A stretch of DNA of 46,170 bases from the NCBI GenBank assembly GCA_025363075.1, contig JANYEP010000002.1, forward strand, positions 1 to 46,170. Direction: 5' to 3'. This DNA comes from Chitinophagaceae bacterium (GTDB lineage Bacteria; Bacteroidota; Bacteroidia; Chitinophagales; Chitinophagaceae). This document shows, in pieces, positions 1-46,170 of this stretch. Position numbers and translations under genes: made by a program. Positions within the stretch are counted from its first letter, which is position 1, and each line of letters starts with the position of its first letter. The notes below the pieces were generated by a model. That model was given only the letters and a program-made list of their open reading frames with translations, was not told where the DNA came from and did no database searches.

Positions 1-1171
1 TAAGCAAAGTAACTATCATCAAAATGGGATACATTCTTCTACTGGTGTATTTCTTTCCAGTGTAATAATAAATTCCAATGAGAGCTATCACCAAGAAAAT
101 CATATAATATTCTATCGTCAAATAAGTTTGATTATCCAACAACAAAATACCTATTAAAATAAATGGAGAAATCAAGGTTAATAATTCATACAGCCTCCCT
201 TTAAAAATAACAAATACATAAATCAATAAAGGTGTCATTAAAAGCAAATACCCTTGAAAAACAATTTGTGTTTGAGCACGAATATTTGTACCAATAAAAC
301 TATGGGTAACATATTGCTTCATATTATCTGCACCTGTAAAAATATTTCCTAAACTTTCTGTCCCTGTAATGCTCCAATTCGCATACTGACTTGTTAAAAA
401 ATAAGTTGCATTACCAGCGTGAACTTGACATAATAATCTAAAAAGATATATTGCAGTTAGTGGCAATAAAAAAAGAATAATATAGATAGCAAAAGTCCTA
501 TTTGTAAGCTTTCTACGCTGAGAGCGGTTATTTACAGATTCATAATACTGAATAATTGGTGAACCCATTTTTGCTTGCTTCAATCCCTCTAAAGAAACCA
601 ATACAACAAAGGGAATGAGAGCCAATAACAACCAAATAAAATTGTAATTACAAAACACCAAACAAGTTAAATATATACTTCCCATTGATAATGAAAAAGT
701 AGTTTGCGTTTTGTAGTAAACAAATAAACTTCTAAAAAGTAAATAGAAAAAAAGCAACATCAATGCAATGCCTCTACCAGATGTTCCAACATAAATAAAT
801 CCTGGATGAAACACAAATAATAAACACAACATTGGAATAAAAAATCTTTTTTGCAAATTAGATTTTGAAAAGTCTTGCAAGAAAAGAAAGAACAATAATG
901 TAGTAAATGTTGCTGATGCTAATATTGGTGCAAATGGATAACCAAAAACTGAGAACACAACAGTTGATAAATATACTAACGATGGAAATGTAGTACCCAA
1001 GGTTAATAGTGTATTATCTCTTGCTTCAAAAAGCAAACGAGTTTTCTCTGCAAGAAACAATGATTCTGAATGTTCGAATCCTGTTCTATGCAATACCCAA
1101 GCTAAAACTAAGTAGTAGCTAAGCAATAGTATTGCCAATAAAGCAGGAACATATTTTCTTAAAAATACCAT
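1..1171 (-). CDS. Multi-pass membrane protein, partial (possible GT-C-like glycosyltransferase)
   Basis: An uninterrupted reading frame starts at the ATG at 1171 and leaves the window after 390 codons. It begins MVFLRKYVPALLAIL. The product is almost entirely hydrophobic, with at least eight likely membrane helices broken by short basic loops. The first periplasmic-side loop after helix 1 has acidic residues (GFEHSES, about residues 31-37), a layout seen in GT-C enzymes such as PMT/ArnT relatives, but I see no decisive motif. The start lies five bases after the stop of the GT2 synthase gene, so the two are almost certainly co-transcribed and perhaps translationally coupled. A role in making, modifying or exporting the same polysaccharide is inference. 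A flippase-like or acyltransferase-like membrane protein is an alternative. The C-terminus is outside the window. Confidence 0.7.
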   Translation of the reverse strand, partial: MVFLRKYVPALLAILLLSYYLVLAWVLHRTGFEHSESLFLAEKTRLLFEARDNTLLTLGTTFPSLVYLSTVVFSVFGYPFAPILASATFTTLLFFLFLQDFSKSNLQKRFFIPMLCLLFVFHPGFIYVGTSGRGIALMLLFFYLLFRSLFVYYKTQTTFSLSMGSIYLTCLVFCNYNFIWLLLALIPFVVLVSLEGLKQAKMGSPIIQYYESVNNRSQRRKLTNRTFAIYIILFLLPLTAIYLFRLLCQVHAGNATYFLTSQYANWSITGTESLGNIFTGADNMKQYVTHSFIGTNIRAQTQIVFQGYLLLMTPLLIYVFVIFKGRLYELLTLISPFILIGILLLDNQTYLTIEYYMIFLVIALIGIYYYTGKKYTSRRMYPILMIVTLL

Positions 1172-1176
1172 AGCTT

Positions 1177-3027
1177 TTAAATTGCTGGTGCAGTAGTTGC
1201 AGAAGACTGCTTACTAAGACCGTGATTAGTTTTTTCCCAATAAAATGGTTTATAAATCAATTGCCATAAGCCTTTGTAGGCAGCTATTGAGTGCATTAAC
1301 CAATAAACAGGATTGAGTGCAGAGAATAGAATTAACTCGTAATAACGGCGTTTGAAAACTGCCATCATATTAATGTAAATCATCAACACATTTCCTGCAA
1401 CGAAGTTGAAAATAGCGAAGTATAAAATCCAATCTGGAAACAATGCTTTGATACCAGAAATGTTGAATATTAAATACACAAAAAAGAACAATAGCAAAAT
1501 AGGATACACTAAGAAAGTGATAGCTGTACCACCAATAAAGAAGTTAAATCCAAAGAAACCACCCCAACCAATTCTACGAATTAAATGCACAGGATTTCTC
1601 ATATGCACCAAGTAGGTTTGCATATAACCTTTAATCCATCTACTACGTTGACGGATCCAGTTAAAAGGTTCGTTGTTTGCTTCTTCATAAGTAGTGCTTC
1701 TAACAATACCAATTTTGTATTGTTTGTCATAAACACGCACACCCAAATCGGCATCTTCTGTTACGTTGAATGGATCCCAACATCCAAGCTCAATTAGTTT
1801 ATCCAATTTAAAGTGATTACTTGTTCCACCCAATGGAATAGGCACATCCAGCGTCTCAAGCCCAGGCAACATATAGTCGAACCAATAAGAATATTCCAAG
1901 GTAAACATTCTTGTTAATAGGTTCTCATTTCTGTTGAAATAGTTTAACGCTCCTTGCACAACCACATATTCTTTTGGCAATTTCTTAAACATTAAAAATG
2001 CTTTCTTCAATTGCCAAGTATCAGGAATATCTTCAGCATCGTAAATGGTTAAAAGTTCTCCACGAGAAAAATAGATACCGTAGTTACAAGCTTTTGGCTT
2101 TGTTTTAGGCATCATAAAAGGAATGACAACAACCTCAAAGTTTGCAGGAAAATCTAATGATTTCACGGCGTTCAGAGTTTTATCATCATCTTCTTCTATC
2201 AATAATTTTACGTCCAATTTTTCTGGTGGATAATTTAATCCACGAAGATTCCAAATTAATTTACGAATCAGTTTATCTTCTTTATATACTGGGAGTAGAA
2301 TAGTATAAACAGGAACTTCTTCATTTTTTACTGCACCCAATTCTTCAATAGAAACATCATCGTGCAACTCTGATTGAGAACCTTTAAGAGCTAAATATAA
2401 TTTAAAAAGAATTGAACCCAAGAAAGCAAAACTTGCTAAAAAATTGAGGACAATAATTGTAGGAATGGTGTAAACAAATAATGCAATAACTGCAAGGGCA
2501 ATGGTGGAAAAAAGAGTAATTAATTGAGGGTCTGTAAATGTGATGTGACCAGAACTTGTAGGATCTTTCTTCATTAAGCTATAAACAGATTCGTTAACCA
2601 AATCTCGTCCACGCTTTGTATGTGCAATCCAAGTAATATCTAAGTCATCGGCAGCAACCAACTTCACATTGGTTCTAAACTTTACCATTAAACTGTTGGC
2701 AAGTTTTTCATCAAAGGGATCGGCGGCAGCTACAAGTAAGCTGCCGTCGAAATCTTGTTTAAGAGGTATATATAAGAATGAATTAAGGTGGTGTATGTCG
2801 CACTGATTTAGATAAGATTCATCTATTTCATAATTTCTAACATCAACAAATTCCTTTCCTTCATTTTTCAAGAACGCTATGTAATCTTTACGAGTAAGAA
2901 AGCCAAAGCAAAGAGCAACTTTAATGGGTGCGTAGCTGTAAGTATTTGCTATTGCATCTACTTCCTTTAGTTTTTCAGCATCAAACCTGCGTTGCGATGC
3001 CATTATATCTATTGCACTACGAGTCAT
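1177..3027 (-). CDS. Processive GT2 glycosyltransferase with N-terminal MshEN/GspE-N-like domain
   Basis: This 616-residue inner-membrane polysaccharide synthase resembles NfrB/XagB-type enzymes. Residues about 30-140 look like the N-terminal domain of GspE/MshE ATPases (GFLT at 42-45, AADPFD at 101-106). Two membrane helices follow at about 168-212, then a GT-A domain with EEDDD (278-282), DAED (330-333), TEDAD (423-427) and QRSRW (460-464), the D,D,D,Q(Q/R)xRW set of processive synthases. C-terminal helices and a YWEKTNHG tail (597-603) complete it. There is no PilZ domain. The RLG part of the c-di-GMP-binding MshEN signature is replaced by API (33-35). The gene follows bcsB-like 3096-5123 by 68 bases and precedes a membrane protein by five bases. 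It probably joins nucleotide sugars into an extracellular glycan; the sugar is unknown. Confidence 0.9.
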   Translation of the reverse strand: MTRSAIDIMASQRRFDAEKLKEVDAIANTYSYAPIKVALCFGFLTRKDYIAFLKNEGKEFVDVRNYEIDESYLNQCDIHHLNSFLYIPLKQDFDGSLLVAAADPFDEKLANSLMVKFRTNVKLVAADDLDITWIAHTKRGRDLVNESVYSLMKKDPTSSGHITFTDPQLITLFSTIALAVIALFVYTIPTIIVLNFLASFAFLGSILFKLYLALKGSQSELHDDVSIEELGAVKNEEVPVYTILLPVYKEDKLIRKLIWNLRGLNYPPEKLDVKLLIEEDDDKTLNAVKSLDFPANFEVVVIPFMMPKTKPKACNYGIYFSRGELLTIYDAEDIPDTWQLKKAFLMFKKLPKEYVVVQGALNYFNRNENLLTRMFTLEYSYWFDYMLPGLETLDVPIPLGGTSNHFKLDKLIELGCWDPFNVTEDADLGVRVYDKQYKIGIVRSTTYEEANNEPFNWIRQRSRWIKGYMQTYLVHMRNPVHLIRRIGWGGFFGFNFFIGGTAITFLVYPILLLFFFVYLIFNISGIKALFPDWILYFAIFNFVAGNVLMIYINMMAVFKRRYYELILFSALNPVYWLMHSIAAYKGLWQLIYKPFYWEKTNHGLSKQSSATTAPAI

Positions 3028-3095
3028 ATATTTTTGCTTTCAAGAGAATGAATTATTAATGCTTTTTTCTTTACTATTACCAGTAACTAATACTA

Positions 3096-5123
3096 CTATA
3101 CTACTGCGTCAGTTGCTTGTTTTACTCTTCTCTTAACACCGAAGTAACCGAATACTAACAATATAAGAAGCAATCCAAGAATCCAGTATTTGTAGCTATC
3201 CCAGAATCTTTCGAAACCACTTGTATTGTTGCTGTAACTAACGATGCTATTATCTTCTGGAGCTTTAAAGAAATAGTTACTCATACCATTGCTGTTGGCA
3301 ATACAAACGTTACTTTCAATTTCGGTAAGCTGTGTACTAAAATTTTTAACTACACTCAAGTACGCAGATTGAATACTGCTATCGCCACCTAAAGCAGATA
3401 CCATTAAAACGGTATTTCCTTTATCTCTAAATATTTGTGCTAAACCACTACCAGAAAAATCATTTACAGAATAGTTAGCAGCACCTTGTAAACCCTTATA
3501 GATTTGAAAATCTTTGTCGAATTTAACAGGTAAACTTCCTTCATATTTTTTAGCAAATGCATCGTCTCTTGCAACCAATGCAATAACGTTATAGTCACCC
3601 AAATCACCAGCACTCGCAGTTGTAACAATTGGAGGAACGATTAAACGACTGAAATCGTTTTTAACTGGTGAGTTAATTTGATAATAGATTTCACCAACTG
3701 AAGCAACAACTTTGTTTAATATATTTGGAGATACAACAATCTTAGTTTGTTTTTTTCTGAACTCAGCAGGGAAGTTGAAGAAGCTATAGAACTTATTTTC
3801 TTTTTCGCCAGCATAAGTTAAAGTAGATGTTTTTGTGTTAATGAAAGCGAAGAAGTTGCTAAATCCATCTTTACAAACATTACTTCCAGGGTGAAAACGA
3901 AACTCGATTTCTAATGTATTGAATTTAGAAAGCAAATGTGGCTTCAAATCAATATCATTAATGAAATTTGCTTTGTCTAAAAGATTACCATTATAAACTA
4001 AATTTTGATTCAAATATACATTCACAAAACCTCTATCATCTGGTTTTAAAGTAGAGAAGAAACTCTCTAAGTGCAATGTCAATTTAGTAGGAATAGCATT
4101 AAAATCAGCAAGAGAGAAATTAAATTTCTTACGCAATGCACCTATACCTTCCATCAAATCTCCTCCACCTCCTAAGTCTTCTAATGTTGTAACAAGTGGT
4201 GAAGCACCAGCAATAACTTCAGAACTAAGACCAGCTTCGGCTATTAGTAATTTATTGCTAAATGCACTACTTAATCTTTTATTACTTGCTAATGTATTAA
4301 TAGCATTTTTATACCCAGCTTTATCTTGACCAGTAATTACCAAAACATAGCGTTGAGCAAATCCAGTGTTTACAGGAACCAAAGCAATTAAACCTTGACC
4401 AGCAGAAAGCTGTTGAGGCAATGCCTGTTTAACTGCATATGGTAATTTATCAACCACACCAGTAATGATACTTGCAGGCACTGAATCTTGTGGACTATAA
4501 GTTCCAGCAAAAACTTCTTTAGAAGCTGCACCTTGACGAACAATAGCATAGATTAAACCTCCAGCCATTAAATCATCAACATCACCATCAACAGGAGTAT
4601 AAACTGAACTATACTCTTGTATCATTTCTTTAATGCTACGTTGATAGGTAAATGCACCTTGAGTTGGAGCAGAAATATAAGAAGAGTTTTTAACTCCTAA
4701 CCAACAAGCTGGGTTGTCAATATCTTTACAATACTCATCACCAATGCTCATTTTAGCAGCAACACGAAGCTTAATAAATCTACCATCTGGTTGCAAATAT
4801 TTAGAGTTTAATGGAACTCTAAAACTAAGTAAGGTATCCAACGCAGATGTGATAACTCTTTGCGTGTAAACTGGCTCATCTTTTAAATAAACCACAACAA
4901 AAGAGTTGTTTGGATTCAATACTTGTGATGCACGAAGGTTAATAACAAGGCTACTTTGGTCAATGTTATCATCTGGTCTTACTTTAATAAAGTAACTTAA
5001 TGAACCAGAAATACCAATGATAGACGCATCGTCATATCCCATTGATTTGAATGTTCTGTCTTGTGCGAACATTTGCGTTGCACTAAACACTAAGGCTACG
5101 ACTAAGAGAAATTTAGATTTCAT
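3096..5123 (-). CDS. bcsB: BcsB-like cellulose synthase periplasmic subunit
   Basis: The 675-residue product has a signal peptide (MKSKFLLVVALVFSATQMFA), a long beta-rich periplasmic region, and one C-terminal membrane helix (about 645-665, YWILGLLLILLVFGYFGV) followed by basic residues. This is the topology of BcsB, the partner that anchors and guides the nascent chain leaving the synthase. Repeated features of the family are visible: an N-terminal module with LNSKYLQPDGRFIKLRV, a DEYCKDIDNPACW stretch with paired cysteines, and a second similar module around residues 380-440. It is somewhat shorter than the E. coli protein. The gene sits between a membrane kinase and the GT2 synthase on the same strand, which supports a synthase complex. 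The symbol indicates family only, because the glycan is not known to be cellulose. Confidence 0.85.
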   Translation of the reverse strand: MKSKFLLVVALVFSATQMFAQDRTFKSMGYDDASIIGISGSLSYFIKVRPDDNIDQSSLVINLRASQVLNPNNSFVVVYLKDEPVYTQRVITSALDTLLSFRVPLNSKYLQPDGRFIKLRVAAKMSIGDEYCKDIDNPACWLGVKNSSYISAPTQGAFTYQRSIKEMIQEYSSVYTPVDGDVDDLMAGGLIYAIVRQGAASKEVFAGTYSPQDSVPASIITGVVDKLPYAVKQALPQQLSAGQGLIALVPVNTGFAQRYVLVITGQDKAGYKNAINTLASNKRLSSAFSNKLLIAEAGLSSEVIAGASPLVTTLEDLGGGGDLMEGIGALRKKFNFSLADFNAIPTKLTLHLESFFSTLKPDDRGFVNVYLNQNLVYNGNLLDKANFINDIDLKPHLLSKFNTLEIEFRFHPGSNVCKDGFSNFFAFINTKTSTLTYAGEKENKFYSFFNFPAEFRKKQTKIVVSPNILNKVVASVGEIYYQINSPVKNDFSRLIVPPIVTTASAGDLGDYNVIALVARDDAFAKKYEGSLPVKFDKDFQIYKGLQGAANYSVNDFSGSGLAQIFRDKGNTVLMVSALGGDSSIQSAYLSVVKNFSTQLTEIESNVCIANSNGMSNYFFKAPEDNSIVSYSNNTSGFERFWDSYKYWILGLLLILLVFGYFGVKRRVKQATDAVV

Positions 5124-5215
5124 ATTATTTAAATTTACTGGGTACTTAATAATTGGTAATTGATAAATTGCAACTACCGTGTTTATGTTGTTTTTGATTT
5201 AAGTTATTCTTTAAA

Positions 5216-6595
5216 TTAATGGTTACTTGGAAATTCTATTTTAAAATAATTACCTGTTTTATCTTCACTACTATAAGTGAAAGTACCATCCATTGTTTCT
5301 ACTAATTTTTTAGTGGCAGCAAGACCTAAATCATTTAAAGCATTTTCGTCCGTTACAGTTAAAACTTTTAGTTTATTCACCATTTCGTTTAACTTATCTA
5401 CACCAATTGCTGCACCATGGCTAATTGTTTCAACAACAGCTTTACCATCAATATGTTCAGCTCTTACAGTAATGATAGAACCTGGTTGAGAATGACGAAT
5501 AACATTATTCATCAATTTATTCAACACCTGATCGGTAAACAATTTATCTTGATAAACATTATTTGCAGCAGGAGAAATATTTAGTTGCAAGCTCATACTC
5601 TTCAACATTGCAGATTCTGCAATATCTAACACAGCTTTTTCAACTTCAGGGTTTAAGTCAAAATATTCTTTGTTAAAATGTATAGTTGCATCGTGAGAGC
5701 CAGTAGCACTAACAGTTCCACTTAACTTTTGTGCTAAATAAATCAACTTATCATTTTGCGTCCCTATTGAATTGATAATATCCAATTGAGACGGCATTAA
5801 ATTATATGAAGTAGCTTTTAAAGTATCTAAAGAAGTTTTAACTGTATCGGTAAATGTTTTGTAATCGTGCATCAACACTGTCATATTTTCTTGACTGCTA
5901 ACATTTACAACTTTTAGTTTTCTGTTTGTTTCTTCAATTTGATAGTGTTGATCTTTAATTTTTTCATTTCTATCAACCAATTTATTATTGGCATCATCAA
6001 TCATTACACTTCTTTCAACATCTCTACATAAAATAGAGTAGCGAGTATATGCAAGTAAGCACGAAAACGCAGATATGATAAAATAAACTCCACCACCATG
6101 GTCAATCATTACTGCATATTTATCAACTCGTTGTTTTAAAGTGTATATAAAAAATATAATTACATAAGAAACTAAGCAAGTGTAAATAGAATAAATAGGT
6201 GACCAGAAAATAGTGGTATTAACTATCAACATTATTATTGATAAAATTAAAAAATATGCCAGGACAGAACCACTAATAGGAACAATGCCACAAATGATAG
6301 AATTAACAACAACGTTAACCCACACAAACCAAGTTACTGTTTTTAAATATCCCCAATTTTCCTTTGCCGAGTAGGTATATATTAAATAAGATAAGCCCCA
6401 TCCTACTAAGCGAATCAAAGAGAAATCAACCCAAGAATCTCTACAAAATAAATAATCAATCAAAAGAAAAACAGGAAGAGAAAACAAAGTTGTCCACATT
6501 ACAACATTTGCATAATACGCTCCCCTTTTGCTTAACTCTTGGTTGAAAGCAGTTTTGTTGATATTTGCGTAAGAAAATTTGTAATCGTTATACAT
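5216..6595 (-). CDS. Degenerate membrane histidine kinase
   Basis: I place the start at ATG 6595 (MYNDYKFSYA, 459 residues). A longer frame back to 6853 exists, but it would overlap the divergent GH5 gene and its extra residues look noncoding. Six or so membrane helices cover residues 30-190, then a coiled-coil linker at 200-235. A dimerisation-like segment has His243 in LMHDYKTF. The ATPase-like domain has an N box (356-367, NKLMNNVIRHS) and a G2-like DLGLA (422-426), but the G1 box is poorly kept (ETISHGAAIG, 389-398) instead of DxGxG. It may be a weak kinase or a pseudokinase sensor. No response regulator is next to it. It is first in the minus-strand polysaccharide cluster, 92 bases before bcsB-like, so control of synthesis is a reasonable inference. 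Confidence 0.78.
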   Translation of the reverse strand: MYNDYKFSYANINKTAFNQELSKRGAYYANVVMWTTLFSLPVFLLIDYLFCRDSWVDFSLIRLVGWGLSYLIYTYSAKENWGYLKTVTWFVWVNVVVNSIICGIVPISGSVLAYFLILSIIMLIVNTTIFWSPIYSIYTCLVSYVIIFFIYTLKQRVDKYAVMIDHGGGVYFIISAFSCLLAYTRYSILCRDVERSVMIDDANNKLVDRNEKIKDQHYQIEETNRKLKVVNVSSQENMTVLMHDYKTFTDTVKTSLDTLKATSYNLMPSQLDIINSIGTQNDKLIYLAQKLSGTVSATGSHDATIHFNKEYFDLNPEVEKAVLDIAESAMLKSMSLQLNISPAANNVYQDKLFTDQVLNKLMNNVIRHSQPGSIITVRAEHIDGKAVVETISHGAAIGVDKLNEMVNKLKVLTVTDENALNDLGLAATKKLVETMDGTFTYSSEDKTGNYFKIEFPSNH

Positions 6596-6605
6596 ATTAA
6601 AAATT

Positions 6606-7751
6606 ATGCAGTTAATTGTTGGGCAGTTAAATACACTTTCAAACGTGAAAATAAAGATTAAGATTTCAAGATTAGCATTCTTGATAACTTTCTCATTATC
6701 ATTATTACAATTCACATCTTGTGTAAAAAAAGGATTTCCGACATTGCCTGATATCAAGCGAAGTATGGGAGGAGGTACGAATTTATCTTGGTTTGAACAC
6801 AAATGGTCCTCGCCTGAAGATTTGTTAAATGCTGACCTAACTCCTAAACTCAATCAAATTGCCCAGCAAGGTTTTAAAACTGTTAGACTCCCTGTAGCCT
6901 TTGATTTGTTCGTTTATCCTAACTCTTCAACACTTCAACCACAACTACTAACGAAACTTAAGGAGATTTATTATACGTGCTACAATTTAAAATTACATTT
7001 AATCATAACTTACCACTATGGAATCTTCGATGACAACAGTTTATACAACGATGATATGAATCGGGTTTCGTGGATGTGGAAGCAAGTGCAACAAACATTT
7101 AAAGGGCACGGATACGACTACCTTTTCTTTGAATTGTACAACGAACCTACAATGGGTGCATATCGCTGGAAGCTAACAGCAGAAAAGCTTATAAACTATA
7201 TTAGAGGTGAAGATCTCAATAGAATTTACATCATAGGAGGCAGCAACTACAATGGCTTAGATGCACTTATTGAAATGGGCAAATTGAACGATGAAAAAAT
7301 TTTATATACATTCCATTTTTATGAGCCATACATTTTTACACATCAAGGGGCAGATTGGACGCAAGATAAAACTTATATGAAAGGTTTTCCTTATCCATAC
7401 AGAAGAAGAAAAATGCCATTGATGAGTAAAGATGCCACAGGAACAAGTGTTGAAAAAGATTACACCAAATACTATTACGAAGGAACTAAACAATATCTAA
7501 ACGACAGAATGAGCCAAGTATCCAACTTTTGTGCTGCCAATAAAATGCAGCTCATCTGCACAGAGTCTGGTGTAATAGATGTTGCAGACCCAACTTCTCG
7601 ATCAAATTATTTAAAAGATATTACAGCGAGTATGTATCAATATCGCATTCCTTGTATGCTGTGGGATTATGATCAACGCTTTTCAATTCATCAAGATTCT
7701 ACACACATTTTTCCTTCACTAAACAAATGGCTTAAGAAAACCAAGCGTTAA
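6606..7751 (+). CDS. GH5-family endoglucanase-like lipoprotein
   Basis: This glycoside hydrolase has a TIM-barrel GH5 pattern: the acid/base Glu180 in LYNEP, HFYEP on a middle strand, and the nucleophile Glu320 in CTESG (numbering from ATG 6606). The N-terminus carries a hydrophobic signal ending in LQFTSC, a lipoprotein-type cleavage site, so it should be membrane-anchored in the periplasm or at the surface. The first ATG is only 10 bases from the divergent kinase start. GTG 6645 would give the more typical signal MKIKIKISRL and may be the real start. Placement beside a BcsB-like/GT2 synthase matches cellulose loci, where a glucanase (BcsZ, family GH8) trims the growing polymer. A different beta-glycan as substrate is possible. 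Confidence 0.88.
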   Translation: MQLIVGQLNTLSNVKIKIKISRLAFLITFSLSLLQFTSCVKKGFPTLPDIKRSMGGGTNLSWFEHKWSSPEDLLNADLTPKLNQIAQQGFKTVRLPVAFDLFVYPNSSTLQPQLLTKLKEIYYTCYNLKLHLIITYHYGIFDDNSLYNDDMNRVSWMWKQVQQTFKGHGYDYLFFELYNEPTMGAYRWKLTAEKLINYIRGEDLNRIYIIGGSNYNGLDALIEMGKLNDEKILYTFHFYEPYIFTHQGADWTQDKTYMKGFPYPYRRRKMPLMSKDATGTSVEKDYTKYYYEGTKQYLNDRMSQVSNFCAANKMQLICTESGVIDVADPTSRSNYLKDITASMYQYRIPCMLWDYDQRFSIHQDSTHIFPSLNKWLKKTKR

Positions 7752-7830
7752 GAAAAATTATTTTTCAGTGTTTAAGAACTATCAAGCACATTCCTAAAAT
7801 TTTATTTCGCATTCAATCAACCGCTCCTGT

Positions 7831-7838
7831 TATTTTTG
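7831..7838 (+). promoter_or_regulatory. Bacteroidota -7 box for the SDR gene
   Basis: The sequence TATTTTTG matches the Bacteroidota -7 consensus TAnnTTTG, 16 bases before the ATG at 7855. The expected upstream TTTG is only approximate (TTCG at about 7806-7809), so this is a moderate match. Confidence 0.5.
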
Positions 7839-7854
7839 TTTTATAATAAAAATT

Positions 7855-8661
7855 ATGAGTGTGTTTAATAGTAAAGTAATTGTTGTTACTGGCGGAAGCG
7901 ATGGCATTGGAAAAGCTTTGGTTGAGCAATTTTTAGAGCTTGGTGCTAAAGTAGCAACCTGTGGCAGAAACCACGATAAACTATATCAGCTTCAACAAAC
8001 CAACGTTGGCAAACCATTGCTCATTCAAGCAACAGATGTTAGCAACGAACAAGATTGCAAAAATTTTATTGATAGTGTAATTGCCACTTATGGCACAGTT
8101 GATATTTTAATAAACAATGCAGGCATTTCAATGCGTTCACTGTTTGCCGATGTTGAATTAAGTGCCTTAAAAAAAGTAATGGATATTAACTTTTGGGGTA
8201 CAGTTTACTGCACCAAGTTTTGCTTGCCACACATTGCAAAAAACAATGGTAGCATAGTAGCAGTGTCATCCATTGCAGGCTTTAGAGGATTGCCTGGCAG
8301 AACAGGATATAGTGCCAGCAAGTTTGCAGTCAACGGCTTTATGGAATCCTTACGTACAGAGTTGCTAAATACTGGTGTAAACGTGCTGTGGGTTTGCCCA
8401 GGATTCACAAGCAGCAACATTCGCAATGCAGCCCTCAATAAAGATGGAAATGCACAAGGCGAAAGCCCAATGGATGAAGGAACAATGATGAGCTCAACAG
8501 AATGTGCTACACACATCATTAACACCATTGAAAAACGAAAACGCAGATTGGTGCTAACTTTTACAGGAAAAAGAACAGTATTTATGAATAACTTTTTTCC
8601 AGCATTGGCAGATAAGTTGGTAAACAAATTCTTCTTCAAAAATGGAGTGTTGGTAAAATAA
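7855..8661 (+). CDS. Short-chain dehydrogenase/reductase (SDR)
   Basis: The 268-residue classical SDR shows the N-terminal Rossmann motif TGGSDGIG (about residues 12-19), the NNAG motif, the catalytic serine in AVSSIAG and the YSASK catalytic Tyr/Lys pair. After these come a PG motif (CPGFTSSNIR) and a C-terminal tail rich in basic and aromatic residues that could touch the membrane. It probably oxidises or reduces a lipid or sugar carbonyl with NAD(P)H, but the substrate cannot be read from sequence. A TAnnTTTG box lies just upstream. The SAM-hydrolase-like gene follows 38 bases later on the same strand. Confidence 0.9.
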   Translation: MSVFNSKVIVVTGGSDGIGKALVEQFLELGAKVATCGRNHDKLYQLQQTNVGKPLLIQATDVSNEQDCKNFIDSVIATYGTVDILINNAGISMRSLFADVELSALKKVMDINFWGTVYCTKFCLPHIAKNNGSIVAVSSIAGFRGLPGRTGYSASKFAVNGFMESLRTELLNTGVNVLWVCPGFTSSNIRNAALNKDGNAQGESPMDEGTMMSSTECATHIINTIEKRKRRLVLTFTGKRTVFMNNFFPALADKLVNKFFFKNGVLVK

Positions 8662-8699
8662 ATTGTAACTCTAAAATCTTTAAATCGTAAATTAATTCA

Positions 8700-9530
8700 A
8701 TGCCCATCGTAACACTTTCTACAGATATTGGTCAACAAGATTATATTGTTGGTGCTATCAAGGGGCAACTATTGTCTTGCAACGAAAGCCTTACTATTGT
8801 TGATATTTGCCACTACCTGTCACAATCCAATTTTCCTGAGGCAGCATATATCTGTGGCAATGCTTTTGTGCATTTTCTACCAAAAACAATACACATTATT
8901 ATCCTTAATTTTTTTGAAAAAAAGAGCGATAACATTTTACTTGCAGAATATAACAATCAATTTATCATTTGTGCCGACAATGGAATTCTCACAATGATAA
9001 CAGATGGCAAGCCTGTTAAAGTGTATAAATTACCCTACAATTTCACCGATACTTTTTTATTCTCAACACAGCAAATAGCAAAGGTTGTAGCCAGTTTGGC
9101 AAATGGAGAATTGATTACAAATGTTGCCGAGCCTTTTCAAAATTTTCTCACCAAGTTTCCATTAAGACCCACTGCCAATAACGATTGTATCAAGGGGCAA
9201 ATTATTTTCATAGACAATTTCGAAAATGTTGTCATCAACATCACAAAACCCTTTTTTGATGAGCATAGAAAAGGTAGAAAATTTAGCATTGTTTTAAAAC
9301 GTGATGAAGAAATTGATAGCCTAAGCAATAACTATTTAACGGTTGCCGAGGGCGAAAAACTTGCCTGGTTCAACAGTGCAGGATATTTAGAACTTGCAGT
9401 AAACAAAGGCAATATGGCTGGGCTTTTTGGCTTGCAGGGCTTCAACGAAATCAATTACAAAGAAGGCAAATCAATGCAAAACAAACTCTTCTTCTACTCC
9501 ACTGCTGCCATCTATTTTAAAGACGAATAG
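8700..9530 (+). CDS. SAM hydrolase / SAM hydroxide adenosyltransferase fold protein (DUF62)
   Basis: The 276-residue product opens with TLSTDIGQQDYIVGAIKG, the signature of the S-adenosylmethionine hydrolase/fluorinase/chlorinase superfamily. It continues with IVDICHYLSQSNFPEAAYI (family DIxHxI..xxxxxAA), CADNG (family PDNG) and the C-terminal domain motif IDNFENVVINI (family DRFGN..TN). These enzymes split SAM into adenosine and methionine. Oddly, the family motif DPGVG, which holds the catalytic Asp and leads to the catalytic Arg, appears as LNFFEKKSDN here. Activity may therefore be altered or lost. It is probably cytosolic, in tandem with the SDR gene upstream. A non-hydrolytic SAM-binding role is possible. 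Confidence 0.85.
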   Translation: MPIVTLSTDIGQQDYIVGAIKGQLLSCNESLTIVDICHYLSQSNFPEAAYICGNAFVHFLPKTIHIIILNFFEKKSDNILLAEYNNQFIICADNGILTMITDGKPVKVYKLPYNFTDTFLFSTQQIAKVVASLANGELITNVAEPFQNFLTKFPLRPTANNDCIKGQIIFIDNFENVVINITKPFFDEHRKGRKFSIVLKRDEEIDSLSNNYLTVAEGEKLAWFNSAGYLELAVNKGNMAGLFGLQGFNEINYKEGKSMQNKLFFYSTAAIYFKDE

Positions 9531-9934
9531 GTTGGCAATATTTCTTTTTTGGGGCTGTCATTTTTCATCCATCCATCAACAATAGTTCGGGCTGTTTTGG
9601 GCTACGCTATCGCTTCGGTGCTTCGTTTCACTACGCACTAAACCCTCCACACCCCGCAGCCTTTCAACAGTAGTAACTCTATTTCGCCATTGTTCTGTAT
9701 TCTTCACTAGCAATTTTTTTTATTATTTTTGATGGCGGAATATTTCAAGATTACTCTTTAATAGACAATATGATTTTTTTTAACACATTGGGAAGAGTAG
9801 ATTTTGTTGTTGGTGAAGAACACACAACAACGGCGAAGATGGAAGCGAAGACCAACAAAGGCGGAATTTAATTTTTAAACCGTGCAGCGTTTTGTGAAAA
9901 AAATGCATCATTACAAAAAATAAATAAAGTAAAA
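9531..9934. other. Noncoding spacer with G+C-rich hairpin
   Basis: No convincing gene lies in these 404 bases. The part at about 9551-9670 is much richer in G+C than its surroundings. It can fold through GGCTG (9590-9594) with CAGCC (9657-9661), with inner GGG/CCC pairing. A second inverted repeat, GTTGTTG with CAACAAC, lies at about 9808-9833. The composition change suggests a dispersed repeat or a transposon remnant rather than a promoter. Confidence 0.5.
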
Positions 9935-10423
9935 ATGAAAAATTTAACCACGCTTATTGTAGTATCTACTTGCATATTATACGTTACTTGTAAAAAAGAA
10001 ACTCCAAAAAACATCTTAACAAAACAGGAATGTTATGATTTGAAAAAAGACTCAATGTATTTAGTAAATAATATTTTAGGGCATTGGAAGTGGGTAACAG
10101 AATATCGGTATGATCAAATTACTGGCGAAAAAATTTTTACCACACCTCAAACGGCTGGATACAATAAGTATATATCTTTTGATAACACAAACAAATGTTG
10201 TTACTATGAAAATACGACTTTAGTAGGAAACTATCTTTATAAGATAGCCCGACTTTATGAGTATACTCAATTCTATTTAGATTCAAATTTGGTATTGGGC
10301 TACCTTACCCCTAATAACATATATGACGGTTTCAATTATTTAAAACCTTGTAATGATACTTTAGTTATTGACCAAACTGCACAAAATGATGCTGGTTCTA
10401 TAATAACATATATTAGAAACTAA
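9935..10423 (+). CDS. Small lipoprotein, lipocalin-like unknown
   Basis: The 162-residue product starts with a lipoprotein-type signal (MKNLTTLIVVSTCILYVTC, lipidation at Cys19) followed by KKE. The mature part has a GHWKWV segment, alternating hydrophobic strands and a C-terminal NDTLVID. This pattern is common in Bacteroidota lipocalin-like lipoproteins. The gene at 33305-33751 has the same build: lipid Cys followed by lysines, G.WK, and a final NDTL.I...D....Y.R. The two look like paralogues. No function is recognised. The gene stands alone between two repeat-containing spacers. Confidence 0.75.
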   Translation: MKNLTTLIVVSTCILYVTCKKETPKNILTKQECYDLKKDSMYLVNNILGHWKWVTEYRYDQITGEKIFTTPQTAGYNKYISFDNTNKCCYYENTTLVGNYLYKIARLYEYTQFYLDSNLVLGYLTPNNIYDGFNYLKPCNDTLVIDQTAQNDAGSIITYIRN

Positions 10424-10687
10424 TAAACAAAAATCAAAATGTATAAAAATAATTATTTTTAGCCATTGTTGGTGTTTTCTTCAACGACAATATAACCAAC
10501 TAAGACATTGTCGAACTTGAAACCAAACCCAACTGAAAGTAGGCGTATTACCCCACTCACCCTCACTTTATACAAAGTTTTTTCTTCGCTGTCAGTAGTG
10601 TTTTGAACCCTTATTTCAAACATTCACCATTCCACTATGCTTTTAAGCCAAAAATAGTTTTTATTTTACCCTCATTTGTCAAAATTT

Positions 10688-10790
10688 TGCCCAAAATATT
10701 AATTAATTTGCCCAAAATATTAAATAATCTGACCAAAATATTAATAAATCTGCCCATAAAACTAATTTATTTGCCCAAAATTTTGATATA
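10688..10790. repeat. Five-copy 21-bp tandem repeat
   Basis: The core TGCCCAAAATATTAA recurs with starts at 10688, 10709, 10730, 10751 and 10772, an exact 21-base period. Copies 3 and 4 are diverged (TGACC and TGCCCATAAA). An inverted copy of the unit lies at 10801-10820 (TTAATTAATATTTTGGGCAG). The period is two helical turns, so every GCCC block faces the same side of the DNA. There are no spacers, so it is not a CRISPR array. Confidence 0.85.
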
Positions 10791-10984
10791 AAAAGTAAAA
10801 TTAATTAATATTTTGGGCAGAAATTACAATTATTTGGTTTAAACTTTAGCCAAAAAAGGTAATAATTTGATATTTGGGAGTTGTTACTATTGCCTCTTAG
10901 TCCATTTTTACAATACAATTACAATATATTTCTCTGTTCTGGGTATAACAACAGAATTTTTTTGTATCATCATAACTAATAACA

Positions 10985-11209
10985 CACCCTCATCGGTAAT
11001 AATAGCACAATCAGCACGACATATATTCAGAGAGGAACGACAAATACGACCATCAGAACCAATAATACAAGATTCAGCACAATAAATACCCTATTTGGCA
11101 AAAATTACCCACAATTCACCACCAGCTTTACGCAATTGGCAGCTACGGCATAGATATTGACTTACGCACCCGCCTAAAAAATAAATTAAAAAGCCTTAAA
11201 AGGTTATAA
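10985..11209 (+). pseudogene. Possible decayed 3' end of a coding sequence
   Basis: One frame reads a protein-like stretch (including TLFGKNYPQFTTSFTQL) up to a stop near 11143. A second frame then continues as GSYGIDIDLRTRLKNKL and ends at TAA 11207-11209, ten bases before lon. Joining them needs one frameshift around 11130-11140. The beta-strand-like alternation of the first part suggests a former envelope protein. Stops lie just upstream. This is a weak call made by eye only. Confidence 0.3.
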
Positions 11210-11218
11210 AATAAACAA

Positions 11219-13615
11219 ATGAAAGATAGAAACTTCTTTGCACCCAATGACGACAACGATTTTATGCCCATCATCTCCATTAGCGAGAGCGACGACCAAG
11301 ATAAAGATTTAGTAATTCCCAATACAATTTCCCTGCTTCCTTTAAGAAACACTGTACTGTTTCCTGGTGTTGTTTTGCCCATTACTGTGGGTAGAGATAA
11401 AAGCATAAAAGCTGTAAACGATGCCTACAAAGGCGATAAATTAATTGGCGTTATTGCCCAAAAAGACACAACAATTGAAGACCCAGAAGCTAAGGATTTA
11501 TGCACTGTGGGAACCGTTGCAAAAATCATCAAGCTCATTAAAATGCCCGATGGTGGCACTACCATTATTATTCAGGGAAAAAAGAGGTTTGAGGTAAAGG
11601 AAATCATTTCTACCGACCCCTACTTTGTTGCAAACATTGCAGTTTTAGAAGATGAAGCAAATGAAGTTAATGAAAACTTTCAAGCACAAATTGCAACCAT
11701 CAAAGACCTTGCAACGCAAATTATTGGCATCTCTCCAAACATTCCCACAGAAGCTGCTATTATTTTAAAGAATATAGAAAACGCCTCTTTCCTAATCAAC
11801 TTTGTTAGCAGCAACCTCAACAATGATTTGTTGCAAAAACAATCGTTGTTAGAAAACAATAATATTAAATCGAGAGCCGAGCAATTAATTACATTATTAC
11901 AAACAGAATTGCAATTTGCAGAACTAAAAGAAAAAGTTTCAAGCAAAACCCGTGTAGAGATAGACAAGCAGCAAAGAGATTACTTTTTGCAACAACAACT
12001 CAAGAGCATTAAAGACGAATTGGGTGGCGATAACAACGACAAGGACGTTGCAGAAATGAAGAAAAAAGCCGAAGCCAAAAAATGGACAGAAGCTGCCAAA
12101 ACAATGTTCAACACTAACATTGCAAAGCTGGAAAGAATGCACCCACACACGCCTGATTATTCCATTATTTATAATCATTGCGATTTAATGCTTACCCTTC
12201 CTTGGCTCGATTACACAGCAGATAATTATGATTTAAAAAATGCAAAAAAAGTGTTGGATGATGACCATTTTGGAATGCAAAAAATAAAGAGCAGAATCTT
12301 GGAATACCTTGCAGTGTTGAAATTAAAGGGTGATATGAAAAGCCCAATACTTTGTTTCATTGGTCCTCCGGGTATTGGTAAAACATCTTTGGGCAAAAGC
12401 ATAGCAAACGCAGTTGGCAGAAAATATACTCGTTTAAGTTTGGGTGGTTTGCACGATGAAAGTGAAATTCGTGGACACCGCAAAACATACATTGGTGCTA
12501 TGCCTGGGCGAATTTTGCAAAACATAAAAAAGTCTGGCAGCAGTAATCCTGTAATGATTTTAGACGAGATTGATAAAATAGGAACACACCACCACGGCGA
12601 CCCATCAAGTGCTTTGTTGGAAGTATTAGATCCCGAACAAAATGGTGCTTTCTACGACAACTATTTAGAGCTTGAATATGATTTAAGCAAAGTGCTTTTT
12701 ATTGCTACCGCAAATAACATTCAAAACATTCAACCTGCCTTGCGTGATAGGCTTGAGATTATAGATTTAAGTGGCTATGCAGTTGAAGAAAAAGTTGAAA
12801 TTGCAAAACGACATTTAGTGCCTAAACAGCAAGAAGCACACGGCTTGGCAAAAGTGAAAGTGAATATTTCTGACGCCATTCTTCAAAAAATAATTGAACA
12901 ACATACAAGAGAAAGTGGTGTGAGAGAATTGGATAGACAACTTGCCTCTATAATGAGAAATGTTGCTAAGGAATATGCTACAAAAGGCAAGATAAAACCC
13001 ACTGTTTCTGCTGGTGATTTAGAAACTATTCTTGGTAAGCCTAAATACAGCAACGAGATGTATAAAACTGCTAATATGCCTGGAGTGGCTGTAGGTCTTG
13101 CTTGGACTTATGTTGGTGGCGATATTCTTTTTATTGAAACGCTGTTAAGCGAAGGAAAAGGTGAGTTAAAATTAACTGGAAATCTTGGCAATGTAATGAA
13201 GGAAAGTGCCACTACTGCACTTACTTATTTGCAGGCAAATGCAAAAAAATTGGGCGTAGATGCAGAGCTTTTTACCAAGAAAAGTATTCATATTCACGTA
13301 CCTGAAGGTGCAACACCTAAAGATGGTCCAAGTGCAGGAATAACAATGCTCACGGCACTCACGAGTGCTTTCACTGGGCGAAAGGTTAAACCCTTTTTAG
13401 CAATGACTGGCGAAATTACCTTGCGTGGACAAGTACTACCAGTTGGTGGCATTAAAGAAAAAGTGTTGGCAGCAAAACGTGCAGGTTTAAAGGAAATTAT
13501 TATGTGCCATTTAAACCAAAAAGATGTGGAAGAAATTGATAGTACTTTTATAAAAGGGGTTTCTTTTCATTATGTAAAAACAATGCAACAGGTAATTGAT
13601 TTGGCGTTGGTGTAA
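11219..13615 (+). CDS. lon: ATP-dependent protease Lon
   Basis: The 798-residue product is a full-length LonA protease, the cytosolic hexamer that degrades misfolded and regulatory proteins. The N-terminal LON substrate-binding domain begins at about residue 38 (ISLLPLRNTVLFPGVVLPI). The AAA+ module has Walker A GPPGIGKT (382-389) and Walker B with Asp449-Glu450. The C-terminal peptidase domain has the catalytic Ser705 in DGPSAG and Lys748 in GGIKEK. The length is normal for the family. It starts ten bases after the stop of a decayed reading frame, and a small secreted-protein gene follows 26 bases downstream. No heat-shock element of known type was recognised upstream. Confidence 0.97.
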   Translation: MKDRNFFAPNDDNDFMPIISISESDDQDKDLVIPNTISLLPLRNTVLFPGVVLPITVGRDKSIKAVNDAYKGDKLIGVIAQKDTTIEDPEAKDLCTVGTVAKIIKLIKMPDGGTTIIIQGKKRFEVKEIISTDPYFVANIAVLEDEANEVNENFQAQIATIKDLATQIIGISPNIPTEAAIILKNIENASFLINFVSSNLNNDLLQKQSLLENNNIKSRAEQLITLLQTELQFAELKEKVSSKTRVEIDKQQRDYFLQQQLKSIKDELGGDNNDKDVAEMKKKAEAKKWTEAAKTMFNTNIAKLERMHPHTPDYSIIYNHCDLMLTLPWLDYTADNYDLKNAKKVLDDDHFGMQKIKSRILEYLAVLKLKGDMKSPILCFIGPPGIGKTSLGKSIANAVGRKYTRLSLGGLHDESEIRGHRKTYIGAMPGRILQNIKKSGSSNPVMILDEIDKIGTHHHGDPSSALLEVLDPEQNGAFYDNYLELEYDLSKVLFIATANNIQNIQPALRDRLEIIDLSGYAVEEKVEIAKRHLVPKQQEAHGLAKVKVNISDAILQKIIEQHTRESGVRELDRQLASIMRNVAKEYATKGKIKPTVSAGDLETILGKPKYSNEMYKTANMPGVAVGLAWTYVGGDILFIETLLSEGKGELKLTGNLGNVMKESATTALTYLQANAKKLGVDAELFTKKSIHIHVPEGATPKDGPSAGITMLTALTSAFTGRKVKPFLAMTGEITLRGQVLPVGGIKEKVLAAKRAGLKEIIMCHLNQKDVEEIDSTFIKGVSFHYVKTMQQVIDLALV

Positions 13616-13641
13616 TACAAATCAAGTATAATACTTTTATT

Positions 13642-14292
13642 ATGAGAAAATTTTTTTTGGTAGCATTATCATCTTTTATTACTCTGGTTAATATAGTAGC
13701 ACAAAAAGGTACTAACACCATAATAACTTGTTATTATAAAAATGGTAAGATAGAGAAAAGTATTTCCGTTAATAAAAAAGGATTGAAAAATGGCGAATCA
13801 TTTTATTATGCAGAAAGTGGAGATTTAGACTCCAGTTCTTTTTTCAGCAATGGAAAGTTAAATGGATTAACTAAGATATACTATTCAAATAATGATATAT
13901 TCTACTTTGAATATAAAAATGGTTTATTGATTAGTCATAAAATTTATGACAGCGTTCATAATTTGAAATATGAATCCCCGCTTGATATTAAATCAATCAA
14001 GAAAACAGTATATAGATTTACTAGTGGAAGAGATTATTTTGACAATACAAAAACAGACACCTTGATTATTGATAAGAATATACCTATTATGAATAGTTAT
14101 GTATATTTTCCTGGGGCTACAGCTACTAGAATTGATTCATATTCTTGGGCATTGAAAAATTGGGGACCTCAACCCAATTCCACCAATGGTAAAATGGTTG
14201 TAAGCATTTCTCAATTTTGCGTGGAAGATGCTCACGTATCACGAGTGAATACTCAACTTAAAGAAGAGATTATTTTTATTAAAATAAAATAA
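13642..14292 (+). CDS. Secreted YwqK/MORN-like repeat protein
   Basis: The 216-residue product has a signal peptide (MRKFFLVALSSFITLVNIVAQ). Two to three short repeats of the MORN_2 / YwqK type follow: YYKNGKIEKSISVNKKG, GLKNGESFYYAESG and KLNGLTKIYYSNN. Such repeats form beta-hairpins and are common in secreted Bacteroidota proteins and in immunity/antitoxin-like proteins. The C-terminal half (after about 110) has no recognised domain. The gene lies 26 bases after lon on the same strand and could be read through from it, but a functional link is not evident. Confidence 0.75.
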   Translation: MRKFFLVALSSFITLVNIVAQKGTNTIITCYYKNGKIEKSISVNKKGLKNGESFYYAESGDLDSSSFFSNGKLNGLTKIYYSNNDIFYFEYKNGLLISHKIYDSVHNLKYESPLDIKSIKKTVYRFTSGRDYFDNTKTDTLIIDKNIPIMNSYVYFPGATATRIDSYSWALKNWGPQPNSTNGKMVVSISQFCVEDAHVSRVNTQLKEEIIFIKIK

Positions 14293-14455
14293 TCTCTTAC
14301 ACTATGATTCACATTTGCGTTTAACTAAAAGTATGCTCGTTTATTCTTAGGCTGATTTAAAATACTATACTGCAAAGTGTTAAAATTTTCTTAAATAAAA
14401 TTTTTATGCAACACAAACGTTGATTAGATTGTCTTTTAAAAATAAAAAATAAATT

Positions 14456-15148
14456 ATGAAAAAAATTATTCTAGCTTCAATGCTTGTATTAAGCTTCTCT
14501 GCTGCTTTTTCTCAATTTGAAAAAGGTAGTAATTGGATTGGTGGTTCTGGTAGTTTGTCTCTTGGTAAAACAAGTCTGGGACTTCAGTCTGGCAGTTCTA
14601 ATGACAATAACAATTTTGCATTTGCTAGTAATTTAAGCTTCAACAATTTTGAATCTGATAAAATAATCAATACATATTTTATTGGTTACAGCTATAGTGG
14701 ATCAAGTACAAATAACAGCAATCCTTCAACCACAAATAACAATGGATATGCTGTTTCTTTAGGTTATGGACGAACTCACACTAATCCATTATTTGGCAAA
14801 GTATATTCAAGTGTTACTACCAATTTCTCTGGGCAATATGGATTTACTTACAATGAATCTACAAGTAGTTCTGGTCCTTATTATTATGATTCATACACTA
14901 AAAAAGATGTTTATAGTTTGAATTTTAATTTTTCGTTAGGCTTATTGTATAAGATAAATAATAAGTTTGCCATTACAACCAATGTAAATAATATTTTCAA
15001 TGCAGCCATCCAAAGTTCAAGTTCAAGAAGTGCATCTACAGGAACAGTTGAAACAGAAACTAAAGGCTTTAATATTGGTGGAGGTTTTGGTTTAGCCGGC
15101 TTTAGCTTTAGCAATCTTCAATTTGGCTTGCTATATAAAATTAAGTAG
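14456..15148 (+). CDS. Small outer-membrane beta-barrel protein
   Basis: The 230-residue product has a clear signal peptide (MKKIILASMLVLSFSAAFSQ). The mature part is rich in Gly, Ser, Asn and Tyr, with alternating hydrophobic residues typical of an eight-stranded barrel. It ends in FSNLQFGLLYKIK, an aromatic-rich last strand. A low-complexity SSGSSTNNSNPSTTNNN-type loop is likely surface-exposed. The specific function is unknown. It is followed by a strong bidirectional terminator and is preceded by 163 bases with no recognised promoter motif. Confidence 0.8.
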   Translation: MKKIILASMLVLSFSAAFSQFEKGSNWIGGSGSLSLGKTSLGLQSGSSNDNNNFAFASNLSFNNFESDKIINTYFIGYSYSGSSTNNSNPSTTNNNGYAVSLGYGRTHTNPLFGKVYSSVTTNFSGQYGFTYNESTSSSGPYYYDSYTKKDVYSLNFNFSLGLLYKINNKFAITTNVNNIFNAAIQSSSSRSASTGTVETETKGFNIGGGFGLAGFSFSNLQFGLLYKIK

Positions 15149-15164
15149 TTCAGGTTTCATATAA

Positions 15165-15202
15165 AAAAAGATAGCCCACAATTATTGTGGGCTATCTTTT
15201 TT
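15165..15202. terminator. Bidirectional rho-independent terminator
   Basis: AGATAGCCCACAA pairs with TTGTGGGCTATCT around a four-base TTAT loop. It is flanked by A and T runs, so it works in both directions. It separates the convergent barrel-protein gene (ending 15148) and response-regulator gene (ending 15218). Confidence 0.93.
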
Positions 15203-15217
15203 GTCACGTAATAGTTT

Positions 15218-15898
15218 TTATATTTCAAATTTATAGCCAACTCCTTTAACTGTTACAATGCAGTCTACCTCCATTTTAGCTCTCACTTTTCTCACGTGAA
15301 CATCAATGGTTCTATCGCCAACAATTACATCATTACCCCAAATCATTTGCAGTATCTCATCCCTTAAAAAAACCCTTCCAGGTTTTGATGCTAATAAACG
15401 CAGCAATTCAAATTCCTTCTTTGCCAGCACTACATTTTTTCCATTGCTCATTACTGTAAACTTGATGGGGTCAATAACTATATTGCCAATCTCAATAGAC
15501 TTGTTAATATCAACGTTCTTAGTTCTTCTAAATAAAGAGTTTACACGGCTCACCAAAACCTTTGGGCTAATGGGTTTTGTTATGTAATCATCTGCTCCAG
15601 ATTCCAAACCTTTAATGTGTGTTTGCTCATCATTAATGGCAGTAAGTATAATAATAGGAGTTTCTTTTAAGTGCGAATGTTGGCGAAGAATGGCACAAAC
15701 TTCTATGCCTGTTTTATGTGGCATCATTACATCCAAAACAATTAAATCTGGCAACAATTTTTGGGCTTTATTAATGGCATCATTTCCATCAACTGCCTTA
15801 TAGACAACAAATCCTTCTTTCTCTAAATTGTATGTAATGATCTCTAAAATATCTGGCTCATCATCAGCAATAAGTATTTTCTTTATTTCGTTTTCCAT
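15218..15898 (-). CDS. PhoB/OmpR-family response regulator
   Basis: The 226-residue DNA-binding regulator has a receiver domain with acidic pocket DDE (12-14), phospho-acceptor Asp56 in LIVLDVMMP, Thr in ILTA and Lys in ITKP. A C-terminal winged helix ends in RTIDVHVRKVRAKM and VKGVGYKFEI. This architecture normally pairs with a PhoR-type histidine kinase, but none adjoins it: the gene is bounded by a terminator and a divergent gene. The degenerate kinase at 5216-6595 is a conceivable but unproven partner. A TAATTTTG box at 15913-15920 (minus) with TTG 17 bases upstream is the likely promoter. Confidence 0.93.
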   Translation of the reverse strand: MENEIKKILIADDEPDILEIITYNLEKEGFVVYKAVDGNDAINKAQKLLPDLIVLDVMMPHKTGIEVCAILRQHSHLKETPIIILTAINDEQTHIKGLESGADDYITKPISPKVLVSRVNSLFRRTKNVDINKSIEIGNIVIDPIKFTVMSNGKNVVLAKKEFELLRLLASKPGRVFLRDEILQMIWGNDVIVGDRTIDVHVRKVRAKMEVDCIVTVKGVGYKFEI

Positions 15899-15912
15899 AC
15901 AGTTTGTTTAAA

Positions 15913-15940
15913 CAAAATTAATAGTCAATTAACATTACAA
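15913..15940 (-). promoter_or_regulatory. Promoter of the response-regulator gene
   Basis: On the minus strand TTG (15940-15938) precedes TAATTTTG (15920-15913) by 17 bases, a fair fit to the Bacteroidota TTTG / TAnnTTTG promoter. The start codon is 14 bases further on, at 15898. Confidence 0.5.
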
Positions 15941-15962
15941 GTTGTTTATTCATATTATCTAA

Positions 15963-15991
15963 TTGTTAAGCAGTCATATTTGATACATTTG
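15963..15991 (+). promoter_or_regulatory. Promoter of the caspase-like protein gene
   Basis: TTG at 15963-15965 and TACATTTG at 15984-15991 are 18 bases apart and match the Bacteroidota consensus. Only eight bases separate the box from ATG 16000, so the transcript should have a very short leader or none. Confidence 0.65.
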
Positions 15992-15999
15992 TAGTCGTA

Positions 16000-18201
16000 A
16001 TGAAAATTCTATATTCATTTTTATTGGTACTTATTTATGGCAATTGCCTCTCACAACCCTTTAATGGCGAGGCGTTGATTATTCCCACCATTCGTCAACC
16101 TTTTCATGACAACATTGATAAATCTCAGCAACAAATCATTACTTTAAAATGCAAAAAAGATTCGATTTTTATTGCAACAAACAACGAAGATGTAAATTTA
16201 TACACCACCTATGTATTAAAATCAAAGGTTGATTTTTTGCAGTATTATGTAGAAACAGAAAAAACTTTAAGCGATGCTGACAAGTACACTTGGTTGCGTG
16301 GCATTAACGATATGTTGCAAGATTTTATTAAAAATTATAAAGAGAAAAAAATTGATGCAATCTACTTATCCAGTTTAATTAATGCATACTACAACGCAAT
16401 GCTGTTGCAGGTTTCAAATCAATCCATCAAACCAGTGATTGATGAAAATGATGTAGAAGTAGGAACTATTATACTATCAAATTTTTCGTTTCAAAATAAC
16501 AATAACATAGCAGATTGCAAACTCGCATTGATTTATAAACTGTGTAAAAAACATCCTGAGAACACTTTAAAAATATTAACTAAATATCCAAATCTTGCTG
16601 GTGCAGATAGTTTGATTATTGAGTTTGCATACTTAAACCCACAAGAGTTGTATGATTATGCTTCATCCAATACTGTATTAGGGAAAAAAATTAGAAGCAT
16701 TCAAGAACCAATGGTATCAACAGTTGTAGCCATTGCAGCAACAGATGATGGAAGGTTTTTATTTCCTTTTCTTGATTTAATTGTTGCTAAAAAAATAACC
16801 ATTGATGAAGTAAAAAAAACAATTAATGATGAAGATGCTTATTTTAAATTACTAGTAAAAACCCAAGATTATTATGAAGTACTTGCACAACAAGGCACAC
16901 GTCCTTTGGCAATGGATGACTTGGCAGATAAAATAAAAGCAAAAGCACTAGAAAATTACATTACACCTATCAATGCTTTGCACGATGAAAGCAATGCTGT
17001 AATTAGGTTTGCGAAGATTCAAACATTAACACCAACAGAACTTTATTTTATAACTGTAATGGGTGAAGAAGAACTTTATACCAGTAGTTTTATTAGTGGT
17101 GTTTACCCTAAAATGATTGAAGGATTGGGTAAAGCAAAAACAGATAGTTTGTTTAAAATGGTGCATTATGGATACTACAGGAAGTTTATTAAAATGTGTG
17201 CATCATTTAATATGCTTGAAGATTTTTTGAGTAAGATGGACAGAAACGTTGCAGAAAATTTAATGCAACATTTTGCAAGCGATTTAGAACAATACACAAG
17301 CCTTGAAGAAGCTGTTGATGTGGCTGACTCCTATGGTAGCATAAAGGATTCTGCTATTAAAAAAATTATCATAACAACTGTGAGAAACAACTTGCAGCAA
17401 CAAACTGAAAACGAGAATAACAAGGGAAAAATTATTTATGGTTTGCTCAATCAAATACTTTCTTCATTTGACTCAACAAAAAATACCAATGTTGCTAAAC
17501 TTTATAATTTGCCATCAGTTTATCAATTATCAAATAATATTTTAAAAGATGATAAAGGAAGAATTAATGTGCAACAGTTTTTTTATGGCGATAAAGATGG
17601 CAAAGAATTTTTCAATGATTTCGTAAACTCCTTTAGGAGCAAGGATTGGCGAATAGTTTCTAAGCCAAATTGGATAGAAGTTAGCAGCAATAATGCAACA
17701 CCAATAACTATTTATGCAAACCGTCCTTTAAATGAAGAAGCAGGCCTGGATGATGCTGCACAAAAACAGTTAAAGGATTATTTAGACTCATTAAATATTT
17801 ATCCAACAATTGCCATCCATCGTGGACATAGCTATTATTTAAAAGCAAGTATTAAACAAATTACTGGCAACTCTAAATTAGTATTACTTGGTAGTTGTGG
17901 AGGTTATCATAGTTTGAGTAAGGTGTTAGACATTAGCTCACAAGCACAGATTATAGCAAGCAAACAAATTGGTACAGGTGCCATTAACATTGCTATTATT
18001 GAAACAATAATGGAAACACTTAAACAAGGTAAAGACCTTAACTGGCAAAGCATTTGGGTTAATATTGAAAATAAGTTTACAAACAAGAAAGAACTAAAAG
18101 ATAGGTTTGATGATTATATACCTCCATACAAAAACTTAGGTGCAATTTTCATTATGGCATATAATAGAGCAATGAGAGTCAATCCACATTTTAGCAATTA
18201 A
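16000..18201 (+). CDS. Large secreted protein with possible caspase-like (clan CD) C-terminal domain
   Basis: The 733-residue product has a signal peptide (MKILYSFLLVLIYGNCLSQ). A long, mostly helical middle (about 50-530) follows, possibly HEAT-like. The C-terminal domain contains AIHRGHSYY with His607 and His610, then LVLLGSCGGY with Cys633. A hydrophobic strand ending in Gly-Ser-Cys-Gly after an upstream His-containing strand is the layout of caspase-fold (clan CD) peptidases such as gingipain and CHAT proteins. The His-Cys spacing (23-26 residues) is shorter than usual. A QIGTGAIN segment follows. I know similar unannotated proteins exist in Bacteroidota but cannot name the family. The PLD-like gene follows 66 bases later. 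Confidence 0.7.
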   Translation: MKILYSFLLVLIYGNCLSQPFNGEALIIPTIRQPFHDNIDKSQQQIITLKCKKDSIFIATNNEDVNLYTTYVLKSKVDFLQYYVETEKTLSDADKYTWLRGINDMLQDFIKNYKEKKIDAIYLSSLINAYYNAMLLQVSNQSIKPVIDENDVEVGTIILSNFSFQNNNNIADCKLALIYKLCKKHPENTLKILTKYPNLAGADSLIIEFAYLNPQELYDYASSNTVLGKKIRSIQEPMVSTVVAIAATDDGRFLFPFLDLIVAKKITIDEVKKTINDEDAYFKLLVKTQDYYEVLAQQGTRPLAMDDLADKIKAKALENYITPINALHDESNAVIRFAKIQTLTPTELYFITVMGEEELYTSSFISGVYPKMIEGLGKAKTDSLFKMVHYGYYRKFIKMCASFNMLEDFLSKMDRNVAENLMQHFASDLEQYTSLEEAVDVADSYGSIKDSAIKKIIITTVRNNLQQQTENENNKGKIIYGLLNQILSSFDSTKNTNVAKLYNLPSVYQLSNNILKDDKGRINVQQFFYGDKDGKEFFNDFVNSFRSKDWRIVSKPNWIEVSSNNATPITIYANRPLNEEAGLDDAAQKQLKDYLDSLNIYPTIAIHRGHSYYLKASIKQITGNSKLVLLGSCGGYHSLSKVLDISSQAQIIASKQIGTGAINIAIIETIMETLKQGKDLNWQSIWVNIENKFTNKKELKDRFDDYIPPYKNLGAIFIMAYNRAMRVNPHFSN

Positions 18202-18267
18202 GAGTTTAGTAATTACTTAGGCTCGGGCAATAGCAATATTTTTACAAAGTAATAAGAAAGCCCCTAA

Positions 18268-19929
18268 ATGAAGACTTGCTATAAACTTTTTTCAACTTGC
18301 AGTTTACTATTTATCACACTAATTTCATTTGCTCAAAATCCTAATATCAAGTGTTATTTTAATCACGCTGTTAACACAGCTTTATCAACAAATACCAATG
18401 CAATTTACTTAAATGGAACTTTTCCTGATACGATTGCTGCATATATTAATAGGGCTAAAAGTACCGTGGATGTTGCGTTGTATAACTTTACCTCAAATGG
18501 ATTTGATGTAGTAACAAAGATTGCAACAGCTATAAATAATGCACATACAAGAGGCGTTATTGTACGTTGGGTTTATGATGGAGGCTCTACCAACTCTGGA
18601 CTTAGCTTAATCAATTCTTCCATTTCAAAACTTGGTAGCCCAACAGCCACAGGTTATGGAATAATGCATAATAAATTTGTTATAATTGATGTCAATACAA
18701 TAAATGCAAGTGATGCTTATGTTATAACTGGTTCATATAATTTTTCCAACGCTCAAACCAATTATGATTACAATAATCTCTTAATTATTCAAGACAAAAA
18801 TGTTGCTACTGCTTACTACAATGAGTTCAATAAAATGTGGGGAGGAACAGCAAGTACACCCAACTTAACAGCAAGCACATTTGGTCCAAATAAAACAACA
18901 TCTGCTGCACATTATTTTAATGTAAATGGCATGCAAGTACAAATTCACTTTAGCCCCAAAGACACTTGTGGCAAGTATTTGAAGAATGTTATCAATAGTG
19001 CAAATAGCGATTTATTTTTTGGAATTTATACGTTTACAGACAACTCAATTGCCAATGCAATTTTAGCAAAATTCAATGCTAATTTAAAGGTTAGAGGAAT
19101 AATGGATAACTTCAGCAAGACCTATTCTCCATATACAACGCTCAGCACACCACTTGGTTCAAATATGGCTTTATATAATACAAGTGGTTCATTGTATCAC
19201 AATAAAATTATGATTGCCGATGCGTTAGATTACTCATCAGACCCACAAGTTGCAACTGGTTCTTTTAACTGGTCGTTGTCTGCTCAAAATACTAATGATG
19301 AAAATTTTGTAGTGATACACGATTCAATTATTACCAACCAATATTATCAATCTCTTTGTAAAAATTTATCAGATTTTGGAGGAACTCCTTGCCTTGTTCC
19401 ATTGCCAATGGAATGGGTTTCATTTGAAGGAAAATTAAATACTCAAAAAAATATTATTTTAAACTGGGCAACTGAAAAAGAGTACAATAATAATCATTAC
19501 GAAGTTGATAAAAGCCTTGATGGTATTAACTTTGAGCGAATTGGAATAGTTAGTGTACAACAAAATAAGTTATTAAATAATTATCAATTTGATGATGAAA
19601 AAATAAGTGAAGGAAATAATTTTTATAGAATAAAACAAGTGGATGACGATGGCAATTTTACTTATTCAAAAACTATTGAAATTTATAATAGAACAGAAAC
19701 AACTCAAAATCTTTTTCCTAACCCTGCAAGTGATTATTTGAATATAAAATTACCTGCAAATAGTCAGGCAATAAATATTTACACTACTACTGGTATTAAA
19801 TTGCAAAGCACTTCTACTGCTGGGTTTTATAATATTAATTTGCCACTTAAAAGTTTGCCAAGAGGAAATTATTTACTTGAAATTTTAACAAGGAATAATA
19901 AAATTGTGAAGACGTTTACCAAGCAATAA
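18268..19929 (+). CDS. T9SS-exported phospholipase-D-like phosphodiesterase
   Basis: The 553-residue product has a signal peptide (to about residue 23) and two PLD catalytic motifs of the form HxKxxxxD. The first is His134/Lys136/Asp141 with GSYNFS after it; the second is His311/Lys313/Asp318 with GSFNWS. Both halves are intact, so a phosphodiesterase active site can form from one chain. Residues about 385-470 look like a beta-sandwich linker. The last 70 residues (LFPNPASDYLNI onward, ending in VKTFTKQ) are a type A T9SS sorting domain, which predicts export across the outer membrane and surface attachment or release. The substrate could be DNA or phospholipid; single-strand nuclease-type PLDs are closest in look. 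It abuts the convergent gene at 19930 with no spacer. Confidence 0.9.
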   Translation: MKTCYKLFSTCSLLFITLISFAQNPNIKCYFNHAVNTALSTNTNAIYLNGTFPDTIAAYINRAKSTVDVALYNFTSNGFDVVTKIATAINNAHTRGVIVRWVYDGGSTNSGLSLINSSISKLGSPTATGYGIMHNKFVIIDVNTINASDAYVITGSYNFSNAQTNYDYNNLLIIQDKNVATAYYNEFNKMWGGTASTPNLTASTFGPNKTTSAAHYFNVNGMQVQIHFSPKDTCGKYLKNVINSANSDLFFGIYTFTDNSIANAILAKFNANLKVRGIMDNFSKTYSPYTTLSTPLGSNMALYNTSGSLYHNKIMIADALDYSSDPQVATGSFNWSLSAQNTNDENFVVIHDSIITNQYYQSLCKNLSDFGGTPCLVPLPMEWVSFEGKLNTQKNIILNWATEKEYNNNHYEVDKSLDGINFERIGIVSVQQNKLLNNYQFDDEKISEGNNFYRIKQVDDDGNFTYSKTIEIYNRTETTQNLFPNPASDYLNIKLPANSQAINIYTTTGIKLQSTSTAGFYNINLPLKSLPRGNYLLEILTRNNKIVKTFTKQ

Positions 19930-21207
19930 TTACAAACTTATTTTATTTAGAAATTTGTCATAAGCATCTCTCCACAAAAGCCATTTTTTTTGATTTGCAA
20001 GAAAATGATTGTGCAGAATGAAGATAAATTCCCCATCAACTTGCTTAACAATATTGTAGTAATGCAACATTTCTTGCAAAGCGTTTTCTGGAGAAAGTTG
20101 TTGCTCAAAAATGCTATTTGCATCCATATAGCAAAATGGATGAAGCATTAAATTAGTTTGTTTTTCTTCTTTTAAATTATACCAATAAAATGATTTTGTG
20201 TAAGAAGCCCTAAAGCCATTGCAAGTTCCATAGCCCATTGTATAATCTTCTTTAATCCCTTTATCAATAAGGGTTTCATAAGTTTTGGGGAATTGCAATT
20301 GCAAGTAATGTTGTCGGGAAATATTGATTTTTTTGCTACAAATATTCTGCAAAATTTTTACTTCATTTGCTAAAATACTTTTGTCATTATTGCTAACAAA
20401 CGAGGGATGAATACCAACTTTATCTTTTGCTGAAAGTTGCTTTATCAACGTTATCATTCCTTTGCTTTTCGGCGAATTATTTTTATCGTATTCGCTTCTC
20501 TTATTTGCAACAAGAAAAAAATAAATTGGATTTAATTGATATTGCGAATGTAGATTGGTTAACCAATTAAAAACATCGTAAGGGTCTTTTTGATAGCCAA
20601 GCAATACTTTTAATCTCTCAATAAATGTTCCTCTCTTTTGAAAAATATCTTTAACAAATCCACCAACATTTTTTAGTAATGAATGGTTATTATAAGCAAA
20701 AGCTATGTCAACATCGTAAGTAGGAATAGCTTGGAATTTAGAGTTTGAAATTTGAAGTTTATGTTGATTATATATTTCCTTTAACCACAAATTAATCATT
20801 GGCAAATGCAGAAAACCTTCTTTGTAAGCTAAACTATTTTCGTGGTGATAATTACCATAATTATCCTTTTTATAATCGTTAAAATATTCTTCGTAGCGAG
20901 TTAATAAATAAAATGAAGCAGAAAAAATATCAAAAGGAATTGTTCCATTTGTTTTAAAAAAAACTTTCAAGCCATTCCATTCAAAGCAAGTGATAGCAAT
21001 AGTTTCAATAGTTTTTTGCTCAAGCAAGCCATAAGGAATTATCCATAAACTTTCTTCATCAAACTTGGTTGTAGAGTAATTTATTTTTTGAAGAGATGAG
21101 TTTGAAAATTTCAAAACATCTCTTGTAATAATTGTATCATTCCCCAAAATAGTTTTCACTACATACTCGAGTCTTGGAGTAATATGTTGTGTAAAAACTA
21201 TTGTCAT
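19930..21207 (-). CDS. Polysaccharide deacetylase family protein
   Basis: The 425-residue product has a Bacteroidota-type N-terminal domain (about 1-150) before a deacetylase-like (NodB/CE4) barrel. Visible features are PTYDVDIAFAY (the metal-site Asp strand, about 161-171), KVGIHPSF (His pair strand), a GYGTCNGFRASY segment equivalent to the R-containing motif, and LHNHFLAN near the end. It probably removes acetyl groups from a cell-wall or surface glycan, in the cytoplasm or periplasm; no signal peptide is seen. It is third in an apparent operon after rsmA and the GSCFA gene (27-base gap). Residues about 150-159 (KLQISNSKFQ) are encoded by a self-similar A/T word that looks inserted. Confidence 0.82.
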   Translation of the reverse strand: MTIVFTQHITPRLEYVVKTILGNDTIITRDVLKFSNSSLQKINYSTTKFDEESLWIIPYGLLEQKTIETIAITCFEWNGLKVFFKTNGTIPFDIFSASFYLLTRYEEYFNDYKKDNYGNYHHENSLAYKEGFLHLPMINLWLKEIYNQHKLQISNSKFQAIPTYDVDIAFAYNNHSLLKNVGGFVKDIFQKRGTFIERLKVLLGYQKDPYDVFNWLTNLHSQYQLNPIYFFLVANKRSEYDKNNSPKSKGMITLIKQLSAKDKVGIHPSFVSNNDKSILANEVKILQNICSKKINISRQHYLQLQFPKTYETLIDKGIKEDYTMGYGTCNGFRASYTKSFYWYNLKEEKQTNLMLHPFCYMDANSIFEQQLSPENALQEMLHYYNIVKQVDGEFIFILHNHFLANQKKWLLWRDAYDKFLNKISL

Positions 21208-21234
21208 TGTGTGGGTTTATTTCTTTGTGTGAAA

Positions 21235-22227
21235 TTAGTTTTTAAAGTATTCCAACTCATTGCTAAAGTCTAAATGAGTATTGTGTTCTTGCAATAATTT
21301 TACCTTCTTGTAATATGTTTCCAAAAAGTTTTTATGTTGGTTGCTTACGGCATTAAATGGCTTGTGATTGAATGCTGTATTGATTTCTGCAATTTCCTGC
21401 ATTAATTTTTTTGTATCATCGTTCATACAAGCATCAATAAATTTTTCCCACACATATTGCGTTGCATAATAATTTGGATGTACTAAATCTTCTGCAAAAA
21501 AACGATAGTCACGCAAATCATCAATCACCAATTCGTAAGCAGGAAAGTAATAAAGTTTATCTAATTTTTCCAGCAAATCGTGAACAGTCTGAATAAGCAC
21601 AGCTTTGCTACGATTGTTGTTAATGGCACCCTCACGCAAATGCCTTACAGGACTGATAGTAAAAATGATTTTAATATTGGGATTAAAAGCACCCAGTTTA
21701 TCAAGCATTGTAGCCAACACTAAAATCGCTTGGTCAACTCGCAATAAACGTTTATCAAACCAATCTGCTGGTGCTTTATGGTTGTTTGCTGCAACGGTTC
21801 CTTTTGTTGCATTTAAGGCATTTTCAGTCAGTGTATAAATCCAGGCAGAACCAAGCGTTATTAATATGTAATCTGCTTGTTTTAAAAAAGCATTTGCTTC
21901 TTTGTTTGTGTCGTTTATTTTACTCAAAGCCTCATCAGCATTGATTCCTGAGAATCTGCTATGATGTTGCCAACTATGCCAACCCTCGTTATAATTAAAC
22001 AAATCTTCCTTTGTATATTCTTTATTTTCTACAACATTAATAATAGCTTCACTAACACTCACTGGATTGAATAAAATTCCATTGGGGTTTTCATAAACAT
22101 TAAATTTTTGTTTACGCAATTTATCGCCAATATTCTCTGTAAAGCAACTTCCAACCAACATTAATTTATGTTGATGAGTAATGGATTGCTGTAATTTTTT
22201 TATATCAAATTCGCTTCTAAATTTCAT
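21235..22227 (-). CDS. GSCFA domain-containing protein
   Basis: The 330-residue product begins with KLMLVGSCFTENIG (about residues 20-34), the defining GSCFA motif. Other family landmarks are NPNGILFNPVS, ITLGSAWIYT, ISPVRHLREG and the late DLVHPNYYATQYVWEKF, which supplies the Asp/His pair. The family has an SGNH-hydrolase-like fold and is thought to be an esterase or acyl-modifying enzyme, though the substrate is not established. The gene starts eight bases after rsmA ends and is followed by a polysaccharide deacetylase gene, which suggests a shared role in removing ester or acetyl groups from a glycan. That role is inference. Confidence 0.9.
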   Translation of the reverse strand: MKFRSEFDIKKLQQSITHQHKLMLVGSCFTENIGDKLRKQKFNVYENPNGILFNPVSVSEAIINVVENKEYTKEDLFNYNEGWHSWQHHSRFSGINADEALSKINDTNKEANAFLKQADYILITLGSAWIYTLTENALNATKGTVAANNHKAPADWFDKRLLRVDQAILVLATMLDKLGAFNPNIKIIFTISPVRHLREGAINNNRSKAVLIQTVHDLLEKLDKLYYFPAYELVIDDLRDYRFFAEDLVHPNYYATQYVWEKFIDACMNDDTKKLMQEIAEINTAFNHKPFNAVSNQHKNFLETYYKKVKLLQEHNTHLDFSNELEYFKN

Positions 22228-22235
22228 CTAATTTT

Positions 22236-22991
22236 CTATTTCATTTTATAAGTTAAATCAGCGAAATCTTGAATGCTCAATTGCTCTGCACGTTTGGTAA
22301 AAATTTCTTCTTTCAATATTTCAGCATCAAACATTCCCTTTAATGGGTTACGCAACATTTTTCTTCTTTGATTAAATGCAGCTTTAACCAAGGCAACAAA
22401 TTTTTTATGGCTACTGAATTCAAGTGGTTTGTCTTTTCTTGTTAATCTAATCACGCCACTATTCACTTTTGGTGGAGGATTGAAACTTGCAGGTGGCACA
22501 TCAAACAAGTATTCAACATTGTAATAAGCCTGAATTAATACACTAATAATTCCATAACTTTTATTGCCGTGATTGGCTGCAACTCTTTCTGCCACTTCCT
22601 TTTGAAACATTCCAATAACAACAGGCACTTGTGTTTTCCAATCTAAAACTTTAAACAAAATTTCTGTTGAAATATTATATGGGAAATTGCCTATAACTGT
22701 AAATTCATTTTCAAAAGGAGCAGTTGTTTGCAAAAAATCTTTGTGAATTATTTTGTCTTTAAGAATAGGAAAAGTAAGTTTTAAATATGCTACTTTTTCA
22801 TCATCCAGTTCTACTGCTTTTAAATTAATATTGGGAATATCAATTAAATATTTTGTCAATGCACCGGCACCTGGTCCTACTTCTACCAGATTCTCAAACT
22901 GTGATTGGCAAAGGGCTTCAACAATTTTTTTGCAAATTGTTTCATCTTTTAAAAAATGTTGCCCAAGACTTTTCTTTATAGTAAATTTCAT
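22236..22991 (-). CDS. rsmA: 16S rRNA (adenine(1518)-N(6)/adenine(1519)-N(6))-dimethyltransferase
   Basis: The 251-residue KsgA/RsmA dimethylates two adjacent adenines in the 3' hairpin of 16S rRNA during ribosome maturation. Diagnostic motifs are KSLGQHFLKD at the N-terminus, the SAM-binding VEVGPGAGALTKYL, a VELDDEKV acidic-loop strand, and the catalytic IGNFPYNIS (NLPY type). The C-terminal part has FNPPPKVNSGVIRL and AAFNQRRKMLRNPLKG. The length is normal. A TACCTTTG promoter box lies only five bases before the ATG, so the mRNA is likely near-leaderless. It heads an operon with the GSCFA and deacetylase genes. Confidence 0.97.
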   Translation of the reverse strand: MKFTIKKSLGQHFLKDETICKKIVEALCQSQFENLVEVGPGAGALTKYLIDIPNINLKAVELDDEKVAYLKLTFPILKDKIIHKDFLQTTAPFENEFTVIGNFPYNISTEILFKVLDWKTQVPVVIGMFQKEVAERVAANHGNKSYGIISVLIQAYYNVEYLFDVPPASFNPPPKVNSGVIRLTRKDKPLEFSSHKKFVALVKAAFNQRRKMLRNPLKGMFDAEILKEEIFTKRAEQLSIQDFADLTYKMK

Positions 22992-22996
22992 TGAGG

Positions 22997-23004
22997 CAAA
23001 GGTA
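22997..23004 (-). promoter_or_regulatory. -7 box for rsmA
   Basis: TACCTTTG on the minus strand (23004 to 22997) matches TAnnTTTG and ends five bases before the rsmA ATG at 22991. A TTG lies about 23 bases upstream, which is a loose fit. Confidence 0.6.
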
Positions 23005-23081
23005 TTGGTTGGTGTAGTTTAAATGTACAAGGTTTTTGAAACAACTTTTTATTGCCGTTGGCTTGAGCAACTGCAATAAAA

Positions 23082-23110
23082 AAAGCCATCCTAATTTATG
23101 AGATGGCTTT
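23082..23110 (-). terminator. Rho-independent terminator of mscS
   Basis: AAAGCCATC (23082-23090) pairs with GATGGCTTT (23102-23110) around an 11-base loop. Read on the minus strand the hairpin ends in a T run, so it stops transcription leaving the MscS gene that ends at 23130. Confidence 0.8.
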
Positions 23111-23129
23111 GCTTTTAAGAATATTTTTT

Positions 23130-23822
23130 TTATTTGCTAATAACAATTCGTGTTGGTGTTGGACCACTAATTCCATTTTTCTCCCAAGCCAGTTTTACTA
23201 ATCCTTGAACACCAAAATACACATTCCAATAATTTTGTTGTGTAGCATAAGGGCGAATTGCTAAGGAGCACATACCATCTCCTACTTTTAAAACATTTAT
23301 TTCAGGTGCAGGTGTGTTTAAAACATATTCACTACTTAAAGCTGCATTTAACGCTACAAGTTTTGCCTTCTCAACATCTTGGTCTAAAGCTATTGCCATT
23401 GTAATATCAACACTTAAATTTCCATATGCAGAAAGATTAGTGATAGTGCCAGTTGACAATGCACCATTTGGTAAAAAAACAGTTTTATTTTCTGGTGTTA
23501 AAACAGTTGTAGCAAAAATGCCTTGTTCTGTTACAGTACCAATTACACCTTGTCCTTCTATTAAATCGCCAACTTTAAAAGGCTTAAAGATAAGCAACAT
23601 TACACCACCTGCTAAATTGCCAAGTGAACCATTCAATGCAGCACCAATAGCCAATCCTGCACCAGCAAGCAATGCAGCAAATGAAGTAATATTAATACCT
23701 ATCATTCCTGCTATTGTTAACGTTAGCATCGCCATAAATATCACTCGCAGCAATGATAATAAAAACCCTTGTAGCGATTTATCGTAATGTTTATGTGCCA
23801 TTATTTTACCAAGTGTAAGCAC
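23130..23822 (-). CDS. mscS: MscS-family mechanosensitive channel, main part (frameshifted gene)
   Basis: These 230 residues cover most of a small MscS channel. There is a membrane helix (about 20-42), then the pore helix rich in Gly/Ala (LLAGAGLAIGAALNGSLGNLAGGVML) leading into FKPFKVGDLI, the classic pore-to-beta-domain junction, then the beta domain (ENKTVFLPNG.L..G.I.N) and the C-terminal cage. The open frame can begin only with GTG 23822. The expected first transmembrane helix is encoded just upstream in another frame (23801-23950). One extra A in the six-A run (plus-strand T 23825-23830) would restore a protein of about 272 residues. Either the gene is broken, or the assembly has a homopolymer error, or frameshifting occurs there. 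Confidence 0.85.
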   Translation of the reverse strand: MLTLGKIMAHKHYDKSLQGFLLSLLRVIFMAMLTLTIAGMIGINITSFAALLAGAGLAIGAALNGSLGNLAGGVMLLIFKPFKVGDLIEGQGVIGTVTEQGIFATTVLTPENKTVFLPNGALSTGTITNLSAYGNLSVDITMAIALDQDVEKAKLVALNAALSSEYVLNTPAPEINVLKVGDGMCSLAIRPYATQQNYWNVYFGVQGLVKLAWEKNGISGPTPTRIVISK

Positions 23823-23950
23823 ACTTTTTTAATAACAAAAGAACCTACAATGTAAACCACTACTGCACCAAATATTTTAGGAGCAAATGAAACAGCCATA
23901 GATTGAACTTTTGACATAAGTTCTGAAAAAAATGAAATTTGTAAAAACAT
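23801..23950 (-). pseudogene. N-terminal fragment of the MscS gene, out of frame
   Basis: From ATG 23950 this frame reads MFLQISFFSELMSKVQS, then a typical first membrane helix (FGAVVVYIVGSFVIKK), and shifts at the six-base homopolymer 23825-23830. It then runs into a stop at 23801-23803. The helix is what MscS proteins need before the sequence in 23130-23822, so the two pieces belong to one gene. Confidence 0.8.
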
Positions 23951-24008
23951 AAAATTATTTTGAAGTTATATGTAAATAAAGGATTTTGGCATCTACAATC
24001 AATAAAAA

Positions 24009-24041
24009 TAAAGGGACATCGAAAATTTCGACATCCCTTTT
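24009..24041 (-). terminator. Terminator downstream of etfA
   Basis: AAAGGGA (from 24010) pairs with TCCCTTT (ending about 24040), with an inner TCGAA/TTCGA stem. The minus-strand reading ends in T-rich sequence. It lies 26 bases after the etfA stop. Confidence 0.7.
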
Positions 24042-24066
24042 ATGAATATTTACAATATGATTACTA

Positions 24067-25032
24067 CTAACTATTTGCCTTCATCTTCTTAATTTCCTCT
24101 GTTAACTTAGGAACAACTTCAAAGGCATCACCAACAATTCCATAGTCAGCAGCTTTAAAAAATGGAGCTTCAGGGTCTTTATTAATCACTACCATTACTT
24201 TGCTACGATTCACGCCAGCTAAGTGTTGTATAGCACCACTAATACCTATTGCAATGTATAAATTTGGAGCAATTTGCACACCAGTTTGCCCTACGTGCTC
24301 GTGGTGTGGACGCCAATGTGCATCACCCACAGGGCGACTACAAGCAGTGGCTGCACCCAACTCTTTTGCAAGGTCTAAAAGTATTCCCCAATTTTCTGGA
24401 CCTTTTAATCCACGACCACCACTCACTACAATATCAGCTTCGGTTAAACTTACTTCGCCACTCACTTTATTGGTTGCAGTAACTTTTACTTTGCCTGCTG
24501 TAACATCAATATTTAAAGGACTTACAGTTGCTGAACCTTCGCCAGCAACAACGTGAAAACTATTTGGATTTAGCGAGATAATTTTTATTGCAGATGTAAT
24601 AGAAACATTTGCAAAAGCCTTTCCACTAAACACAGATTTTTTAACTACAAATCCATTAGTAGTATCTGGCAATGCAATTGCACCAGCAACTAATCCAGCT
24701 TTTAAACGAGCTGAAACTCTTGCTGCTACTGCTTTTCCTGTTGTGTTGTGAGAAAGCACCACAACAGTTGCACCACTTGCATTTACTGCATCTGCAATTG
24801 CTTTTGCATACACTTGTGTGTCCACAGTATTCAATGCTTCATTGGCAACCTGGTGAATTTTTGATACACCATATTTACCTAAAAAAGATAAATCATCACT
24901 CACTGTTCCCAACACTAAACCCTCTGCAGCAACGCCTAATTGTTTTGCAACTTGAGAGCCATAGCTCAATGCTTCATAAGAAGATTTTTTAACGTGTCCT
25001 TCGGCTTGATCTATAAATATTAAAACTGACAT
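24067..25032 (-). CDS. etfA: Electron transfer flavoprotein subunit alpha
   Basis: The 321-residue EtfA pairs with EtfB in the cytosol to carry electrons from acyl-CoA and other dehydrogenases to the quinone pool. It holds the FAD. The C-terminal FAD-binding domain shows VSGGRGLKGPENW, ACSRPVGDAHW, HVGQTGVQIAPNLYIAIGISGAIQHLAG and VVINKDPEAPFFKAADYGIVGD, all standard for the family. The N-terminal domain (MSVLIFIDQAEGHVKKSSYEAL) is also typical. The gene lies 98 bases after etfB on the same strand; the spacer between them is filled by a self-similar GATAATTTGAT word that can fold on itself. Confidence 0.97.
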   Translation of the reverse strand: MSVLIFIDQAEGHVKKSSYEALSYGSQVAKQLGVAAEGLVLGTVSDDLSFLGKYGVSKIHQVANEALNTVDTQVYAKAIADAVNASGATVVVLSHNTTGKAVAARVSARLKAGLVAGAIALPDTTNGFVVKKSVFSGKAFANVSITSAIKIISLNPNSFHVVAGEGSATVSPLNIDVTAGKVKVTATNKVSGEVSLTEADIVVSGGRGLKGPENWGILLDLAKELGAATACSRPVGDAHWRPHHEHVGQTGVQIAPNLYIAIGISGAIQHLAGVNRSKVMVVINKDPEAPFFKAADYGIVGDAFEVVPKLTEEIKKMKANS

Positions 25033-25130
25033 AAAACTAATTTGTTGATTTGATAATTTGATAATTCGATAATTTGATGATGTTTTTTTGATATTTTTTT
25101 ATCAAATTATCACATCATCTCATTATCACA
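25033..25130. repeat. Self-similar A/T repeat between etfB and etfA
   Basis: The spacer contains several near-copies of TTTGATAATTTGATAATTCG, followed after a T run by the reverse complement (ATCAAATTATCACATCATC). It can form a long imperfect stem-loop inside the etfB-etfA transcript. It may alter the subunit ratio or simply be one of the short A/T repeat families in this genome. Confidence 0.7.
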
Positions 25131-25874
25131 TTAAATCGCTTTTGCTTCTTCGTGCAACAATCTTACTAATTCTGCAACATTATCAGCAGCTACTAATTTA
25201 ACTCCAGCTTTTGCAGGAGGCAATTCAAAACTTGCAATAGTTGTGAGTGTATCTATTGCAGCAGGTTCAACCACTTTCAGAGGTTTTGTTCTTGCAGCCA
25301 TAATGCCACGCATATTAGGAATACGTTGTTCAGCAACTCCTTTTTGACAACTTACAACAACTGGCAAAGCCACTTCACACACTTCCTCACCACCTTCAAT
25401 TTCCCTTGTAATATTTGCTGTTGTTGCGTTTAAATCAAATTTAGTTGCTAAAGAAATATATGGAGCATCAACTAATTCTGCAATCATTCCACCAATTGAA
25501 GAGCCATTATAATCAATAGTTTCTTTACCAGTAAAAATAATATCGTATTGATTTTGTTTTGCAATTTCAGCAATTTGTGCAGCAATAAAATAGCTATCGT
25601 GACTATCAGAATTTACTCGAATAGCTTCATCACCACCAAGTGCCAAAGCCTTACGTATAATGGGTTCTGCGTCAGCAAGACCAACTGTAATAAGATGAAT
25701 TGTAACGGTTGCATCTTTTTCTTTTAATTCAATAGCACGCACAAGTGAATACCACTCATCATAAGGATTAATTATCCATTGCACACCAGTTTCATCAAAC
25801 TTTGTATTGCCTTCTTTGAAAGCAATTTTAGAAGTTGTGTCCGGTGTTTTACTAATACAAACTAAGACTTTCAT
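25131..25874 (-). CDS. etfB: Electron transfer flavoprotein subunit beta
   Basis: The 247-residue EtfB begins MKVLVCISKTPDTTSKIAF and contains INPYDEWYSLVRAIELKE (AMP-binding region), ALALGGDEAIRV, DIIFTGKETIDYNGSSIGGMIAELVDAPYISLATK and the recognition-loop-like segment PVVVSCQKGVAEQRIPNMRGIMAA. These match the ETF beta family throughout, at normal length. It is first in the etfB-etfA operon and diverges from porQ. A well-formed minus-strand promoter lies at 25913-25945, and a small hairpin (TAGTTG/CAACTA, 25891-25908) sits in the leader. Confidence 0.97.
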   Translation of the reverse strand: MKVLVCISKTPDTTSKIAFKEGNTKFDETGVQWIINPYDEWYSLVRAIELKEKDATVTIHLITVGLADAEPIIRKALALGGDEAIRVNSDSHDSYFIAAQIAEIAKQNQYDIIFTGKETIDYNGSSIGGMIAELVDAPYISLATKFDLNATTANITREIEGGEEVCEVALPVVVSCQKGVAEQRIPNMRGIMAARTKPLKVVEPAAIDTLTTIASFELPPAKAGVKLVAADNVAELVRLLHEEAKAI

Positions 25875-25912
25875 TCGTTAAAAATTTATTTAGTTGTTTA
25901 TGCAACTAAAGG

Positions 25913-25945
25913 CAAAAATAATTGCTTTAGTGAATCGATTGCAAA
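25913..25945 (-). promoter_or_regulatory. etfBA promoter
   Basis: On the minus strand TTTG (25945-25942) is followed 21 bases later by TATTTTTG (25920-25913). This is an excellent fit to the Bacteroidota promoter consensus. The etfB ATG is at 25874, leaving a leader of about 35 bases with a hairpin at 25891-25908. Confidence 0.75.
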
Positions 25946-25994
25946 GGTTAAGGAATTTATTTTGAAGAAACATTTTTTTGAAAGAATAGGAGTT

Positions 25995-26002
25995 TATTTT
26001 TG
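25995..26002 (+). promoter_or_regulatory. -7 box for porQ
   Basis: TATTTTTG matches TAnnTTTG and ends eight bases before the porQ ATG, implying a near-leaderless mRNA. No well-spaced -33 element is visible. Confidence 0.5.
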
Positions 26003-26010
26003 AAAACTCA

Positions 26011-27015
26011 ATGTATAAAGCAATTCTTTACATATCATCATTCTTTCTTAGTAACTATATTATTGCTCAAACAATTGGTGGTGCTACTGTTTTCAATTTC
26101 CTTCACCAGCCAAACACAGCAACACTTTCAGCACTTGGCGGCGTAAATATTTCATCAATTAATAATAGTGTTGGTTTAGCTTTTAATAATCCTGCGTTGT
26201 TAAGAAGTAGTACTGAAAAAAAATATGAAGCATCGTTTAACAATTATTTTGCAGGAATAAAAAACTATAGTTTCACAGCTTCTCAGCATTTTGAAACATC
26301 TGCAACAACTGCAAGTGCTGGAATTAATTATTTTAATTATGGCAACATTACACAAACTGATGCAGCAGGCAATATTTTAGGAACTGTCAATTTGAATGAT
26401 TTTGTGTTACAAATTCAAACATCGAAACAATATAAAGATAATTGGTTTTATGGTGCAACTGCCAAGTTTATCAGCAGTAATTATGGAACTTACAAAAGCA
26501 ATGGAATAGCTGTGGATGTTGGGCTTTGCTATTATGATTCAACAAAAAAAATGCAAGTTGGATTTGTTATTAAAAATATAGGAAGTCAACTTAAAACTTA
26601 TGTGAGCAATGTTGCAAAAACAGAGCTTCCTTTTGATGTGGAATTAGGCATTACAAAACGATTGCAAAAAGCACCTTTTCAGTTTTCATTAACTGCACAT
26701 CATTTACAAGCCCTTAGTATTTTGTATAACGACACAACTTTTAATGCCAATGAAGGATACAACCAAGATGTTAGCTTTTTGAAAAAAATATTTTCACACT
26801 TTATTGTTGCTTCAGAAATTTTTATTGGAGACAAAATAAAAGCAACAATTTCTTACAATTTTTTACGCAGGGATGATTTATATATTTATCAATCTGCAAA
26901 TGGGTTAAGTGGTTTCAACGTAGGATTGTCAATACTTTTGAAGAAATTGCATTTTCACTATGCTACAGGATTTTACCAACAAAATATGTATCATCAAGTA
27001 AGTATTGGTTTTTAG
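26011..27015 (+). CDS. porQ: Type IX secretion system protein PorQ
   Basis: The 334-residue product has a signal peptide (to about IIAQ, residue 20) and the PorQ opening pattern GGATVFNFLHQPNTATLSALGG, then NNSVGLAFNNPALL. The rest is a run of beta-strands ending in VSIGF, as in the PorV/PorQ FadL-like outer-membrane barrels. PorQ works with PorU, PorV and PorZ in the attachment complex that cleaves T9SS sorting domains and fixes cargo to the surface. The T9SS cargo gene at 18268-19929 is in the same window but not adjacent. The last four bases overlap the convergent MutS-like gene. Confidence 0.9.
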   Translation: MYKAILYISSFFLSNYIIAQTIGGATVFNFLHQPNTATLSALGGVNISSINNSVGLAFNNPALLRSSTEKKYEASFNNYFAGIKNYSFTASQHFETSATTASAGINYFNYGNITQTDAAGNILGTVNLNDFVLQIQTSKQYKDNWFYGATAKFISSNYGTYKSNGIAVDVGLCYYDSTKKMQVGFVIKNIGSQLKTYVSNVAKTELPFDVELGITKRLQKAPFQFSLTAHHLQALSILYNDTTFNANEGYNQDVSFLKKIFSHFIVASEIFIGDKIKATISYNFLRRDDLYIYQSANGLSGFNVGLSILLKKLHFHYATGFYQQNMYHQVSIGF

Positions 27016-28316
27016 TTTTTCAACAAATCAACAACACCCTCTTTCTGTAAAATTAAATAGCCCAATCTATCATTACTAATGCCATCTTTTAATTGATAGC
27101 TAAATTCCAATTTATTGTTTGAGATATTGGTTTCAAAATATTTAAATTGAATGTTGGAATATTGCGTTAGTGATTCACCAATTTCATACAGATGTGTTGA
27201 CAAAATAAAGATGGCATTTTGTCTTTTTTGCAAGCCTTCAATCACTGCAGTGCTACATTTCATTGCATCCTGAATATTAGTTCCTTTGAAAAGTTCATCA
27301 ATTAATATCAGCCACTTCTTGTTATCATTAACTTTTTCTACAGTGCTTTTAACACGTTGCACTTCGTTAAAAAAATAGCTTTCATTTTTAAAAATATTAT
27401 CAGCAATATGTATGTTACTAAGTAGTCCATCAAAGCAACTCAACCTCATTTCTTTTGCTGGCACTCCAATGCCTAAATGAGCCAAATAAACAGCTACTCC
27501 TGTCGCCTTAATAAAAGTACTTTTGCCAGCCATATTAGCACCAGTTAAGAACAAAAAATTATTTTGTTTTTTAAGTTCAATATCATAACTTACTGGTGAA
27601 CTCAAAAGCAAGTGGTATAAGCCTTTTGAATGAACGAAAGGTTCATCACTTTCAACAAACTCAGGGAAAACAAAACCATATTTTTCACAAGCAATTGCCA
27701 AACTCAAATAAGCATCGATTTTACCATAAATTTCAATTAAATCAAAACAATCTTGCTTAAAATGATAGCGAAAAAAAGCAGCATTATCAAGCATATTTTG
27801 ATTAGACGAATCAACTGATTGTTCAAGTACTTCAACAAGCCTCGATTTACTAGTTATCATTTCAATTTTAGAAATCCAGAACTGTATTTGCTTGCTTGAT
27901 GCAGGTTGTAGTAATGCTGAAATTTCTTTTAAGCCTTTTATAAAACCAATAAAATGTGTAATGGAATATTTAGTTAAAGAAAAATCTGCACTTGAAAATA
28001 TTTTATAAAAAAAAGTATTGACCGTATTTGCAGGTTGGGGGTAATTGCTCATAGCAGTATCGTAAAACCTTTCCATCACCATTATTGTTCCATTGGTAAT
28101 GTTTTTTGGTAATGAATTTTTAATGTCAATTAACTGCTTAATAGTATTTTGAACATCAACAATTTCATCAATATTTTTTAATGGGTTTACAAGCAGGTTT
28201 CTCAGGAAATGCTTACCATCATTAGTTTGTGTAAAGTTGAGGTAGTGGAAAATAGAATATTCTTCCTCTTGTTGAAATATAGATAAATCTTTTAAAGTTG
28301 TTTGGTCTATTTGCAT
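27012..28316 (-). CDS. MutS-like ATPase lacking mismatch-recognition domains
   Basis: The 434-residue product has only the helical lever/core and the C-terminal ATPase of MutS proteins. Walker A is GANMAGKSTF, followed by a signature-like stretch (SNIHIADNIFKNESYFFNEVQRVKS), Walker B LILIDELFKGTN and a late STHLYEIGESL switch His. The N-terminal mismatch-reading domain and connector of MutS1, and the Smr nuclease domain of MutS2, are absent. Such short MutS homologues are common in Bacteroidota, but their role is uncertain; branched-DNA handling is a guess. It follows the dihydroorotase gene by 65 bases on the same strand, with a GTTTAYG-type repeat in the gap. Confidence 0.88.
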   Translation of the reverse strand: MQIDQTTLKDLSIFQQEEEYSIFHYLNFTQTNDGKHFLRNLLVNPLKNIDEIVDVQNTIKQLIDIKNSLPKNITNGTIMVMERFYDTAMSNYPQPANTVNTFFYKIFSSADFSLTKYSITHFIGFIKGLKEISALLQPASSKQIQFWISKIEMITSKSRLVEVLEQSVDSSNQNMLDNAAFFRYHFKQDCFDLIEIYGKIDAYLSLAIACEKYGFVFPEFVESDEPFVHSKGLYHLLLSSPVSYDIELKKQNNFLFLTGANMAGKSTFIKATGVAVYLAHLGIGVPAKEMRLSCFDGLLSNIHIADNIFKNESYFFNEVQRVKSTVEKVNDNKKWLILIDELFKGTNIQDAMKCSTAVIEGLQKRQNAIFILSTHLYEIGESLTQYSNIQFKYFETNISNNKLEFSYQLKDGISNDRLGYLILQKEGVVDLLKN

Positions 28317-28320
28317 AGTT

Positions 28321-28374
28321 TTAGTTTATGGTTTACGGTTTATAGTTTCCTTATTTTCCTTAACTGTAAACCAT
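28321..28374. repeat. GTTTAYR-word repeat between pyrC and the MutS-like gene
   Basis: The run GTTTATGGTTTACGGTTTAT has a seven-base near-period and is partly mirrored by AACTGTAAACCATA at about 28361-28374. The same GTTTAC word occurs inside hutU at 37057-37089. Confidence 0.6.
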
Positions 28375-28381
28375 ACAAAAT

Positions 28382-29728
28382 TTAACTTCTCTCAAATTTT
28401 AGTCTTTGACCTTTTACAGATTCATTGAACACATTATTTCCATAAACCAAATTGCCATTTACAAAAGCTTTTTCTATGATTGCAGGCATTGTAAAATTTT
28501 CCAATGGACTCCAACCACATTTGTATAAAATATTATCTTTTGTTATTGTGCAATCTTTATTCATATCAACCAAAACCAAGTCAGCGTAATATCCTTCACG
28601 AATAAAGCCCCTTTCTTTTATTTCAAAACAAGTTGCCACAGCGTGGCTCATTTTTTCAACAACTTTTTCAATAGATATTTTTCCATCCTTTACATAATGC
28701 AACATCAACTGCAATGAATGTTGAACCAATGGCAAACCAGCGTGTGCCTTAAAATAATCTTCACTACTTTTTTCCTCAAACGTATGTGGAGCGTGGTCTG
28801 TAGCAATTACATCCAATCTGTCATCAAGCAAGGCTTCCCAAAGTTTTGGTTTATTATTTGGAGATTTTATTGCAGGATTACATTTTATTTTATAGCCTAA
28901 ATTTTCATAATCCTCACTTGTAAAATGCAAATGATGCACACAAACCTCAGCGGTAATTCTTTTATCTTTTAACGGTAATAAATTTCCAAAAAGTTGTAAT
29001 TCTTTTTCAGTAGAAATATGCAAAATATGCAATCGACTATTAAATTTTTTTGCAAACTGAATGGCTTTTAATGAAGACTCAAAACAAGCTTCTTCATCTC
29101 TGATTACCGGATGGTCAGCAGGTTCAAAATGCTCTTTGGTTAATTTCAATTTTTCAATGTTAGCTTTTATGATGGTTTCCTCTTCGCAATGCGTTGCAAT
29201 AAGTAGTTCAGTTCCTGCAAAAATTTTCTCTAAATAAACAGGATTATCAACAAGCAAATTTCCTGTTGATGAACCCATAAAAATCTTTACGCCACACACA
29301 TTATTTTTCTTTGCATTTGTCTTCATTATTTCTTCGTAATTATCATTTCCTGTACCCATAAAAAATGAATAATTTGCCAATGAATTTTTTGATGCAATTA
29401 AATATTTATCCTCAAGCAAATCTTGTGTAAACACTGGTGGTATTGTGTTTGGCATTTCCATAAAACTTGTTACACCGCCTGCAATTGCAGCTTTTGATTC
29501 TGTATAAATAGTTGCTTTATGTGTTAGCCCTGGCTCACGAAAATGCACCTGATCATCTATCACACCAGGCAATAAATATTTGCCTGTAGCATCTACTTCT
29601 TCAACAGCAAAATTTACATTGATATTGCTACCAATTTTCGCTATTCTTTCGTTCTTAATTAGCACATCTGCAACATAAGTTTTTCCTTCGTTTACAACAG
29701 TTGCGTTTTTAATTAGGTAAGTTGACAT
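28382..29728 (-). CDS. pyrC: Dihydroorotase
   Basis: The 448-residue class I-type dihydroorotase closes carbamoyl-aspartate to dihydroorotate in pyrimidine synthesis. Metal and catalytic motifs are DQVHFREPGLTHK (first His pair and substrate Arg), VKIFMGSSTG (carbamylated Lys region), ATHCEEE, LHILHIST and ATDHAPHTFEEK (catalytic Asp). The C-terminal part (GFIREGYYADLVLVD) is the usual amidohydrolase beta-sandwich. The length is normal. Other amidohydrolases such as allantoinase are less likely, given the HFREPG motif. It diverges from 29763 with only 34 bases between start codons, and heads a two-gene unit with the MutS-like gene. Confidence 0.94.
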   Translation of the reverse strand: MSTYLIKNATVVNEGKTYVADVLIKNERIAKIGSNINVNFAVEEVDATGKYLLPGVIDDQVHFREPGLTHKATIYTESKAAIAGGVTSFMEMPNTIPPVFTQDLLEDKYLIASKNSLANYSFFMGTGNDNYEEIMKTNAKKNNVCGVKIFMGSSTGNLLVDNPVYLEKIFAGTELLIATHCEEETIIKANIEKLKLTKEHFEPADHPVIRDEEACFESSLKAIQFAKKFNSRLHILHISTEKELQLFGNLLPLKDKRITAEVCVHHLHFTSEDYENLGYKIKCNPAIKSPNNKPKLWEALLDDRLDVIATDHAPHTFEEKSSEDYFKAHAGLPLVQHSLQLMLHYVKDGKISIEKVVEKMSHAVATCFEIKERGFIREGYYADLVLVDMNKDCTITKDNILYKCGWSPLENFTMPAIIEKAFVNGNLVYGNNVFNESVKGQRLKFERS

Positions 29729-29735
29729 TGTATCT

Positions 29736-29743
29736 TATTTTTG
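29736..29743 (+). promoter_or_regulatory. -7 box upstream of the Wzi/RemB-like gene
   Basis: TATTTTTG matches TAnnTTTG, 19 bases before ATG 29763, inside the 34-base divergent gap with pyrC. The -33 element is not clear. Confidence 0.45.
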
Positions 29744-29762
29744 AAATCTTTAACAATCAAAT

Positions 29763-31442
29763 ATGAAAAAAATATTTTTCTTTCTTTCAAGTTTTTTTAT
29801 TGCTCAATTAATAAATGCTCAAGCAGATTTTATTGAGCTTGGTTCTACACAATACGATATGCTTGATAGGCTCGAAATTAAGCTTCGCAAAGATTCGGTT
29901 TTAAATTTTAGTTGCGTAAAACCTTATGATAGAAGAATTATTACCACTCGTCTTGAATATATCGACAGCCTTAGCAAAGCTAATGCTATCAAGCTTTCCA
30001 GGGTTGATAAATATAATTTGGATATGATGTTAAAAGAAAATTTTGACTGGAAAAAAGGTAGAGGCGATACATCATTGAAGTTTAAAAACCTTTGGGGTAA
30101 AGAGCATAGAGATAACCCATTTTATTTTGGGGTAAAGCGTGAAGATTTTTCTTTTTATTCTAAACTGATGTATAATTTTCAAATGGGAAAAGAGAATAAT
30201 GGCAATCCGAAACCTTACAATAACGAAAGAGAAGTTTTTCAATGGCGTGGGCAGGTAAGCAAGAAAGTTGGTTATTACACTTATGCTACAGACTACGATA
30301 TGCGACCACCTGCTTATGTGCGTCAATATGTAACTGAGCATAATGCATTGCCAGGCTTGGGGTATTTTAAAACAAATTCAGCTAATGGTCCATTTAATGG
30401 ATTTGATGTAAAAGGTGGTATAATGTTCAATGCGACAAAAGGCATTGATGTGCAATTTGCATTCGATAAAGTCTTTATTGGCAATGGTTACAGAAGTTTA
30501 ATACTAAGTGATTTTAGTAATAATTTTTTATTTTTAAAAGTAAATACACGCTTCTGGAAATTGAATTATTATAACCTTTTTGCACAAATGACAAACAGGG
30601 GAAATGCAAGCATTGACACTTTGTATCCTAAAAAATATATGACATTCCATTGCTTGGAATTGCAGGTAAATAAATGGTTGAATCTTGGATTATTTGAAAA
30701 CATAATGTTTGGCAGAAGCAATGGATATGATGCCAATTATTTTAATCCAATGATTTTTATGGTAGCATTGGGTCATCAATTAGGAAGCCCTGATAAAGCA
30801 ACAATTGGTTTAAACATTAAAGCAAATGCTTTTAAAAATACTCAATTCTACAGTCAGGTTATCATAAATGAATTTGTTCTTGACCAAGTTTTGAAATATA
30901 AAAATGGTTGGTGGGCTAACAAACAAGCACTGCAATTGGGTTTCAAGGCAATTGATGTTTTTCATATCAATAATTTAGATGTGCAAGGAGAGGTGAATAT
31001 TGTGCGACCATTTGTTTATTCTTCTATGGATAATTACAGTTCATACACGCACTACAATCAACCATTAGCACATCCTTTGGGTGCTAATTTTAAAGAGTTT
31101 ATTGCCATCGTAAAATATCAACCTGCACCTAAATGGCGATTACAGGGGAAATTGATTTACTACAAACAAGGGTTGGACTCTGCTGGTGTAAATATGGGTA
31201 ACAATCCGCTTTTGCCTTACACAACACGACCTTATGATTTTGGTTGGAAAATTGGTTCTGGAGTTCCTGCTAGTTGTTTATTAGCACAAGCAAGTGTGTC
31301 ATATCAACTGTTGCCAGATGTTTTTATTGATGCAGACTATATCCTTAGAACCTATAAGCAGCAAGGATTTGCAGATGTTAACACCAACATTTTCAACTTC
31401 GGACTTAGAATGAATTTGAGAAAAAGAGAATATGATTTTTAG
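29763..31442 (+). CDS. Wzi/RemB-like outer-membrane beta-barrel protein
   Basis: The 559-residue product has a signal peptide (MKKIFFFLSSFFIAQLINAQ). A helical N-terminal part (to about 120) leads into a long beta-barrel with GNGYRSLILSDFSNNFLFLK (about residues 240-260) and a terminal strand (FNFGLRMNLRKREYDF). The GNG.RSL.LS segment resembles the capsule-assembly Wzi family and Bacteroidota gliding-associated RemB proteins. It probably sits in the outer membrane and binds or organises surface polysaccharide, or takes part in gliding. I cannot decide between these. Neighbours are metabolic genes and give no further hint. Confidence 0.72.
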   Translation: MKKIFFFLSSFFIAQLINAQADFIELGSTQYDMLDRLEIKLRKDSVLNFSCVKPYDRRIITTRLEYIDSLSKANAIKLSRVDKYNLDMMLKENFDWKKGRGDTSLKFKNLWGKEHRDNPFYFGVKREDFSFYSKLMYNFQMGKENNGNPKPYNNEREVFQWRGQVSKKVGYYTYATDYDMRPPAYVRQYVTEHNALPGLGYFKTNSANGPFNGFDVKGGIMFNATKGIDVQFAFDKVFIGNGYRSLILSDFSNNFLFLKVNTRFWKLNYYNLFAQMTNRGNASIDTLYPKKYMTFHCLELQVNKWLNLGLFENIMFGRSNGYDANYFNPMIFMVALGHQLGSPDKATIGLNIKANAFKNTQFYSQVIINEFVLDQVLKYKNGWWANKQALQLGFKAIDVFHINNLDVQGEVNIVRPFVYSSMDNYSSYTHYNQPLAHPLGANFKEFIAIVKYQPAPKWRLQGKLIYYKQGLDSAGVNMGNNPLLPYTTRPYDFGWKIGSGVPASCLLAQASVSYQLLPDVFIDADYILRTYKQQGFADVNTNIFNFGLRMNLRKREYDF

Positions 31443-31482
31443 TGCCAAAATTTCTTCAACATAATAATATTTACTGATTATA

Positions 31483-33303
31483 ATGCATTACTCATCTCTC
31501 GAAGAATGTTTGCTTGACTTAGAAAAAAACAATCATCTTATTCGTGTTAAAGAAGAAGTTGACCCCTACTTAGAAATGGCTGCAATTCATTTAAGGGTGT
31601 TTGAAGCAGGTGGACCAGCTATACTGTTTGAGAATGTTAAAGGCTCAAAATTTCGTGCTGCATCAAACATATTTGGAACAATAGAAAGAAGCAAATTCAT
31701 CTTTAGAAAAACATTTTCTCAAGTTCAAAAACTGATTGAATTAAAAGGGAATCCCATAGAATCGATTAAACATCCAATTGATAATTTTACAATAGGACTT
31801 GCTGCCCTGAAAGCCTTGCCACTAAAGAATCCTATTAGCAAACCCATTCTTTATGAAGAAATAAAAATATCTGATTTACCACTTATTCATCATTGGCAAA
31901 ACGATGGTGGTGCATTTGTTACATTACCCCAAGTTTACACAGAAGATATTGATGCTCCTGGCATAATGAAAAGTAATTTGGGAATGTATAGGATTCAACT
32001 TACTGGTAATGATTATGAGCTAAATAAAGAGATTGGACTGCACTATCAATTGCATCGTGGAATTGGTGTTCACCAAACAAAAGCAAATAAAAAGGGAGTG
32101 CCTCTAAAAGTAAGTTGCTTTGTTGGTGGACCACCATCACATTCATTAGCTGCAGTAATGCCTTTGCCTGAAGGAATTAGTGAAATGACTTTTGCTGGAG
32201 TAATTGGTGGCAGAAGGTTTCGTTACTTTTATGATGATGGATTTTGCATCAGCTGTGATGCTGATTTTGTAATAACTGGCGAAGTTTATCCCAATGAAAA
32301 TAAACCAGAAGGACCTTTTGGCGACCACTTGGGATATTACAGTTTGCAACACCAATTTCCTGTAATGAAAGTGCACAAAGTGTATGCAAAAAAGAATGCC
32401 ATTTGGGCGTTTACAGTTGTAGGTCGTCCACCACAAGAGGATACAAGTTTTGGCAATCTAATTCACGAGCTTACTGGTGATGCTATTCCACAAGAAATTC
32501 CTGGATTAAAAGAAGTGAATGCTGTTGATGCAGCTGGTGTTCATCCTTTGCTATTGGCTATTGGTAGCGAACGCTACACGCCATATTCGCAAACAAAACA
32601 ACCTGCAGAATTGCTGACTATTGCTAACCATATTTTAGGTACAGGTCAATTAAGTTTAGCGAAATTTTTATTTATAACAGCCGATGAAACTAATCAACTT
32701 TCAACACACAATATTCAAGTTTATTTTGAGTATGTTTTAGAAAGAATTGACTTTACAAGAGACATTCATTTTTATACAAAAACAACTATTGATACATTAG
32801 ATTATAGTGGTGATGGATTGAACACAGGAAGCAAAGTTGTGTTTGCAGCTTATGGCGAAAAGAAAAGAGATTTGTGCAGAGAAATTCCTGCTGAAATGCA
32901 GCAATTGCAAGGGTTTGAGAATGCTCAATTGTGTATGCCAGGAATAGTTGCCATTCAAGTTAAAAGTCAAAATTCAAAAACAATAACTAAGGAATTGATA
33001 AAGGAATTATCAACTACCAATTGTCAATTATCAATTATTGTTGTTTGTGATGATGCCTCTTTTACAGCTGCAACCTTAAACAATTTTCTTTGGGTAACGT
33101 TCACTCGTTGCAACCCAGCAAATGATATTTATGGAGTGGATGAATTTATTGAAAATAAGCATTGGGGTTGCAAAGGCAGCTTAATTATTGATGCACGTAT
33201 AAAGCCTCATCACGCTCCACCTGTTGAAAAAAATGCTGAAGTTGAAAAAAGAATTGATAAACTATTTGCTAAAGATGGAAGTCTTGCTGGCATTAAATCT
33301 TAA
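31483..33303 (+). CDS. ubiD: UbiD-family decarboxylase (menaquinone pathway type)
   Basis: The 606-residue UbiD-type enzyme removes a carboxyl group from an aromatic or quinone precursor using prenylated FMN made by UbiX. Features include PAILFENVKGS at the N-terminus, NLGMYRIQLTG (metal/cofactor-binding region), LHRGIGVH, GGPP, and the acidic motif GEVYPNENKPEGPFGDHLGYY with the catalytic Glu. FLWVTFTRCNPANDIYG near the C-terminus is family-typical. The length and Bacteroidota context fit the futalosine/menaquinone-type UbiD. Residues about 503-520 (KELIKELSTTNCQLSII) are encoded by self-similar A/T words and look like an in-frame expansion (see findings). Confidence 0.92.
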   Translation: MHYSSLEECLLDLEKNNHLIRVKEEVDPYLEMAAIHLRVFEAGGPAILFENVKGSKFRAASNIFGTIERSKFIFRKTFSQVQKLIELKGNPIESIKHPIDNFTIGLAALKALPLKNPISKPILYEEIKISDLPLIHHWQNDGGAFVTLPQVYTEDIDAPGIMKSNLGMYRIQLTGNDYELNKEIGLHYQLHRGIGVHQTKANKKGVPLKVSCFVGGPPSHSLAAVMPLPEGISEMTFAGVIGGRRFRYFYDDGFCISCDADFVITGEVYPNENKPEGPFGDHLGYYSLQHQFPVMKVHKVYAKKNAIWAFTVVGRPPQEDTSFGNLIHELTGDAIPQEIPGLKEVNAVDAAGVHPLLLAIGSERYTPYSQTKQPAELLTIANHILGTGQLSLAKFLFITADETNQLSTHNIQVYFEYVLERIDFTRDIHFYTKTTIDTLDYSGDGLNTGSKVVFAAYGEKKRDLCREIPAEMQQLQGFENAQLCMPGIVAIQVKSQNSKTITKELIKELSTTNCQLSIIVVCDDASFTAATLNNFLWVTFTRCNPANDIYGVDEFIENKHWGCKGSLIIDARIKPHHAPPVEKNAEVEKRIDKLFAKDGSLAGIKS

Positions 33304-33304
33304 T

Positions 33305-33751
33305 TCAATAACGCACTAAGTAATGACCATAACAATCGTTACAATAATCATGTATAATTAGTGTGTCATTTCTTATTTCATCAACAATCCCATCAATAAA
33401 TACATAAGAATTTTTTAGTTCTGCTATGTAAAAAGTATCACCAGGGTTTGGTGTCGAAATTTTATGCCAATTTATTATATCAACTTGTGCTACTCCATTT
33501 TTGGTACAAATGAAATTACTATCATTTGTAAATTCCCAGTAAGTATTATTTGGGTAAGTAGTAGCTGGGCTAAAGCCACCAATTTCTTTAGCCAACTTCC
33601 ATTTGCCACTAATGAAATACTTGATAGAATCTAAAGATTTATCCAACAGGCTGATGTTTATTGGGGTTTTAAAAGTTTTCTTTTTGCAAGAAAAAAATAT
33701 ACTTAGAAAGGCTATTACTAAAACAAAACAGAGGAAAATATTTTTTCTCAT
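33305..33751 (-). CDS. Small lipoprotein, lipocalin-like unknown
   Basis: The 148-residue product has a lipoprotein signal (MRKNIFLCFVLVIAFLSIFFSC, Cys22) followed by KKK. The mature domain has SGKWKLAKE, NTYWEFTND, GDTFYIAEL and NDTLIIHDY, and ends YLVRY. This arrangement is shared with 9935-10423, suggesting paralogues of one Bacteroidota lipoprotein family with a small beta-barrel fold. It is the last gene of a minus-strand group led by 35789 and lies one base from the convergent ubiD stop. The function is unknown. Confidence 0.75.
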   Translation of the reverse strand: MRKNIFLCFVLVIAFLSIFFSCKKKTFKTPINISLLDKSLDSIKYFISGKWKLAKEIGGFSPATTYPNNTYWEFTNDSNFICTKNGVAQVDIINWHKISTPNPGDTFYIAELKNSYVFIDGIVDEIRNDTLIIHDYCNDCYGHYLVRY

Positions 33752-33787
33752 TGAGAGTAATTTAGAAAATAAAGTTAATGTTCAATT

Positions 33788-34612
33788 TTATTTTTTACTA
33801 TAAATTCTTATTCCTTCTCTGTTTAAAACATAAGTGTAGTAGAAATTACAGAAAAATTTTGTGGCAGCACTAAAAATAATGTTTGAATTTATTTTACAGG
33901 ATTTCATCAATAATAGATCATACTGTTGAATTGTATTATCAGAATCGAGCCCTGTTAAACCATTTTTTTCAAGCTGCAAATTTGATAATACTGGAATTGA
34001 ATAATGATGTTTCAATCCTCCATAATAATCAAAAACAATCAAGCCATTTTGTTTATTATATAAATAAATTTCCTTGTTATTATCTTTTAAAAAACTCATA
34101 GGAAAATAATTATCAGCATCAAATAACATTCTTATGTCAACTGTTTCAGATAAAACATTTCCAAGATCATCTATTTTTTTCAACTTGTAATTAACTTCAT
34201 CAAAAAGCCAAATATTATTATCGTAACTTGATGCAATAAGATTTATTTCAGTTAAGTTCTGCTTGTGTAAATCAAGGGTGTTAATGATGTTAAAAAATCT
34301 ATCTAACTCAAGTATGGTTGCAAAATCTTTATAGTAAACCAATATTTTCAATGGGTTTGTAACATCAATCAAACTAATATTACCATAGCGTTTGGTATCA
34401 TTAAAAGTAGCTATGCTATCAAAATTGTTGTTGATTTTTTTTATTTGATTATCATTTGAGACAAGGTAAATATTGCCTAAATTATCTACTTCAAAATTTT
34501 TATAATTCCCAGTAATTTTTTTTGTGAGAGTGAGTTGTAATGTAGAGTCACTTGCATTTACAATTTGCAAGGAAAACGTGCAGAAAAATAATATAATGAT
34601 TAGTTTTCCCAT
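33788..34612 (-). CDS. Secreted beta-propeller-like protein, unknown
   Basis: The 274-residue product has a signal peptide (MGKLIIILFFCTFSLQIVNA). Repeats of about 40-45 residues with LGNIYLVSNDNQIKKIN, NNIWLFDEVNYKLKKID and KEIYLYNKQNGLIVFD suggest blades of a small propeller of NHL or similar type. No enzymatic motif is seen. Its start overlaps the last 13 bases of lpxH, so translation is probably coupled. Such proteins often sit next to envelope genes in Bacteroidota, but a link with lipid A is only inference. Confidence 0.75.
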   Translation of the reverse strand: MGKLIIILFFCTFSLQIVNASDSTLQLTLTKKITGNYKNFEVDNLGNIYLVSNDNQIKKINNNFDSIATFNDTKRYGNISLIDVTNPLKILVYYKDFATILELDRFFNIINTLDLHKQNLTEINLIASSYDNNIWLFDEVNYKLKKIDDLGNVLSETVDIRMLFDADNYFPMSFLKDNNKEIYLYNKQNGLIVFDYYGGLKHHYSIPVLSNLQLEKNGLTGLDSDNTIQQYDLLLMKSCKINSNIIFSAATKFFCNFYYTYVLNREGIRIYSKK

Positions 34613-35355
34613 TTTTTCAATTCAAAAGTTTGTCCGTCAAAAACGGCATAAGTAAAGTTGGTAATCCAATCCCCAAGATTGATATAAGTACTGCTATTAT
34701 TGAGTTCTATTGTTAATGGCAAATGCCTATGTCCAAAAATAAAATAATCAAAATGCTCTTTTTGCAAAACTTCATTGCAATAAACAACTAACCATTCTTT
34801 GTCTTTTCCTAAAAAAACGGCATCGCTGCTTCCTGTTTTTTGTCTGCTTTTTCTACTAAAATAATTTGCAATACCAATACCAATTGAAGGATGTGCAAAA
34901 CCAAACAACCATTGACAAATTGGGTTTCTAAAAACCTTCTTTAAAAGCTTATATCCTTCATCTCCTGGGCCTAAACCATCACCATGACCAACATATAATT
35001 TCTTGCCAAATCGTTCAAATATTTTTGGTTGATAATAAACAGGAATATTTAGTTCTTGCTCAAAATAACCACTCATCCACATATCGTGATTACCAACAAA
35101 AAAATGAATAGAAATACCGTTATCAGTGAGTTCTGCAAGTTTGCCTAGCAATCTTACATAACCTTTTGGAACGACTTTTTTGTATTCATACCAAAAGTCG
35201 AACATATCACCAACAATAAATATTTCTTGTGCAGAATCTTTTATAGCATCTAAAAAAGCAACTATTTTTTTTTCGCGAAGCAAACTACTTTCATAGTTGG
35301 GAGCTCCTAAATGAAAGTCGGAAAGAAAGTATATTTTTTTTTGAGAAGAAGGCAA
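34600..35355 (-). CDS. lpxH: UDP-2,3-diacylglucosamine diphosphatase (LpxH-type)
   Basis: The 251-residue calcineurin-like phosphoesterase carries the ordered metal motifs FLSDFHLG (about 10-17), VGDMFDFWYEY, FVGNHDMW, VGHGDGLGPGD and IFGHRHLP. The DFWYEY, GHGDG and GHRH details fit LpxH, which splits UDP-2,3-diacylglucosamine to lipid X in lipid A synthesis at the inner-membrane surface. The length is normal. It starts two bases after the gene at 35358-35789 ends and overlaps the next gene by 13 bases, a tight operon. A general phosphodiesterase is a less likely alternative. Confidence 0.92.
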   Translation of the reverse strand: MPSSQKKIYFLSDFHLGAPNYESSLLREKKIVAFLDAIKDSAQEIFIVGDMFDFWYEYKKVVPKGYVRLLGKLAELTDNGISIHFFVGNHDMWMSGYFEQELNIPVYYQPKIFERFGKKLYVGHGDGLGPGDEGYKLLKKVFRNPICQWLFGFAHPSIGIGIANYFSRKSRQKTGSSDAVFLGKDKEWLVVYCNEVLQKEHFDYFIFGHRHLPLTIELNNSSTYINLGDWITNFTYAVFDGQTFELKKWEN

Positions 35356-35357
35356 GT

Positions 35358-35789
35358 TTATAAATTTTTCTTTTGCTCAAAATATTGCAATACATCGCCA
35401 CTTATAACTATAGGCTTATTGGCTGTGTTGCCCTTGTACCAATATGTCCAAGCCAATGTAGTAGTTTCGTTAATGATGATTTCTGTAACAGTTCTTTCAT
35501 ACAAAACATCTTCATTATCCTCACCATTTAAACCTTCATAATCGTCTAATTGGGCAATGGCAAAATCGAAAGCCTCTTTGTGATTAATTTGATATAGTTC
35601 TCCAACAATAAATTTAGTATCACTACAAGAAACACCAACAGGGTAATCTCCCATATCGTAAAGCAAGCCTTTTACTTTAGCCTCACCAACCAATGTGAAA
35701 TACCTGCTCACATAATTGTATGCAGGAGAATGAAAGCCACTGCGAAGTGAGCCATAAACAAAAAGCTGCGATGTTTCGTTTTGTTTCAT
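35358..35789 (-). CDS. Gamma-glutamylcyclotransferase-like (AIG2) protein
   Basis: The 143-residue product has the GGCT-fold start LFVYGSLRSG (substrate-binding YGSL) and a central LDDYEGLNGE whose Glu matches the catalytic acid, followed by aromatic strand residues (AWTYWYKG). Family members cyclise gamma-glutamyl compounds, although many bacterial ones are uncharacterised. It leads the minus operon containing lpxH. A TAAATTTG box ends four bases before the ATG, implying a near-leaderless mRNA. Confidence 0.88.
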   Translation of the reverse strand: MKQNETSQLFVYGSLRSGFHSPAYNYVSRYFTLVGEAKVKGLLYDMGDYPVGVSCSDTKFIVGELYQINHKEAFDFAIAQLDDYEGLNGEDNEDVLYERTVTEIIINETTTLAWTYWYKGNTANKPIVISGDVLQYFEQKKNL

Positions 35790-35793
35790 TGAA

Positions 35794-35801
35794 CAAATTT
35801 A
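35794..35801 (-). promoter_or_regulatory. -7 box of the lpxH operon
   Basis: TAAATTTG on the minus strand (35801 to 35794) matches TAnnTTTG, with only four bases left before ATG 35789. Confidence 0.55.
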
Positions 35802-35829
35802 ATAGTAATGTAGTTAAGTAACTTGTCTA

Positions 35830-36321
35830 TTAGCCCTTCATATTCTCATACTGCAAAGGGATACCAAAATCATTTGTTCTGCATAAAGCAATTACATCTT
35901 GCAAGTCATCAATTTTTTTAGCAGTTACACGAATGATGTTATCCATAATTGAAGCTTGTACTTTTAGCCCACTATCCTTGATTGCTTTCACAATTTTCTT
36001 TGCATCGTCTTGCTTTAAACCGTTGCGAACAGTAACTTCCTGCTTCACAACTTTACCACTTGGATAAGCTTCTTTGCTAAAGTCAAAAGCATTTCCATCA
36101 ATGCCTTGCTTAATTCCACGAGAAAGAATAACATCAGTTACTTGCTGAATTTTCATATCACTTTCTGCCTCTACCTTAATAACAAAATTCTTTTTATCTA
36201 ATTCCATTTCAAAGTGAGAACCACGAAAATCAAAACGGTTTTGAATTTCTTTTTTTACAACATTAATTGCGTTGTCTAATGTTTGTAAATCTACTTTACT
36301 TGCTATATCAAATGAAGCCAT
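35830..36321 (-). CDS. yajQ: YajQ-family nucleotide-binding protein
   Basis: The 163-residue product begins MASFDIASKVDLQTLDNAINV and contains EIQNRFDFRGS and AKKIVKAIKDSGLKVQASI, ending DFGIPLQYENMKG. All are hallmarks of YajQ, a two-domain RNP-like fold. In Xanthomonas a homologue binds c-di-GMP, while other members bind nucleotides or RNA; which applies here is unknown. Length and start are standard. It stands 74 bases after hutU, with an A/T-rich repeat-like spacer between them, and 40 bases before the lpxH operon promoter region. Confidence 0.95.
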   Translation of the reverse strand: MASFDIASKVDLQTLDNAINVVKKEIQNRFDFRGSHFEMELDKKNFVIKVEAESDMKIQQVTDVILSRGIKQGIDGNAFDFSKEAYPSGKVVKQEVTVRNGLKQDDAKKIVKAIKDSGLKVQASIMDNIIRVTAKKIDDLQDVIALCRTNDFGIPLQYENMKG

Positions 36322-36395
36322 TTTTAATAATGATTAATTGTTAATAATAAATGTTTAATGATAACCGAAGACTAATTCCCAATACATAATCCCAA
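36322..36395. repeat. A/T self-similar spacer between hutU and yajQ
   Basis: The segment TAATAATGATTAATTGTTAA is followed by TAATAAATGTTTAATGATAA, then AATTCCCAATACATAATCCC. These are near-repeats of a 10-14-base word, similar in style to the other spacer repeats in the window. No promoter or terminator is evident. Confidence 0.5.
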
Positions 36396-38105
36396 TTAAC
36401 TATTTAGTCTTTCGGTAATATCTAAATTATGTTCTTTAGCAGTTTCTTTTGCAATTTCATAACCCGCATCAGCGTGTCTTATAACACCCATTCCTGGGTC
36501 ATTTCTTAAAACTCTTGAAAGTCTTGCTGCTGCTGCATTTGTACCATCTGCAACAATCACCATTCCACTATGAATGCTATAACCCATTCCTACACCACCA
36601 CCATGGTGCAAACTAACCCAACTTGCACCACCTGCTGTGTTTACAAGTGCATTTAAAATTGGCCAATCTGCCACAGCATCACTTCCATCAAGCATTGCTT
36701 CTGTTTCTCTGTTAGGACTTGCCACACTTCCTGTATCTAAATGATCACGACCAATAACGATTGGTGCTTTTACTTTTCCTGTTCTTACTAATTCGTTAAA
36801 TGCTTGACCTGCTTTTTCTCTTTCACCTTGCCCAAGCCAACAAATACGTGCTGGCAATCCTTGAAAAGCAATTCTTTCTTTTGCCATTTTCATCCAACGT
36901 AGCATTCCTTTATTTTCGGGAAACATACTCATAATCACTTCGTCTGTAACAGCTATGTCTGCTGGGTCGCCACTTAATGCAGCCCATCGAAAAGGCCCTT
37001 TTCCCTCGCAAAACAATGGACGAATATAAGCAGGCACAAAGCCAGGGAAAGAGAAACAGTTTACCGTTGACAGTTTACCGTTTTCAGTTGTTTGCTGATA
37101 CTCTTGAGCTCTTGCTCTTAAATTATTTCCATAGTCAAAAGTAATAGCACCTCTGTTCATTAATTCAATCATTAGAACAACGTGGTGGTGCATACTTTCA
37201 TAGCTTAGTTCTAAGTATTTTTCTTTATTCGTTTCTCTTAAAACATTGGCTTGTTCGTTGGTTAACATATGTGGAATATAACCAACCAACGGATCGTGTG
37301 CAGATGTTTGATCTGTTAAAACATCTACAGTAATATTTCTATCAATTAACCTCTCTAACAATTGTATGGCATTGCACAAAACACCTATGCTTAAAGCTTT
37401 TTGCTCTGCTTTAGCTTGTAATGCAGCATCAATAGCTTTATCAATATCTGTATATTTTTCATCCAAATATTTTGTTTCAATACGTTTATCAATTCTCCAT
37501 TCTTCCACCTCTGCACACAATGCAACACCATCACACATTGTAATGGAAAGAGGTTGAGCACCACCCATTCCACCAAGACCAGCGGTAACAGTTAATGTTC
37601 CTTTTAATGAGCCATTAAAATGTTTATCTGCAATGGCTGCAAAGGTTTCGTAAGTGCCTTGTACAATGCCTTGGCTACCTATATAAATCCACGAGCCAGC
37701 AGTCATTTGCCCATACATCATCAAGCCTTTTTTCTCCAGCTCGTCAAAGTGTTTCCAATTTGCCCAGTTAGGCACTAATTGTGAGTTTGACAGCAACACT
37801 CTTGGAGCATCGGTATGTGTTTTTAAAATACCAACAGGTTTGCCACTTTGAATTAATAATGTTTCATCATCATTCAAATCCTTCAAGCCCTTAATAATTA
37901 AATCAAGTGCCTCAAAATTTCGTGCAGCCTTACCACGACCACCATATACAATTAAATCATCAGGACGTTCTGCTACTTCTGGGTCAAGGTTGTTTAGCAA
38001 CATTCTTAACGCTGCTTCTTGCACCCAACCTTTACAATTAAGTTTAGAGCCAGTGGGCGTTTTATATTTTATTGGGTCGTATTTAGAGGTAGTTGTTGTG
38101 GACAT
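36396..38105 (-). CDS. hutU: Urocanate hydratase
   Basis: The 569-residue enzyme converts urocanate to imidazolonepropionate in histidine breakdown, using tightly bound NAD+. Motifs include [30 protein letters not shown], the NAD-binding [45 protein letters not shown], the active-site region [11 protein letters not shown] and [13 protein letters not shown]. It is about ten residues longer than usual. The excess lies at about 338-350 ([12 protein letters not shown]), encoded by a 12-base direct repeat (CAGTTTACCGTT at 37057 and 37071). No other hut gene is in the window. Confidence 0.96.
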
Positions 38106-38124
38106 CTTGCAATTGTTTAAGGTG

Positions 38125-38132
38125 CAAATTTA
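38125..38132 (-). promoter_or_regulatory. -7 box for hutU
   Basis: TAAATTTG on the minus strand (38132 to 38125) matches TAnnTTTG, 19 bases before ATG 38105. The -33 element is unclear. Confidence 0.5.
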
Positions 38133-38190
38133 TAGGAAACAAACACGCCTCTAAAAATGAATTTTAACATTTAAAACACAGGTTAACCAA

Positions 38191-38219
38191 TTGCTTCTAT
38201 GCTTCGTTTTATATATTTG
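38191..38219 (+). promoter_or_regulatory. Promoter deciding the start of the small gene at 38226
   Basis: TTG (38191-38193) and TATATTTG (38212-38219) lie 18 bases apart and fit the consensus. The box falls after an upstream in-frame ATG at 38199, so the true start must be ATG 38226, six bases downstream. Confidence 0.65.
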
Positions 38220-38225
38220 CAGCCA

Positions 38226-38531
38226 ATGAAGGTATTAGTATTGTTTATATCGCTTCTCTTTTTTGCAACGCAAATTATTCCAATAAAATATATTGGATAT
38301 AGTTATGCTTCAAAAAAATGTAGTGTCAACTGCAACGACTGTTCAGATGAAGACGAAATACCTTTAAATGCAAAAGGAAAAAAAGGCAACGAAGTGTATT
38401 TATCAGATTTTTTTCATAGATATTACTTGCCAGATACTGCTGTGCAAATTCCTATGAAATTTCCTATTTTTTCCTCTGTATTGCCCGATGATTATATTAG
38501 CAATGTCATTGTTCCCCCACCTAATTGTTAG
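38226..38531 (+). CDS. Small secreted or membrane-anchored unknown protein
   Basis: I choose ATG 38226 (MKVLVLFISLLFFATQIIPIKYIGY, 101 residues) over an in-frame ATG at 38199, because a promoter box covers the bases between them. The N-terminus is a hydrophobic signal or anchor. The remainder has a cysteine-acidic patch (KKCSVNCNDCSDEDE) that could bind a metal, and a Pro-rich end VPPPNC. No family is recognised. It lies 101 bases before the SulP-carbonic anhydrase gene on the same strand, so co-expression is possible. Confidence 0.6.
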   Translation: MKVLVLFISLLFFATQIIPIKYIGYSYASKKCSVNCNDCSDEDEIPLNAKGKKGNEVYLSDFFHRYYLPDTAVQIPMKFPIFSSVLPDDYISNVIVPPPNC

Positions 38532-38632
38532 CTTAGTATTAATTTTATTTCAGGGTTCTATTTATAGCTTATGCAAATCACGCAATAGTGATGTTGAATA
38601 GCTATTTTCATTAATAACTAATCTTTCAAAAT

Positions 38633-40798
38633 ATGAGTAATAAAAATTTTATTGGTGCAGATATATCTGCATCTATCGTTGTTTTTTTAGTGGCTTTGCC
38701 ACTGTGTTTAGGTGTGGCTTTAGCCAGTGGAGCACCAATGCTATCGGGTGTTATAGCAGGAATTATTGGGGGAATTGTAGTGGGCTTTTTAAGCAAATCT
38801 CCAAGTTCTGTTAGTGGACCAGCAGCAGGTTTAGCAGCAGTTGTGCTATCATCAATTACCAAACTGGGTAGCTTCGAGGTATTTTTAATGGCTGTCGTAA
38901 TTGCTGGTGCAATACAATTATTAAGTGGCATCGGCAAAGCTGGTTTTATTGCAAATTATATTCCATCAAATGTCATCAAGGGTTTGCTTGCAGCAATTGG
39001 CATCATTTTAATTTTAAAGCAAATTCCTCACGCTGTTGGTTTTGATATTGATGGTGAAGACGATTTTACATTCTTTCAAAAAGATGGGCAAAATACTTTC
39101 TCCGAATTGCTGTCCATCTTTTCCTACTTTACTTTGGGTGCAGTAATTATATCAGCCATTTCCTTAATAGCATTGATTTACTGGGATAAAACACCAATGA
39201 AAAAATTGAGTTTTTTTCCTGCTTCATTGTTTGTTGTAATACTAGGTGTGGCACTCAATGCAGCCTTTAAATCTTTCTTTCCTGCTTTGCAAATAGAGTC
39301 CTCGCATTTGGTAAATATTCCTGCCATTAAAGGTGTAGATAGCTTTATCACAATGCCATCCTTTGCAAGCATTGGCAATTACCAGGTGTGGGTGGTTGCA
39401 TTCACTATTGCTATCATTGCATCGCTTGAAACATTATTGAATTTAGAAGCTGTAGAAAACCTTGATTCATTAAAAAGAACAGCATCGCCCAACAAGGAAT
39501 TAGTAGCACAGGGCATAGGAAATATTTTTTCTGGTTTGTTAGGTGGCATTCCAATAACATCAGTAATTGTAAGAAGTTCTGTAAACATTAATGCTGGTGC
39601 AAAAACAAAATTATCAACCATTTTACACGGTGTTTTTTTATTGATTAGCGTTGTATTAATTGCTCCAGTTCTTAATTTGATTCCATTGGCATCGTTGGCT
39701 GCAATACTTTTATTTACCGGATATAAATTGGCTAAAATTTCTTTGTTTAAAGAAATGTATAAAAAAGGGTTGAATCAATTTATACCATTTGTAGTTACCA
39801 TTCTTGCCATCATTTTTACAGATTTATTAATTGGTATTTTAGTAGGATTGGCTGTTAGTATTTTTTATTTATTAAAGAGTAATTATAAAAATCCATTTGT
39901 TATAGAAAAAGAAGTGTTACACCAAGATGAAACACTTAGAATTGAATTGCCAAACCAAGCATCTTTTTTAAACAAAGCAACCATTAAGGAAACATTGTGG
40001 ACTGTGCCCAACAACTCAAAAGTTATTATTGACGCCACTTACAGCGATTTTGTTGACAACGATATTGTAGAGTTGATTACTGATTTTAAAAATACAGTTG
40101 CAGTAGAAAAAAATATTAAACTAAACATTCTTGGGCTAAAGGAAAAGTATAATTTAGACGACCATATTCAGTTTTTAAATGTGCTGGATAAAGAAACACA
40201 ACAGAAATTGAAAGCTGATGAGATATTGGATTTATTGAAAGCTGGCAACGACAGATTTGTAAAAGGCAAATGGACAGAAAAGTATTTAAAACACCAGGTT
40301 GGTGCCACATCTTTTGGGCAAAATCCAATGGCAGTTGTGTTAAGTTGTATTGATAGCAGAACTACTACGGAACATATTTTTGATTTAGGACTTGGCGATA
40401 TTTTTAGTGTTCGTATTGCAGGAAATATTTTGAATGAAGATATTTTAGGCAGTATGGAATTTGCCACAAATGTTGTGGGAACAAAACTTGTTGTTGTGCT
40501 TGGACACACAAAATGTGGTGCTATTGTTGGTGCCTGCAATCACGTTGAAATGGGCAATTTAACAGCACTTTTAAACAAGGTGAAACCAGCCATTGAAAAA
40601 GAAATTACAACTACTGAAAACAGGAATGGAACGAATACAACATTTGTTAAAAATGTTACAGAACTCAATGTACATCTCACTATTGAAAGAATCAGAAAAG
40701 AAAGTTACATCATTGCTGACCTAGAAAAAGAAGGCAAAATAAAGATTGTTGGTGGAATGTATGATGTTGAAACTGGCGTGGTAAAGTTTTACGAATAA
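38633..40798 (+). CDS. SulP anion transporter fused to beta-carbonic anhydrase
   Basis: The 721-residue bifunctional protein has three parts. Residues about 1-420 are a SulP/SLC26 membrane transporter (FLVALPLCLGVALASGAP, KSPSSVSGPAAG, TSVIVRSSVNINAGAKTKLS). Residues about 435-520 are STAS-like. Residues about 530-721 are a complete beta-carbonic anhydrase. The zinc and catalytic set is Cys572, Asp574, Arg576 (SCIDSR), His625 and Cys628 (GHTKCG). It probably imports bicarbonate, or exports it, and interconverts it with CO2 on the cytosolic side. Similar fusions are known in bacteria. A clear terminator follows at 40826-40863. Confidence 0.95.
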   Translation: MSNKNFIGADISASIVVFLVALPLCLGVALASGAPMLSGVIAGIIGGIVVGFLSKSPSSVSGPAAGLAAVVLSSITKLGSFEVFLMAVVIAGAIQLLSGIGKAGFIANYIPSNVIKGLLAAIGIILILKQIPHAVGFDIDGEDDFTFFQKDGQNTFSELLSIFSYFTLGAVIISAISLIALIYWDKTPMKKLSFFPASLFVVILGVALNAAFKSFFPALQIESSHLVNIPAIKGVDSFITMPSFASIGNYQVWVVAFTIAIIASLETLLNLEAVENLDSLKRTASPNKELVAQGIGNIFSGLLGGIPITSVIVRSSVNINAGAKTKLSTILHGVFLLISVVLIAPVLNLIPLASLAAILLFTGYKLAKISLFKEMYKKGLNQFIPFVVTILAIIFTDLLIGILVGLAVSIFYLLKSNYKNPFVIEKEVLHQDETLRIELPNQASFLNKATIKETLWTVPNNSKVIIDATYSDFVDNDIVELITDFKNTVAVEKNIKLNILGLKEKYNLDDHIQFLNVLDKETQQKLKADEILDLLKAGNDRFVKGKWTEKYLKHQVGATSFGQNPMAVVLSCIDSRTTTEHIFDLGLGDIFSVRIAGNILNEDILGSMEFATNVVGTKLVVVLGHTKCGAIVGACNHVEMGNLTALLNKVKPAIEKEITTTENRNGTNTTFVKNVTELNVHLTIERIRKESYIIADLEKEGKIKIVGGMYDVETGVVKFYE

Positions 40799-40825
40799 AG
40801 TTTATAAATATTTTTTTCAAAGAAT

Positions 40826-40868
40826 AATTGCCTCTTTTAAAAGTAGTTTAATAAGGGGCAATTGTTTT
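40826..40868 (+). terminator. Terminator after the SulP-carbonic anhydrase gene
   Basis: AATTGCCTCTT (40826-40836) pairs with AAGGGGCAATT (40853-40863), with one wobble pair, around a 16-base loop. It is followed by GTTTTTA. Confidence 0.8.
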
Positions 40869-40933
40869 TAAAGAGAAATTATTACAACATTCAATTAAAC
40901 AAATAACTTTATCTTGCAGCCCTATTTAGCCAA

Positions 40934-41080
40934 ATGAAATTTCTATCTCTTAACTTAGATTTCTTAGATCACCACTTCTTTAATTAAGAATTGTGGGTTA
41001 TGAATTATGAATGAATTTATAACCCCAATATTTTTTCTCTCATTCATAATTCTTAATTAATAACTCATAATTTTTTATAT
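40934..41080. other. Leader region of rocD with inverted A/T repeats
   Basis: The region before the aminotransferase holds AATTAAGAATT and ATGAATTATGAATGAATTTAT on one side and ATTCATAATTCTTAATTAAT on the other, an imperfect inverted repeat (about 40978-41065). A 17-codon open frame at 40934-40987 (MKFLSLNLDFLDHHFFN) could be a leader peptide, but evidence is thin. Confidence 0.4.
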
Positions 41081-42313
41081 ATGTTGGTTAATAACCTATC
41101 CCTGCGTGCTGCACAATATTTGGAGCTTGAAGAAAAGTTTGGTGCACACAATTATCACCCCTTGCCTGTTGTAATAGAAAAAGGTGAAGGCGTTTTTTTA
41201 TATGATGTTGATGGCAAACGTTACTACGATTTTTTAAGTGGTTACAGTGCCGTTAATCAAGGTCATTGCCATCCAAAAATCATTGGTGCTTTAATAGAAC
41301 AGGCACAAAAACTCACGCTAACTTCACGAGCTTTTCATAGCAATCTTTTGGGTGAGTATGCACAATACATCACCTCCTATTTTGGCTACGACAAAGTGCT
41401 ACCAATGAACACAGGTGTTGAAGGTGGTGAAACTGCTATCAAACTCGCTCGTAGATGGGCTTACACGCAAAAAGGCGTTAAAGAAAATGAAGCTAAAATT
41501 ATTTTTGCCGAAGGCAATTTCTGGGGCAGAACCCTGGCTGCAATTTCATCTTCAACAGACCCAAGCAGCTATGCAAAGTTTGGTCCTTTTATGCCAGGCT
41601 TTGAACTTGTTCCTTACAATGATTTGGTTGCTTTGGAAAAATCTTTTCAGGATAAAAATGTTGCAGCTTTTATGGTTGAACCTATACAAGGTGAAGCTGG
41701 TGTTGTGATACCAAATGATGGTTATTTAAAAGGTGTGAGGAATTTATGCACTGAGTATAATGTATTGTTTATTGCAGATGAAATACAAACAGGATTGGCA
41801 CGCACAGGAAAAATGCTTGCCTGCGACCACGAGAATGTTAAACCAGATATTTTAATATTGGGCAAAGCATTAAGTGGTGGCACAATGCCCGTGAGTGCTG
41901 TGTTGTGCAACGATAATATTATGATGAATATTAAACCAGGAGAGCATGGCAGCACCTATGGTGGAAACCCTTTAGCTTGTGCAGTTGCAATGGTTGCATT
42001 GCAGGTTTTAAAAGATGAGCAGATGGCAGAAAATGCTGAAGCAATGGGCATTTTGTTAAGAGAAGAATTAGCCAAACTTAATTCACCTTTCATTAAAATC
42101 ATTCGTGGAAAAGGGTTACTAAACGCAATTGTAATTGAACACGAAAACAAAGAAGCAAGCTGGGATTTGTGCATTGCCTTAAAGGATAATGGCTTGCTTG
42201 CTAAGCCTACTCACGGCGATAAAATTCGTTTTGCACCACCTTTAAATATTACCAGAGAACAAATACTTGAATGTGTTGAAATTATTGGCAAAAGCCTGAA
42301 CACATTGGCTTAA
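41081..42313 (+). CDS. rocD: Ornithine--oxo-acid transaminase
   Basis: The 410-residue class III PLP aminotransferase converts ornithine and 2-oxoglutarate to glutamate semialdehyde and glutamate. The start [19 protein letters not shown] is diagnostic for ornithine aminotransferase. It is followed by [55 protein letters not shown], the PLP lysine Lys262 in LGKALSGG, and [14 protein letters not shown]. Length is normal. The enzyme is cytosolic and links arginine breakdown with proline synthesis. A perfect 16-base-pair terminator hairpin ends the transcript. Confidence 0.96.
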
Positions 42314-42319
42314 AAAATT

Positions 42320-42365
42320 AATTATACAGGTAACATAGCATTTGTGTTACCTGTATAATTTTTAT
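42320..42365. terminator. Strong rho-independent terminator between rocD and 42376
   Basis: AATTATACAGGTAACA (42320-42335) pairs perfectly with TGTTACCTGTATAATT (42345-42360) around a nine-base loop. Flanking A and T runs make it effective for both convergent genes. Confidence 0.95.
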
Positions 42366-42375
42366 AGTCGTTAAC

Positions 42376-42672
42376 TTATTTAAACTTATCTGTTTTCATT
42401 GCACCAGTAATGTCTTCATTGTTCCTTATTTGAATCTGGATATTTGTTATCCATTCGTTGCAGCCTTTGGTGTATAAGTATTCGTTGATGTCATTAATCA
42501 GTTTCATTACATCATCATATTTACCCTCAACAACAGTATCAAAAGCACCAATTTCGTATTTTACATTCGATTGCTGAATAATAGCAATGGCTTCATCTAC
42601 CCATAAATATGGATGCTTGTCTAAAACGATTGGAAGGATTTGAATAGAGGCGTTGATTGTGTAGTTGTGCAT
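42376..42672 (-). CDS. Thiamine-binding-like protein (MTH1187/YkoF family)
   Basis: The 98-residue product is a small ferredoxin-like-fold protein: NASIQILPIV at the start, then WVDEAIAIIQQS, KYEIGAFDTVVEGKYDDVMKLINDINEYLY and WITNIQIQI. This matches the MTH1187/YkoF (DUF77) family, whose members bind thiamine or its pyrimidine part in the cytosol. It has the single-domain length. It lies 13 bases after the stop of the WG-repeat gene on the same strand. A thiamine role here is inferred from the family only. Confidence 0.85.
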   Translation of the reverse strand: MHNYTINASIQILPIVLDKHPYLWVDEAIAIIQQSNVKYEIGAFDTVVEGKYDDVMKLINDINEYLYTKGCNEWITNIQIQIRNNEDITGAMKTDKFK

Positions 42673-42685
42673 TGTTATGTGAGTT

Positions 42686-44116
42686 TTATTTATCTAAATA
42701 TTCATTTCCATTTCTATCGAGCCAACCTTTCTGTTCATTTGGCAATTCAAATCTTGTGAAATATTTTTTAAAATCATCCACAAATTTATACTTAACATCT
42801 TTATCAAAGGGAAAGTATCCATACATTCCGTTTCGTGAAAATTTTAGAGGAATATAAAAAAGATTTGAATAAATAGTATCATAAACAGTTGGCAAAACCA
42901 CCTCTAAAAATTTATGGTTATTTAATTTATAGATGCCATACTTATTGTTTTGTTTTATTTTGAAATAGCTTGAGTAGTCTGCAAAACTTTCAAAATAATT
43001 TTCATATTTATCATTCAAAAAAGTTATTTCTTGAATAGTTCTATCTATTGAAATGCTTATGCTTGTTGATATGTAGCCTTTATGGTAAAATACTGATGAA
43101 TCAACTTGAAGAATTAAACTATCTTTTTTTCGAGCAATTGAGTATGATACTTTAGAGTCCATTTCATCACAAACAATTTGTACTGAAGGCTTGGTTGTAA
43201 TTGGATAAATATTTCCAAGAGCATCCATATAATGAACATCATTTTTTATTAATACTTGCAACCAACTACTTGTAGTTGTATAGGCACGTACTGGAAATTT
43301 GTTTAGTTTATTCAACAATGAATTGTATATCTCAAATTCATTTCCTATTTTGCAGATGAAATATTGACTATGATTAATAATTGTGTCATATTCTTCTTTA
43401 ATAACAACATCTTTAAAACTATTTACAAATTGATATTTGCCATTAATGTTTTTATTAATCGAATAGTCCCACACATTCAATGCGTAGAACTCTTGATTAT
43501 TTGTATATAGTTTTTCTTCAATAATTTCTGCGTTTGAAAAATCATATTCTCCAATAAGTATTTTGAATTTTCCTTGAACACAGGCAATATATCCAGTTCT
43601 AATATCACGACCATTTATCAGAATGACATTTTTATTTCTTTTGAGATGAACAGAAAAATATGGGTAGGTTCTTATGTCTGAACGATAGTATTTGTTGTTT
43701 CTAAAATTGGTATCAGTTGCAACTTGTAAGCTATCAGTTTTTATGATAGCAAGATAATCTTTACTAATCTTTACCAATTTAATAACTTCTCCTCTACTTC
43801 TTATTTGATAGCTTTTGTTGCGAAAGAGTTGTTCAATGTTTACCCCTCCAATTTTGTTAATTGTAATATTTTCAGAATCTCTTTTATCATCTTCATCGAA
43901 GTCTCGTCTTGATTTATTAATGTGAATGTTTAGAAAGCCACTGATGGCTGAATCTTCTACGTTAATATATTGTTCGCTTCCACTTTTAGAATAAATAGAT
44001 AAAAAGCTTATTTCATCATCGTGGATTTGTAAATGTGTAACGCTATCTAACTTAACTACTTTTTGAGAAGTAACAAATAATGGGAGGAAAATAAATAGAA
44101 CAAATAAAATTCTCAT
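42686..44116 (-). CDS. Secreted WG-repeat-containing protein
   Basis: The 476-residue product has a signal peptide (MRILFVLFIFLPLFVTSQ). Its C-terminal third has WG/KWG-like repeats, for example NKYGIYKLNNHKFLEVVLPTVYD, NGMYGYFPFDKDVKYKFVDD and KGWLDRNGNEYLD. Earlier parts have weaker beta-rich repeats. WG-repeat proteins are common and poorly understood in Bacteroidota, and are thought to be extracytoplasmic binding scaffolds. There is no sorting domain. It lies 57 bases after pntB and just before the thiamine-binding-like gene, without obvious functional linkage. Confidence 0.78.
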   Translation of the reverse strand: MRILFVLFIFLPLFVTSQKVVKLDSVTHLQIHDDEISFLSIYSKSGSEQYINVEDSAISGFLNIHINKSRRDFDEDDKRDSENITINKIGGVNIEQLFRNKSYQIRSRGEVIKLVKISKDYLAIIKTDSLQVATDTNFRNNKYYRSDIRTYPYFSVHLKRNKNVILINGRDIRTGYIACVQGKFKILIGEYDFSNAEIIEEKLYTNNQEFYALNVWDYSINKNINGKYQFVNSFKDVVIKEEYDTIINHSQYFICKIGNEFEIYNSLLNKLNKFPVRAYTTTSSWLQVLIKNDVHYMDALGNIYPITTKPSVQIVCDEMDSKVSYSIARKKDSLILQVDSSVFYHKGYISTSISISIDRTIQEITFLNDKYENYFESFADYSSYFKIKQNNKYGIYKLNNHKFLEVVLPTVYDTIYSNLFYIPLKFSRNGMYGYFPFDKDVKYKFVDDFKKYFTRFELPNEQKGWLDRNGNEYLDK

Positions 44117-44173
44117 AACAATTTTATTTGTTGATGCAAATTGAGAATTAAATACATAAAATGTTAGAGGAAG

Positions 44174-45589
44174 TTACACATTCTTCACCTCTGCCAATAA
44201 ATCCTGTAATGCTTTTTTAGCATCACCAAACAGCATTGAAGTTTTTGGTTGAAAGAATAAATCATTTTCAATACCTGCATAACCTGGCTTCATACTACGT
44301 TTGTTTACTATCACTGTTTTTGCCTGTTCTACTTCAAGTATTGGCATACCATAGATAGGAGAACTTGGGTCGTTTTTAGCAGCAGGGTTTACCACATCAT
44401 TTGCCCCTAATATCAACACCACATCGGTAGATTTAAACTCATCATTAGCCTGTTCCATTTCCATTAATTTTTCATAATTAACATCAGCTTCTGCAAGCAA
44501 CACGTTCATATGTCCTGGCATACGACCAGCCACAGGATGAATGGCATATTTTACTTCAACACCTTTTTCCTCCAAATATTTTTCAAGCTCGTGGCAAGTG
44601 TGTTGTGCTTGTGCAACAGCCAATCCATAACCAGGAACAATAATTACTTTATTGGCATAAGCCATAACTGTTGCAGCATCATTTAAAGAAATTTCTTTAT
44701 AGTTGCCTTGTGGTGTAGAACCAGCAGCAGCACCACCAGATTTATTGCCCCCAAAACTTCCAATCAATACATTACTTAAACTTCTGTTCATTGCCTTGCA
44801 CATCAACATCGTTAACAATGTACCAGCAGCACCAACTAAAATACCACCTGTAAGCATTACTTTATTATCGTATAAAAATCCACCACAAGCAGCAGCAACG
44901 CCAGTAAAAGAGTTTAACAACGAAATTACAACTGGCATATCTGCACCACCAATTGGAAACACAAAGAACACGCCATAGGTTAAAGAAAGTCCTGCAATAA
45001 CATAGAATAAATATACATTTTCAGGAGAAATATTAACTACTAAATAAACTGATAAGCTTACGATTATTGCTAATAAAAGCAGGTTAAAAATGTGCTGACC
45101 AGGAAATGAAAAATCTTTCAATTTACCATTTAGTTTGCCCCAAGCTACCATACTTCCTGCAAATGAAACTGAGCCAATTACTAAACCCACAAGTATGATG
45201 CTTAACATTCCTGTATGTATTACACCACCATTTGACAAACCCTTTGCAAGGTGTCCAAACTCAATAAAACCAATCAATGCAGCACAAGCACCACCCATTC
45301 CATTAAAAAGGCTTACCATTTCTGGCATTGCAGTCATTTTAACTTTTTTGGCAGCCATTGTTCCAATGATACCACCTATTGCTAAAGCTGCAAAAATCCA
45401 AGGGTAATTGCCAAGCTTTGCTCCATTTTCTTCATATAAAAATATGGTACCAAAAATAGCTATTGTCATGCCGCCTGCTGCAACGAGATTCCCTTTTCTT
45501 GCAGTTGCAGGGTTTGATAACATTTTTAAACCTAGAATAAAAGTGATACTTCCAATTAAGTAACAAAGTGTAAGAATATTTAATTCCAT
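44174..45589 (-). CDS. pntB: NAD(P) transhydrogenase subunit beta
   Basis: I start at MELNILTLCYLIG rather than at an upstream in-frame GTG (45619), because homologues begin directly with the first membrane helix. About nine membrane helices (residues 5-260) form the proton channel. The C-terminal NADP-binding domain has VIIVPGYGLAVAQAQHTCHEL, KYAIHPVAGRMPGHMNVLLAEA, LILGANDVVNPAAK, GMPILEVEQAKTV and MKPGYAGIENDLF, the complete family signature. The enzyme couples proton entry to NADPH formation and needs PntA, which is not next to it in this window: the upstream neighbour is an unrelated gene (45654 onward). It is either a scattered operon or PntA lies beyond the edge. Confidence 0.95.
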   Translation of the reverse strand: MELNILTLCYLIGSITFILGLKMLSNPATARKGNLVAAGGMTIAIFGTIFLYEENGAKLGNYPWIFAALAIGGIIGTMAAKKVKMTAMPEMVSLFNGMGGACAALIGFIEFGHLAKGLSNGGVIHTGMLSIILVGLVIGSVSFAGSMVAWGKLNGKLKDFSFPGQHIFNLLLLAIIVSLSVYLVVNISPENVYLFYVIAGLSLTYGVFFVFPIGGADMPVVISLLNSFTGVAAACGGFLYDNKVMLTGGILVGAAGTLLTMLMCKAMNRSLSNVLIGSFGGNKSGGAAAGSTPQGNYKEISLNDAATVMAYANKVIIVPGYGLAVAQAQHTCHELEKYLEEKGVEVKYAIHPVAGRMPGHMNVLLAEADVNYEKLMEMEQANDEFKSTDVVLILGANDVVNPAAKNDPSSPIYGMPILEVEQAKTVIVNKRSMKPGYAGIENDLFFQPKTSMLFGDAKKALQDLLAEVKNV

Positions 45590-45653
45590 TTTTTTTATTT
45601 TTATTTGCCAAAAAGGCACTAAGACACGTTTTTTTAATAATGTATGATGTAAA

Positions 45654-46170
45654 CTAGTCTATTGCCTTAACAACTTTTTTAACATCTTTTGGTTTAAGTA
45701 ACATAGATAAATTTACGTTTTCAGAATAAATAATTTTGCCAGTATAACCATCTATAATATTGACTACTTTCTCTAGTGAATTTTGTACCCAGTTCAAATA
45801 ATAGAAACTTTTATTTGCATTTACAATCATATCGCTCAATTCTTGCCTTGGTATGATTTTAATGTTGTATGTATATCCCTCAAAAATTTCTCTCATCTCC
45901 TTTTTTGTTGCTTCTAGATCTGCATCTGAATAAGCCTTCATCTCTATGAAGGTACCAGGGTCTCCATACCAATAATTTGGCACATATAAAGTGTCAGTTT
46001 TAAGTTTAGTTATTTCTTGCTTATCAATAATATCCTTCGTTAATGACATTTCCTTGTTGTTTTGTAAAAGGTCATTAATCCTTTGAACCATATTTTTTAT
46101 ATTGCCCAAAGTGGCGTTCAAATAAGCATTTGTAATTGCAGAATCAAATATGTTTTTGGTTAAAAAAGGA
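45654..46170 (-). CDS. Unknown protein, 5'-truncated by window edge
   Basis: The frame is open from the right edge to TAG at 45654-45656, giving at least 171 residues. No start codon needs to be inside the window; residues such as LTKNIFDSAITNAYLNATL are read before the first usable start-like codon (TTG 46121). The visible part is charged and mixed helical/strand, with VPNYWYGDPGTFIEMKAYSDADLEATKKEM and a terminal LLKPKDVKKVVKAID. No signal or family is recognised. It lies between pntB and whatever is upstream, 64 bases from the pntB start. Confidence 0.65.
   Translation of the reverse strand, partial: PFLTKNIFDSAITNAYLNATLGNIKNMVQRINDLLQNNKEMSLTKDIIDKQEITKLKTDTLYVPNYWYGDPGTFIEMKAYSDADLEATKKEMREIFEGYTYNIKIIPRQELSDMIVNANKSFYYLNWVQNSLEKVVNIIDGYTGKIIYSENVNLSMLLKPKDVKKVVKAID

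Follow-up and report, generated by a model that had tools for sequence, protein, structure and literature searches.

Positions 1 to 7,751 of the window (the whole stretch of DNA that was analyzed, 46,170 nucleotides of a Chitinophagaceae draft genome) hold a well-conserved Bacteroidota variant of a known cassette, a variant that is decoupled from c-di-GMP and linked to a kinase. Genes for a histidine kinase, BcsB, an MshEN-GT2 synthase, and a GT-C-fold protein follow one another in tight order on the minus strand, with a GH5 gene diverging from the kinase gene (Table 1). We think it likely that the locus encodes a dedicated machine for the synthesis and secretion of an extracellular polysaccharide. 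An earlier sequence-only reading of this DNA had proposed a distinct exopolysaccharide system that mixes an MshEN-GT2 with BcsB. Such a system is well supported, but the mix is not novel, and that reading had missed the GT-C partner, an outer-membrane barrel, and the lost c-di-GMP link.

Gene content and conservation of the locus

All five genes claimed by the sequence-only reading were found in their places, as were the tight minus-strand order and the divergent GH5. Along the minus-strand operon, the intergenic gaps are 92, 68, and 5 bases. Base 1 of the window coincides with a contig end (G000:C86) that breaks off the GT-C gene; the remaining C-terminal 133 aa are encoded at the beginning of another contig of this genome, C46 (G000:C46:2-403), with a short unassembled gap between the two. 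Since the next open reading frame on C46 runs on the opposite strand, the GT-C gene is apparently the last of the operon. The kinase is read from an ATG at 6595, the mechanical open reading frame from 6853 being too long, and the true start of GH5 may be a GTG near 6645. The kinase and GH5 frames (window 6595-6645) begin ~10 to 50 bases apart on opposite strands, and their promoters therefore probably overlap coding sequence.

Table 1. Features of the locus, in window coordinates
Feature	Position	Strand	Basis or remark
GT-C-fold membrane glycosyltransferase-like protein, N-terminal 390 aa	2..1171	minus	cut by contig end; fold of relative's model
Processive-type GT2 synthase with N-terminal MshEN, 616 aa	1177..3027	minus	Pfam and alignment
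MshEN domain of synthase	2629..2856	minus	Pfam match
BcsB-like periplasmic co-polymerase, 675 aa	3096..5123	minus	Pfam, AlphaFold model, Foldseek
Multi-span membrane sensor histidine kinase, 459 aa	5216..6595	minus	HATPase_c, alignment
Divergent secreted GH5 glycanase	6606..7751	plus	Pfam, alignment, PDB profile matches

A scan of a genome collection returned 291 relatives of the synthase, of which the best 80 loci were kept, and partners were counted only where the contig was long enough. Within these best 80, the kinase (66/66) and the GT-C protein (78/78) were always encoded on the strand of the GT2. The same was true of BcsB, which stood beside the MshEN-GT2 in 71/71 loci, and the pairing is thus not unique to the window genome, as the sequence-only reading had allowed it might be. 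Because these three partners share the strand of the GT2 in every locus with a long enough contig, the cassette is far beyond chance. GH5 was found in 51/66 of these loci and is absent from about a fifth; one more case (L051) was seen separately. The closest relatives in the collection are Chitinophagaceae, with a synthase 95% identical to that of the window, and the kinase-BcsB-GT2-GT-C cassette was found in Chitinophagaceae, Sphingobacteriaceae, and Spirosomaceae. Its carriers are Bacteroidota from soil and freshwater. Its occurrence in dozens of independent genomes, some of them from isolates, rules out an oddity of one MAG or an assembly artefact.

In an even draw of the phylum, the set of genomes with BcsB and the set with GT-C were identical, at 6 of 247 Bacteroidota genomes, which belong to four families (Fisher 3e-12, a value that ignores phylogeny and is descriptive). 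The order BcsB, GT2, GT-C is retained even in the two most distant operons, those of G223 and G073. Neither the G073 operon nor the Geobacillus version described below was found to have an adjacent kinase, and we take the core to be BcsB-GT2-GT-C for this reason. The open-licence literature yielded no publication that names the Bacteroidota locus.

Encoded proteins and the outer-membrane barrel

The GT2 with a GspE/MshEN-like front domain was borne out, since both Pfam matches exceed their cut-offs and the catalytic motifs are all present: D281, D330/D333, TED (423-425), and QRSRW (460-464) are invariant in an alignment of 30 relatives whose mean column identity is 72%. In a profile comparison with single sequences as templates, BcsA scored above NfrB and PgaC. 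The GT2 also matches BcsA chains in the PDB, and its alignment with NfrB extends across the membrane part to a common W-x-K-T-x-H motif; against a curated CelA model it reaches 39.8 of 699 bits, far under the cut-off. By sequence, the GT2 does not stand nearer to NfrB than to BcsA.

The BcsB-like protein matches PF03170 with 83 bits against a cut-off of 21, in two stretches, and has a signal peptide, two BcsB-type repeats, and a C-terminal membrane helix (636-674). Its profile gave no matches among PDB sequences. Its AlphaFold model (pLDDT 78.9) matches E. coli BcsB with a Foldseek E of 1e-31 and a Z of 22.2 (6yg8_B, with an rmsd of 5.0 over 561 residues). The best nine rows of the structural search were all BcsB and stood well above the remainder, which rules out a chance jelly-roll likeness. 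Structural unrelatedness to BcsB was looked for, and the model instead matched solved BcsB chains; by its predicted fold, the window protein is a true BcsB relative.

The eight canonical residues of the GH5 active site (R94, H137, N179, E180, H237, Y239, E320, and W353), with its two catalytic Glu, are invariant in 16 sequences, and the enzyme is predicted to be catalytically intact. Its nearest solved relatives in a PDB profile search include CelC, Cel5A, and CcsZ. The earlier description of a divergent GH5 lipoprotein holds for the family and the orientation, but not for the lipoprotein Cys, which is absent from most relatives; these seem to carry ordinary signal peptides.

The multi-span membrane protein noted earlier is present, but its GT-C fold and its truncation at the contig edge had been missed. 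It has no match to a Pfam family, and its profile gave none among PDB sequences. We assigned the fold from a full-length relative (L003:1922-3565) that is 91% identical to the window protein and whose AlphaFold model has a pLDDT of 81.7 and a pTM of 0.85. The closest PDB folds were ALG12 (Z 16.5), Pmt4 (16.4), and ArnT (16.1), and the leading 48 structural rows were all of GT-C type (ALG12, Pmt4, ArnT, PglB, and Aft/Emb). GT-C enzymes match the model throughout, which rules out a flippase or polymerase. On the strength of this model the protein has the GT-C fold, and a transferase role is predicted. E36, which follows helix 2-29 and is the acidic residue of the first periplasmic loop, is kept in 29/32 sequences and replaced in 3/32, and the C-terminal part retains the conserved D453/D454. 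Rather than decorating the polymer, the protein might transfer or anchor it to lipid or protein, or act as a non-catalytic scaffold. This is suggested by the shared fold of PglB/AglB-type ligases and by the loss of the first-loop acidic residue in a few sequences. We consider it unlikely given the retained E36 and D453/D454, although both features would fit a ligase as well as a decorating enzyme. A second GT-C-family match of 759 aa (L103, G223:C7, 5078-7357, minus strand) comes from a genome with the full operon as well, and no GT2 or BcsB was found in the surrounding 14 kb.

Between BcsB and GT2, a gene for a ~280-aa, beta-barrel-like protein with a signal peptide is found in Pedobacter, Spirosoma, Fibrisoma, and G223. 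The homolog in G073 is divergent, adjoins BcsB, and matches the Phenol_MetA_deg family. This barrel family is present in 6/6 operon genomes and in 2/241 others, both of them weak matches, and BcsC_C (PF05420) was detected in 0/12 locus-carrying genomes (E. coli control positive). In the Chitinophagaceae and Mucilaginibacter genomes examined, the barrel gene lies apart from the operon; the window genome's single copy is on C131, next to an acetyl-xylan-esterase-like gene. For these genomes its role therefore rests on co-occurrence and on linkage elsewhere. We infer an exit-pore role for the barrel in this system. Among relatives it is accompanied by acetyl-xylan-esterase-like genes and sometimes also by an acyltransferase, and the secreted polymer may be acylated.

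The AXE1-type acetyl-esterase-like protein beside the window genome's barrel (L109, G000:C131, 1312-2742, minus strand) keeps a candidate serine, while the usual Asp and His, present in relatives such as L112:4726-6060, are missing by eye, and it may be a non-catalytic binding protein. Elsewhere, barrel and AXE1-esterase genes alternate in tandem, together with an acyltransferase (L113, G254:C15, 3430-11505; L110, G252:C4, 5047-11110); the arrangement resembles a repeated export and acylation module and is not linked to the synthase operon.

Missing c-di-GMP motifs and the retained kinase

MshEN domains bind c-di-GMP through two RLGxx..Q motifs (PMC5013675). RLG is missing at both motif positions in all 30 aligned Bacteroidota sequences; in the window synthase, the motifs would be expected N-terminal to the Pfam-matched stretch, and they are missing there. 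Furthermore, no GGDEF domain was detectable in 13 genomes carrying the locus, no PilZ was found in the window synthase or the window genome, and the latter has no other MshEN proteins. The Bacteroidota branch with the locus thus seems free of c-di-GMP. In contrast, a plasmid-borne homolog from Geobacillus starts SRLGELLVKEKLLTPEQLEHALNYQ, an intact first RLG...Q motif, and its second motif retains LG and Q; a Hyphomicrobiales homolog retains G and Q of the first. These motifs are most simply read as the trace of a synthase that was ancestrally under c-di-GMP control and became uncoupled from it in Bacteroidota. The locus shows a c-di-GMP-type synthase that has stayed under strong selection where the messenger system was not found.

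The fixed upstream kinase gene would be the best candidate for the replacement input. The kinase matches HATPase_c with 43 bits, and no response regulator is adjacent to it. Its phospho-acceptor His (H243 in the window) is kept in 66/71 aligned kinases, and the Asp that follows and the N-box Asn in 71/71, while most sequences have another residue for the G1-box Asp. The kinase had been called degenerate, which is right for the G1 box but applies only mildly to the protein as a whole; with the His kept in most sequences, a plain pseudokinase is unsupported. A few Chitinophagaceae copies (L004:6542-7918, L005:6557-7933, and the kinases of L007 and L016) have lost the His to D, N, or Y and kept the next Asp, their sequences hinting at conversion to pseudokinases.

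It is possible, and we put this forward tentatively, that a repurposed c-di-GMP receptor domain, now answering to another ligand or to its own kinase, acts with an obligate GT-C protein and a non-BcsC barrel to secrete an undescribed decorated polymer.

Proposed mechanism, related systems, and the product

In the mechanism that we propose, the GT2 would polymerize a nucleotide sugar at the cytoplasmic side and, by way of its own channel, deliver the chain to the periplasm for BcsB to take and guide, as in BcsA-BcsB. The GT-C protein would decorate or cap the emerging chain on the periplasmic face, probably from a polyprenyl-phosphate sugar, and GH5 would trim or release chains, as does BcsZ. 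The chain would then leave through the ~280-residue outer-membrane beta-barrel in place of BcsC. Control would probably be exerted by the membrane histidine kinase, the first gene of the operon, rather than by c-di-GMP.

The combination has precedents, and the sequence-only reading erred in treating NfrB-type synthases with BcsB as unknown. Stalk-forming iron oxidizers carry bcsB-xagB-xagC-xagD (PMC4643136), redescribed as sfz1-6 with a BcsB-like protein, a GspE_N-GT2, a ~500-aa protein, and a glycoside hydrolase (PMC8250860). The Bacteroidota locus has this gene order in common with these clusters of Beta- and Zetaproteobacteria, and its GT-C protein matches Sfz3/XagC in size and position. 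It differs in having the kinase first and GH5 on the opposite strand, in the absence of GGDEF from the genomes tested, and in lacking the c-di-GMP motif of MshEN. In Achromobacter xylosoxidans, nfrA-nfrB cluster with a BcsB homolog; the NfrA/NfrB system of the NGR glycan (PMC8669472) has GT2 and MshEN in common with the window. However, NfrB carries its MshEN C-terminally rather than N-terminally, is controlled by c-di-GMP, and works with the TPR-type pore NfrA, with no GT-C protein described. The clostridial ccsZABHI locus likewise joins a GT2 with a GH5 glycanase, but CcsB is unrelated to BcsB and CcsA has PilZ (PMC7710045).

The same three genes in the same order as the window core also occur on two plasmids, with GT2s 41 to 47% identical to that of the window over most of its length. 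Geobacillus plasmid pEF60063-1 (CP128455) encodes a ManC-like nucleotidyltransferase, BcsB, GT2, and GT39, and Hyphomicrobiales UR115 plasmid CP131057 a divergent GH113, a BcsB-like protein (profile E 5e-10), an MshEN-GT2, and a GT-C-like protein. The third gene of both cassettes matches the GT-C profile, whereas tblastn with GT-C gave no match in the plasmids; no barrel was found in either plasmid stretch. ManC-like or GH113 neighbors stand where Bacteroidota have the kinase and GH5. Plasmid and Bacteroidota versions together show BcsB-GT2-GT-C to be a cassette that spans phyla and whose hydrolases and regulators are interchangeable.

These neighbors bear on the product, since a ManC-like gene and GH113, which we take to be a family of beta-mannanases, point to mannose. 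A beta-mannan or glucomannan, decorated by the GT-C protein from polyprenyl-phosphate mannose, would also agree with the mannosyltransferases among the closest GT-C folds, with a phosphomannose isomerase near the sfz clusters (PMC8250860), and with the activity of the GH5 relative TmCel5A on both mannans and glucans (PMC7710045). Nevertheless, no ManC-like, GH113, or similar gene adjoins the window locus, the sugar used cannot be read from the fold, and different phyla need not make the same product, so that we regard a mannose-containing polymer as improbable. Plain beta-1,4-glucan, made by a divergent cellulose synthase with GT-C and MshEN as accessories and with GH5 and BcsB acting as in Bcs, is quite unlikely: the BcsB fold, the likeness of the GT2 to BcsA, and the endoglucanases nearest to GH5, among them CcsZ of the clostridial cellulose locus (PMC7710045), argue for it, but the low CelA score, the mannose-related neighbors of related cassettes, and an obligate GT-C partner foreign to known cellulose synthesis argue against. 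A plain Bcs cellulose locus is ruled out, for although GT2, the BcsB co-polymerase, and a glycanase are common to both, PilZ and BcsC were not found in the genomes tested, GH5 stands in place of GH8, and a GT-C partner is added.

The locus suggests that the partner gene next to BcsB and MshEN-GT2 genes elsewhere may encode a GT-C glycosyltransferase, and it ties a barrel pore to this system. The question of what these cassettes make extends to the stalk clusters of iron oxidizers, and because cultured Mucilaginibacter, Pedobacter, and Spirosoma carry the locus, both the product and c-di-GMP-free switching are testable. Finally, E. coli YbcH (ybcH, L114:5095-5982), a DUF4434 protein, adjoins nfrA/nfrB and, speculatively, might fill the glycanase slot of such cassettes.
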